Assembly: GCA_007570785.1 (NCBI GenBank)
Contig: ML660777.1
Location: forward strand, 6,717,820-6,781,819
From: Antilocapra americana
Lineage: Eukaryota > Chordata > Mammalia > Artiodactyla > Antilocapridae
DNA: 64,000 bases
Direction: 5' to 3'
Shown here piece by piece: positions 1 through 64,000 of the stretch. The stretch's first letter is position 1. Each line of letters opens with the position of its first letter. The translations under genes were made by a program, and so were the position numbers. The notes beneath the pieces are model-generated. The model ran no database searches and had not been told where the DNA came from. It saw only the letters and a list, made by a program, of their open reading frames with translations.

Positions 1-338
1 TGTATAGAACAGACTTGTGGACTTTGTGGATGAGGGTAAGGGTGGGAGGAGATGGGAGAAGGGCATTGAAGCATGTTAATTGTCATGTGTCTAATCAATC
101 GCCAGCCCAGGATTGATGCTCGGGACTGGTGCAGCGAGATTTCCCGGGGGGGAGGGAGGAGGGAGGGGGGACCCGGAGGGGAAGCATATGTAAACGCATG
201 GTGATGTCATGACAATGTATGGCAAAAACAATAATAAAAAAAATAAATAAATTAAAAAAATAAATAAATAAATAAAGCAGAAATAGATGTTTTTCTGGGA
301 AAAAATAAATAAATAAATAAATAAAGGGAAAAAAAAAA
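1..338 (+). mobile_element. L1 LINE 3' end with A-rich tail
   Basis: Matches the ruminant L1 3' UTR pattern (gatcgccag-type segment, caatgtatggcaaaaac, A-rich tail) also present at 22,740-23,050. A G-rich stretch lies at 140-180. The tail is made of AAAT units and contains a BovB-like segment at about 279-300. Confidence 0.85.
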
Positions 339-2325
339 GTTAGATTACTGAAACAGTCACTTTGACCATGTAATAATTAAGCTTCCCTTTTCAATTTGCT
401 ATGCTTTAATCCAAGACTATTAGCCATGTTGCCATTGGGGAAAATGCAATTTTAGCTGATGACATTATCTGATCATAAATTTATGTTTCAACACAAAGTA
501 AGTCATCTTAAAAAGGACATTCAGAACATGCTGTGGGTGGGGTGCCAGGATTTATGATATTCTATTTCCTCCTATTTTGTGGGTCACTAAAAATTCACAG
601 ATTCAACTGACATGTAAATTAGAAAGACTATTTTGAATTCAAACACAGTTGATCATTATATGAATAAAGTTTCTTAACCAAAAAAGCAATAGGTTTAATA
701 TAGTGCTTTATATTTACAAACCAAACTTTTGTTCAGTATTTTCATTATTTGTAGCATCTTTATAGCTATCAGCCTATATTTTTTCAAGTTATGTACATTT
801 TCTCCTAGTCTAGTTCCTAACTAAAAACTAAAGAGAAATTAAAGGCAACTGCACTTTTATATCAAAAACTCTCAATACATCAACAAATCTGCAACATTTA
901 TTTCTTTCTCCTTTGCCACTCTTTAGGAAATTTCTCCGTCATGCAAAGCTTTTACTGAAAAATGAGTATTTCTCAAGTCCCCTTGGACTTTTATAATTTG
1001 CAGTATTTTACGATCTGATTGAGTCATACTTCTGATCTTTATTGGGGCCGATTTGACTCTCAATTCTCCTAATCTCTGATTCCACCTTTCTGCCTTGCTC
1101 TAGCCGCTTTACCTGCAACTATTTGAAGTTGAAGTAGAATCAATTCATTTCCTAATAGCTCCATCATTTAAAGAGCTCTTCAAATATCCTAATAGACATC
1201 AATATGTTTTATTGCAAGGACAACTTGAAAACTACAATTCTAGACTCTTATTGTCAATCATAATGTTAGATATGTTCAAAAGTAGCATATGTGTGTCTGT
1301 GTGTCCTCTCTATCACCTTTCAATTTTAAATCTTAGCTACCAACTATTGCCTAAAATAGAATGGAAACAGAGCCTTTAATCTGTAGTTTTAAGGCACCTA
1401 GTTACTTCAGCAAAAGTTTCTGGAGGAGACAGTACCTAGAAGTATCAATCATCTAAATAAAATACCATTTAACTAGTTAATGGTAAAATTTTCTAGACTG
1501 TCTAGCTTTGGAAATTTCCTTCCTGTGAGAATCCTTTAAATAATATTCCACACTATTTTCTTTAAAATGTGTCCATAACTAAATACCAATTTATACGCAT
1601 CTAAAGGATAAATCATGTTATATCTTTTCTTTTGAGATTGGATATTTTGTATGTACTGTAGACATGACCTAAGATAGTTCCATGTGATATATACTAAAAT
1701 ACACATACAACATTCAGACTGTAATCATAAAGCATTTCAAATACTCTTTTACTACTAAGTTATAGTATAAAGAAAAACTGATTATCACATTGTTAGATGG
1801 TTTTTTCTCAAGTATATATTTCTTTCACTTGAGCTCATGTGATATTTTTCTTATCACTAATACTTTGGAAACAAAACAATCAATGACTCCATCTAGAAAA
1901 GACTTTTTATTCTCTTTACACAGAGTAATAAACTCAAAATAATAAATCATGTATCAGCATGTAAGCTAGATCTTTCTGATTTCCCTATGAATGCCCTTTC
2001 AAGTCTTCCAACTAAAAAAAAAAAAAAAAACCTAGTAGGAACTGTAGCTATTTGTTCAACGAAGATATCTTTCATACATTTCATTTAGTATTTAGATAAA
2101 CTGCAGAAACAGGAATCAGTGCGGTAAATTTTAAGTACTGGTCAAGTACCATACAAAAAACTATGGGGTAATATAAATCTTAATGTTTCATTCCAGGAGA
2201 ATGTAAATTAAGAACTTCCCCATTTTGTTTTCTTTTGCCAGATAATTCACACAAAAAGTCTTAAATTTTTGTACCTTATTAAAATAAATAGTGAACTACA
2301 AATTTTCACGTCTCTGGATCTGGCG
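339..2325. other. AT-rich intronic DNA, no gene
   Basis: No repeat or gene recognised apart from a 17-A run at 2,014-2,030. Confidence 0.6.
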
Positions 2326-2337
2326 AATCTAAAAGTT

Positions 2338-2545
2338 TGTTGTTTAGTCACTAAGTCACATCTGACTCTTTTGCAACTCATGGACTGTAGCCTGCCAGGA
2401 TTCTCTGTCATGGGATTTCCCAAGAAAGAATATTGGAATGGGTTGCATTTTCTTCTCCAGGGGATCTTCTCAACCCAGGTATCAAACCCATGACTCCTGT
2501 TTGGCAGGAGGAAGATTCTTTACCACTGAGACACCAGGGAAGCCC
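2338..2545 (-). mobile_element. Bov-tA SINE with perfect 12-bp target duplication
   Basis: Complete antisense copy of the tRNA-Glu-derived ruminant SINE, ending in the tRNA-like head (ccaccagggaagcc type). It is flanked by aatctaaaagtt at 2,326-2,337 and 2,546-2,557. Confidence 0.92.
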
Positions 2546-2557
2546 AATCTAAAAGTT

Positions 2558-3027
2558 ATGGATAATTAAATATTATGATGCTTGGAAACTAAACATGTTT
2601 TTCCAAACCAGATAACTTTCCTTCTCTTCTTCAATGGTAATTAAAATATTAAGACTAATTTCATATTCAAGTTTTAAAATCCATAATTTAATACTTATAC
2701 TTTATAGATTTTTAATGACTAAAATCTATAAAATGTTTATCTAAAAATTTTATCTTTTTATCTTTCATAGTACAATTTCACTAAACTAGATCATTAGTGA
2801 GAAATCATAATTTAAAATAAACAGCAAATAAAATCTTATTCAAAGACACTGGCTGTACCTCCTTATTTTTATTAAGTGATAAATATAATTTGTTTTCGGA
2901 ATGTTGTCTAAAGTAGGATTTAATATTTATTTGCTTAAAGATGGTTCACTAATCTAGATACTGCATTTTTTAAAGATACTATGTTATTTTCTTACTTCCA
3001 AATACTGTATTTACTCAAACAACCATG
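2558..3027. other. AT-rich DNA, nothing recognised
   Basis: Only AT-rich sequence between two SINE insertions. Confidence 0.6.
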
Positions 3028-3035
3028 TAAGTTCT

Positions 3036-3121
3036 GAAAAATTTCACAGACAGAGGAGTCCGGTTGGCTGCAGTCCACGGGGGCACAAAGAGTCAGACAT
3101 GACTTAGAAACTAAACAACAA
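3036..3121 (+). mobile_element. 5'-truncated BovA-type SINE tail
   Basis: Carries the cacaaagagtcagacatgac 3' segment shared by Bov-tA and BovB and ends in an aacaacaa tail. Flanked by taagttct at 3,028-3,035 and 3,122-3,129, so it is a separate insertion. Confidence 0.8.
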
Positions 3122-3129
3122 TAAGTTCT

Positions 3130-4697
3130 TCATGACTATGAATAATACACAGATGCTTAAAATTATTAGATAAAAATACAGAAAAAGCAGGATATTAACT
3201 TTATATACAGTAATGGCAAAAATGTATCTCATTTTCACAGAAAATACAGAGAATACATTTATAGACAAGCATTTTTTAATCCGTTAATATTAATATCAAC
3301 AATCCATTCATGTATATCTGGGAACCATGTTTGGGTACATGTACAAGTTATATAGCATATGAGTAAATCAGAAGTCAGAATTTCATCTGTATTTGTAGGA
3401 GAAATTTCACTTGTCTAAATATATTTGTAAATAAATAAAACTGAATTTTTTCCATAAATAGCTAAATATACATTTACTCTCAGGAAAATGACAATTTATG
3501 ACAGATGACTATGAATGAAACTGATTTTATTCATTTATCTATCATGTGATTAATTTTGTTAAGGAATTTGGGTAACTTTTAAATTGTTTATAAGGTTGGC
3601 AAACTTAAAATAAAAACTGAGAACAATGGAAACAATTTTACTAGCAGGTCTGTGGTTTATTAATTTTGACCTTGGTTAAAAAAAAACTGAAATAGTTAAT
3701 AATGAAAATTTCTTTATGCTTTATTTAGTTGGTAAAGCTTTAATACGAACACTCAAAAAATTGAGTTTTATAATAAATATTTTTAAATTAATGGTAGAGA
3801 TCATTTCTCCTGAAATTATTTTTAAAAGACTATACTGTGTGCCATGGACAATAAAAATTGTTCAATTTCCCCTTGTTTATTCAGAACATTATAATTTACC
3901 ATTTTAAATAATGATCACTGTACTGTAGCATAAATAAGGATTAGGAAAGCAGTATAGAATTGGGTCTCCTCTGGAATTTGATTTTTGGAATAAATCCCTG
4001 AGATAAACTTAGCTTCCTAATGTTCTTCCTTTCAACAATTTTCTCTTTGCCTCTGGAGAATTTTTTTCCACTCAGTTATACTCTGTCTCTCTACACTTGT
4101 TACATTTCTCCCAAACTCCTACTACCAGCTTGCCTTCCACTTTAGTTTATTCCCTCTTTGCACAAAGGTTTTTATGGCATCATGCCCTGATGACAAGCTA
4201 AGTTGCCAAATGCTAAAACTATGGGCCTCTTAAGCAGTGAACCGACCAAAAAAGTGTTTTCTAGAATTAACCCTAAATGGCAAGCTTTCCAGGGATGGGA
4301 TCTGATTCAGATCACACTTTTGATATTCATTTAATTTAATGAAGTTTTGGTGATAAAGTATCTTTTTTTAAAAAAAGTGGTTTTCATTGGTTAAATGCTC
4401 ACAGAATTACAGAACTCTAATTGGAACAGAATTACAGAGTGTAAAGTCCACTGTTTCATTTTCTAACCTAGAAGGAGGTTAAGAGAGGAGGCGAGGAAGA
4501 AGAGGCACACACAAAGTGTCCAAGACCACAGAGTTTTACTCAACAGCTTAACTGTGATTATAATTTTGCTCTTCATCCACATTTCCAAGCAAGGGATAAA
4601 CCAAGATCTTGATTTTTTTCCTTAAAAAAAGTGTTCATTAAGTTCTTACACTATGCTAGGCAGCCCAAGTAAAGCAGACGCTATTAATAACACTGTT
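3130..4697. other. AT-rich intronic DNA, no gene
   Basis: A 13-bp direct repeat (acagaattacaga at 4,401-4,413 and 4,426-4,438) is the only local structure noted. Confidence 0.5.
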
Positions 4698-4845
4698 GAC
4701 ACAGGGAACTATATTCTCTATCCAGTGATAAACCACAGTGGGAAAGAATGTGAGAAAGAATATATACATACATAACTGAATCAGTGTGCTGTACAGCAAA
4801 AATTAACACAACATTATAAATCAAATATACCTCAATAAAACAAAT
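4698..4845 (+). mobile_element. Older cetartiodactyl L1 3' tail
   Basis: Shows the sequence around gtgctgtacagcaaaaatta and the terminal caataaaa typical of cetartiodactyl L1 3' ends. Confidence 0.7.
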
Positions 4846-4979
4846 TTTATTTGATTCTTAATAATGAGTAAGGATATATTCTTTTGACTGTTTTCATATA
4901 TCCAAGGTTTTGTTTTACATGATATACATGCGAGCAGTTATGATTATACACTCTAATCTTATTTAACTATAAATGCATT

Positions 4980-5173
4980 CATGCTCAGTCATATCTGACT
5001 CTTTTTGACCCTATGGACTGCAACCCACCCAGTTCCTCTGTCCATGGGATTTTCCAGGCAAGAATACTGGAGTGGGTTGCCATTTCCTCCTCCAGGGGAT
5101 CTTCCAGTCCAGAGATCAAACTGTCTTCTGCAGTGCAGACAGATTCTTTATTGTTGAAGTCATCCTAGAGGCC
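4980..5173 (-). mobile_element. Bov-tA SINE
   Basis: Antisense copy with the core caagaatactggagtgggtt; the tRNA-like end is diverged. Confidence 0.85.
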
Positions 5174-5243
5174 CACTGTATCTCTAAGAGTACTTCTAAA
5201 TTCTTACAAGTGACCTTACTATCATTATAACCTCCAATAGTTA

Positions 5244-5315
5244 ACAGAGGAGCCTGGTGGGCTACAGTCCATGGGGTCACAAAGAGTCAGACACAACTGA
5301 GCACACACAAACACA
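5244..5315 (+). mobile_element. BovA-type SINE tail fragment
   Basis: Short sense fragment cagaggagcctggtgggcta through the cacaaagagtcagacac segment. Confidence 0.75.
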
Positions 5316-6475
5316 GTGAGTTGAATGCACACATTGGGAACTGAATAAATACAGGGCTATTCACAAACAGGGAGACTTGTAACAGTAGATAATCAATCAA
5401 TATTTGGCAATATACAAATTGCCACAGATGAACATTTACTCTCAGGAATACATCTGCATTTCATACTGTCTTCCTTGCAAAATAACTTGCAGCAAATGTT
5501 GGAACGTGAGCATAACTACACTTAACTCCCACTTCTAATGTTTCTCTTTTGACAAATGTGTAGTTATTTACAGGAAAGACCACCTGGACCCACTGCACAT
5601 ATAAGCTACTGTTAATATACATTATTTATGGTTAACAAGATGTTAACTTTATTAAACAAGACTGCCTCAGCACTGCCTAACTCTGTACCTAATACTTGTC
5701 TGTAGGTCCGGAGCCAGAATTTCCAATGCTAACCACATCTGCAAAACACATGCATAAATAAAAATGCAACACAAAAGGGAATGCTTACCTTATTATGCTA
5801 AAAAGTAATACATGAGAATAAGAGCATAAAAAAGAAAAAAACACCTTGTTTCTAAAGTTTCAGTGGTGTAAGGCAATCCAGAACAATTATTTGGCATTAA
5901 ATCTAGAGGGCTGTAATGAAAAGATTAAGTGGCTAATTTCATAGTGGTTTTTATTTTGTACTTCTAGTAAGGTACACAATAATCCTTAAAGTCAAAACAT
6001 CCCAGGAGCATGGACAGTCTTGAAGAAGGCCTGTTTGTGATTGCCAAGTGTGACAGAGCACTGCACGAACTTAGCTATTGATATCACAAAAGGTTTCTGT
6101 TTTGGAACAAAAGACAAAGTCAGTAAGGACATGGAATGACAAGACTGGGTACTGAAGCAAAGAAGAAAAGGAAAAGAACAGCCAAAGTTGGTCTTGGTAC
6201 ACGTTCTCGGCACTGAGCAGGGAAAGAAGAGATTCTAATTTTAGTGTGGTTCTAGAAAGCTCTGAGATTAGCCCTCATATAATAGTGCTTGATTGATAGT
6301 TCCTAAATAAAATTCTTCGTTTCAGTGCCTCATGCCAATTTTTACTCTCTGCAGGTATCCAGCTTCTTTGAAAGCATTCACATTGTTGTTATAACACCAA
6401 TGCCACAGGGCACTTTACAGTCTAGAAGGGATTCTCTATCTGGCTGGTCCTTGCATAAGCTTCAAGTGGTCTATT
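5316..6475. other. Unassigned intronic DNA
   Basis: No repeat family recognised. The open frame at 5,992-6,213 (minus) has no familiar domain. Confidence 0.5.
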
Positions 6476-6485
6476 AACCTCCAGT

Positions 6486-8728
6486 TCAGTTCAGTTCACT
6501 TCAGTCGTTCAGCTGTGTCTGACTGTTTGCGACCCCATGAACCACAGCAGGCCAGGCCTCCCTGTCGATCACCAACTCCCGGAGTCCACCCAAACACATG
6601 TCCATCGAGTCGGTGATGCCATCCAGCCATCTCATCCTTTGTCGTCCCCTTCTTCTCCTGCCCCCAATCCTTCCCAGCATCAGGGTCTTTTCCAGTGAGT
6701 CACTTCTTCGCATGAAGTGGTCAAAGTATCGGAATTTCAGCTTCAACATCAGTCCTCCCAATGACTACCCAGGACTGATCTCCTTTAGGATGGACTGATT
6801 GGATCTCCTTGCAGTCCAAGGGACTCTCAAGAGTCTTCTCCAACACCACAGTTCAAAAGCATCAATTCTTCGGCGCTCAGCCTTTTTCACTGTCCAACTC
6901 TCATATCCATACATGACTACTAGAAAAACCGTAGCCTTGACTAGATGGGCCTTTGTTGGCAGTGTAATGTCTCTGCTTTTCAATATGCTATCCAGGTTGG
7001 CCATAACTTTCCTTCCAAGGAGTAGGCGCCTTTTGATTTCATGGCTGCAGTCACCATCTGAAGTGATTTTTGAGCCTTAAAAAATAATGTCTGACACTTT
7101 TTCCACTGTTTCCCCATCTATTTCCCATGAAGTGATGGGAGCAGATGCCATGATCTTAGTTTCCTTAATGTTGAGCCTTAAGCCAAATTTTTCACTCTCC
7201 TCTTTGAATTTCAGCAAGAGGCTTTTTAGTTCCTCTTCACTTTCTGCCATAAGGATGGTGTCATCTGCATATCTGGGGTTATTGACATTTCTCCCAGCAA
7301 CCTTGATTCCAGCTTGCGCTTCTTCCAGCCCAGCGTTTCTCATGATGTACTTTGCATAGAGTGTAAATAAGCAGGGTGCCAATATACTGCCTTGACATAC
7401 TCCTTTTCCTGTTTGGAACCAGTCTGTTGTTCCATGTCCATTTCTAACTGTTGCTTCCTGACCTGCATACAGGTTTCTCAAGAGATAGGTCAGATGGTCT
7501 GCTATTCCCATCTCTTTAAGAATTTTCCACAGTTTATTGTGATCCACAAAGTCAAAGGCTTTGGCATAGTCATTAAGCAGAAGTAGATGTTTTTCTGGAA
7601 CTCTCTTGCTTTTTCGATAATCCAACAAATGTTGGCAATTTGATCTCTGGTTCCTCTGCCTTTTCTAAAACTAGCATGAATATCTGGAAGTTCATGGTTC
7701 ATGTATTGCTGATGGCTTGGAGAATTTTGAGCATTACTTTACTAGCATGTGAAATGAGTGCAATTGTGCAGTAGTTTGAACATTCTTTGGCATTGCCTTC
7801 CTTTGGGAAAGGAATGTAAACTGACCTTTTCCAGTCCTGTGGCCACTGCTGAGTTTTCCAAATTTGCTGGCATATTGAGTGCAGCACTTTCATGGCATCA
7901 TCTTTTAGGATTTGAAATAGCACTTTTACGGCATCATCATCACCTCCACTAGCTTTGTTTGTAGTGATGCTTTCTAAGGCCCACTTGACTTCACCTTCCA
8001 GGATGTCTGGCTCTAGTTGAGTGTGAGTGATCACACCATCATGATTATCTGAGTCGTGAAGATCTTTTTTGTACATTCTTTTGTACATTCTGTGTATTCT
8101 TGCCACCTCTTCTTAATATCTTCTGCTTCTGTTAGGTCCATCCCATTTCTGTCCTTTATCGAGCCCATCTTTGCATGAAATGTTCCCTTGCTATCTCTAA
8201 TTTTCTTGAAGAGATCTCTAGTCTTTCCCATTCTGTTGTTTTCCTCTATTTCTTTGCATTGATTGCTAAAGAAGGCTTTCTTATCTCTCCTTGCTATTCT
8301 TTGGAATTATGCATTCAGATGTGAATATCTTTTCTTTTTCCTTTGCTTTTGGCTTCTCTTCTTTTCACAGCTATTTGTAAGGCCTCCTCAGACAGCCATT
8401 TTGCTTGTTTGCATTTCTGTTCCATGGGAATGGTCTTGATCCCTGTCTCCTGTACAATGTCACAAACCTCCGTCCATAGTTCATCAGGCACTCTATCAGA
8501 TCTAGTCCCATAAATATATTTCCCACTTCCACTGTATAATCATAAGCTTTTTTACTTAGGTCATACCTGAATGGTCTAGTGGTTTTCCCTACTTTCTTCA
8601 ATTTAAGTCTGAATTTGGCAATAAGGAGTTCATGATCCAAGCCACAGTCAGCTCCCAGTCTTATTTTTGTGGACTGTATAGAGCTTCTCCATCTTTGGCT
8701 GCAAAGAATATAATCAATCTGATTTATC
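6486..8728 (-). mobile_element. BovB (RTE-type) LINE, 5'-truncated, with target duplication
   Basis: A 2,243-bp antisense copy that begins with the BovB 3' end (ttcagttcagtt) and extends into the endonuclease coding region. The 10-bp duplication aacctccagt at 6,476-6,485 and 8,729-8,738 fixes both ends. Full-length BovB is about 3.2 kb, so the 5' third is missing. A 13-bp tandem duplication (ttgtacattcttttgtacattc region, about 8,070-8,093) and several frameshifts make it non-functional. Confidence 0.95.
6501..8728 (-). pseudogene. BovB endonuclease/reverse-transcriptase ORF, broken
   Basis: Read leftward, the fragments run in BovB order. 8,371-8,728 is the C-terminal part of the apurinic-like endonuclease (NQIDYIL, then DHELL). 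7,699-8,231 is the linker and N-terminal reverse transcriptase (MGKTRDLFKK, SNYCTIALIS). 7,077-7,702 is the catalytic core, with YAKAFDFVDH (motif A) and YADD (motif C). 6,501-7,004 is the C-terminal region ending near the consensus stop. Frame changes separate the pieces, and the YADD box is intact although the protein is not. The first 13 residues of the open frame ending at 8,766 are flanking DNA and target duplication, not element. Confidence 0.9.
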
Positions 8729-8738
8729 AACCTCCAGT

Positions 8739-9524
8739 AAGTGATGTGAAAATGTGTACATGACAAGTGGTTAGACTCTCAATAGGGTTCCTGACTCAAA
8801 AATGTGAAGAACACTATTAACAAATACAAATGTTTAATATCCAAGGTTTATACGATAGCTAAGACACACTACAAATTAACAACTGTTCTGAATGTGAACA
8901 TTTCAGTATACAGAGGTAAAATTCTTGCATTAATTTATAGAGTCGATACAACATCAATTAAATCCAATGGGATGTGGATTGTGTTTGTGTCTATAGAGGT
9001 GTGGGCTAAGGGGATTTGAAAAATTTCTAAACCTCTTAGCTATTGAGAGATAAGTCTATTTTTATTTGGGGTGCTTCCAAGCTTGTGCACGTATGGAGCT
9101 GAATGGATGAATAGGTAGATGATAGGTGTTATTATAATTTAAATGGTTCAATTACACACCAGATGAAATTAAGGATTATATTTAACTTCTTCAAGATTAT
9201 TTTAAGGATTATAGTGTAAAAATCTAATGAGGCTAGTTATAACTGTTTATGAAATGCTAATTGCCTTGAGAACTCTGCATTAAAATGATATCAAAGAAAA
9301 TTAATTTAGATATTTTAAAGTTTTAAAGCTAAGATGAATCTGATGATATATCAATGCAAAGCTTTTAACCATTATTTAAAGCATTTAAGTTTTTAAATTT
9401 ATGGAATATGATAAATAGTCTCATTTAGAATCTTCATTAAGAATTAAATTATTGAACTACAACCAAAGAAAATTAATTTTTCTCAACATAGTTTAAGACA
9501 CAGCCTTAATATTATTAAATTGTC
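8739..9524. other. AT-rich intronic DNA
   Basis: Nothing recognised between the BovB copy and the hairpin. Confidence 0.55.
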
Positions 9525-9613
9525 ATTCTGACAATGAATTTTTTATGCCCTGTATTTCTTTCATTTCAACATAATGTCAAAGATACAGGGCATAAGAAGT
9601 TCATCGTCATAAT
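9525..9613. other. Long imperfect inverted repeat (hairpin, unknown class)
   Basis: Arms 9,525-9,555 and 9,583-9,613 pair over about 31 positions with a few mismatches and G-U pairs, and a perfect 12-bp inner stem (tatgccctgtat / atacagggcata). The loop is 27 nt. The size resembles a miRNA precursor or a small palindromic transposon, but I recognise neither family. Confidence 0.6.
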
Positions 9614-10215
9614 ATTTTCAACATAAAAAATATATTTAAATTCAATGTCAGACAAGTATTATCAGCTATTAACTATTCACTAACAATATTCTTTTCACAT
9701 AAGTCCATAAGGATCCCTCTTGAGATGCTCTGGAAAGTGGTAGAAAGCCACATCCCTCAGGTAGGCAGGTACCTACTAATGCATGGGAGGGTGGAGTCAA
9801 GCTGAGCATGTGCAATTTTGCCTTCCACAGATTACCAATCATTTAAATCCAGGAATAAAGTCAATTTGGAGCTCCCTTCACAGGGAGGAGCCATCAAAAG
9901 AAAAAGATCTTTCTCCCCAACATACACTGTTGCCATTCTTCTGGGTTGATGTGTTTTCATTGCTTGAGTCATATTGCAACAACCAGAATTTATATAAGAT
10001 TAAAACAGAACCACAGTCTATTTTGCTTTAATTATAACTTCCAAAGACCTGTGCAAAATTCTTAAACTCTGATGCCATTTCAATATATCCAATCGATGGA
10101 TATTTTATTCACCTTAAAAGCTGCAGGGTCTTTTTGGTTACACAGTAGTGAACTCACAAAGAATACAATGGTCTCTGAAATTTATTCAAAAAGAAAAAAA
10201 AAAAAGTCCCTACAG
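9614..10215. other. Intronic DNA, no repeat recognised
   Basis: Unique-looking sequence with an A-rich run at 10,189-10,205 just before the CTCF motif. Confidence 0.5.
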
Positions 10216-10232
10216 AGGCACCCCCTGGTGGA
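10216..10232 (-). promoter_or_regulatory. Near-consensus CTCF-binding motif
   Basis: The minus strand reads TCCACCAGGGGGTGCCT, which differs from the classic CTCF core CCACCAGGGGGCGC at one position, C to T. It lies in intron 2 just before a MIR, outside any SINE I recognise. Orientation is minus, the same as the gene. Confidence 0.6.
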
Positions 10233-10354
10233 AGGGATATGACACTTTTGGAAGCAGCCTACCCAGCTGGTCCTGAACCCCTCTGCGCTTCAGCTCTCTC
10301 ACTCACTCACCCTGACACTGGTCTCCAATGTCTCTATATTCTAAGAAGCACAGC

Positions 10355-10545
10355 ATAACTCAGTGATGGAGGGTATTGGATATGAAGCCACACTGTCTGA
10401 GGGTGGTTTCTCGGCTAGCTCTTCTATCCATCTGAGCTTGGACAGTTGTAAGATGTCTCACAAATTCAGTTTTGCTCATCCATAGAACAACAATAATACC
10501 ACCCCTCTGAAGAGATTGTCATAAAAGATGATAATATAAATGCCT
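10355..10545 (+). mobile_element. MIR SINE
   Basis: Diverged mammal-wide MIR in sense: cacactgtctgag ... tctgagcttggacagttgta ... ttgctcatcc ... ataataccaccc, in consensus order. Confidence 0.75.
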
Positions 10546-10579
10546 ATATATATATATATAGGCACACACATATATATAA
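10545..10579. repeat. (TA)n/(CA)n simple repeat
   Basis: Alternating TA interrupted by a short CA block. Confidence 0.9.
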
Positions 10580-11498
10580 ATCATGTCCAGGACAGTAACT
10601 TAGAACGTGCCTCAATATGCATGTCGTGACTATTACATTGTTACTAGTAGAATAGTGTATTTGATTACCAGTAACATATACTATAGCTGCTATGATATAA
10701 TAGGTGAACTATTTGAACCCAAAACTGAAGTTTCAGTTAAGTTTAGTTGTTTTTCCTATCATATAAGACAGCAAAATATAAAACAGCGAACCTTTAAGTT
10801 GTCCCCAACTACAGTCTTATCTGTAAGTATAATAAAACTAGTTATGAGGAGGAATTTGCACTTCTGAACTATTCTTTAGAGCAAAGTCAGTCTTACAGCA
10901 AAGCTATAACATGCACATTATTTCAGAGAACTAGCTAGGTGTTTTGTGCCAGTACGTCCCAATCATCTACTCCCTCCTCAAAAAGGAAAATAGGAGCAAC
11001 GCTGTTCTCCAATGGAGCTTGATTCAAATCTATAAATTCAGTCTTCCCTGAAGTCCTTCTCCTGAGAGAAGTCTGAGCAGCAGTGCAGGGAAAGGCAGAG
11101 AGAGGCCTTGCTATCACCCAGAAAGGAGGGAAAAAGCATCATGAAAAGTCGCTCTGAGTAACAAACACAACTGTGACTAATGTATTATTTGGCTGCTTTT
11201 TGTTCCTTCACATTTACAAAACTATGTGGTCACTCCAGTTCCCGAGCTCTTGAAGGGTGGTTAGAATCCTCCAAGGAAATTTCCAACTTGGGTCTGTCTT
11301 GACTTCCCACCTTTGTGGTCTCTGAGAGTATCACATGGTCTTGAGGTTGTGTTCTTCCTCAGCCTCCAAGAAATACTCAGGTTTTCTCCTTATTCATTAA
11401 GTTTGCTTTCATCACTACCTTCTCTGATTATTTTCCCTTCTCTTTCCATACATTTTTCTCAGTTCAAAGGTTTCTTTTCTTTTCCCCTGATAGTATAA
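10580..11498. other. Intronic DNA, no gene
   Basis: No repeat recognised; short open frames here lack any familiar motif. Confidence 0.5.
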
Positions 11499-11781
11499 GT
11501 CATGTCCAACTCTTTGAGAACCCATAGACCATATATTCCATAGAATTTTCCAAGCCAGAATACTGGAGTGAGTAGCTTTTCCCTTTTCCAGAGGATAGTC
11601 CCAACCTAGGGATTGAACCCAGGTGACTCCTGCAGGGCAGGTGGATTCTTTACCAGCTGAGCCACAAGGAGCCAAGAATACTTGAGAGGGTAGCCTATCC
11701 CTTCTCCAGAGGATCCTAATGAGCAAGGAATTGAACCAGGGTCTCCTGCATCGCAGGCAGATTCTTTACCAACTGAACTAC
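11499..11781 (-). mobile_element. Bov-tA dimer abutting a BovB 5' end
   Basis: Two tRNA-like heads in antisense (agctgagccacaagg at about 11,660 and aactgaactacag at about 11,775), separated by one SINE unit. The second head touches the first BovB base. Confidence 0.8.
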
Positions 11782-12702
11782 AGACAGGTTCCAAATTGGG
11801 AATGGAATACATCAAGGCTGCATATTGTCACCCTGCCTATTTAACTTCATGCAGAGTACATCATGCCAAGCTGGATGAAGCACAAGCTAGAATGAAGATT
11901 GCTGGGAGAAATAACAATAACCTCAGATACACAGATGCCATCACCCTTATGGCAGAAAGTGAAGAACTAAAGAGCCTCTTCTTGAAAGTGAAAGAGGAGA
12001 GTGAAAAAGTTGGTTTAAAACTCAACATTCAGAAAACTAAGATCATGGCATCTGGTCCCATCACTTCATGGCAAACAGATGGGGAAATGGTAGAAACAGT
12101 GACAGACTATTTTTTGGGAGTTCCAAAATCACTGCAGATGGTGACTGCAGCCATGAAATTAAAAGATGCTTGCTCCTTGGAAGAAAAGCTATGACCAACT
12201 TAGACAGCATATTAAAAGGCAGAGACATCACTTTGCCAACAAAGGTCCATCTAATCAAAGCTATGGTTTTTCCTGTAGTCATGTATGGATGTGAGAGTTG
12301 GACTATAAAGAAAGCTGAGCACCAAAGAATTGATGCTTTTGAACCGTGGTGTTGGAGAAGACTCTTGAGAGTCCTTTGGACAGCAAGGAGATCAAACAAG
12401 TCAATCCTAAAGAAAATCAGTCCCAAATATTCATTGGAAAGACTGCTGCTGAAGCTGTAACTCCAACACTTTGGCCACCTGATGCGAAGAGTTGACTCAT
12501 TAGAAAAGACCCTGATGCTGAGCAAGACTGAAGGCAGGAGGAGAAGGGGTTGACAGAGGATGAGATGGTTGGAAGGCATCACCAATTTGATGGACATGAG
12601 TTTGAGCAAGCTCCAGTAGTTGGTAATGGATAAGGAAGCCTGCAGTCCATGGGGTCACAAAGAGTCAGATACGACTGAGTGACTAAACTGAACTGAACTG
12701 AT
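11782..12702 (+). mobile_element. BovB LINE, 3' 0.9 kb (first of a pair)
   Basis: Sense copy starting at the GTTCCAAATTGGG segment just before reverse-transcriptase motif C and ending gaactgaactga. The YADD box is altered (YTDA), and the frame shifts between 11,796-12,194 and 12,068-12,460. The ORF remnant is a pseudogene. Confidence 0.93.
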
Positions 12703-12986
12703 AGTCTCATCTTTGGAATTTCATTGCATTTTAGGTTGTGTCCTCCATGTAAATAATTCCCAAATCTGCATCTCCATTCTTCACCTCTGTCCCATTCACT
12801 GGTTCTGCATTTGTGGCTCCAGATGGACATGAGAACCTGCTCCCACAATGATACCCCTGAAACCCTTTTCTCCCCCATAAGCTTTCCATTTCAATTAAAG
12901 GCAACTCTATCCTCCTAGGAGCTGATTTCTCACTACTTCTGCTCTAGACTGCAACTTTTCTCACCTAGACTTTTTATCCCTCCCTT

Positions 12987-13915
12987 GACCTGTCTCTTGA
13001 GAAACCTGTATGCAAGTTAGGAAGCAACAGTTAGAACCGGACATGGAAAAACACACTGGTTCCAAATCGGGAAAGGAGTATGTCAAGTCTGTATAATGTC
13101 ACCCTGTTTATTTAACTTATATGCAGAGTACATCATGAGAAATGCTGGGCTGGAAGAAGCACAAGCTGGAATCAAGATTGCCGGGAGAAGTATCAATAAC
13201 CTCAGATATGCAGATGACACCACCCTTATGGCAGAAAGTGAAGAGGAACTAAAAAGCCTGTTGATGAAAGTTAAAGAGGAGAGTGAAAAAGTTGGCTTAA
13301 AGCTCAACATTCAGAAAACTAGGATCATGGCATCTGGTCCTGTCACTTCATGAGAAATAGATGGGGACTGCAGCCATGAATTTAATAGATGCTTATTCCT
13401 TGGAAGGAAAGTTATGACCAACCTAGATAGCATATTAAAAAGCAGAGACATTACTTTGCCAACAGAGGTCCATCTAGTCAAGGCTATGGTTTTTCCAGTA
13501 GTCATGTATGGATGTGAGAATTGGACTGTGAAGAAAGCTGGGTGCCAAAGAACTGATGCTTTTGAACTGTGGTGTTGGAGAAGACTCTTGAGAGTCCCAT
13601 GGAGTGCAAGGAGATCAAGCCAGTCCATCCTAAAGGAGATCAGTCCTAGGTGTTCATTGGAAGGACTGATGTTGAAGCTGAAACTCCAATACTTTGGCCA
13701 CCTCATGCGAAGAGTTGACTCATTGGAAAAGACCCTGATGCTGGGAAGGATTGGGGGCAGGAGGAGAAGAGGACAACAGAGGATGAGAGGGCTGGATCAC
13801 ATCAAAGACATGAGTTCGGGTAGACTCCGGGAGTTGGTGATGGACAAGGAGGCCTCGTGTGCTGCGATTCATGGGGTGGCAAAGAGTCAGAGAGGACTGA
13901 GTGACTAAACTAAAC
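12987..13915 (+). mobile_element. BovB LINE, 3' 0.9 kb (second of a pair)
   Basis: Sense copy starting about 85 bp further 5' in the consensus than its neighbour. It keeps RYADD in the 13,096-13,353 frame. About 60 bp between atagatgggg and actgcagcc (near 13,367) are deleted relative to other copies here, breaking the frame; the C-terminal region is open over 13,414-13,908. Confidence 0.93.
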
Positions 13916-14216
13916 TCTTTTCTAATTCTTCCTTTCCATCATAACCAAACTAACAGTTATGAAACAAAGCTCATTATCATATCCATTTCTATTTTAAAAA
14001 TTTAAAAATTTGCAAAATAAATTAGGCATCCACCAAAGTCCAAACATGAATCTGAAATTCAAGTTCTTCCATTCCCTAACATGAATTTCTGATTGTTTTC
14101 CCTCAATACTGTCCTTCAATCAGCTATAGAAAAGGACAGTATTTGCCCTGTAGCCTCTGACACATGTCTTTTGCTTACTCTGCAGAAGTTCTTTCCTCCA
14201 ACAGAATTATACAATA

Positions 14217-14728
14217 TAGTCACATCTTGGAGATATTGTGGGTTTGGTTCCAGACCACTGCAGTAAAGTGAAATATTGCCATAGAGTAAATGACATGAAT
14301 TTTTTTGTTTCCCAGTGCATATAAAAGTTATGTTTACACTGTACTGTAGTCTATTATGCATATAACTGTATTATGTATAAATAAACATAATGCACATAGC
14401 TTACTTTAAAAATGCTTTATTGATTAAAAAATGCTAACCATCATCTGAGCCTTCAGCAAGTTATAATCTTTTTACAATAGTAACATCAAAGATTACTGAT
14501 CACAGATCACCATTATAAATACAATAATGATGAAAGAACTTGAAATTTTGTGAGAACCACCAAAATGTGACACAGAGACACTAAGTGAGCAAATATTTTT
14601 GGGACAATGATGCCACTGGCCAATAAGACTTGCTCAATGCAGAGTTGCCAGAAACTTTCAATATGTAAAAAACACAGTATCTGTGGAGCACGATAAAGTT
14701 AAATGCAATAAAATGAGGTGTGCCTATA
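14217..14728 (-). mobile_element. Internally deleted Tigger1-type DNA transposon
   Basis: Both ends match Tigger1: cttggagatattgtgggttt on the left and aaaatgaggtgtgcctata on the right. Inner subterminal blocks (tttcccagtgcatataaaag; gatcacagatcaccat) are present. The transposase region is absent, giving a non-autonomous copy of about 0.5 kb. Confidence 0.85.
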
Positions 14729-14912
14729 GAAATGTAACAGATAAATTCTTTTCCAGATGTATTTATGTCCATTGCAAATCACCTTCATTCTACTGAGATT
14801 TATAATCACTACAATGGGCTTTATTCAATATGACTTTCAAAAGAATCTCCTATTCTGGTTGTTTTCCTCTAACATGTATTATTTTGAATTTCATTTGATT
14901 CCTTTCGTAAGG

Positions 14913-15062
14913 GGCTTCCCTAGTGGCTCAGACAGTAAAGAATCTGCAAGCAATGTAGGAGACCTGGCTTTGATACCTGGGTCTGGAAGATCCCCTGGAG
15001 AAGGAAATGATTACCCACTCCAGTATTTTGACCTGGAGAATTCCATGAACAAAGGACTGTCA
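14913..15062 (+). mobile_element. Bov-tA SINE, tRNA-like head portion
   Basis: Sense copy beginning ggcttccctagtggctcaga and stopping after the ccatgaacaaagg segment. Confidence 0.85.
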
Positions 15063-16019
15063 AGCTAATCCTATTTCATAAGCCCAAATCCCTCCCTGTG
15101 TATATTAAAGTATATTTATGAAAAACTGTAAACCTTTGAGTATGAAAGAGAAGTAAGGTGTAACCAAAACAGTCACGGAATCACAGAGTCTTGGCAAGGA
15201 AACTTCAGGTTCATCAGTTCATCATGATGTGAACTATGACTCTCTGCTGGAACCCCCGATGGCACCCCTGCCAGACAATGTTCTGGCTGCTGCCTGATTC
15301 TCCAGCAGGAGGAAGCTCATTTCTTTAGAGGATAGGACATTCCATTGTTGGTAGCTCTTATTGTTAGAAAGTTCTTCCTTACTCTGGGCCAAGACATACT
15401 TCCTGGTAACTTTCTCTCATTACTCCCAGCTCTAGTGCTACAAACATTTTGTCTTTTGTTATTCTGGAAAGTTAGGTAATAGGATTCCTACAGTCTCTTA
15501 ATGTTTGCAAAGCCAGTGCATTGTTTTATGGGGCCCGGGATGGCACAGTCTGGATATATGCCATATGCTAACCAATGTTATATATGTCTATGCTGTCTGG
15601 TAATGTGGATTAGTTTTACCTTTCATTTTTTTTTTTTTACCACCTCTTCCTTTAGCCAAACTTGCTGTTTTGATTCTATTGCCTACATGAAATGGCTTTT
15701 TTTTTTTTCTAGCTTCCCCACTGGATTATTTCTTCTACTGTCTGTCTTTCTGCTAATGACCGTATTTCTAGCATTTCAAGTTGAGAGATCATGCTTTGAG
15801 TCTTACCATGGAAACATCTTAAAACTACCAGAGAACAGACAGCCATACCCATTCATTGGGAGTTACTGGAAAATCCACTCTCCTCCCCCAATCAACAATC
15901 TTGCATGGTTAATTGGCAATAATTTATACCAGCTTTCTTTCAGCAGACACCAATAGTTTATGGTTATATTGCCCCTTGAAAAAGATTAGCAAAAATCCAT
16001 TTGAATTAAGGGGAATGAT
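15063..16019. other. Unassigned; old-repeat-like segment at 15,180-15,480
   Basis: 15,180-15,480 contains attgttagaaagttcttcct and neighbours that I associate with a widespread old mammalian repeat but cannot name. Two T-runs near 15,630 and 15,700 open an artificial reading frame. Confidence 0.35.
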
Positions 16020-16165
16020 AGTGTAGACAGGACACAGGGTTGGAGACAAAAGACCTGAATCAAGCCCTCCCTGCCTCAAAGACCCTAAGGTAATGATGGG
16101 CAAATCAATTAACTTCTCTGCAGTTCAATTTCCTCATCCCTAAATAACAATAACAAACCACATAT
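16020..16165 (+). mobile_element. MIR SINE
   Basis: agacctgaatcaagccctcc, then gggcaaatcaattaactt, then tttcctcatcc in MIR order. Confidence 0.6.
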
Positions 16166-19100
16166 ACCAGAGACATCTATCCTTGTTTCAGCCACACCAT
16201 AGTGTGACATGTGCATTTTTACCTTCATTCTCAAAAGATCTAAACATTAAATATTGTTTCCAAGTTCCCAGGACCCGAAACCTAAAGATGATAAAGGTAA
16301 GTTAACGATCCAGTTGACCTGATTCCAACACTCACACTTGTGTATACCACACACTAAAATGAGGAAGAAGAATTTGCTGATAATCAAGGCCTATCATATT
16401 TTAGGATTTTAATGACATATGCAAACACTTAGTGAATGGTAAAATAGTTTAGAAGGGATAAAACCCTATCAAACCAACAGTGAATATGTTTGGTGGTAAA
16501 TTAAAACGAGTCATCATACAGTCCTGTTTTCTAGCCGTCCAGGCTTCTCATTCTGTCTGAAGTTGTTTCCTGGGTGGGTCTAATCACTGAGACATTGATT
16601 GCTTGACAAATTTAAGAAAGAAAATAACTTCACGTTGTCTCATTAATCAAGTCTTGTATCATATACTCTCTTTGCTGTGACATGGAGGCAAATGACAGGA
16701 TCATATTTTTCCAGTGTTATCACCATTCGGATGATGTAAGACTGTTCAAACACCTCTGAGTCAGTGAGGTGAGTGCCAGGCTATTTTTATGCTCAGCAGA
16801 CTTCCTAGTGTAGGTAGCTAGGATGGAAACTACACAGCACACTGACACTCCCACATGCTTCACCTTCCAAGCATCTGGACAGAAGTCCTTCCCTAAAAGG
16901 TTTAAGAACTCCTATCAGCCTCCTCCTTGTGCCATAATCCTTCAGACCACACTAGTTTTTCCCTTGTTTCTCTGGAGTGGGGGAGAAAGGACCTCAAGGA
17001 CATTCCTACTAATTCACATATACAGAGAAAGAAGGTCTAGATAAAACCCCAAAGATTAGAAAAACAGATGTATTGATACATAAAATAAACATTATCTTTA
17101 TCTCTCTTTCGAAAGCTATCATTTCTTGGCTTGGTCAATAATTGTGTTTTATGGCCACACAACACCCAAGCTTCACAGCAAGATTTATGAGGAAAGGAAG
17201 TCATTTCCTCGAGAAACTGCCTTGGAATGAGGTAGCTCATTATCTAAGCCAGCAGAATGTCAACTCTGCTTAACCCAGACTTCCTTCACAAATGAGGCAA
17301 AAAACATCCTGGTTAAAAACATTCTAGTTTAGTGGAGAATAGAGAAAGGTCATCAAGCCAATAGTCACATAATCTACTTTTATTAAAAATAAAAACTTTC
17401 TATCTCTATGGAATGTCATCTAGCGCTTACATATGCTTCCATTTCTTCATGAACTGAATTAGAGATTAGTGAATTGAGATTATCACTAATATGCCAGAAC
17501 ATGCTACTACTCATCACTACGCTAGCAAGTTCAGTATCCACATATTTTTCAAGGAAGGAAGGGAAGCTATTATATATTACAGAGATACAGTCATGCTATA
17601 AAGTGATCAACAAGGGGTAATCTACCCATGTGTTGATATTAAATTCTGTTACATTTACTTTTAGAAGAATTGAGTGCCAGACCTGAATTTATTTGCATTT
17701 TCTCTTTTTCTGGAACTCCAATAATATATATTTTAGATATGACAGTATTTTGTTCAAAGATCTGTATTTAATTTCCCCTCTGTAAAGCTCTCATTGACAC
17801 AAAGTATGAATACAGTCCCGAATTGTAAAAATGCAGCTAACTTTTTTGAGAAGACAATATTTCTTTGCATCTCATTAAAAGATGGATGGCCTAACACACA
17901 ACAAAATTAACATGAAAACATGCCAAATTCCACAAGCTGTGAATTAAGTTGATTAGTTAATGGAGAGGGGGTGGGAAAACTAGTGACACATATTTTCCTA
18001 CTTAGTCATAAGGGCACTAAAAAAAAGAGACAGAGAGGAGAGGGAGAGCAATTTTTAAAAAAATAGAGCAGAGGGCAATAGTTTTCCTGAACTCTTCTAT
18101 TCCATTAAGCCTGCTAAGAGTGATCAATATTGTCGCTTTAAAATTGTCTTAAATATATACCAATCTAGATCTATAGTCTGTGAACACAGTGCGTTTCAGA
18201 AAATTGTTCAGAACAATTTTCATCTATGAAAATAAAATGAGGTTAACTTAAAGACATTTCTAAAAAGTTTTCTTTTAGCATCCCTTTCAGAGGGTCATGT
18301 CATTGTTGGATTCCCACTGCATTTTCGTCATTGAGAGTGATGATTATACCAGCAAACACAGAACAGAAGAATCTTTTTTCATTTCTGACCCTGCAAGATG
18401 AGATCACAGAAAGCCTCACACAAAGCCCATGGGCTTCAGGACATGTTTCACTGGGCCTAAAAGGACACAGCCCTCTTCACTGTGACTTTCTTTGAACCAC
18501 AGGCTTTAAAGGAGCCATAAGTGTTGAGGTGGGTGGGGGTGGAGGGAGGAAGGGAGGCAGGGACAGAGGCAAGAAGAAGAGGCAGTATATCTTCTCAGAA
18601 CTAAAGGCATCGGGATGGCAAAAGTTACGAGTGAATGTGGAAACATTAAAAAATCCAGGAAAATTGAAAAACATTAGCCTTTATTGATTTTTTTTTTTTT
18701 CTTTTCCTGTTATATCCACATCACTCACAGCATTTCTGACCTCAACTCCAAAGGAGTCTGGGCTTCATCAGTGACTTTCAGGCCAAGGCAAGTTTTGCTT
18801 CTGTCCTGCCATGGGAAAAACTGTTGATCAACTCCTGTTACATAAATGAAGCTCAAAACACTCTTTTTGAAAACAATTCTCAAATATCTTTCACAGGTAA
18901 GAGCTCCATGCTTAAAAAAAATATTGTGCTACAGTTCCTCTGACATATAATAAATTGAAAATTGACTTTTTGATATACAAAGAACATGTTTTTATACTCT
19001 AGTAATAAAAACGGAAAGAGTAAGTTGTAAATTCCACCTCCTCAAAACCCCAAATGAAAGACCATTACGGAAAAAGGCATATAAACTGTTTTCAACTTTC

Positions 19101-20424
19101 AGCCCACTGAATGCATTCAATACTACACGGTTGTAAGAGATCAAATCTGTCTCCTCAAGCATATTTTGTTTCTTTTCCTGAGGGGAAAAGGCAAGGTATC
19201 AAATATCATCTGTTTCTTGATGCTGAACAGAATATAGAAAACCCTGACTCCAAAAATGGATTTGGTGACCTGGTTATATGACACTAAGGGTTAGGGGAAG
19301 ACCTTTTCTAAATATGATTTTCATGATTAATGAATAATATTACCATATTTACTCCCACATCCTTCCGGCTTGCATAAGCCCCACAGTCTTGAGAATACCA
19401 TCAAGAAAAAAATATTTTCACTACCTAATTTCTAACCTCCCCTTACCCTGTTTTTCTGCTTATAAAAAAAAAATTGCAGTGGCAAATTAAAAAAAAAAAA
19501 TTCTTTCAGCAGAACTTTTTTTTTTCCTTGCCAGGACCTGTGAAAGACTAAAATAAAGGAACCAACAGCTGCTGGAGATGGTCTGCAGTGAAGAGTGAAG
19601 TTCAAGAGCAGCATTCACATACTAGCCTGTGCATGGCTGCCCTCCCCCTACCATCTCTTTTCCTACCCTCTTCCCATTATAGGTGGCAGATTGGTGGTAG
19701 ATGCATGATGATCACAAACTTACAGGAGGAGTAAAAAAGCTTACAGAGTAAACTGGAAATGCCTCAGCTACCTAAGCAGTAAAAGCACCAATGTTTAAAT
19801 GAAAAAGAAACTTTCAGCACAAGAACACCTTTCCACCACTTCTAGGGTCCTACTATTTACCCTTTGTGTGGATCACAACAGCAATGACTCGGGGATAGCA
19901 GCTTTCAACAAATAACAGTTATTCACTGAAAAAAAGAGGAAACACTGGAAATTGTAGATTAAGGTTACTGTTAGAATTTTTCTTTTATTAGCTATCATGA
20001 GAAATGTCATGGATTTATAAAAATAGATGTTAAACGTTGCAGCAGATGGCTGATGCCCAAAAGTTGGATGCTTATGTCATCACTTACTTCCATTTCAAAA
20101 GTGAAAACATTAGAGGAGAAAAAGAAATATTACATTGAAATGATTTTTTAGCACAGACGTTCTCTTTATGCCACTTTAAGCTATTAATAGGTTATTAAGA
20201 TAAACAAGCGAACAACATTTAGAAAGGAAAAATAACTGCTAATGAGACATGCACATTACTGCACTAACCCCGGAAAAGTCTTCTCAATTGGTGGTTTTCC
20301 CTAAAGTTCATTTTTAAGATCCTTGGTTGAAATGAAATATTATTTTTCAAAATAATATTTACTTGGTGAATAACTATTCACCCTGCTAACAATTATAGCA
20401 AACACTTCATTGGTACTTTTCAAG
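16166..20424. other. 4.3-kb repeat-poor intronic interval
   Basis: I recognise no transposable element across 4.3 kb, unusual for this window. It holds an AP-1-like TGAGTCA at 16,757-16,763, a purine-rich G tract at about 18,525-18,590 and A/T homopolymers near 18,690 and 19,465-19,500. Candidate regulatory DNA, by inference only. Confidence 0.5.
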
Positions 20425-20630
20425 AGATCAGACTCTGCTAAATATGTTACATGGATTCTTTTACTGAATTGCCACAACAACCCTGGGAAGTAGGAACTAT
20501 GGTGACTTCATTCCATAGAGAAGTAACTTTTCCCGAGGCCACATCCCCGGTACACAGGCATGAGTACCAGTATTTCCAACTCCCAGTTTGTCTTCAGAGC
20601 CCATGCAGTGAACCATTGGGCCCTCCCATC
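20425..20630 (-). mobile_element. MIR SINE, nearly complete
   Basis: Antisense MIR: acaacaaccctgggaagtag, then the diverged tagagaagtaac block, then ttcagagcccatgc and aaccatt. Confidence 0.75.
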
Positions 20631-20763
20631 TCAGGCAGTCAGCATGAGGGATGCGGACATCAACAAGAACAGTATTAGAAGTGCTAGATAGACTCCTTGG
20701 ATATATCAAGAAAAAAATGAGAGTTAATTAACCAGAATCTCAGCTGCAATGAATGAGTTAAAA

Positions 20764-20925
20764 CAGTGGACCTCAAACTTTAGCCTGCGTGGGAATCACT
20801 TTGGAGGGCTTGTTTACAGGCAAACTGCTAGACCTCACACCCAGAGTTTTTGAAAGGACAGGGCCCAAGAATGTACATTTCTCTGAAGTTCCCAGATGAT
20901 ACTGATAGTGTTTGGCCCAGGACCA
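20764..20925 (+). mobile_element. MER5A-type hAT MITE
   Basis: Starts cagtggacctcaaactt and includes gggaatcactttgg and agatgatactgatag, the MER5A order; the right end is worn. Confidence 0.65.
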
Positions 20926-21152
20926 GATCACACTTTAATTACCACTTGTATAAAACATCACCCTGGTGATACTTTGATTGAAACATAAGGGGCGAATATT
21001 TTGAGTACTATTACTGAATGAAAATCAGGCATATAACACATACCCTGACTCCTGCTTAAGAAGAGGAGGTAAATGTAATCAGCAAAGGATGGGCGTGTCA
21101 TAGCCTCTGCTTATTTGGTACCTGTGGGCCGTTTAGGAATCTGTGGTGGTGG

Positions 21153-21357
21153 TGGGTTAGTCGCTAAGTCGTGTCCAACTCTTGCGACCCCATGGACTGT
21201 AGGCTGCTAAGCTCCTCTGTCCATGGGATTAGCCAGGCAAGCATACTGGAAGTGATTGCCATTTCCTTCTCCAGGGGATCTTCCTGACCCAGGGATCAAA
21301 CCCAGCTCTCTTGCATTACAGGTAGATTCTTTATCAGCAGAGCCACCAGGGAAGCCC
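21153..21357 (-). mobile_element. Bov-tA SINE
   Basis: Antisense copy from gttagtcgctaagtcgtgtc to agccaccagggaagccc, preceded by a short TGG repeat. Confidence 0.92.
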
Positions 21358-21882
21358 TTGGGGGTCTACTTCTCACATTAATTAAAAAACCTGAACTAGG
21401 AGCCAGAAGAACTATGTTCTGGTTCTTATACTACTCAACTATGATTAAATATTCAATTCAGTCTCCTCTGGAACACAGGAACAATAATTCCCATGCTTTT
21501 CTTTTTTTTCTTAAATGCACCAGAGAGTGATATACAAAATAAAGCAGCATTACTGAGACACTGGTTTAGTTTGATTTAATCCCCAAATGTAGGACTTCTG
21601 TTCCTTTAGAGAAGATTACATTTTATGCCAGTTTATGATCGTTGATCCTAATGATGAGTCAGGATTAGAGCATATTTGAATTCAAAAATTTCCTAAAGAG
21701 AGACAATGAAAGTGGAAAAATTGAAAAGAAATTTACCCTTTATAAAAATAACTGACTTTTAAACAATAAAATGAAGAGAGACTGGTTACACAATCCTCCT
21801 GAGAATGAATAGGAACAGAAAAAAAGGTGGAATAACAATTTAAGCACAGGTACAAGAGTTCTGCTGTTACACAGTTATCAAG
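21358..21882. other. AT-rich intronic DNA
   Basis: Nothing recognised before the L1 copy begins. Confidence 0.5.
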
Positions 21883-23052
21883 AAAATGAAAATAAAAGCA
21901 AAAATAAACAAAGGCAAACTAATTAAACTTAGAAGATTTTGCACAATGACGGAAACTATAAGCAAGGTGAAAAGACAGCCTTCAGAATGGGAGAAAATAA
22001 TAGCAAATGAAGCAACTGACAAAGAATTAATCTCAAAATTATACAAGTAGTTCATTCAGCTCAATTCCAGAAAAATAAACGAGCCAATCAAAAAATGGGC
22101 CAAAGAACTAAACAAACTTTTCTCCAAAGAAGACATACAGATGGCTAACACATGAAAAGATGCTCAACGTCACTCATTATCAGAGAAATGCAAATCAAAA
22201 CCACAATGAGGTACCATCTCATGCCAGTCAGAATGGCTGCTATCAAAAAGTCTACAGACAATAAATGCTGTAGAGGGTGTGGAGAAAGAGAACTCTCTTA
22301 CACTGTTGGCTGAAATGCAAACTAGTACAGCCACTATGGAAAACAGCGTAGAGATTCCTTAAAAAACTGGAAATAGACCTGCCATATGACCCAGCACTCC
22401 CACTGCTGGGCATACACACCGAGGAAACCAGAACTGAAAGAGACATGTGTACCTCAATGTTCACTGCAACTGTTTTCAATAGCCAGGACATGGAAGCAAC
22501 CTAGATGTCCATCGGCAAACAAATGGGTACGAAAGCTGTGGTACATACACACAATGGAATATTACTCAGCTTTTAAAAAGAGCACATTTGAATCAGTTCT
22601 AATGAGGTGGATAAAACTGGAGCCTACTATACAGAGTGAAGTAAGTCAGAAAGAATACCAATACAGTATATTAACACACATATATGGAATTTAGAAAGAT
22701 GATAACGATGACCCTATATGCAAGACAGCAAAAGAGACACAGATATAAAGAACAGACTTTTAGATTCTGTTGGAGATGGCGAGGGTGGGATGATTTGAGA
22801 GAATAACATTGAAACATGTATATTACCATATGTGAACAATAGATCGCCAGTCCAGGTTTGATGCCTGAGACAGGGTGCTCAGGGCCAGTGGCCTGGGATG
22901 ACCCTGAGAGATGGGATGGGAAGGGAGGTGGGAGAGTGGTTCAGAATGGGGAACACATGTACACCCATGGCTGATTCATGTCAATGTATGGCAAAAACCA
23001 CTACAATAGTGTAAAGTAATTAGCTTCCAATTAAAATAAATTAATTAAAAAG
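21883..23052 (+). mobile_element. L1 LINE, 5'-truncated 1.2-kb 3' end
   Basis: Sense L1 with the end of ORF2 and the 3' UTR. ORF2 remnants include WYIHTMEYYSAFKK and LMRWIKLEP (22,386-22,694), the conserved mammalian ORF2 C-terminus, but stops and frameshifts interrupt it. The 3' UTR runs through atcgccagtccaggtttgat and caatgtatggcaaaaacc to an A-rich end. Confidence 0.92.
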
Positions 23053-23069
23053 GTAATACATATTTCCTA

Positions 23070-23252
23070 GACATATGCGTCTGCCTACAATGTGGGAGAC
23101 CCAGGTTCGATCCAAGATCCCCTGGAGAAGGATATGGCAACCCACTCCAGTACACTTGCCTGGAAAATCCCATGGACAAGGGAGCCTGGTAGGCTGTAGT
23201 CCATGGGGTCGCAAAGAGTTGGACAGACTGAGCAACCTCACTTTCACGTTTC
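23070..23252 (+). mobile_element. Bov-tA SINE immediately 3' of the L1
   Basis: Sense copy: gtctgcctacaatgtgggag, ccatggggtcgcaaagagtt; the first bases of the head are missing. Confidence 0.9.
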
Positions 23253-24304
23253 AGACACATCTAACAGCCTCAGAACTTTATTCTCTGTCTGCACTAATAA
23301 AATCTGATTCTTACTAGCACTGATTTCCCATACTGTGTTCAGAAACAACATTTCCTAGTATAAAAGGTGGACCTCACTTGCTAATTTGAATTAGGGGATT
23401 TTTATAGTTTATACAGAAAGTTGTTTTTACAATATTCCCAGTTCCTCCTAGTCCTCAAAGACTTATTAAAAACAGAAAACTAAATTCCTCTTTTTCTTGT
23501 CCTGTCATTATTTTAGTTGAAGCTGTGGCTCATTTGCTTCACCCTTTATTTTACAAGGGTTTGAAAATTGAAACAATTTTAGAAAAATAATCTTCCACTG
23601 GCCATTACATTACAACTGAAAAGAACTTAGTAAGTGTGAATACCTAAACAAAGCATTAGAGCAAGATGGAATACTAGTCTTTCATAACCAGACTGAGATG
23701 AGAAATTATAACTTTTACAATACTCCTGATTTGGTACTGAATCATTAAATAACGGGCAAAGACTAGTCTGCATGATGTCAGTTTCTGACAGAATGATCTA
23801 TGTCAGTTAATCTGAAAAGGATTCTTAAGGCGAGAAGACTTCTAAATTAAAAACAAACGTACACAAATATAAATTCAACAAGTGGACAAAAAGCATTCAC
23901 CAGTCCCCCAATACACACACACACACTCTCCTCAGTCCTCATACAACCTGACTGATGGCCTTTTCTACAGATGTTTCTGTGATCCCTTCAGTCATGAAGC
24001 CTCTGTTTCTACCTAATAAGTGAGTTTTTATAACAGATGATCTCAGTCTCACAGAATGAGTCTGTCTCTGCACCATTAATTTGAAAGAACAGAGAACAGT
24101 CAAGGGGTACATAAGAACAAAACAACTCTGTTCTAGACAAGGAGTCAGCATTCAGTGTGATACTCATCTTGAAACACATTCAAGACCCCCCAAAAAAAAG
24201 AAGACAAAGAAGATGCTAAGGGCCTGAAAATGATGATAATATTGCATATTATAAATAATTAGGCCCAATGAGATATGACAATTATCTTTTCAATGGCATG
24301 TATA
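23253..24304. other. Intronic DNA, no gene
   Basis: Only a short (AC)n at 23,914-23,927 noted. Confidence 0.55.
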
Positions 24305-24372
24305 ATAACCACATGATCAGTCATGTCCGACTCTTTGTGACCCTTTGGACTATAGCTGGTCAGGCTTCTCTA
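24305..24372 (-). mobile_element. BovA-type SINE tail fragment
   Basis: Antisense gtcatgtccgactctttgtg segment only. Confidence 0.7.
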
Positions 24373-24872
24373 AGAGTCTTGTTAATTTTTAGCTCCTGTT
24401 TCTTTTTGTATAGGAGCTTTGAAAATTCAGAAATCTTACAGCAATACAGGGAAAAGAACCACAGCAACTGGTAAGTGCTTAGTAAGAATAACTTGTTAGG
24501 AGGGAATATAGACGAACAAAATGATAGTTCTGAATTTGTCTTAATGCACACTGCTTTAATCAGCCTGCCTTATGATTCCAGGAGCAACATGTTTAGAATA
24601 AAATAAAATTATTTTGAAGACTCACTTTGAAAACTTGAAGCCATTAGTCTGAACTTTCTTACTCACATACTTTAACACCTGCATGCCAGCTTTCCAGTCA
24701 TCTATACTCATGCACTTTGCAAACATGACATATCTAACATTTAGTATTGATATTGTTTATTATTCTAAATACAGTCTGCATTTCTACATTGTAATTATAG
24801 TCATTTTCCCGAAATTAACAAAGTTATTTAGCATTAATATTAGGTGGTTCTTTGTTTTTTTCTACTTTGCGT
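24373..24872. other. AT-rich intronic DNA
   Basis: Nothing recognised between two SINE pieces. Confidence 0.5.
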
Positions 24873-25069
24873 ACTAAGTCACTTCAGTTATATCCGACTC
24901 CTTGAGAGCCTATGGATATAAGCCACTAGGCTCCTCTGTCCATGGGGATTCTCCAGGCAAGAATACTGGAGTGGGTTGCCATGCCCTCCTCCAGGGGATC
25001 TTTCCAACCCAAGATTGAACCTGCATCTCTTATGTCTCCTGCATTGGCAGGCCGGTTCCTGGAAGCCCC
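24873..25069 (-). mobile_element. Bov-tA SINE
   Basis: Antisense copy; core caagaatactggagtgggtt and the end ggaagcccc are clear, with a small loss before the head. Confidence 0.88.
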
Positions 25070-26764
25070 ATCTTCATGTATGAAGCCTTTATTTCTATGT
25101 AATTATTCTCTTTGGTAAATTCCCCAGAAATTAATTAGATTACAGCATCATCACCCTGGATGAATCAGCACAGACTAGTTTTAAAAATCAAATATCTATT
25201 TTTAATTTTAGTAAAATCTATAAATACTCATTTGAATGAGAAGCATATCATATAAACTGATGGATGTTTAAAGCACTGACTACATCATGTTTCTAAATAA
25301 TGCATCCAGGCTAATTTAACTTGACTTAAAAGAATAAGGCACAGGCACAATGAATTTTGAAATATTTGGTCATAAAAAAGTTAAAAGTACCAAGTCCAAA
25401 ATGTACTAATTCTTATATTACAAAAAAATAAGCTCCGAGATGATTGTTTGGATTTTAGAATGTTTTTTCCCATGGAAATAACATTATAAAATTCAGTTAA
25501 AATCCCAGGCCAGCTCATAACATAGCTAAGGCAAAATTAACAGCAGCCCATACTCCCAAATCTACTTAACACCCTGGAGCCTCAGCCCAAGATTCTGCTA
25601 AGCTGTGAGCCTTCTGGGAAATGTAGAGCGTATAAAGATCATGGAAACTCCAGTGCCTATCCCACACCCCCTCTCCCACAGTCCTATGGAAAGGGGAGGA
25701 AGGTGGGTTACTTTGGGGGGGGGGGGCTGGAAGCTGAAATCTACCACAGGGACAGCTCAGTCAAGAAAAGACAGGAAGAGGAAAACTCCACAATATTGGA
25801 CTCTCAGGCATGTTATTTCATTAAAGCCAGAATTCTCATGTTATTAACATCTTAGGAAGTTTTTCTTGAGTACTGTGTAAACTGGGGTACACCAACAGAG
25901 CCAAAATGAATGAAATGCAGACTAAGCCACTAGGGCCTGCAGCACTCTGAACAGTTCAATAAATCTACTCCAGTATGACAACTAAATAGGATGCTTGTGT
26001 CTTGGTCTACTTTTTCATGACACAGCTTTTGTGCTTTTCACATCAAACCCATTGAGTGGATGGGTACCTTAATCTTAAATGTCTCCCTTTAAATTATGTA
26101 CTTTAATTCATTCACATTTCAGTACCCATACTTTTGGTTTTGTGAAGAAGAAAAAAAAAAAGAAGACATAGCCCCTACATTCTAGGCACTCATTAGCAAT
26201 AAAAAAGCAACTATAAACATGAATAAAAATAAAACACAATCCAGCAATAAAACATAGAATAAGTACAAATTATTATAGAATTCCAAAGGAGAAATGGAAA
26301 AAGAATTGGAGATATAGAAAATATTTCCAGCTTCATTTCTACCTATAAAATGTTATCTAACCAGTGGTTACCTAGGTGTATATATGTATACATGAAAATT
26401 AAGGGAAAAAACCTACTCATCTTACCAGCTTCATTTTAAATGTTCCCCACATAAGGAAGCATTTGACACAGAGGTCTTAAGACAGGGAAGCACCTTACAC
26501 ATAGCAAAAAAGGAGAAAGGAGTTTTAGGCTGAGGAAATAGTGTAAGGAGGACTCAGAGGCAGGAAGATATATGAAATATCAGAGAAAAACATATTCTCC
26601 AATTTATCTATTTCTTATATGAATAAGGAACCTTGGAAATAGCTTAGAAAACACTAGTTAAGAATACATGGTGAAGGATCTCAAATGTTAATACATAAAG
26701 AGAGTAATTAACTTAGCAACCAAAAGCTCTCCAAGGTTCCTGAGCAAATAACCTTCCTTCCTGC
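25070..26764. other. Intronic DNA with G12 run and possible L2 remnant
   Basis: A 12-G run lies at 25,715-25,726. From 26,160 to 26,590 words such as ccctacattctaggcac and ctcagaggcaggaag follow the order of antisense L2, but the match is weak. Confidence 0.35.
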
Positions 26765-26769
26765 TGGTT

Positions 26770-26812
26770 CCTGCCAGCCACAATGAAAGATCCTGCGTGC
26801 CGCAATTAAGAA
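26770..26812 (+). mobile_element. CHR-2-type SINE tail fragment
   Basis: A 40-bp piece (acaatgaaagatcctgcgtg) repeated with few changes at 27,079-27,120 inside a fuller copy. Confidence 0.6.
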
Positions 26813-26946
26813 TTCTAAGAAATGTTTGCATGAAAGTGGTTTATTACTAGCTTACAGATGAAAACAGGCATCAACAGCGCCAGTTTTCTATTATTACAAA
26901 AGTTGAGGTAAGAAACCCTCAGGCTCTACATGAGAATGAAGAGCAT

Positions 26947-27157
26947 GGACTTCCCTGGTGGTCGAGAGGTTAAGAATCTACCTTGCAATACAAGGATTGC
27001 AGGTTCAATTCCCGATCGGGGAACTAAGATCCCACCTGCCATGGGGCTACTGACCCTATGTGCCACAACTGGAGAGCAGCCTGCCAGTCACAATGAAAGA
27101 TCCTGCGTGCCACAACTAAGAAGCAATACAGCCAATAATTAATTAATTTTAAAAAAC
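26947..27157 (+). mobile_element. CHR-2-type SINE (cetartiodactyl tRNA SINE)
   Basis: Head ggacttccctggtggtcgag, middle gggaactaagatcccacctg, tail of repeated TTAA units. Confidence 0.85.
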
Positions 27158-27236
27158 CTTAGGAGGAAAAATAATGAAGAGCATTCAAAAAACCAAAGAG
27201 ATGCTCCCAGATTTAGCAATAGATTAGGCTTTACAG

Positions 27237-27532
27237 GGGGGGTTCCTGATAGCTTAGGGAAAGAACCCGCCTGCAATGCAGGAGACCCTGGTTTGATTCC
27301 TGGCTAGGGAAGATCCCCTGGAGAAGGGATAGGCTACCCACTCCAGGTTTCTTGGTCTTCTCTTGTGGCTCAGCTGGTAACGAATCTGCCTACAATGCAG
27401 GAGACCTGGGTTCAATCCCTGGGTTGGGAACATGCCCTGGCAAAGGGAAAGGCTACCCACTCCAGTATTCTGGTCTGGAGAATCCCATGGAAAAAGTCTG
27501 GACACAACTGAGCGACTTTCACTTCACTTCAC
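27237..27532 (+). mobile_element. Bov-tA dimer with 13-bp target duplication
   Basis: Two tRNA-like heads in tandem (starting about 27,241 and 27,362) and one 3' tail. Flanks ttaggctttacag (27,224-27,236) and ttaggttttacag (27,533-27,545) differ at one base. Confidence 0.9.
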
Positions 27533-27545
27533 TTAGGTTTTACAG

Positions 27546-29907
27546 AAGTATTGCTAAGGAAGGGTCAAAGATATCATTGACATTTTGATTCTGGAGGGAA
27601 GAAACATTACAGTAATGACCCTGAAACCAGGAAAAAGCAGCTCAGATTTAAGAATACCTTAGGCCGCAGCCCAGAGATCCACAAGAGGCTCTCCTAGCCA
27701 ACCTGCACTTAACCGGTGCCTCAGGTTAACCGACTTCAATGACTTTCTCTGTAAAGCACTGAATGATACAGCAAGTTGAATATCCAACGCTAACAACCCC
27801 CTGAATAGCTGTTCCCATTAGTAGAGTTGTGCTTATTAGATGATATTTGTTACTATTTTTTTGCCAGTTATACTTCATATTCTAGTTATGAAATTTACTA
27901 TATTTTACATGACTCAATAAGCATACAGAAGTAAAAAGATACATAAGCCTATGAAAACTTGGTCGAATCATCAGAAAGATTTTGAATAAAGGTAAATAAA
28001 AATAGCTGTTTAATAATGACTAAATGATAAAACTCAAAAATAAGGATTCTGTGTTCAGATCACTTCATAAGCAGTCTCTCTTCACTCTAAAGGAGTCAAA
28101 ATTAAAAATCGCTGTGCTGTATGTAAACTATATCTTAATAAAACTGGAAGAAAAAAATCAATGATGACACTTCATGGGCATGCATGATTTACTCAGGAGA
28201 GACAGCACTCTCCAGTTAATAAATCAATCCTCAAAGAAAAGAACTGTGCTGTGTTATCAGGTGATTGGTGAATAAATACAAGCTTACATTAACTTCAAAT
28301 AAAGTGGTGAGGACTCCTGCTTCAGCCATTAATGAAGTAACAAGCACTGGACTTCCCCTTTCAGCATACAAACATGTAAGTGAACAAAATACATGAAAAA
28401 ACTGTTTTCAGACATTAGATAACTGACAGAACAAACCTCTGATGCTTAACAGAAAGAAGCACAGGAAATATAAGCCCCATATTTCTCTCTGACAGCACTT
28501 TCTGAGCAATTGCATAGGTAACTAAATAGATAGTGGTGGCTTCACAAGATAGAAGATCCATAAAATTTCCCCTACTCTATCATCATGTAGGCTTGATTTC
28601 AAAGTACCACCAGTGTCTTAACAATATATGAAGTCTTTTTAAGAATAATAAAATGCTGCCTTATCTGATGGGCACAACTAAATTACAACTCTAGCACAGG
28701 TCCCATTTACTAAAACATCAGCTAAATCAGCTTAATTGTAAACTTCTCTGAAACTCAGAAATGAGATCAGACTTTAAGATGTAAGAGTTGAGCTTCATCT
28801 TTTTTTAACACTTACTGAAGTTTAAAATGATGCCATTTCCCCGCTTTGGATTTTCTCAAATTACCCACCCAATAAGGATACATTCTCTCTTTCAGAAGAT
28901 ATCTTTGAATAATCTGTGCATCATCTGGGATCTTAATATTAACAGTTGATGATTATTCATTCCATTATTTTGCTTCCATCAATGGCTACATTCTCATCAC
29001 ACCCTTCCTAGGCAAATACTGACCTTCATCCAGGGACACAGTCATAGCAGGTGCATCTTCTGAAATGAGACTGCCTTGACTGATGCTTTCAACCCACTAT
29101 TTACCCATGAAAACCTCTCAAGTCAGGAACCAGAGCAGAACAAATAACCCCTCAGAAAGCATTCACCAGGTGCTGAGTCTACTCTAGTTTGGAATTTTTA
29201 AGTGTTTGTAATTTACTTTCTGGTTCATGCTTTATATTTGTTGAGCAATCAACTTTACAAAAAGATTTGTGGAGTTTTTCACAAATACCATGTGTTTGTG
29301 AAACTAGTACAAATCCCTTATAGTAAATGATAAATAGCTCTGTTAAGATAAAACAAAATGAACAGAAAGAAAAATATGAAAAAAGAAAAATAACACTGCA
29401 ACTAATGGAGTGAATGTCCTTGAGGCATCTTTTTTTCTTTCATTTTTATTAAGAGTAACAAGCCAATAATATCAATAAATCTCCATTAAGGTCTTGGTTA
29501 AGAAGCAAAATCTGATATACAATTATATACTGATTTTTGTATGTATTTTATTAAATGAAGGAAAGACTCACAGAAAAAAATGTGCCACGTAAAGATATAC
29601 TAAGTTAAACTTTTGAATATAGAGGCTAAAGGAGGGTGAAATGGAAGCTTACACTGGAACTAGGTGAGGTTTCATCCTTTGCGGAAATGTCTACAGAGAT
29701 AAAAGAGTATTTGTAAGTACTGAAAATATCTGAATAAGCATATCTAATTCATAAATAATAAAACTAAATAATCCTTTCCTGCTAGCCAAATAAAAGCCAG
29801 CAAATCAACAAAGAGGTTGTATTTTAGAAAGCTATTATTTAATTCTTTATATAGCCAATAAAATCCTGACAGTTCTGGAGGTATCAGAGATCTATTTATT
29901 GTGTCCT
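27546..29907. other. 2.4-kb repeat-poor intronic interval
   Basis: No clear transposable element, except a possible L1 tail scrap near 28,115-28,150 (gtgctgtatgtaaactatat). Confidence 0.5.
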
Positions 29908-29916
29908 AGAACTATT

Positions 29917-30124
29917 CTGGCTTCCCAGGTAACTCAGTGGTGAAGACTTGCCTGCCAATGCAGGAGACTCAAGTTTGATCCCTGCGTTGGGAAGATCCCC
30001 TGGAAAAGGGCAACCCACTCCAGGATGCTTGCCTGGGAAATCCAATGGACAGAGGAGCTTGGCAGGCTACAGTCCATATGGTCACAAAGGGTAGGACACA
30101 ACTTAGTGACTAAACAGCGGCAGC
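29917..30124 (+). mobile_element. Bov-tA SINE with target duplication
   Basis: Sense copy from ctggcttcccaggtaactca to gtgactaaacagc. Flanks agaactatt (29,908-29,916) and agaactgtt (30,125-30,133). Confidence 0.92.
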
Positions 30125-30164
30125 AGAACTGTTACTAATATTTTTTCCAATTAGCTGAGACTTC

Positions 30165-30440
30165 TTTTTGAGGTATAATTGACATACATTAAAATGCATA
30201 GATTTTAAGTATGCTGTTCAGTCAGGTTTGAGGATGTATACCCCTATGTAACTACATTCCAACCAAAATTTGAAACATTTCAACCCAATGTATCTTGAAG
30301 TGTCTCCTTCCAATCTTGCTCCCTGGAACTCAGTCACCCAGCGTAACCACTTTGAACCACCTTCTGCCTTCCATTTTGCCAGAAAGAGAATCTGAAAAAT
30401 CAGGCACACATGTTTCACTACATGTAATAACTGTCTCCTC
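30165..30440 (-). mobile_element. Old L1M-type fragment
   Basis: ttgaggtataattgacatac followed by aagtatgctgttcagt and gtatacccctatgta, the order of an old antisense L1 3' region. Confidence 0.5.
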
Positions 30441-30803
30441 CTACCTAGAGTCCATGAGGAATAAAGCTCCAGTATACACTGAGAAGGTACTTCTGAGTAT
30501 AAAAGAATATCTTTGCAAAATTTTAATACAGAGTCAGCATTTAACTCATGTTACTGATGGATCAAAGTACTCAAAGTCAACTTAGCAGTGTCAATGATAT
30601 CGAAGCAAACTTTTCATTCTCATCATCGGCTTAGATGCATCAAAAGAATCAGTAATACCATGGTACGTACAGCTCAAGTTTTAATAAAATCCAAAGTAGG
30701 TTTTTATTTTTAAAAATCACTTTGTAATGGCAGTTTTCTCTTCAGCAACACAGGATTCACTTGTGTTGTTAACCTGAAATAGCCCAATAGATTGCATTGA
30801 TGA
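30441..30803. other. Intronic DNA, nothing recognised
   Basis: No repeat or coding signal seen. Confidence 0.5.
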
Positions 30804-30811
30804 CTAGGATT

Positions 30812-31121
30812 CAGTTTAGTTCAGTCACTCCATTGTGTCCGACTCTTTGCAACCCCATGAACTTCGAACTGCAGCACTCCAGGCCTCCCTGTCCATCACC
30901 AACTGCCAGAGTCTACCCAAACCCATGCCCATTGAGTCGGTGATGCCATCCAACCATCTCATCCTCTGTTGTCCCCTTCTCCTCCTGCCCTCAATCTTTC
31001 CCAGCATCAGGGTCTTTTCAAATGAGTTAGCTCTTCGCATCAGGTGGCCAAAGTATTGGAGTTTCAGCTTCAACATCAGTCCTTCCAATGAACACCCAGG
31101 ACTGATCTCCTTTAGGATGGG
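30812..31121 (-). mobile_element. BovB 3' fragment with target duplication
   Basis: A 310-bp antisense copy of the BovB 3' end, bounded by ctaggatt at 30,804-30,811 and 31,122-31,129. Confidence 0.92.
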
Positions 31122-31301
31122 CTAGGATTATTAAGATATAAACTATTCAGATGGTGTTATGGTCTTACTTTGGAAGAAATTAAAAGTTATCCTTTAGTAA
31201 CAGGGGGGAAAAGTTCAATTTGATGATTAGACTTCAAATCTGATTTTAGTTTCTAGACGAATAACAAAACTGGTTTAGTTTCTATATTCTGCGCTAAGAG
31301 C

Positions 31302-31635
31302 TAAAAGACTCCTTGGTAGTTTAGCTGGTAAAGAATCCACCTGCAATACAGGAGATCCTGGTTCAATTTCTGGGTCAGTTCAATTCCTGGATTGGGAAGA
31401 TTACCTAAAGAAGGGATAGGCTACCCACTCCAGTATTGGCTTCCCTGTAGCTCAGCTGGTAAAGAATCTGCCTGCAATGCAGGAGACCTGGCTTCAATCC
31501 TTGGGTTGGGAAGATCCCCTGGAGAAGGGAGAGGCTACCCACTCCAGTATTATGGCCTGGAGAAGACCATGAACTGTATATGTATAGTCCATGGGCTCAC
31601 AAAGAGTTGGACATGACTGAATGACTTTCACTTTC
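31302..31635 (+). mobile_element. Bov-tA dimer
   Basis: Two heads (31,307 and 31,439) joined head to tail, the first unit carrying a small internal duplication (tcaatttctgggtcagttcaattcc), ending gactttcactttca. Confidence 0.88.
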
Positions 31636-32793
31636 AAAGAACTGTTTTTCTAACCAAACAAATGATGTATCTACATATTTCTTCACACATAAGGGAGGTT
31701 TAAATGTAAATTAGCCAGAAACTCCCAGCTCAATGTGTTTTTAAATACAACTATAATAAAAATAAATGTTGTTGTAAAACCAGGCACACATAGCAAACAG
31801 AGAAAAAAGATAAGTCTTTCAGATTCACTTGAACCAACCACTTTGAGATAATTATCTACATAACTGTCTCAAAGAAAAGTTTGATATGAAAGGTATATGG
31901 AAAAGTACTCAAAATGAGAGAAATAGAAATGGAAAACAACTAACTGGGTAAATCAGGATGTAAATCTGATTTAAATGAACAACAGTAACTACAAAAAGCA
32001 GTAACATAAGCTTCTAGGAAGTCAGAGGCACCTAAAGGAACAATTTAAAGAATAAGAAAAACATGCAAAGCAGTATATTCTAAAAGCTGGATGTAAGCCA
32101 TTTCACTCTGTGACATAATTTCAACCTAAAACAGACTTTCTTTGAATAAAGTGTTTTTCTGTTCATTTAATAACAAAACATTATTGCAGTGACTATGGTC
32201 CACCTCCTTGTAAACAAAAATTTTTAATAAAAAATCCTCTAGAGAAGTTCAGACTAACTCAGGAGATCTTTAGAGAAGATAACATAATTGTTTACATACA
32301 CACACAGCTAGACACCTGTCAATGTGTCTCTAAAGCAGAATGATCTATTTCTAAGTGTGAGGAAGTAATAAATCCAAATGTAGTCTTTTAAGATTTTCAG
32401 AAATAAAAAGAATGATGAATGAAAATGAAAACTGAAAAGAACAAAAATGTTGAGGGGCATGTGGGAAATTTTTGTTTGCTTTCTAAAGAAAAGACTAGAA
32501 CTGATGCAGGACAAGAGGGTAACAGTTGAAAAAATTTTAAGCAAATAATAACTTTCACTATTTTCAACAAAAATAGATTTCTTTAGAGTATACATTTTAA
32601 TAGTGATGAGTTTGCCACTAAAGAAATGTGTTTCCATAAGAAGTCTAGCCCTTGGCACAAGTGAAAATAAATTCTCTGGTTATTTTTACTCATTGGGAGG
32701 CTTAAGTAATTATTATACAATTTTATGAAATATCCCCCCTTAAGTAGCTGGTCTTCCATAAAAATAGAAGGGTTGAACCCCTGAACCTCTCAA
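31636..32793. other. AT-rich intronic DNA
   Basis: Nothing recognised; the 116-residue open frame at 32,308-32,658 (minus) has no known motif. Confidence 0.5.
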
Positions 32794-33150
32794 AGGACTC
32801 TTGAGAGTCCCTTGGACTGCAAGGAGATCAAACCAGTCAATCCTAAAGGAAATCAACACTGAATAGTCATTAGAAGGACTGACGCTGAAGCTGAAACTCC
32901 AACACTTTGGCCACCTGATGTGAAGAGCCGACTCATTGGAAAAGCCCCTGATGCTGGGAGAGATTGAGGGCAGGAGGAAAAGGGAGCAACAAGGGATGAG
33001 ATGGTTGGATGGCATCACTGACTCAATGGACATAAATTTAAGCAAACACCGGGAGATAGTGAAGAACAGGGAAGCCTGGTGTGCTGCAGTCCATGGGGTC
33101 GTAAAGTGTCAGACCCAACTGAGCATACACTCACACACACATGCACGCAC
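32794..33150 (+). mobile_element. BovB 3' fragment followed by CA-rich tail
   Basis: Sense copy from gactcttgagagtcccttgg to gtcagacccaactgagc, then a CA-rich stretch. Confidence 0.9.
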
Positions 33151-33169
33151 ACACAGTAGGGCAAGCACT

Positions 33170-33420
33170 TGATCACTTGATGGCGTTATAAAGCTAGGGA
33201 GCTGTGAAATTACATAAAGCAAGGACTGTGGACTCTATCCTGTGGGCGATGAGAAGCTTAGGGGAACTTCATCTGGGCAGTGGCATGATTCCAACTGTGG
33301 TTTAACAGAAACCCTGGATGCAAGAGGATGATCAGGAGCTTACACAATACTCCTGGTGGAGATGAGAGCCGCAGACTGAGTCGTTATAAAGTTAATGAAG
33401 ACATTTCCAACCTAGATTCA
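33170..33420 (-). mobile_element. L2 LINE fragment
   Basis: Antisense L2 order: gactgtggactctatcctgt, gcgatgagaagct, gggcagtggcatgattcc. Confidence 0.55.
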
Positions 33421-34129
33421 GCAACCGTTGATCACAACACAATATGAGTTTGAGCAAGAAAAAGAAGCTTCAAGTGTGTCTAAAATTTTATTATTATCTC
33501 CAGCTTTTTGATGTATCTATGAATGCAGTTCACTAAGAAGGAAAGGAAGGCTGCCATTTCTGAAGTAAAATGGCATGCTAGAGAAAAAGCACAAACTACA
33601 GATTCAATAAACCAAAGACAGTTCTACTACTGAGTCACCTGTCACCTAGGGAAGTTCTTAGCCTCTGCTCCTCAAGCATACCTTTCTGGTTGCACGTGTC
33701 TTACTGAACTACAACTGGCAGCAATCTGCCTATGCCCTGACTGGGTTGGAATCCCTCATTCAGTTCTGACATCAATTTTCCTCCAGCTACACCCTCCACC
33801 GTCTGGCCTCTCCATTACACGTCTAGGTTCAGTATGTACTCTCTTCTGCAGAGATCCTGATCCTAGAAACAGGAAGTACTGATCCTTTCATAAAATCACT
33901 TTCAGTGCACTTGTGGATTCATCCTTGACCCTTTCTCTGCCTACATCACCCTTCTCCATTTCCATACTCACTTTCTATCTTGCTTTTAGTTAAAGGCCAG
34001 AGATGATACTCAATAGGGATGAACCACTCCCACAACCGCACCAGATTTTACAGCCAGCCTTCCAACCTGATTACAGGGCAAGTTCTTCAAATGGTGAATG
34101 ACAAAGCCATATCATTTTGTAAATATTTT
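33421..34129. other. Intronic DNA with possible MIR at about 33,595-33,685
   Basis: The MIR-like words are cctagggaagttcttagcct and nearby; weak. Confidence 0.35.
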
Positions 34130-34335
34130 TTCATCACCCTTGATACAAGATGCAGTTTTAACACTACCTCCTGTGTGCAAACTTTTCTGAGATCTCTTCT
34201 GTTATCCCTTGATATCAGAGTCACAATTTTATTAGACCACATATCACAGTGCTTTCTGTTTGTTTCATGTCAGTCTCCCCAACAACACTAAAACTCCATG
34301 ATTTAGTTCTGCGTAGCCAGGACTTTGATAAGAGT
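34130..34335 (+). mobile_element. L2 LINE 3' fragment
   Basis: Sense order: cctcctgtgtgcaaac, ttctgagatctcttctgtta, ttagaccacatatcacagtg, actaaaactccatgattt. Confidence 0.6.
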
Positions 34336-34974
34336 GTGATATATATCTGATACATACACACAGTACTCAAAAATTATGGAATTATGATAACATAGCCCTT
34401 AGAGTTTAAATGCATTTAAAAGGAGCAATACAATTACATGTTCTCTGTAACTCCTTTCAGTACTATAATGCTCTCACAAATGTCTAATGTACTTCAATAA
34501 TACTGGGGGAGGGAAAGGTTCTGATCAAGCATACCAAACTCCTAGATTTGCTAGACTCACTCTTTCCTCCCCTGCTACTCCACCCTGTAAAACATACTTA
34601 CTCATTAAGTCTAGCATAAGTTATTTTTTTTCCCCTCTCTTTTTGGTTCTTTTCCATTTTGTTCTTTTCCACATTCTTTACTTACTAAATACTATTATAT
34701 TGCAATCTTAGAAAGAAGAGCACCAAAAGCACATATTCTACTTGTTGAAAATAAAAGGAAAACTCCATAAAGAATTATTCATTTGAAAGTGGCAGAAAAT
34801 TTTGTACCTGCCAAAGCCTAGAGTTCCAAAGTTTATCTTATCTAAGAAAGTTACCTTCCTAATCTCTCGCTGTGTATAAAGCTTACCTACTAAAATTGAA
34901 AGAAAATACACACAGACGAACCTTTTGAGGTAACTATTAAAACAATGTGTATATCAAAAAAAAAAAAAAGGCAG
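34336..34974. other. Intronic DNA, T-rich patch
   Basis: A pyrimidine-rich patch at about 34,620-34,670; no element recognised. Confidence 0.5.
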
Positions 34975-35345
34975 TCTCTGTAGCAAAACGGATGGCCCTA
35001 GAGATTATCTTACTAAGTGAAGTAAATCAGATAGAGAAAGACAAATACCATATGATACTACTTATACGTGGGACCTAAGAGGATGAGATGGTTGGATGGC
35101 ATCACCAATTCAATGGACATGAGTTTGAACAAACTCTGAGAGGTGATGAAGGACAGGGAAGCCTGGCATGCTGCAGTTCATGGGATCACAAAGACTCAGA
35201 TATGACTTAGCGACTGAACAACAACAAAAAGCAGTTCTGATGAACTTACTTACAAAACAGAGACAGATTCACAGACATGGAAAACAAATTTATGGTTACC
35301 AAAGTGGGGTGTGAAAGATTAAAAAAGAAGACTCTATACACACAC
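34975..35345 (+). mobile_element. L1 3' fragment split by a BovA/BovB insertion
   Basis: ggatggccctagagattatc ... ataccatatgatactactta on the left and aacttacttacaaaacagag ... tatggttaccaaagtggg on the right are neighbouring parts of one L1 3' end, interrupted at 35,081-35,228. Confidence 0.82.
35081..35228 (+). mobile_element. BovB/BovA 3' tail nested in L1
   Basis: Sense copy starting aggatgagatggttggatgg and ending gcgactgaacaacaac. Confidence 0.88.
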
Positions 35346-36449
35346 ATTCACTCTGTGATTAAACTGGAGACTGAGGAGGCCTTCATGGTTTTTAGTACAA
35401 ATTCCTCTTCAATATTAAGATTCCTTCTGCATTCCTTCTTCATCGCCAGTGATGGCAATTTCAAAGGACAGCTGGTTTTATCTTTTGGCAACCGATTACT
35501 AAAAGCCATATGGTACTTGAAACATCAACCCAAAAATATTTAGACCAAGTCTGTTATCACTTCCAAATGACCACTCTATCCAAAGACCACCATTTCATTT
35601 CTACTGACTTCACTATTCCAAAGTAAACGTACCATTTAAATTATTATTGTTTTTAAATTCAGTAAGACTTTTCCTCTTTCAAAAAGACCAAGTTGTTACA
35701 CCAAAGCAACACTGTGGTGGCTGGCTCGAAGGACATGAGTCCACAGCTGCAGCCCAGCCCCACAGAAGCCTTACATAACAGCGGAGACAGAGATGCTCTA
35801 AAACATTCCTCAGATTACTAGAGACTCATCACCAGCCTGATCTGCCTGGTCTACACACTGTTTACCAACTCTCCCTAAAGGATGACAGCCAAGCCTGGAG
35901 AAAAGCGTGATCTGACCAGTGAAGGGGAGGACTCTGTACAATACCCCCCCCTTCCTAATGCTTAATTCCGAAGTGGTGTCAGTATCACTGGAGGCCCGTC
36001 ACACCGCTTAGTCACTTAATATTGTCACCAGATGAGTCACCCCCATTCCACATTTATGTAATTGACTTTATGACCCCATGTAAGGTTTCATATTTACCTA
36101 CATCAAATTCAGATTATTTCACAGGAATATGAGGGAAATTATCTACAGGGGTGATGCATCAAAGCGACTTCTGTACATAACTTTCTGAGGTTTGCTTATA
36201 CGGTTACACTGGCTCTTCTAAACTGAAGTACAGAATGGGAACACAGCCTTTTAGCTGAAAGCCTCAGATGGTAATTTGGAGCATTTTGACCCTGACTGAA
36301 GGAAAAAACCCACAAACATTTATCATCACATAATTTTCTGTTAGTCACTTAAGCATTACTCTGGTTCTTCCTTCACTGGATAAGAATAGTTTACACAAGT
36401 AGATCCTTATTTCTGACCTTCCAGATATACTTCTTTAGTAATTAATGCA
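35346..36449. other. Intronic DNA, moderately GC-rich 35,700-35,960
   Basis: No repeat recognised; base composition is more balanced than its surroundings. Confidence 0.45.
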
Positions 36450-36486
36450 AAGATACTGGAGTGGGTTGCCATTTCCTTCTTCAGTG
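36450..36486 (-). mobile_element. Bov-tA core scrap
   Basis: Only agatactggagtgggttgcc and neighbouring bases. Confidence 0.6.
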
Positions 36487-37825
36487 ACTTAATGACATAT
36501 TCATACTAAAATGGCTAGCGAAAAAAACTAGGAGATTTATAAAAAAAAGATTATTTTTCTATGCATTGGAAAGCCTGTTGAGCAAATACAAAACACGTAT
36601 AAAAGATGCCTAACACTTCATCACAGACTGCAATGTAACTGATAGAACAATGGTCCATTCCACGATCATCAGAAAAATGAATATACAAACAAAACCAAAA
36701 AAGTACAAGATTTCTTTAGCTCAATCATCTGCCATCCAGAACCGTGCAGGGCTCTGGGCTAGAAAGTACACAATTCAGATCAGATTCAAAAACATTTCCC
36801 CTTTTAGCTGTTGCCCTATCGTAGATATCAGCATAACACTAAGCTTTGAAATAATCTGCTGATGTCATCGATTTTCAGGAGTGAAGGGAGGCTCCTCCCT
36901 CAGCGCTCGTGACTAAGGCTATCTGTGTGGAAACAGCCTCCTGGTTGCTAAGGAATTCATTGGCTCTTGGCTGTTTGTTTCCCACTCTGTTTGAAGCCAC
37001 AACCTCTGTCTGCTTGAGATATCATCATTCATCTTCAGAGTTGTAGCGTCTGATGCTACATAAAAAGAGGTTCTTATTTGAAACACTATTTGGAGATTCT
37101 TATCAAGTGAAGGAAGAGCTAGAGCAATGGTCGTGATTAACAGAAAAGTGTAATATTCATACACGTCAACAGTCTCTCTGGCCAATATTTTCGTGTGTTT
37201 TTTTTAACACCGAAGAATTTCATCAAGATTTTTTGTTGCCCCAAATTACTAAAGTAATACATGCTCACTATAACAAGGCAAACAATTTGTAGTTGTATGA
37301 AGTTCCATCACCTTCCTGCTTCTCACTCCCACCTAAAATAACCCATTTAATGCCCCTGTAATAATTCATTTTAAAACCTTATGTGTATCATTCCATGTTT
37401 TATCCCCAAAGACAGAGCCACCATGTTAGTGCATGCCTTTTACCCAAACTTTGATAATACTGGATGTTATCAGCCTTTCTAAATATTGTCAAGCTAGTGG
37501 GTAAAAAACAATCACATTTTGTCATTTGTACTTCTGTGGGGCCAGTTTCAATACTCAAAGGTCATACTGCTGTAGTTCTTCTTAAAAATTATATTCATCA
37601 GCTGTCAAAAGACAAGGCATTCTTTTTCTTTATTACTTTTTAAAATCCTGAAGGGTAGAAACCTTGTATACTATTTGCTTTGTAAATGTCCACGAAACTA
37701 CAAATGTTAACTTGCCTAGAAGACTCAAAGTTGTAGTTCTATGTTATGACTTAAAGTGTGGATATTATCAGAATCAAATTATAGGGTCCTAATTTGTAAC
37801 CATCTGAACTAAGTGTCAATCTTAT
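36487..37825. other. Intronic DNA, no gene
   Basis: The open frame at 36,919-37,185 (minus) shows no receptor or other known domain. Confidence 0.5.
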
Positions 37826-37833
37826 CAATCAAG

Positions 37834-38030
37834 TGAAAGTGAAGTTGCTCGGTCGTGTCCGACTCTTTGTGACCCTGTGGACTAGCCTAGCAGGCTCCTA
37901 CATCCATGGGATTCTCCAGGCAAGAATTCTGGAGTGGGTTGCCATTTCTTTCTCCAGGGGATCTTCCTGACCCAGGGATCGAACTCGGGTCTCCCACACT
38001 GCAGGCAGATGCTTTACCCTCTGAGCCTAA
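37834..38030 (-). mobile_element. Bov-tA SINE with target duplication
   Basis: Complete antisense copy, flanked by caatcaag at 37,826-37,833 and 38,031-38,038. Confidence 0.93.
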
Positions 38031-38154
38031 CAATCAAGAGGTTTTGCCAGTGCTCCAATCCAGCTATAGTAGTCAAATTAACAAAACATTAGCAAGCAGA
38101 AGAGTAACCAAAATCAACAGATTATCACTAAAGGTAAAACGAGAGTAACCACAA

Positions 38155-38790
38155 GGCTCCTTTGAATTGGGGGATAAGCAGGCTTATCTGAGATGGCAAT
38201 AATTAAGACCTGAGTATCAAGAAAGAACCAAGATTAGGGAGAAGAGGATACTGAAAGCATAGTCAAGGAATAGAAAGAACACGTGTCTAAAAAACAGTGA
38301 GTTTAGGAGAGAATAGCAGGAAGTAGGAAGCACTGAAAAAGGGATGCCAGAGGATGAGATGGTTGGATGGATTCACTGACTCGATGTACATGAGTTTGAG
38401 CAAGCTCAGGAAGTTGGTGATGGACAGGGAAGCCTGGTGTGCTGTAGTTCATGGGGTTGCAGAGAGTCAGTCACGACTGAGTGACTGAACTGAACTGAGG
38501 ATGTACTAGAATGCGTGAGAGGGAAGCAGATTTGGGGACAGGAGGTAGGAATCAAGAATCTTGTTCACACATGTGACATTTGAGGCCTATTATACATCCA
38601 AGTGCCTGAGGACAGGCAATCCAAGAGGTAACTCCAGGGTCTAGAAGGGGCTCTGGCCAAAGATAAGTACTGAGGAGACGCTGGCATCAAGATGCCACTT
38701 AAAACCACTGGATTCAATGAGATCATCCGGGGTCATCCATAGACATGAAAAAAGTCAGAGTTCCTATACAGAGACCAAAATGACAGTTAA
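38155..38790 (-). mobile_element. L2 LINE fragment interrupted by a BovA/BovB tail
   Basis: Antisense L2 on both sides of 38,349-38,497; the right part includes tacatccaagtgcctgagga and caatgagatcatccgg in consensus order. Confidence 0.55.
38349..38497 (+). mobile_element. BovB/BovA 3' tail nested in L2
   Basis: Sense copy from gaggatgagatggttggatg to gtgactgaactgaactga, with gaggatg at both edges. Confidence 0.88.
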
Positions 38791-40600
38791 GCACCAGATG
38801 GTCTTTAAAAATATAGCGATTACACCATGATTTAAAGATAGGACTCTGAAAATTAGATATATTGATAGTAAAGTTTTAATATGCATTATTTTCATGAACC
38901 CTCTACTGAGTTACTTATAAGGCAAACATTTTATATAAAAATGCCAATAATAGCCCCTAAAGTACTTCTGTAAGTTCAGCTATTCATGTTGAAGGTGGTG
39001 GCATTTTAAGTGGGTCACATTTAAGACATATAGATACAAAATATTCTGGCTTCATGAGTAAACACAGGTCTGTCACAAAGCCTTAGGTGATACACACACC
39101 ACGTGGAGTAATAAGAGAAATTTCTTCAAAAGATTTCTTGTATCAGACAGTAACTTGAAAACACATTCAAGTACCCTGATTCCCATGCCCTTGAGAATGA
39201 GAGCCTCCTGAAATTTTACATCCCACATGCTTCCCCTGCCCCACCCTGGTCTCAGCTCAGTTGACCTTATTTGTTTAGTATAAAAACATGGGTTTTGTGT
39301 AATTTATTCACATGATAAAAATAATGAATGGGCACATATCAATTAACATACTGACATTTAAAATAAAAATTCCCAATTTAATTTTTGAAGAAACCTTGAA
39401 AATTTACAAATGCCATGACCTAACAAAATGAAAGTAAATAGACCTCAACTAATTTTAATCTCGTAATTCATCTTACATCATGTAATGACTTTTGGAGAAG
39501 CACTTTTGAAAGTTAAAAAATAGTTCGACTGTACGTGATAAAACCCAACATATATACAACTTTCAGATCTCTTTACAAGCATGCTTCCTCTTTTTGACAA
39601 TGAAAGTAACAGAAAAATAGACTTTCTAATGAAATTGAAACAATATACCCCAAAAAAACACTCAAAGTTTAGTCCTGTTTTGAAGCCATTAAACATCAAG
39701 TACAAGGGATTTTCCAACTAAGTAGCTGAAATTCTTAAAATACTAGATGGCTTGGTAAAAAAGTATTTACATATTAAATACTAGTTGAATATCTTCATTT
39801 ATGAATAAGCAATTTTAGCAATCTATTTCCACGATTTGTTAAATGCATTATTCATAATAGCATACAGGTATATTATAAATATGGAAAGTATAAAATCTTG
39901 AGCAAATTCCAAGTAATCAGTATATAAGACTTCATGAGTAATGATTTCATTCTAAAGGAAAATACAATAAACTGAATAAATACAACTGTAAAAAGAAAAA
40001 AGGTAAAACAAAATGGGCACAAGAGAAATTCAGTTTGCTCAAGTAACAAAATCAGGTAACTTTTAAAGAACGTTAACATTCCTCAAGTTCCTATTGGCTC
40101 AATCACATAAGTAGCTGTTTATAGAAAATTTGGCTTTCAATAACAGCTAAAAAGGCCTTGTTTCAAAATTGAGAAAAAAACTGTACTCATTTTAAAATTA
40201 AATATCTTCATTCCAAAAGTACTGTAATTAAAATAAACTTTGTCACATCATTTTCAGGCAACTACTTCATGGTCCAAAAACTTAATTCCAAATTCCTATC
40301 TCATACATGGCAATAAAATCGGAATAATAGCAAAGTCTCTACTTTTCGCAAAGAACCAAACGAAAACTTGAAAACAGAGAGTTAAGTGCTGTATATTTAT
40401 TCAGTCGTAGGAAGCAGCCAGCACACTTTTAATGTCAGGTATGCAGTTATCTTATCATTCAATATGGGCTAGATAAATAAATATAACTAAAGGAAATGTA
40501 GCGAAGATCAAAGAAAATAAAACAATAATCAAAGTAATAGAATTCACACATAATTCAAGAGGAATGGGAGAAGAAGTCAACAAATAAAAGGCACACTTAC
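38791..40600. other. AT-rich intronic DNA next to exon 2
   Basis: No repeat recognised over 1.8 kb. Minus-strand open frames at 39,478-39,717 and 39,873-40,079 carry no known domain. Confidence 0.5.
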
Positions 40601-40608
40601 CCTGAAGG
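40599..40608 (-). other. Second strong 5' splice site downstream of exon 2
   Basis: Minus strand TTCAGG/GTAAGTGTG, 60 nt beyond the ADGRG6 exon 2 donor. Its use would keep an in-frame TAA immediately after the regular junction (TCA GGT AAG TAA). Confidence 0.5.
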
Positions 40609-40660
40609 CAATGTCATCATTATTAAATACAGAGTTTGAAAGAAAAAGAGTCTTACTTAC

Positions 40661-40761
40661 CTGAGAGAGGAGCATACACAAGATACAAAGCAAGTAAGAA
40701 CAAAAGAGAACTTGGCTTCCATTTCCAATGACAGCTCCACATTCGGCCTGAGGGAAACATC
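40661..40761 (-). CDS. ADGRG6: ADGRG6 (GPR126) coding exon 2: initiator G plus signal peptide
   Basis: Read on the minus strand, a splice acceptor (tgctttatttcatggcAG) precedes GATGTTTCCC and the exon ends CTCTCTCAG before GTAAGTAAG. The 101-nt exon supplies the G of the start codon, 33 full codons and one base of the next codon. Joined to the AT at the end of exon 1 it encodes [16 protein letters not shown], then a hydrophobic core [13 protein letters not shown] (residues 18-30) and APLS. This is a eukaryotic signal peptide with basic residues before the core. As I remember it, the human receptor begins with a nearly identical segment ([11 protein letters not shown]...) and continues VWGC, which fits the phase-1 exit here. 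ADGRG6 is a Gs-coupled adhesion GPCR of the cell surface with CUB, pentraxin, GAIN and seven-helix domains, needed for Schwann-cell myelination; only the signal peptide lies in this window. The longest ORF across this exon is in a different, non-coding frame. Confidence 0.93.
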
Positions 40762-41954
40762 CTGCCATGAAATAAAGCAATAATCAGGACACTTAGACTC
40801 AGTAAAGCAATCAGTCAAAAAGCACTGTAAGTTTCTAGCAGGAACTGAAAAAGAACTTTTTGAAGCCTTGCTTCCAAATAAGAAAAGAAACCTTGAAGAT
40901 TATAAACTAAGGATCCCCCTTTAAGCTAATTAAGTAAAAGAAAAAAACCCATGCATTTTATTTGCTACTTGGTGACAACTTCTTTATCAGAGATATATAA
41001 TAGATGATTCGTGCAAAAAGATAGGGAAGTATTCTGATAATTCAAGGGAAAAAAATCACTTATTTAAGAAAAAAAGCAATTCTAGCATCAATCTTCAGCA
41101 TCATCAGTCACATGCCCATCTGAGCACCAAGAGGGTACTTTCATCAACCTCTTCTATAATCTCCCAGAAATTTAAACTCTAAGGAAATGTTTTCATTTTA
41201 TATCTGCTGCTTTACAAATGGAAATATTAAAATCAAAGCACCCAAACTTTCTTCTTTCCTCTAAAATTAAGTACTGAAGCTTAACTTAATTAGTACCAAT
41301 GTTAGTTCTAAAATTATATATATTAATAGTTATCAATGTTTTAAAATGGCTAGTAAATATGAAGTATTGTAGAAACTAATAAATGACATTAAATGGAGAG
41401 ATGGTGCTTTGAAGACCCTCAATTCTCTGTACAATAGTCTTATCTCTCAACTTAAAATTACACTTAATGATTTAGATGGGAACATCTATATTATCTTGGC
41501 TGAAGACAGGGGCATGCTACCTTCGACTGACTTAGCCCTATCAAAAGAGGCCACTGAAGGGGGCAGTGGGTGTGAAAGGCAGTCACAAAAAGGAACCATG
41601 AGTGAACTGGTGAGCAGGAAAGTCATGAGGCAGGAAGAAAGGTGAGTGGCAGAAAGAAATCTCCAGATCTTAAAATCTCCAGAGTTACTTTAATTATAAG
41701 TGATAATTGAGAATCATTGTATTTCTTAAAAAAAATAAAAAAGAGCAACTAATACAATGCTTTGGAGTCACAGTAAAATACTTCTTTACCTGATGGTTGC
41801 TTATCTGGAAAAAATGTATAATAAATATAAAACCAGAAAGTGGTAACAGAAATACTTGAATAATAAAAATTAGACATTAAACTGATTGTTGCACTTGCCT
41901 CAAGCTTGCCCTTCTACTTATCTGAGAGACTGTTAAGTAGAGACTACTTAAGTA
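40762..41954. other. Intron 1, exon-2-proximal part
   Basis: No repeat recognised over about 1.2 kb. Confidence 0.5.
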
Positions 41955-42160
41955 GCAAAGAGAATAAGCTCTGGGGCCAGACAAACCTGAGTTTGCTACT
42001 GATGAACTAGGTAGTCCTTGGAAAATTGACTTGACCACCTTGTACCTCCTAGTTTTCACCTGTAAAATAGGAACATCAATACAATCTAGTCCGTGGAGCT
42101 GGTGGATGATTAAATCAAATAACGTCTTTTAAGAAATGTGTCTAACACTCAGCAACTGCT
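41955..42160 (+). mobile_element. MIR SINE
   Basis: Sense MIR: agctctggggccagacaaac, ctgagtttgctactg, cctgtaaaataggaacatca, tggatgattaaatc. Confidence 0.75.
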
Positions 42161-42165
42161 CAATG

Positions 42166-42374
42166 TTGTTGTTGAGTCACTAAGACGTGTCCAACTCTTT
42201 TGTGATCCCCTGGACTGTGGCCCAGCAGGCTCCTCTGTCCACGGGATTTCCAAGAATAACCGGAGTGGGTAGCCATTCCCTTCTCCAGGGGATCTTCCCA
42301 ACCCAGGGAAATACAAACCTGTGTTTCCTACATTGGCAGGCAGATTCTTTAGTGCTGAGCTACCGGGGAAGCCC
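42166..42374 (-). mobile_element. Bov-tA SINE
   Basis: Antisense copy, gagtcactaagacgtgtcca to gctaccggggaagccc. Confidence 0.92.
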
Positions 42375-42387
42375 AAGTGTTCAATTA

Positions 42388-43160
42388 TATTCAGTTCATT
42401 TCAGTCATTCAGTCTCGTCCGACTGTTTGCAACCCCATGAATCGAAGCGCGCCAGGCCTCCCTGTCCATCACCAACTCTCGGAATTTACCCAAACCTATG
42501 TCCATTGAGTCAGTGATGCCATCCAGCCATCTCATCCTCTGTCATCCCCTTCTCCTCCTGCCCACAATCCTTCTCAGCATTAGGGTCTTTTCCAATGAGT
42601 CAGCTCTTCATATGAGGTGGCCAAAGTATTGGAGTTTCAGTTTCAACATCAGTCCTTCCAATGAACACCCAGGACTGATCTCCTCTAGGATGGACTGGTT
42701 GGATCTCCTTGCAGTCCAAGAGACTCTCAAGGGTCTTCTCCAACACCACAGCTCAAAAGCATCAATTCTTTGGCACTCAGCTTTCTTCACAGTCCAACTC
42801 TCACATCCATACATGACCACTGGAAAAACCATAGCCTTGACTAGACGGACCTTTGTTGGCAAAGTAATGTCTCTGCTTTTCAATATGCTGTCTAGGTTGG
42901 TCATAACCTTCCTTCCAAGGAGCAAGCGTCTTTTAATTTCATGGCTGCAATCATCATCTGCAGTGATTTTGGAGCTCAAAAAAATAAAGTCTGACACTTT
43001 TTCCACTGTTTCCCCATCTATTTCCCATGAAGTGATGTGACCAGATGCCATGATCTTAGTTTTCTGAATGTTGAGCCTTAAGCCAACTTTTTCACTCTTC
43101 TCTTGCACTTTCATCAAGAGGCTCTTTAGTTCCTCTTCACTTTCTACCATAAGGGTGGTG
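42388..43160 (-). mobile_element. BovB LINE 3' 773 bp with target duplication
   Basis: Antisense copy bounded by tcaatta at 42,381-42,387 and 43,161-43,167. The ORF fragment 42,608-43,150 (minus) is uninterrupted from ESEEELKSLLMK to LQYFGHL, the region after reverse-transcriptase motif C, so this is one of the better preserved copies here. Confidence 0.93.
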
Positions 43161-43167
43161 TCAATTA

Positions 43168-43646
43168 GCTATTTTTATTGCAACTATCATCCTGAGCATT
43201 CTAATATAAATGTGGTTATTCTGTCAACAGTGAAGTAAGAAAAAAAAAGGACTTTACCAAGAACAGACAATAGGATCAATATTATAAACCAACACCAATC
43301 AATTGACTTTGTAGCTATTTCTGGTAGCTCCTTGGAACAGAGATGAAATAGACCTTTCAAGTATGCCATGAAAGAAGAAATTTAAAATAGTATCTGATTC
43401 CATTCATGTTATTTTATATTTTCCAAACTAGAAGCCCCAACATCACAAAGCTCTTAACAGAAACTCTACATAAGAAAAAGGCTACATAGTACTTTTGCAC
43501 AACATTGTAAATCAACTGCACCAATAAAAATGTTTTAATATTAATTAAAAGTATTTTTGAATGGAAGGTATATTTTCAAATACATTCATCCAAAATATTT
43601 GAAATTAAAAGCAGTGATACTGTTTATATGAGAAGCAAGATGTTCT
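43168..43646. other. Intron 1 DNA, possible L1 tail at 43,497-43,540
   Basis: aacattgtaaatcaactgca with an A-rich follow-on resembles a cetartiodactyl L1 end. Confidence 0.4.
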
Positions 43647-43657
43647 AGTGAGTCATT

Positions 43658-43873
43658 CACCATGCTAAGTTGCTCAGTTGTGTCAACTTTGTGACCCCCT
43701 GGACTGTAGTCTGTCAGCTTCCTCTGTTCATGGAGATTTTCGGGCAAGAATACTGGAGTGGCGTGACAATTCCTTTCCAGGGGATCTTTCCAACCCAGGG
43801 ATCAAACCCATGTCTCTTGCATCTTCTGCACTGGCAGGTGGATTCTTTACCACTGCATCATTTGGGAAATACC
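43658..43873 (-). mobile_element. Bov-tA SINE with 11-bp target duplication
   Basis: Antisense copy, flanked by agtgagtcatt at 43,647-43,657 and 43,874-43,884; the duplicated site contains an AP-1-like TGAGTCA. Confidence 0.92.
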
Positions 43874-43884
43874 AGTGAGTCATT

Positions 43885-45069
43885 AATAGTAACAAAACGA
43901 TAATGGATGTGAACTCTGGGATAGCACAGAGTTACATCCTGGTATCTTTATCTACTGTGTGCTTTGAGGGGGCAAGTAGGAAATGTTTTCTCTTCTGTAA
44001 ATAGAATACTACAGAAAGAACTAGATTAACATTGCATGGAACTTAATGAGGGTTTTGAAAAGGGTGACCAGTAAACCTTTGTTGCATGGAAAGTTCACTT
44101 ATTTGGAAGAAGGGCCCATTTCCCATTGATGCTGGATAAATGAGGTGTTTCCCATTCATGCTGAGCATGGATGAGTGTACTTCTGAGACTAGAGAACAAT
44201 CATATATTCAAAGAAATTTAGAGCTGGAAAGGCCAGAGATAAAGTCTAATCTCCTCGTTTTATGGAGCAGGAAACTGAGGCCCAGAGAAACAGACAAACC
44301 AATGAAGTCTGGATGGTAGCCTCATAGACATTAACAGAAGGAATATTAGCCCAGGAGAACTGAAGCTTCTCAATCTTTGTGGCACATGACAATCTTCCTG
44401 TATCAGTATCAGGACACTATGAGTGAATGGTGCTCTTCTCTTATGTTCCCATGTCTTCTAAACAATACTCAGGGAATGATGTTCATTAGTTTGGTGACAC
44501 TCAATTTCATGGTGTCTATTTCACATGCTCATGCAACTTTCTTTTGCTATAAAAGGTGCTGACACTTAGGAGTTCCATACTCTCTCCTGAAGCTATTTTA
44601 CAAAAGCTGCCTACAATCCTATTAGACAAGAGCGGCAAATGGCAACCAAGAGCTTAATGCATTCCAGTTCTCAGGACTCCATCATGTTGTACAGAAAAGG
44701 AACTCAGGGCAAGCACTTGTAACCAACATAAACCATATGACACGCCAACTTTCATCCACTTAACTGTTTACTGAAGAACAGAGACAAATAAATTAAGAAT
44801 AGAACAGAGGGAGGAAAGCACTGTTGGTCTTCTCAAGGGATCACTTAGCAAAGACACATCCCTGGGATTTAAACAACTTTCTCACAAGAATGGAAAATCC
44901 TGAACAGGGTTACTAAGGTTCTAAACAGGAACTACAAAAAACACAGTATAATACTGTGTCACTCCAGTTGTGGCCTCGGCGTTATACTGAAAAGAACAAG
45001 AACACTTTTCAAGTAAAAGAAAGTCCTAGACTTCTATAACCTGAAAAGAATCTAAAAGTTATGCCACAA
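43885..45069. other. Intron 1 DNA with MIR-like piece 44,215-44,330
   Basis: The segment aggaaactgaggcccagaga is the typical antisense MIR word; its edges are unclear. Confidence 0.45.
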
Positions 45070-45190
45070 AACCCATCACTTCACAAATGAAAAAACTATG
45101 ATGTTTAAACTATTTGTCCAAGATCACGTAATCAGTGATGGCAAAATCAAAAAGACCTCCTGGGTAACCTGGCTTCTAACTCAATGGTCC
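45070..45190 (-). mobile_element. MIR SINE
   Basis: Antisense order: tgaaaaaactatgatg, ttgtccaagatcacgtaatc, ggtaacctggcttctaac. Confidence 0.6.
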
Positions 45191-45416
45191 TTTTTGAAAA
45201 ACAAACTAACTCTATTGGAAACTCACTCTTCTTTTCAAAGTATATAGACTGCAAGATTCAACATACTCAAATCCTGCATCAGAAAGTTTCAGAACTCAGC
45301 CCTTTTATAGGAATTGTTTTAAATGTGGATATGAACCCTTGTAGATATCATTTAATCCAAATGCATCACTGAAATAATCTAGAAAACCTGCCCAGTGTTC
45401 TGTGATGACCTAGAGG

Positions 45417-45552
45417 GGTGGAATGGGGTGGAGGGGTGAGCAAGGCTCAAGAGGAGGGGATACATGTATCCTTATGGTTGATTCACGTTGTTGTAAGGCA
45501 GAAACGAACGCCACATTGTAAAGCAATTATCCTCCAATTAAAAAAAAAAAAC
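45417..45552 (+). mobile_element. L1 LINE 3' end
   Basis: The ruminant L1 terminus: tatccttatggttgattcac ... acattgtaaagcaattatcc followed by an A run. Confidence 0.85.
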
Positions 45553-46313
45553 CTACTGTCTTACATCTCTTTACTCCTACTGACTCCTCTAAAAAGTCAC
45601 AATTAAAGAGAAACTAGTGAAGAGATTTTGAAATTTGTGGAGAAATTAACATGGTATTAATTTTCTTAATAACAGCAACAGTCAGAATTAACTTATTTCT
45701 CTATATCCCAATTGTATTTCTATGGCAAATCTTTTCAGAAAGGAACATGAGGAGTAGCACAGAGAATGCCTTAATTCTTCAAGAGTAAAAAGCATGGTAA
45801 GTTGGTTTATTTAAGCCCGCTTATAATTTTGTTTCATATTCTGGTTAAAGATCATGTTCTTGAGCCTAAAGAATGAATTAAAAAAGAAGTGCTATTCTGT
45901 TACTTAAAGTTCTTTTATTATGTTGGGTTCACTCTTCACTTTAAAAAAGCAGAAAGGTTTATACTTGAAATCTGTACAAATCTTGCCCCCTACTTGAACT
46001 ATAATACACATAACTGGCTTTACATAGATGAAATTAAGCAATCATGAGAAATACACACACATGCACCAAAACACATATGAAACTGGGAAAATCTGAAAAA
46101 GAGAGGTATATTATATCAATATCCTGGTTGTAATATTGTACTCTAGTTTTGCAAAATGTCACCATTGGGAGGAACTGGGTAAAGAGTACCTGGGCTGTCT
46201 CTGTATTATTTTTTAAAACTGCATGTGAATCAACAAATACTTCAACAAAAATTTCAATTAAAAAAGTAAACCCTGAAGCCTCCATAAATATGTTACTTTC
46301 AGATGATTCAGGG

Positions 46314-46316
<3 letters not shown>
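45553..46316. other. Intron 1 DNA, no gene
   Basis: Nothing recognised. Confidence 0.5.
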
Positions 46317-46354
<38 letters not shown>

Positions 46355-46371
46355 TGTGTGTGTGTGTGTGT
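46317..46371 (+). repeat. Compound (AG)n(TG)n microsatellite
   Basis: About 17 AG units running directly into about 10 TG units; likely polymorphic. Confidence 0.97.
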
Positions 46372-49280
46372 CTACAGACATCGGAAAGGAGAAGATAAGA
46401 AAAATGATAAAACAAATGGGGTAAATATTTACAATAAGTGATTCTGTGTCAAGAGTATACAGCTGTTCTTCGTGTTATTTTTGCAACTTCTCTGGAGGTT
46501 TAAAATTATTTCTAAATAGAGTTAAATATATATGTACACTTTTACAATGAAGAATATCAGTGTTCATCTAATGATCCTCTCATCACTACTGAGTATTATT
46601 GCTTTAATCATTGCCAGTTTGATAGCAAACATAATATTTCATTTGGATTTCCTTTATTTGGATTGGCATATTGAATGATTTGTATAGCTAACTTTCCATT
46701 ATAAACATTTTCTTTTCTAATGATTTGTGATTTTTTTTAACCAATTCTATATGAAATATGTTAAGCCTTGATCAAATTTACTATAAATGTTTTCAATACA
46801 GCAATATTGAAGTTTTCCTTAAGGCATTCCAAGTAATTCCATCCTGAGTAATGTTAATAAGGGTGACACTCAGGTAGTACACTCAAGTTTTATTGCATTT
46901 TTAGTTACAATTGAAATGGCCTTTAAATGTTATAGCCCCAGTCACTTGCTGCACTTCTTCATGTCGTCCAATACAGATAATGTTTTAATGTCATCCAATT
47001 AGAAAAAAAGTGGAAAGATGCAATTTTGCCCAAGCATGCCACATACACTAAACAAAGTCTTTTTCTATTTAGTCTAAAGTCTAAATGGCCTCTAGAAACT
47101 TTTGATCATCCCATTAGAAATGTAAACCCTTGTAAGACATGGGCAGTCAGAAAAACGGTCAGATTTAAGGAAGTAGCTGTCAGTTTATTTTTAATATGTA
47201 AACTGATTCTCTTTCAGATCATTATTTCCAGAAATCAGAGTGACGTGTCCACTTGGGCAGTAAAACTACAAGCTTCTAATATTTCCCATAAGCCAAGAGA
47301 CAATAGCCTCATTCACCATTCACACTGGAAAAGCACAATGTCATGTAATTTATATAAGCCATAAATGGAACAGTAACTTCATGCAGCTTGAGACCAATTA
47401 ATGCAAGTCTTGCTAAATCTACTAAAATTTAAAATTGTGCAGTCACTACAACTCCAAAGTATATTTGTAAAGTCTCTAATTCCAGAACTTGAGTGTACTA
47501 ATACATAAACACTCTTTATCCACCGGAGTAGGCAGAAAACATATTCAAACAATTTGTGTATTTGAATCTATCAAAATTAAAAATTTAAATGATAATTACA
47601 TTTTCAATGAGATAGCAGGAATATTTACCTTGGAAAGGTTGGTATTACTTCCATATATCCAAAAACATACTGATATCTAAAAAGAATCAGATAATCTTAA
47701 ACCATTCCATATGAATTATAAACAGAAAAAAAAGAAAAAGTTGCAATCTGACAAGAAATGGAAAAACATTTTGTCAAAATAGCTCAATAAAGAAACTTCA
47801 ATCAGAGTAATAATTTTGTGATTAAATATCCATGCTTTTACTGTATAATGACATTAAGATTTTTAAAATCATATAGAATTCAAATGGACTATATAATTTC
47901 ATAACCAGGAAATTTTAACATTACTTATCAGTTTCACATCTTTTTTCATGTATAATGTAGTTTTTTTCCCCATAAGGTCCAAATCACCTAGGAAAGCTTA
48001 TAGAAAGCTAGACAAACATCTGCTATTAAAACCCTTACTATATAGTTTCAGGAAAACTGAAGCTTAAAACAAACTCACATTCATTCAAAATGTGTTGCCT
48101 GTATATAAGAATAAGTCTTATATGAAGCTGTTGGCCACATCCCAAAATAAATTCTTTCAGGTTATACCTTGCTGATCCCACTGGGTAAATGAAACTTTCA
48201 AACTCACAGGTGTGGAATGACTTCACATGCTGTTTAATAAAAATAAGTGGTTCCTTTCTAATTATACCGCTCACTACCAGGAACAGGCCTGCCAAGGGCT
48301 AGGCTTCTGGACACTCACCCTTTTTCCTATTTTGAAGATGTGTGCTGGAGGGAGCAAGGCAGAAGGTCCGAGGAATGGAAAATGACAGGCCCGAGGGGCA
48401 GATTTTTTCCCAGGTATTAAATTGAAACAGGAAATTGAAGTGGAAATAAGTAAGGCTCCAAAAGTTGGGGGAGGGGGGTGTATATCAATTTCTAGAAACT
48501 CTTGTATATTAGTCAGTGGAAGGGAGTTAAAAGTCTGTCCAGATGTCTGCCCAAGATTAAACTAAACACCAGAGGGAAAATTATATGTTACAAGAAAAAG
48601 TAACTTCTGAGTTGGCCACAAAAATAAGCTGGGTCCTTTCGAGAACAGCCTTCCTTTTTCCATTTTGGAAGGCTAAGCTAAGCGGTGCTGGGGGCCCTTC
48701 AGCGGGGTCGCCGCGAGGCACCTCGCCACTTGGAAGGACAAGTTCATAGAAACAAAACCCATCAGGTTTCTCTTAGCGTTTCATCGCCCTACACCCCCCA
48801 CTCCTACTTCTACACAAGCCCCCTCAGAGATCCTATCACGTAAAATGACATCTTCTTTAATGACTTTTTAATCTGTAAAAGTACACCGAGAACCTTTACT
48901 GCGCGCTTAAAAAAAAAAAGAAAAAATCATTCAAACAACCCAAAGATCCAAGAATAACTTCTACAGTCAAGGGTGACAATGTGTAAAGTCAACATTCTCT
49001 CGGCATACTAGTACCTTCCAAGCCCCCAGGTGGTGATCCAGGAGAGCGCCTTCTTGGCAGGGCCCGGCCCCTGGATGGAGCGACCGCGCTTGTGACTTCT
49101 TGTGGCATTTGAATCGACAACGTTTTCCCCATTCTTGAAGCCCTGCCCTTTTTATTATGCTTTACGCCGCCCAAACGTGAGGTTTACCTCTGGCTGGGGG
49201 GGGGGGGGGGGGCAGCCAGCCGCACACACATGTCACAGCTCCGCCTGGCAGAACAGAGCTCACTCATTGACTCAAGGGGC
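46372..49280. other. 2.9-kb repeat-poor part of intron 1 next to the CpG island
   Basis: No transposable element recognised. GC content rises from about 48,650 (gcggggtcgccgcgaggcac near 48,700) toward the promoter. Confidence 0.5.
49196..49212 (+). repeat. Run of 17 G (C17 on the gene strand)
   Basis: An uninterrupted G17 homopolymer about 235 nt inside intron 1. In the ADGRG6 pre-mRNA it is a C run; the plus strand can fold as a G-quadruplex. Such runs are prone to length error in sequencing. Confidence 0.95.
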
Positions 49281-49446
49281 GAAGTGAAGACAAACCGGTT
49301 TATTCTGTCCGTGCTCAGTGCGGCTGAAGTCTTTACGAAGCCGTGGGGTCGGGGACCGGGAGTTAGGGGGCGGGCAGGGGAAGGGGGGCACAGGTAAAGG
49401 TGTGAAGGAATTCTGAGCTGAAAGGGGTGGGGGGGGTGGTACTTAC

Positions 49447-49680
49447 ATGTTGGCATCACTGCGCTGGGGTCCCCAGGGGCCGCGCGGTCATGCTCCACCA
49501 CCTTCACCAGGCCCCGCGGCTCCGAGTTCCCCCGATGAAGCCCCCACCCGGGCCGAGCTCGGTGGCCGGACCCTCCTTCACGCTCTTTCTGGAGAGTTCA
49601 TCGGGGTTTCCCGGGTAGCTCCGGGGTGGCGCAAGGTGGAAGGTCGGCGCCGCGGAGTTCAAGTGCGGATCGCGGCGGCC
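49447..49680 (-). CDS. ADGRG6: ADGRG6 exon 1: 5' UTR ending in the first two bases of the start codon (5' limit uncertain)
   Basis: On the minus strand the sequence ATGCCAACAT is followed by GTAAGT, a perfect donor, after base 49,447. Only the last two bases (49,448-49,447, AT) are coding; with the G at 40,761 they form the initiator ATG. Its context is CCAACATGA, with A at -3. The rest is 5' UTR inside a CpG island. It carries short upstream ORFs: ATG at 49,601 to TGA at 49,578 (7 codons), ATG at 49,491 to TGA at 49,456 (11 codons), and ATG at 49,456, whose TGA is completed across the splice junction. The transcription start cannot be read from sequence. I placed the 5' limit at the GC-box cluster 49,682-49,698 as a guess; no TATA box is apparent. 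The donor, the start codon and the pairing with exon 2 are well supported, the 5' end is not. Confidence 0.82.
49456..49491 (-). other. Upstream ORF of 11 codons in ADGRG6 exon 1
   Basis: ATG at 49,491-49,489 has A at -3 and A at +4 (AGCATGA), a reasonable initiation context. It reads MTARPLGTPAQ and stops at TGA 49,458-49,456. The last A of that stop is the first base of a second upstream ATG (TGATG), whose own stop overlaps the main start. Frame and positions are read directly from the sequence; use by ribosomes is inference. Confidence 0.6.
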
Positions 49681-50360
49681 AGGGGGCGGGCGGGGCGGCA
49701 GGTTCCTCCTTACGGAGAAGTGGGAGGAAAGTTAGGGCGAGAACGTGGAAGCGTCTGGGTCCGCCTCGGAGCCGGTGCGGGGTGCTCCGGGTGCCCCGGG
49801 GGCGCCCAGGGTGGGTGGGTGGGCGGGTAGGTGGAGGGGTCCGCGGCAGCACGTGGTCACCCGCTTTGTGGCGCCCGTCTCCGGCTCGGGCTGCTCCCGG
49901 GACCGTCCACCCCGCCCGCGCTTCCGGCGCCGAGTGTGCCGGACCAGGGGCTCAGGTGCGGCTGCCGCCGCGGCGTCTGGCCGGGCCCCGCGCGGCCCTG
50001 GGGCGGCCCCAGCCTCGCTGATCCGCCGCGGGGGCCGTCCCGGAGGCGCGGCCGCCCCACCCAGGATCCCAGCCCCGGGGCTGGAGGGAAGAGTCTGGCT
50101 GCGGGGTGGGAGAGGCGCACCCCAGGCGGGCAGCGAGGGGCAAGTTGCCGGGGCCGGAGTGGGTGGGAGAAACTGGCTCCAGGCCCGGCGCGGCTGCCCG
50201 GCGGGGGAGAGGGCGGGGCAGGCCCAGAGGTCGCCCGAAGCCCGGCGCCCTGAATCCAGAAGACCCTCCCCGCGAGACCTGAGCAGCTCGGAAGGCCCGC
50301 GGGGATGGGGGCATCTCTTCCCTGTCCCCCCGGGTGCAGCCCACCCGAGTCTGCGCGGAG

Positions 50361-50693
50361 CCCGGCCTCCAAGTTCCCGCGCCACTGCCTTGCTTTCTTC
50401 TTTTTTCTTTCTTGCTTTTCAGCCCCTTTCTTGGCTCTTCTCCTTGCTTTTCTTTCATCTCTTCCCCCCCGACCCCTCGCTTCTTTTGTTCTTTTTCTGA
50501 TGATTATCAGGGTGAAGGGTGAGCCGTCTGTCCTCAGCGCGCACCCAGGCACCCCATACGACCACCACGTTCTCTTGATCTCTGCTGGGAGAGAGGCAGT
50601 GAGAGTCCCTAAGCGCGCCTTTCTCCAACTAAGGATGAAGATCAGCCTTAAGAGGAACCTGCGGCAGTCTCCCTATTCCTACGCCCACCACAG
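50361..50693. other. Upstream flank with 100-nt pyrimidine tract
   Basis: 50,385-50,490 is almost pure C/T on the plus strand (purine on the gene strand). It contains a splice-acceptor-like cttgcttttcag ending at 50,422. Confidence 0.6.
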
Positions 50694-50705
50694 AAATACA
50701 CCACT

Positions 50706-50836
50706 GCTGCAGCTGCTAAGTCGCTTCAGGCGTGTCCGACTCTGCGCGACCCCATAGATGGCAGCCCACCAGGCTCCGCTGTCCACAGGATTCTCTAGGC
50801 AAGAATACTGGAGTGGGTTGCCATTTCCTTCTCCCA
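50706..50836 (-). mobile_element. Bov-tA fragment in the ADGRG6 upstream flank
   Basis: Antisense 131-bp piece with a perfect 12-bp duplication aaatacaccact at 50,694-50,705 and 50,837-50,848. The tRNA-like head is missing. Confidence 0.92.
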
Positions 50837-50848
50837 AAATACACCACT

Positions 50849-51789
50849 ACCTTCTCCCATTGATTTGTTGACACCTGTAATTCCATCCTTTTGGCTTAGA
50901 ATTTTGTCCTCTGTTGAAACGTATCTAAATACTCCTAAGGAGTGGTAACACTTTAAAGCTAAGACATTGCCTTTGGTTTGGATGGTTCAAATCCCTTCTG
51001 GAAAGAAGCTGATAGTCAGTGGAAACAGCCTGAGAGATCTGAGAGTGGTTGCAGTGAAAGCAGAAACTGGGCAGGGCGAGTGACAAACTGCTTGCTCCAC
51101 AATCTGGTCTGGGACCCACCTTCTTCAGCCCCCTCCTGCTGCTTCAGTGGGACTCAGAGATGGGGCTGGACAGGTCATGCTTTCTTGTAAAACCTGCACC
51201 ACAAAAAATAAAGAAAGGATATTAACATGGGACTGACTAGATGTTCACCTAATATTCACAGGATTGATTTGCAAATGCAAATCCAGTTACTCAATGGGGA
51301 AAGTCCACTGCCTGGCCTCCTGTAAAGTAGCTGCCTGGCAAAGGGATCTGGACACACCCCCTTGGAAATGAGAAGAGGGAAAAGAGGACTCACACAGGCA
51401 AACACGTTCCTTCACTCTTGGGTACCACCGGTTAATCCATGAGAATACAGGAGGCAAAACCAAATGCCGGTGCTGTATATGCATCCAGTGCCCAGCATGA
51501 ACTGTGAGCATGCGCATACAGGCCACAAACCAAAGTGCCAAAAACTGTACATGACAATTGATTGGCCAGTGATACAGACTAGAAGGGATGGAAAAGAAGA
51601 GGTAGAACAAGACTTGAACACAGACAGCTACCTGCACAAAGGAGGCTGGAACACTGCCAGCATCTGGAGGCCTGAAAATCCAGGGTGTGTTCTTCTTGTG
51701 ACTTTCATCAGTATTTATTTTGATGAATAAGCCATATGACTAATAGAGACATTGAATTGTGGCACTTAAGGGAAACTAAAGTTCAAGTG
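50849..51789. other. Upstream flank, no repeat recognised
   Basis: Balanced composition; short open frames without known motifs. Confidence 0.5.
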
Positions 51790-51950
51790 TCCGGTCCTCT
51801 ATAGATAGGAAAATGAGACCCAGAGATGTGACACCTGCGCAAACTAGCTGGCAGTGACCAGGAACTAGGAGCCAGGTCTCCAGACAGAAGTGACCAGGGG
51901 CTAGGACCCAGGCCTTGCAATTCAAATCAGCCTCTATTACACAAGACTGT
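51790..51950 (-). mobile_element. MIR SINE
   Basis: Antisense: tagataggaaaatgagaccc, cagagatgtgacacctgcgc, gccaggtctccagac. Confidence 0.6.
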
Positions 51951-51974
51951 TCCAAAGGAATTTAATTTCCATTC

Positions 51975-52650
51975 ATTGAATATTATTAAAGCAAACATAT
52001 TTATTAGTTCACAGTCCTCAGGTTCAGGAAACTGAGGAGAGCTAAGTATAATGTCTCTCGTGAGACTGCAGTGAAGGTGTTGACTACAGCTGTGATCTTA
52101 TCTGAAGGCTGGACTGGGGAGGGATCTGCTTCCAAGTTCATTCAGGTAGTTGTTCTACTCATAGAATTCTAAAGCTAAAGGGAACCAGGAAACACACAGG
52201 CAAAGAAATAAATATAAATACCAAATTTATCAGAATTCTCCAGAGAAATGGGATGTATATATGTATATATAGAGATTTAAGAAATTGACTTAACATGATA
52301 ATGAGGTCGAAGTCCAAAATCCACGGGGTAGGCCAGCAGGCTGGAGACTCGGGAAAGAGTTGCAGTCGAGTTCAAAGGCAATCTGCTGATAGAATTCCTT
52401 CTTGCAGAAGGTCAGTCTTTTTCTATTCAGGCCTTCAAGTGATTGGATGAGGCTCACACATATTATGGGTGGGAGGCCTACCCACAATGTTCTTTACTAA
52501 AAACCCAGTGATTTCAGTGTTACTGTTATCTAAAAACCACCTCTGTCACCTCCTGTCTCTGTCACCTTCACAGAGACATCCAGAATAATGTTTGAGCAAG
52601 TATCTGAACACTAAGGCCTAGCCAAGTAGACAGATAAAATTGGCCATTAC
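51975..52650 (+). mobile_element. Old LTR-type repeats (MaLR/ERVL-like, family uncertain)
   Basis: Words in the order of a common mammalian LTR-class repeat: tctgaaggctggactgggga, gaattctccagagaaatggg, ctattcaggccttcaagtga, ttggatgaggctcacacata, acatccagaataatgtttga. Possibly two elements. No retroviral coding sequence is attached. Confidence 0.45.
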
Positions 52651-52745
52651 AGTAACAGAAGCAAGTGTAAACATATCTTGAAGATAGGAGTAGCATACTT
52701 AATGTGCTTTTATATGTTAAATGTTCATAAACATACATACTAATA

Positions 52746-52955
52746 GTAAGTCAAAGTGTTAGTCTTTCAGTCCCGTCTAACTCTATGGGGTCCCATGGAC
52801 TATAGCCCACCAGGCTCCTCTATCCATGGAAGTCTCCAGGCAAGAATACTGGAGTGAGTAGCCATTCCCTTGTCCAGGGGATCTTCCCTACCCAGGAACA
52901 AACCCGGGTCTCACACATTGCAGGTAGATTCTTTACGTCTGAGCCACCAGGGAAG
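52746..52955 (-). mobile_element. Bov-tA SINE
   Basis: Complete antisense copy ending gagccaccagggaag, with a short ctaata repeat at the edges. Confidence 0.92.
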
Positions 52956-53114
52956 CTAATATTTCTGCACAATTACATAAATCATGGGTAAACTATTTCA
53001 AAAAGCCTGTGCTTGTCATTGGTCAGTACACTGGCAAAATCTGTGTATTTTTATACGTTTATCCTCAAACTAAGGATTGTTTCATTTCTTTGAAAGGGAA
53101 ATGAAGTGTGCAGA

Positions 53115-53295
53115 GATGAGTACATGATCTTATAATGCAATAACCTGGGTTTAAAACTTGGTCCTATAATTTACCAGCACTATAAACTCTGGTAAACTGT
53201 GTTATGCTGATTATACTTACAATTTTTAACTCATCAGCAGACTCAGTGAGCTAGTGGTACAGAGCACCCAGCATATTTCCTGGAACTCGGTAATA
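53115..53295 (+). mobile_element. MIR SINE
   Basis: Sense: aataacctgggtttaaaact, aatttaccagcactataaac, cagcatatttcctggaac. Confidence 0.55.
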
Positions 53296-54032
53296 TTGGT
53301 TGACTCCGCCTGCCCCATGTATCATCCTAAAATGGAAAGAGCCAGGCCACATTCCTCTGCAAACAGGAATCCTCTGACAGCATTCCAGACAAAATGAATA
53401 TTGAACATCTGTTTGAATCCTTAGCATTGATGAACACTCAACTATGAGAAACTTCCTCTTTCTGTTGATTGAATCAAACATTCATGCCATCAACTTCTAT
53501 TCAGAACAAGGACATGCTATCTTCCACAAAAAGCCTTTTAAATCTCAGAAGACAGCTATCATCTCTCCCCTCAGCTGCCCCTTGTTCAGCCCTAGTTATT
53601 TTAACCATTCAGTGCCTGACTCCTCCCTACCCATGTGAATCGCTCTTCCCTACAGACGTATAAGTTATTGTCAGCCCACGTGAAAAATGTACTCAGAGTG
53701 AATTCACACTTAATCCCTGATGAGAGTGAGATCCTTACCTTCCCTGAACTAGACATTACTCTTGCGTAAATAAAAGTTAGTATTGACCTTTTAAACAGCC
53801 ACATAAAATATTTATAGTTGGGATAGGAGTTGTCTTTATTATATTGATCTTCCACTATGTGCCAAGGAGTATATAAATTTTATTCTAATAAATCAAAGTT
53901 GTTCAAGATATTATCTTAGTCTGTAAATAATTCAACCCAATTTTTGTTTTAATATCTTTGTCTGCCTTAACTATTTTTACTCCTCCCCTTTCACCAGGCT
54001 TGTTACTTTCTTCAGCAGGGGGAATAGAAGAA
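53296..54032. other. Upstream flank, nothing recognised
   Basis: Open frames at 53,444-53,663 (plus) have no known domain. Confidence 0.5.
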
Positions 54033-54048
54033 AAGTAGTCCTTGATTT

Positions 54049-54141
54049 TTTTTTTTTTTTTTGGCTGCGGGATCTTAATTCCCTGACCAGGGATAGAACT
54101 TGTTCCTTCCCACAGTGGAAGCACAGAGTCCTAACCACTGG
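54049..54141 (-). mobile_element. CHR-2-type SINE with 16-bp target duplication
   Basis: Antisense copy with T-run tail, ggctgcgggatcttaattcc and cctaaccactgg. Flanks aagtagtccttgattt (54,033-54,048) and aagtggtccttgattt (54,142-54,157) differ at one base. Confidence 0.88.
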
Positions 54142-54157
54142 AAGTGGTCCTTGATTT

Positions 54158-54499
54158 GTGTGTGGTAGCAGGTACCCAGCTATGTGGGTCCTAGTTTGCA
54201 CAGGTTTTTGGTGAGGGTCCTTCAGGTTCAGGGTCATTGTTGACTTCCTGATGGCTGTCGCTGTCCATCAGTGTTTTCCCTGCAGGGAGCCCTTCTCTGG
54301 GGCCGTGGCTCCTCTCTGGGTCTCTAACTGGGACGCAGTACAGGAACCCACTCCACTCTCTGCTCTCAGTACCTCCCACCATCTCTCTTCCTTCCCTTCC
54401 AACCTGAGAAAATGAAAAATTCTCTGCTGTGTCTCGACATTTTGCCTGTATCTCAACTCCTCTCTGTTCTCTTGGGGCTTAACGTTAGGAAAAACATGA
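54158..54499. other. Upstream flank, no repeat recognised
   Basis: CT-rich on the plus strand; no gene signal. Confidence 0.5.
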
Positions 54500-54632
54500 C
54501 AATCCCCTGGTAGTCCAGTGGCTAGGACTCTGCACTTTCAATGCCAAGGGTGTAGGCTCAATTCCTTGGCCAGGAACTGGTACCCCATGGCCCCTGCAGC
54601 CAAAAGGAAAGTTATGAAAAATAAATGCAGGC
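54500..54632 (+). mobile_element. CHR-2-type SINE
   Basis: Sense: cccctggtagtccagtggct, ccttggccaggaactggtac, gcagccaaaagg. Confidence 0.8.
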
Positions 54633-54804
54633 ATCCTGAATCCCCTCTATTTTCTCCTCTGCTCTATCATATTCAGAAGCTATGCTTATACACTAGATAG
54701 AAACTTGAATAGGGAGCAGGAGAAGGGGAAATAAGCAGAAGAAAAAAGGAAGACAGTTAATCTCATAAAAATATCATGCCTCCCTCAATTCACTATCTTT
54801 ACAA

Positions 54805-54930
54805 GTGATTGTTATTCCTATTTAAAGACAGGAAATTAAAGTTCAAGATGATTGAGTAAGTTACCCGAGATCATACAACAAGCAAGGGAAGGCTGAGCAA
54901 ACACCAAGGACTGAGTGACTGCTTTGCCCT
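54805..54930 (-). mobile_element. MIR SINE
   Basis: Antisense: tttaaagacaggaaattaaa, agtaagttacccgagatcat, acaacaagcaagggaaggct. Confidence 0.6.
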
Positions 54931-55464
54931 CATGGCCTCTCTGCAGTGTTGGCCTGACTCTTTTCGCAGGAGCTGTCACCAAGTCAGAAAGCCCGTCCTG
55001 CCTAAATCACTGATCTGAATCCATGACCAGTTTGCTGAGTACATCTTATACTGTTGCATTCAGTCCAGTGTATCAGTTTGAAGAAATCAACTTGAAATTT
55101 GATTCCTTCGCTAATCTTGTTAACAATCTTTTCCAAGCTCTGGCTATGTGCAAAGTTAATCATTTTGTTTCCTGTATTTGGAATATATAAATGATGAAGT
55201 TGACCCATGCAACACCCCTATGGAATTCCATAAGGGACCTGATTCCTGGTGATACTGATCTACTGATAATCAACATTGGAAAGCACACATTTTGAACAGT
55301 TGTTAATCCATGTTGCCTCATTGTCCCACATACTTTCTTCAATGGGAGCTCCCAATTTATCACAAAAGAGTAAATGTATCAGTAAATTCATATAGCTTTT
55401 ATTTTCTCTTGACCGCTTAGTCTAGTCATAAGCCAGAATGTGAGTTTGACTATACGATATTTTC
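54931..55464. other. Upstream flank, nothing recognised
   Basis: No repeat or coding signal seen. Confidence 0.5.
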
Positions 55465-55582
55465 TTTTATTTTTTTTACTGTGTCACATGGCTATGAGAT
55501 CTTCCCCCAAACTAGGGATCAAACGTGTCCCCCCTGCATTGGGACCTTAGAGTCTTAACCACTAGACCATCAGGGAAGTCCG
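55465..55582 (-). mobile_element. CHR-2-type SINE
   Basis: Antisense copy: T-run, gatcaaacgtgtcccccctg, cttaaccactagaccatcag, ggaagtcc head. Confidence 0.82.
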
Positions 55583-56502
55583 TACATGACTTGCTCTTGA
55601 TGCTGTCTTGCTGGTCCTTAGCAATATCTCATTCTTTTCAAGTGTCAAAAATCATCTTTTGTATAACCCATTCTTAACAATATCTAGGACAAAAGAGAAT
55701 GTATTCATGCTTGAAAAGAACTCAGAGCATATTGCTATTTTAATTTTAAATAGGCTATGCAAATAATAAATGTCAGTTCATATCAACACCATCAAATTTA
55801 AGAGAGTATAGATGATAGACAATCCCAGAGTTCTAGGGAATATTAAATCAGTTTTACCAGGGCACTGAATCCTATCTTGTTTTTGATAATATCTGGGAGA
55901 AACATCAAGATCATTAGATTTTATTTTCCACAAATCCTATTTTCCTATGAGTAAATCAGAACAAATTATATATTGTTTTAAAACTGATATGGCACAGGTT
56001 GTGAGACTAAATCTTTTAGTTTGGTGATAAATATAGGCTGCTGAAAGTTCTTTCATGTACTGGAAGCTCTTTAGTCTTCCATGGATAATAAAAATATTAA
56101 TATCAAGCAATTAGTGCTTTCTATGTACATGATATTTTATCAAGATAATTGCATATAGTATCTCTTTTAATCTTCACACGATCCCTACAGATACATAGAG
56201 TTGGCCTAAAAGAGTTCAGGCAACCAAGGTTTAATCAGTTCTCTCTCTTTTTTTTTTTTACTTCAACACTTATACTCTTGACCAACTAATCCAACTAATT
56301 CAGATCCAGTTATACTTGCCTGGAATATTTATGCAGAGGTTCTAGTATACCGCCTCGTCAGAATGAATGGAAGGAAAACACATACAGAGATACACAAGCA
56401 TATAGGTTTTTCTGCTATTGGATTACCTTGTTTTCAAAAGCACTTTAAAGTGGGCTTTCACTAGCTGGATGGGTATTCATTAATATTTCTGAGAATATAG
56501 CC
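55583..56502. other. AT-rich upstream flank
   Basis: Nothing recognised. Confidence 0.5.
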
Positions 56503-56530
56503 ATATATATATATGTATATATATATATAC
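56503..56530. repeat. (TA)n simple repeat
   Basis: Alternating TA with one TG interruption. Confidence 0.9.
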
Positions 56531-56632
56531 ATTGCTTTTTTTAAATTCCCAGTTTCAAACACTGGGAATCGCTCCTGAATTTCATAAGAAAATCAAATAT
56601 GGGAAGAAATGCAATCATGAGAGCAGTATTCA

Positions 56633-57001
56633 TTCAGTTCAGTTCCATTCAGTTGCTCAGTCGTGTCTGACTCTTTGTGACCCCAGGAACTACAGCATGC
56701 CATGCCTCCCTGTCTGTCACCAACTCCCAGAGTCTACCCAAACCCATGTCCATCAAGTCGGTGATGCCATCCAGCTATCTCATCCTCTGTCATCCTCTTC
56801 TCCCCCTGCCCCTAATCCTTCCCAGCATCAGGATCTTTTCCAATGAGTCAATTCTTCTCATGAGGTGGCCCAAGTATTGGAGTTTCAGCTTCAACATCAG
56901 TCCTTCCAAAGAACACCCAGGACTGACCTCCTTTAGGATGGACTTGTTGGAAGACTCTAAACATGGATATCACCAGATGGTCAATAGCGAAACCAGATTC
57001 A
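56633..57001 (-). mobile_element. BovB fragment with inverted 5' segment
   Basis: 56,633-56,951 is the antisense BovB 3' end. 56,952-57,001 (gactctaaacatggatatca through aaaccagattca) is a BovB endonuclease-region segment in the opposite, sense orientation. Such an inverted 5' part is the mark of twin-priming integration. Confidence 0.8.
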
Positions 57002-57024
57002 GGTAATTGTTAATTGCCGTTGTC

Positions 57025-57895
57025 ATCCATTCATTCATTTGGCAAAAATACTGATCATCTACTATATGGCAAGCATTGTTCTAGACACTGTCATGACAGC
57101 AATGTGCAAAAATAAGGTTCTGTTTTTGTCAAGTTCATAGTCCTCTTGGAATGGAAGAGGAAGTAGATAGTAAAGTAATAAAAATAGAGAGAAAGAGATA
57201 AAGAATACAGACAATGATTAATTCTATGAAAAAATAAAGCAGGAAGAGATTAAAGAAGCTAAGGGTGACAGGTGTTATTTTCTACAGAGTAGTCAGGGAA
57301 ACCCTCTCTGGTAAAATGTCACTGTAGAAGAGACTTGGTTTAAGTGGAATATAAAGTCAGGCCGGTCAGGAAGAGATTTGCAAACAAGAACGACAAGGAA
57401 GTGAAAATGCCCTGTGGCAGTAAGGGCTTGTCCTGTATACCAGAGCAAGGAGAGCAGAGAGGCCGAACTTGAGGCAACAAAAGGCCAAGTTTTATGCCTA
57501 GCAGGTAAGAAAACAGGCTTTTAATTTCATTGTAAATGGTCATTTTGAATAGAAAAGAGCATGGTCTAAGGTAAGCATAAAATAGAATCTAGGGAGTTCA
57601 TTAAGTGTGAACACAATCAAAAAAAGAGATGATGAGGGCTCAAACTATAGAGACAGAAATGGAAGTGGGGCGAAGTAATTAGACTTGGGATATTTTGAAG
57701 GTGTTTTATTGATAAATTGGATATGGAGTATGAAAAAAAAGCAGAGAAAAGCAATACTCTGGGTTTTCCACACATACATTTGGGTGAATGAGGTTGCTAA
57801 TAATAGGGTTGGAGAAAAATGAGGGGAAAGCATGTTTGAGAGAGAAAAGTCAAGAGTTCTGTTTTGGATCTGGTTAGTTTGAGATGTATATTCCA
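57025..57895 (-). mobile_element. L2 LINE 3' end, 0.9 kb
   Basis: Antisense L2 starting at its terminal repeat (ccattcattcattt). It continues through aagcattgttctagacactg, agtagtcagggaaaccctct and gtcaagagttctgttttgga in consensus order. Confidence 0.8.
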
Positions 57896-58052
57896 TGTTC
57901 TAACACATGCAACTACCACCCTGCCTGGAATATACCAGGTGCTCAGTGAACGTTAATTAAATAAGGAAGCAAGCATGGCATTCTAAGGTTTTACATGAGA
58001 TTAAAGTCAAGTTTCTCTAGCAATTGCTTGTAGAATAAAATTTCACAGAGGA

Positions 58053-58208
58053 GTGGACTTCCCTGGTGGTTCAGGGGCTATGACTCTGGGTTCCCAATAG
58101 AGAGGTTTGGGGTTTGATCCCTGGTCAGGGAAGTAGATCCCACATCCCTGGTACCACAAATAAGACCTGCTGCAGCCAAAGAAATAAACAAAAATAAATA
58201 TTAAAAAT
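58053..58208 (+). mobile_element. CHR-2-type SINE
   Basis: Sense: ggacttccctggtggttcag, ggtttgatccctggtcaggg, gctgcagccaaagaaataaa. Confidence 0.85.
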
Positions 58209-58209
58209 T

Positions 58210-58660
58210 TCTTTAAATTTCCTTGGGGAGTTAGAAGTTTAGTTAAATCTTTAAGAATGGGTTAGATTGATAGTACAAGAGGGAAGAGTGAGAATTTGAA
58301 GCAAGAGAAGTATTTTAACAACATTGTAGGAAAAGATGATAAATATTTGAGGTAAGCAAACAGTCTGGCTGCATTTATAAATTCTAGGAAAACAAAGGTT
58401 AATTTCTGACAGATAGTGAAAGGCTTGACGGGTCAGGCTCAACAGTTTGTCTTGTTTTTAGCTACCTTCTGGTTTTATTTACCTTATTGGCAAGGGAGTG
58501 ATATGATAGAAGCAATACTCATATAAAGCTAATCAGAATGGACTGTAGTAGAGAAGATTTATGCAAGTGGAGGATTGCAGTAACACCAGAGGAAATGATA
58601 AACACTGTGGAAACAATGGAAATAGAAAAGGAGTAATGGGTTAAGAGCCTTTGAAATAAT
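58210..58660 (-). mobile_element. L2-like fragment, second copy
   Basis: ggcaagggagtgatatgata and tggaggattgcagtaacacc occur in antisense L2 order. They map to a consensus region already covered by 57,025-57,895, so this is a separate copy. Confidence 0.45.
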
Positions 58661-58759
58661 GAAGACTTGATGCTTATTTAGTCCAACCGACATAAGTGTT
58701 ATCTAACCTCTTTGATGCTTGACTTCATGCAAAGTATGGTTGGCTGCATCCTTGTTAAT

Positions 58760-58812
58760 TTATAGAATTATATATGATATACATACATATATATACATAT
58801 ATATATATCTTA
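58760..58812. repeat. (TA)n/(CATA)n simple repeat
   Basis: TA alternation with CATA interruptions. Confidence 0.85.
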
Positions 58813-58849
58813 TTTGTATATGATACAGCTTTAGCAGTCATTAGGGCTG

Positions 58850-59182
58850 TTTATCAGAGTGATACTTTACCTTCTCTGCAGCTAGTGGGAGTGCTCTGCC
58901 CTTTCCCTTAGATGTTAGGCATGGTAATGCGACTTGCTTTGGAAAATGGGATGTGAGTTTGCAGGACAGAAGTTTTTAAAATACAGAGCGCAGTTTGTCA
59001 CTGTCTCTTCCTTTGACACAGCAAATGGCATCAGCCTGAAAAGCAGAATGTAGCTGTTGTGAAAGTTACTTCAGCCAACCTTCAGGGGAAGTAAAAGTGA
59101 CAAGCTTTTCTTCCTACAAGCCACTAAGATTGGCAGTCATTTGTTACTAAGGTAAGACCCATCTGATTCTGACTGATATAAT
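58850..59182 (+). mobile_element. MLT1-like (MaLR) LTR remnant
   Basis: gcgacttgctttggaaaatg, gggatgtgagtttgcaggac, caagccactaagattggcag, ttctgactgatata are in MLT1 3' order. Non-coding. Confidence 0.55.
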
Positions 59183-59334
59183 AACTGTTGTCTAAAGAAC
59201 AGATAAAGCAATATATATTCAAATGTCAAAAATATTTAAATAATAGAAAAAGACCTATTTTATGCTGGAAATTTTACCTTTCCATTTCAAAAGTATTAAG
59301 CAAGAGATTTATCACTTAAAAGTATGATGATATT

Positions 59335-59552
59335 CATGAAAGTGAAACGTTAGTTATTGTCATGGCCGATTCTTTACAAGCTCATGGACTGTAAGCCACA
59401 AGGCTCCTCTATCCATGGAATTCTCTAGGTGAGAATACTGGAATGAGTAACCATTCCCTTCTACAGGGGATATTCCCAAATAAGGGCTCAAACCCTGGTC
59501 TCATGCATTGCAGGTGGATTCTTTACCACCTGAGCCACCAGGGGAGTCCAAA
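59335..59552 (-). mobile_element. Bov-tA SINE with target duplication
   Basis: Complete antisense copy flanked by gatgatatt at 59,326-59,334 and 59,553-59,561. Confidence 0.92.
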
Positions 59553-59569
59553 GATGATATTTATTTCAT

Positions 59570-59735
59570 TGTTGTTCAGTCTCTAAGTTATGTCTGAGTT
59601 TTTGTGACCCCATGGACTTCAGCATGCCAGGCTTCCATGTCCTTTACTATCTCCCCAAATTTGCTCAAATTCATGTCCATTGAGTCAGTGATGCTATCAA
59701 CCATCTCCTCCTCTGCCACCTGATACTCAAAGTCT
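59570..59735 (-). mobile_element. BovB/BovA 3' tail
   Basis: Antisense: cattgttgttcagtctctaa, tgtgaccccatggacttcag, ttgagtcagtgatgctatca. Confidence 0.85.
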
Positions 59736-60084
59736 GGCCAAAAAAAGACAAACATAAACAGGCAGTAAAAGTTTCTATTGTGTAGTTGCTCAACTGTATT
59801 AATTCTATATGTTTTCTATGTTTTAAAACCTGTGTTTTAAAAATCAAAGTAAAGAAGTTTTTCAAGGATTTTGCACAAAATGGAAAGTGTTCATATGCAT
59901 GTGAGAGAGGAGAAAATCAAATTTCCCATCAAAGAATGAGAAACCTGGAGTAGAAGTAAACAGTGTGAAGCCAATATTAACATCTTTGATTGGTACAGAA
60001 ATTAATATCCAAGATACTTTTCTACAATTGGAGAAAAATGTTGATTAATTTTAAAAGTTTATTAATTAAAAAGGATAGGATAAC
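59736..60084. other. Upstream flank, nothing recognised
   Basis: AT-rich spacer between BovB pieces. Confidence 0.5.
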
Positions 60085-60290
60085 CGCTATTCAGTATTTT
60101 GGTCATCTGATACAAACAGCCGATTCATTGGAAAAGTCCCTGATGCTGGGAAAGATTGAGGGGAGAAGGATAAGAGGGCATCAGAGGATGAGATGGTTGG
60201 ATGGCATCACTGATGCAATAGGTATGAACTTGGGCAAACTTCAGGTCACAAAGAGTTGGACTCAACTGAGTACCTGAACAACAATAACAA
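60085..60290 (+). mobile_element. BovB 3' fragment
   Basis: Sense: ggaaaagtccctgatgctgg, gatgagatggttggatggca. About 40 bp before the tail (ggagttggtgatgg region) is deleted. Confidence 0.88.
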
Positions 60291-60352
60291 GATAACCACA
60301 TTCTTTAATATGAAAGATGTCACTTAATTTAGAACTATGCATTGATACTCTT

Positions 60353-61417
60353 CGGTGATTGAAGACTTTTCAGTTTTTGACTGTGTAGATCACAACAAAC
60401 TGTGGAAAATTCTTAAAGAGATGGGAATACCATACCACCTGACCTGCCTCCTGAGAAATCTGTATGCAAGTCAAGAAGCAACAGTTAGAAACGGAAATGG
60501 AACAACAGACTGGTTCCAAATTGGGAAATTGAGCACATCAGGCTGTATAATGTCACCCTGCTTATTTAACTTATATACGGAGTGCATCATGTGAAATGCC
60601 AGGCTGGATGGAGCACAAGCTGAAATCAAGATTGCTGGGAGAAATATCAATAACCTCAGATACGCAGATGACACCACCCTTATGGCAGAAAGTGAAGAGG
60701 AGAGCCTCTTGATGAAAGTGAAAGAGGAGAGTGAAAAAGCTGGTTTAAAACTCAATATTCAAAAAAAAGAAGATCATGGCATCTGGTCCCATCATTCCAT
60801 GGCAAATAGATGGAAATAGTGGCAGACTTCATTTTTCTAGGCTCCAAACTCACTGCAAATAGTGACTGTAGCCATAGAATTAAAAAAAACTTGCTCCTTG
60901 GAAGAAAAGTTATGACCAACCTAGACAGCATATTAAAATCAGAGACATTACTTTGCTGACAAAGATGCATCTAGTCAAAGCTATGGTTTTTCCATGAATG
61001 GATATGAGAGTTGGACTATAAAGAAAGCTGAGCTCTGAAGCACTGATGCTTTTGAACTGTGATGTTAGAGAAGACTCTTGAGAGTCTCTTGGACTGCAAG
61101 GAGATCCAAACAGTCAATCCTCAAGGAAATCAGCCCTGAATATTCGTTGGAAGGACTGATGCTAAAGCTGAAACTCCAATACTTTAGTCACCTGATGCGA
61201 AGAACTGACTCATTGGAAAAGACCCTGATTCTGGGAAAGATAGAAGGCAGGAGGAGAAGGGGATGACAGAGGATGAGATGGTTGGATGAATCACCGATTC
61301 AATGAACATGAGTTTGAACAAGCTCCAGGAGTTGATGATGGACAGGGAAGCCTGGTGTGCTACAGTTCTTGGGGTCACAAAGAGTCGGACACAACTGAGT
61401 GACTGAACTGAACTGAT
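60353..61417 (+). mobile_element. BovB LINE 3' 1.07 kb
   Basis: Sense copy from just before reverse-transcriptase motif A (FDCVDH-type, 60,355-60,594) through RYADD near 60,660 to the gaactgaactga end. Stops, small deletions and frameshifts break the ORF; the C-terminal part survives at 61,078-61,266. Confidence 0.93.
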
Positions 61418-61458
61418 GCATTTATAGAGCTGAACAAATAACCAGTTTTACATTTTAG

Positions 61459-61906
61459 ATGTGTTGGAACTGACAAGACTCTCCTCAACCAAACTCCAGA
61501 CAGATTCCTTTGAACCCAACTAGGCTGCATCCTTGAGCATTCCTCAAAAGTCTAATTTTAGAGAGAATCCCACTAAGTCAGTTTAGCCAGAGTCCCCACC
61601 CTCCATATCTGATCGGATTCCTCATCCCCACACTCCGCCAGGTACTGTCTGATCATCCTGGCTGCTCTTCAGCAAGAATTCTGTCATGTTGGTTTAGGCA
61701 GGAATTTCCTTTTACCTCTGTTGTTCCCTCTTAGTAACTTTCCATCTCCCCATCTCCTCAGGTATAAATTCCCACTTTTCTTTGCTGTATTAAGAATTGA
61801 GTTCAGTTCTGTACCGAGGTTTCTTTTCCCTGTTGCAATAATTCTTAGTTAAAATTTGCTTTTACAATTTAATTACTGTCCAGATCTGATTTTTCTTCTA
61901 CAGAAG
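61459..61906 (+). mobile_element. Probable solo LTR of an endogenous retrovirus
   Basis: A block of about 450 bp starting TGTGTTGGAAC and ending TTCTACA, with a TATA-like tataaat at about 61,764 and a downstream gcaataattctt segment that may serve for polyadenylation. No retroviral coding sequence lies on either side. Gamma/ERV1-type by layout; the family is not identified and no clear target duplication was found. Confidence 0.5.
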
Positions 61907-62149
61907 ACATTTCAATGAGTTTCTTAAAAAGGAACTGCAATAGGAACCCAGAGAAGTACTATCTAGATGTAACTAAGGAGACACTAAAAAAAAAAAAAGT
62001 GAAAACAATTTTTGGAACAAGTGGTTAGATTAGTTACCTATCAGCACCTTCAGATGAAATCTGATTGACAAAATGGTGCCAGCTATCCAAAAATTTAGAA
62101 GTGCATTCACACCAGAAGTGCATAGCTACTACAAAAGTCTAAGGCAGAA

Positions 62150-63480
62150 ACCTATTTAAATGTTTAAAGGTTGTGGCTGGAGCATAGTGGGTAAAGGGGA
62201 AAAATGGAAAATGATAGCAGAGTATAAGGAGGAGTCAGATTATATAGCCTTGTGAATCAGGTTGGAATTTTCTTTTCAGTACTACGGTATGCTATTAAAG
62301 AGTTCAAATGGGGATCTGACCATTGGATGTGGAGTTGAGAATGGATTAAAAAGAATAATGGAGGCATCATGATGACCACTTGGATGAGTATTACAGTCAT
62401 CTGGGGTAGACAGTAATGGTGACTTGGATCAGGATGTTGCTCTAAAGATGGAGCATGAAGTAGGCAGATTTAGGACAAGATTTGGAGGTTGAGGTGACAT
62501 GAATTATATTCATTTGGATGCAGGATGCTGAGGAATCAAGGAGGGCATGTGGGTTTTAGGCTTGAACAGCTGTGTGGGTGGTGGTGGGTGGGGGCTGACA
62601 CTGTGGATAGGACAGTTTTGGAGGAAACGGGACATGTTAACTGTGAGATGCCTACAGAGGTCTAAGTAGAGATATCAAATAGATATTGGCTTATCTATAT
62701 GGAGGGTATATATGGAGATTAAGGAGTCAATTTGAGAATCATTAGCATACAAGTGACATTTAATGCTCTTAGAATGAGTCAGCATGCTATCCAGAGAGAA
62801 GAGAAGGGAACTGAGACCATGCCCTGGGACAAATCAATGTGTAAAGAGGAACAGGGGACAGTGAAGACCGCAAAGAAGGAGGGGATAGTGGGTAAAACAA
62901 AAACCAGAACATGCGTTTCCATGGAAGCCAAAAGAACACGTTTCAAGTAGGAGGAAGAGCTCGGCTATGTAGACATTGCTGCTAAAGATGAGATTCTTGG
63001 ATGTGGCAACCTAGAGTTCCCCAGCGACTCACAGCAGCTGTGTCAGTGGAGTGGTGGGACCAGAAATCATAATGAAAGAGCCTAGGACCAACTGGCAATG
63101 TTCAAAAGTCTCAATATTATTTAGCTTTGAAGCAAAGCAGGACAATGGAATACAATGTTCCTGAAAAGGAAGGTGGCAGACATGTTTCTCTTCACATGGA
63201 GATGCTTCAGTATGTTTGTAGGTTGATATAAATGATTCGAGAAAGAAGGAGACACTATGGCAATAGGAGTGGATGGTAATTGCAGCGGTGATGTCCTTGA
63301 GAAGCAAGAGGGAGTTGGGAAGGAGACCAGGGTGCATATGGACGACTTGGTCCCCAACATTTTCCACCACATCATCCAAGGATGGTGGCTGCAAAATGCT
63401 GACTATACGGATGGATCACTAACACCAAGCAAAAATGTGAACTCCTGGTGGGGCTGATAGGTGGCTAAAACCTTTGATAA
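62150..63480 (-). mobile_element. L2 LINE fragment, 1.3 kb, third copy
   Basis: Antisense L2 in consensus order: agccttgtgaatcaggttgg, gagttgagaatggattaaaa, gtattacagtcatctggggt, gaatcaaggagggcatgtgg, gaccatgccctgggacaaat, cagtggagtggtgggaccag. The longest old element in the window; its ORF is not open. Confidence 0.75.
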
Positions 63481-64000
63481 GATTGAAGAATTGTTAGAAT
63501 TCAGAAGGAAGAACAAGTGGGCTTTGTTCAGTGTTTAGGAAGAAAGAATTTAGATGTTTAAATCCCTATTTTCCTAAGCAAAATGATGACTAGTTATCAT
63601 CATTTTGACTGTTTAAAAGTTTGAAAAGATAGGTATAATATCATACAAATGTATACAAATTATTTTTCAGTCAATGATTTCTATTCACATGTAAACTTTT
63701 GAACATATATTGTCTACAAGTTTATACATACCTAACTGGATCTTTGAATATTCATTTGATATTTGCTGTGCAAGTGCCATGAGGTATCATCAGAGTTTGG
63801 GTTTTTTACTTTCTTTAATTGTGCTTTTAATCACATCTTCTCTCTGCCTGTCTTGGAAAAGCCACTTTTATTGTTAGTTAGAACTGTCTAGCAGAGTCAG
63901 AACAACTGGAAACAAGGAAAAGCACAATCTCAGGCCAAGAAATTTAACTGAAAATAAGACATGCTATTTAGACTATAGAAGAAAAAAAGAATTGAGGTGT
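63481..64000. other. AT-rich right edge
   Basis: Nothing recognised. Confidence 0.5.

Follow-up and report, generated by a model that had tools for sequence, protein, structure and literature searches.

The question raised by this locus is what a chain of overlapping stop and start codons ahead of the receptor gene ADGRG6 (GPR126) does to translation of the receptor, if it does anything. The chain lies on the minus strand of a 64,000-nt stretch of Antilocapra americana DNA (contig ML660777.1, positions 6,717,820 to 6,781,819), referred to here as the window. The original prediction was that one short upstream reading frame (uORF) passes ribosomes to a second, and the second to the receptor start, by termination-reinitiation, and that this could throttle receptor synthesis. 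As a description of the DNA it is sound: the 11-codon uORF, its TGATG link to an MPT uORF, and the split TGA of the latter over the main start lie exactly at the bases named, and a further 7-codon uORF at 49,578-49,601 (MNSPERA) is borne out as well (Table 1).

The assignment of the gene and its exons also holds. Exon 2 matches the human ADGRG6 protein at 15 of 17 residues (E 2e-5), and its peptide resembles the N-termini of the listed ADGRG6 orthologues. Judged by eye, it includes a hydrophobic stretch that resembles a signal peptide. With the N-terminal part of the human protein as query, no other convincing exon was found in the window, and a search of the exon 2 peptide against the PDB returned nothing meaningful (best E 1.5). 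We infer the exon 1-2 junction from the reading frame together with the signals for splicing; the intron ends in GGCAG before 40,761. The surroundings of exon 1 (50,400 to 49,401) are rich in CpG, with a GC content of 0.66-0.80 and a CpG observed/expected ratio of 0.61-1.07.

Table 1. Coordinates of the features of the ADGRG6 leader and first coding exon in the window.
Feature	Position	Strand	Details
uORF0	49601..49578	minus	ATG at 49,601, TGA at 49,580-49,578; MNSPERA, 7 codons plus TGA; last sense codon GCG
uORF1	49491..49456	minus	ATG at 49,491; MTARPLGTPAQ, 11 codons; TGA at 49,458-49,456
uORF2, exon 1 part	49456..49447	minus	MPT, 3 codons; ATG at 49,456-49,454
uORF2 stop	T49,447 + G40,761 + A40,760	minus	TGA straddling the intron; GA part (40760..40761) in exon 2
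M1, receptor start	A49,448 T49,447 + G40,761	minus	ATG split by the intron; context GCCAACATGA
M2, codon 2	40760..40758	minus	second in-frame ATG; first in-frame ATG common to the alternative first exons
Exon 1a donor	49446..49441	minus	GTAAGT, canonical; directly after 49,447
Possible +4 donor	49442..49437	minus	GTACCA; CATGTAA|GTACC; inferred from squirrel P0023
Exon 1 landmarks	49650..49430		uORF1 ATG, TGATG, and AT before GCCAACATG
Exon 1b, part	49196..49015	minus	putative alternative first exon, indicated by isoforms of dog and camel; ends at 49,015 before the donor GGAAG|GTACTA
Exon 2	40761..40661	minus	start of receptor N-terminus; acceptor AG 40,763-40,762; donor GTAAGT after 40,661

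Other features of the window belong to its repeat content. Strings that represent Bov-tA-like and CHR-like SINEs match it, the best of them at 27 of 29 bases, which marks the DNA as that of a ruminant-type artiodactyl. Among 12 other repeat strings, 10 had no match in the window of at least 70%, the remaining two being a MIR string (24/33) and a 'Ther/Afro' string (18/25), with one match each. A tRNA-Cys call at 27,243-27,311 (ARAGORN; 34.6 bits, the single Rfam tRNA match) coincides in part with a repeat family (27,257-27,346 and others) to which Bov-tA-like matches belong, and is probably a tRNA-derived SINE rather than a tRNA gene. Dispersed repeats of up to 300 nt at 12,136-13,834 and 60,098-61,324, the listed copies of which are 62-91% identical, are presumably ruminant LINE fragments such as BovB.

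The two links of the chain differ in size. At the first, a single base (A49,456) belongs both to the uORF1 stop and to the uORF2 start, giving TGATG at 49,458-49,454. At the second, the uORF2 stop has TG in common with M1, a 2-base overlap, and shares its A with M2, such that UGAUG is present twice in the leader. The overlaps measure 1 and 2 nt, and the spacing of "0-1 base" between each stop and the next start does not describe them. The joined exons carry three AUG-initiated uORFs, provided that the transcript starts 5' of them; the uORFs may lie partly outside the mRNA. The most distal, uORF0, is in frame with the receptor, yet is closed by its own TGA.

How readily such an arrangement arises by chance was gauged with leaders of four assumed lengths (452, 252, 172 and 52 nt), each shuffled 20,000 times with its dinucleotide composition preserved and exon 2 held fixed. 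In that order of lengths, the exact two-link chain appeared in 0.33, 0.94, 0.75 and 0.79% of shuffles, and a chain under looser rules in 1.3, 3.6, 3.1 and 2.4%. The number of uORFs was at least as high as observed (three, three, three and two) in 12, 18, 11 and 20%. A uORF closed by the TGA of the main ATGA was found in 22, 38, 36 and 49%; this link is almost free, because the receptor starts with ATGATG, which holds a TGA in another frame. Measured against shuffles, the full chain is uncommon for a single leader and is not remarkable by itself across ~20,000 genes.

The ATGATG start is widespread among homologues. The set consists of 138 records, the union of the matches listed for three queries: the human protein (965 matches among 7991 scored candidates, best 120 listed), a camel N-terminus (best 120 of 174 matches listed) and a squirrel N-terminus (3 matches). 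These are cluster representatives, often with several isoforms per species, and are not independent. Within this set, 81 records begin with MM, 24 with M2 only, six with MPT and 27 otherwise. In records from guinea pig, Damaraland and naked mole-rats (P0005, P0070, P0076, P0008), the protein begins at the third in-frame ATG (MWSCHWKWK) or M2 is replaced by S. Some hystricomorph rodents therefore seem not to conserve M1/M2; M2 is retained in Octodon P0071. A 22-nt pattern from exon 1 had no match in two contig collections (viral_contigs and genome_contigs), which was expected because they contain no mammals.

What ribosomes would do on this leader depends on the contexts of its start codons. 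At positions -3/+4, uORF1 has A/A, uORF2 G/C, M1 A/A and M2 A/T, such that both proximal upstream AUGs have a purine at -3; uORF0 (C/A) is weak, and the third in-frame ATG has C/T. Against the Kozak consensus, M1 is the best fit among these ATGs. Its context GCCAAC is at the same time the body of uORF2 (AT-GCCAAC-ATG). The geometry of the overlaps is likely to be largely a side effect of the ATGATG with which the receptor starts and of the position of uORF2 within the Kozak context of M1.

The reading that we prefer, with a probability of about 0.5, is that the chain belongs to the leader of a single first-exon isoform of ADGRG6 (exon 1a), in which three short AUG uORFs are mildly repressive and are passed by leaky scanning. 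Scanning ribosomes would in part initiate at uORF1 and uORF2 and then be lost, and the remainder would leak past both to M1 or M2. Receptor output from exon 1a would be lowered in this way and may rise under stress; reinitiation would contribute little, and transcripts from other first exons would escape uORF control and start at M2. A uORF throttle on receptor translation is thus plausible from the sequence and reasonable, though unproven. This much of the regulatory role in the original prediction can be retained, given the purine at -3 of both proximal upstream AUGs and a hypoxia result for human GPR126; the proposed route of termination-reinitiation is not supported.

The hypoxia result comes from a polysome study of HCT116 cells, in which human GPR126 was upregulated translationally and not transcriptionally (PMC4831676). 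The passages of that paper on GPR126 do not treat its leader. Phosphorylation of eIF2alpha rose only slightly and 4E-BP1 was dephosphorylated, PERK and mTOR both being affected, and HSPA5 and VCAN were validated alongside GPR126 (PMC4831676). The result fits uORF bypass, to which it lends weak and confounded support, as the rise in GPR126 may instead reflect mTOR effects or the sparing of ER-targeted mRNAs. The products of HSPA5 and VCAN are also routed through the ER. Within the portions of the open-licence PMC literature covered, no paper was found that describes uORFs of ADGRG6/GPR126 or gives profiling or reporter data on the leader, and the exon 1 strings appeared in no paper on ADGRG6, as judged by title; in the part of PMC7430845 covered, GPR126 is present in the references only.

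Alternative first exons limit the reach of the chain. N-terminal extensions of dog (Canis lupus P0045 and P0050) and camel (P0057) isoforms match the window at 49,196-49,014 and 49,132-49,016 (E 1e-15, 4e-16 and 1e-14), which puts a putative exon 1b some 430 nt 3' of the exon 1a donor, still within the CpG-rich region. In another dog isoform (P0020), the reading frame enters exon 2 from adjoining intron sequence on its upstream side (40,784; E 3e-6). For the extensions of P0021, P0036, P0084, P0117 and P0119, no convincing location was found in the window. As read from the window, exon 1b is interrupted by stops in the dog frame, and its camel frame fails to continue into that of the receptor, such that M2 would be the start for exon 1b transcripts. 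Surveys report eight 5'-start exons for human ADGRG6 (PMC11039983) and 12 for mouse (PMC6667449). Since other first exons exist and 24 of the 138 listed records start at M2, the chain governs exon 1a transcripts only. A transcription start downstream of 49,491, which the original prediction had named as evidence against itself, is in part what was found: other mammals have annotated first exons 3' of the chain.

The bypass afforded by these first exons is also one argument for the strongest of the competing explanations, in which the uORFs are passengers with no regulatory role, the conserved stretch being kept for splicing and for the M1 context, and in which transcripts may start so close by that the upstream AUGs have no bearing. 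The number of uORFs is ordinary by comparison with shuffles (about 10-20%), and GCCAAC-ATG together with the donor sequence explains why most of the MPT frame is conserved. On the other side, some ribosomes are usually lost to upstream AUGs of a capped leader that carry a purine at -3, and human GPR126 is translationally regulated (PMC4831676). On balance we consider that the uORFs are possibly mere passengers, and that this is a less probable account than leaky scanning.

The relay at the heart of the original prediction is unlikely. In it, ribosomes would terminate uORF1 at UGAUG, begin anew on uORF2, terminate a second time at (A)UGAUG and begin again at M1 or M2. Its appeal lies in the fact that both junctions overlap, that UGAUG occurs twice, that the exact chain is met in just 0.3-0.9% of shuffles, and that UGAUG stop-starts are found in SLAMF1 and GAD mRNAs (PMC5972666), although the same source, in the passages concerned, leaves the use of this route in SLAMF1 itself unsettled. 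Stop-start reinitiation in caliciviruses and influenza B relies on an upstream UGGGA element, the core of the TURBS, and in these viruses the first ORF must be long and both UGGGA and structure must lie upstream (PMC5972666). The ADGRG6 leader shares with them its overlapping or adjacent stops and starts (TGATG, and the TGA over M1 and next to M2), but none of the other elements was found in it. The UGGGA core is absent from 49,620-49,447, in which TGGG occurs at 49,546 and 49,475, and a minimum-energy test detected no stable structure in three leader segments (z 0.50, 0.95 and 0.32 versus shuffles). A TURBS element was rejected for want of the UGGGA core. The missing UGGGA is not proof against a relay, because certain viral relays also do without it (PMC5972666). 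Just 7 nt separate the uORF1 stop from M1, and reinitiation after short uORFs requires distance in which to reload initiator tRNA (PMC5972666). There is also indirect evidence from a bat record, P0117 (KCNAN-MMF), best read as ..TGCAATGCCAACATGATG, with no TGA before the uORF2 start, which suggests that the first overlap is absent there. With no UGGGA, no folding in excess of shuffles and 7 nt of room, leaky scanning is favoured over the relay.

Comparison with known systems places the leader in the same light. The leader of the long isoform of SLAMF1 (CD150) likewise has several uORFs, the last of which has a stop overlapping the main start of a cell-surface receptor (UGAUG); it differs in that this last uORF has 29 codons and a UGGGA-related sequence (PMC5972666, PMC10976276), whereas the ADGRG6 chain has uORFs of 3 and 11 codons, two overlaps, a start split by an intron and no UGGGA. 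The alternative-promoter leader of TP53BP1 is similar in that one and the same coding frame does or does not have a uORF ahead of it, depending on which first exon is used. For TP53BP1, measurements were made both of expression and of reinitiation at an internal ORF (PMC10193022), while the ADGRG6 case is read here from sequence. A possible likeness to delayed reinitiation of the ATF4/GCN4 type is that a first short uORF, uORF0, stands 86 nt before a putatively inhibitory one (PMC7494916, PMC5972666), although its start context is weak and stress dependence of the ADGRG6 leader is hypothetical. uORF0 ends in GCG-TGA (49,578-49,601), and a last codon GCG is reported to make reinitiation dependent on DENR-MCTS1 (PMC7494916). 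Despite the weak context, uORF0 and uORF1 could form an ATF4-like arrangement.

A further explanation, which was absent from the original prediction and is the most interesting lead, concerns uORF2 as an alternative receptor N-terminus. The six MPT records among the 138 listed (P0023, P0054, P0056, P0065, P0068 and P0073; four species) read MPT plus two residues and then M2. The squirrel record P0023 has MPTCK-MF (MPTCKMFHSS), and the other five, from Camelus ferus, C. dromedarius and Vicugna pacos, have MPTYR-MF; the three proteins matched by the squirrel N-terminus query included no new MPT case. Going by these annotated isoforms, uORF2 appears to be present in a squirrel and in camelids as well as in the window. 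Shifts of 4 nt in splicing appear to fuse uORF2 to the receptor in some mammals. The squirrel form fits use of a +4 donor, which in the window would yield in-frame MPTCKMFPSG, with M1 becoming ATG TAA. The five camelid records fit the retention of ACAG before exon 2, camel exon 1b isoforms carry a compatible insertion (GGLE-D-R-MF), and dromedary has both MMF and MPTYR records (P0053, P0054). The junction would then act as a switch, in which the main splice leaves MPT as a uORF and a 4-nt donor or acceptor shift joins it to M2. We regard this as improbable, since it draws on database annotations and involves six of 138 listed records in four species; in the window, moreover, the +4 donor GTACCA is off consensus while GTAAGT meets it, and there is no AG 4 nt upstream of the acceptor. 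A fuller version, in which the junction is a splice-tuned translational switch whose 4-nt shifts turn a repressive MPT uORF within a double UGAUG chain into receptor sequence and change both receptor output and first residues, with donor-side and acceptor-side solutions in different mammal lineages, is more doubtful still.

Schwann-cell myelination and placental development both require ADGRG6. If its leader limits synthesis of the receptor and some first exons escape that leader, this would bear on when and where the receptor is made, and any construct or knock-out directed solely at exon 1a would pass over those transcripts in which M2 is the start. The ADGRG6 layout is a variation on common uORF control, real and mostly ordinary, in which short uORFs probably dampen production of the receptor in the ordinary way.
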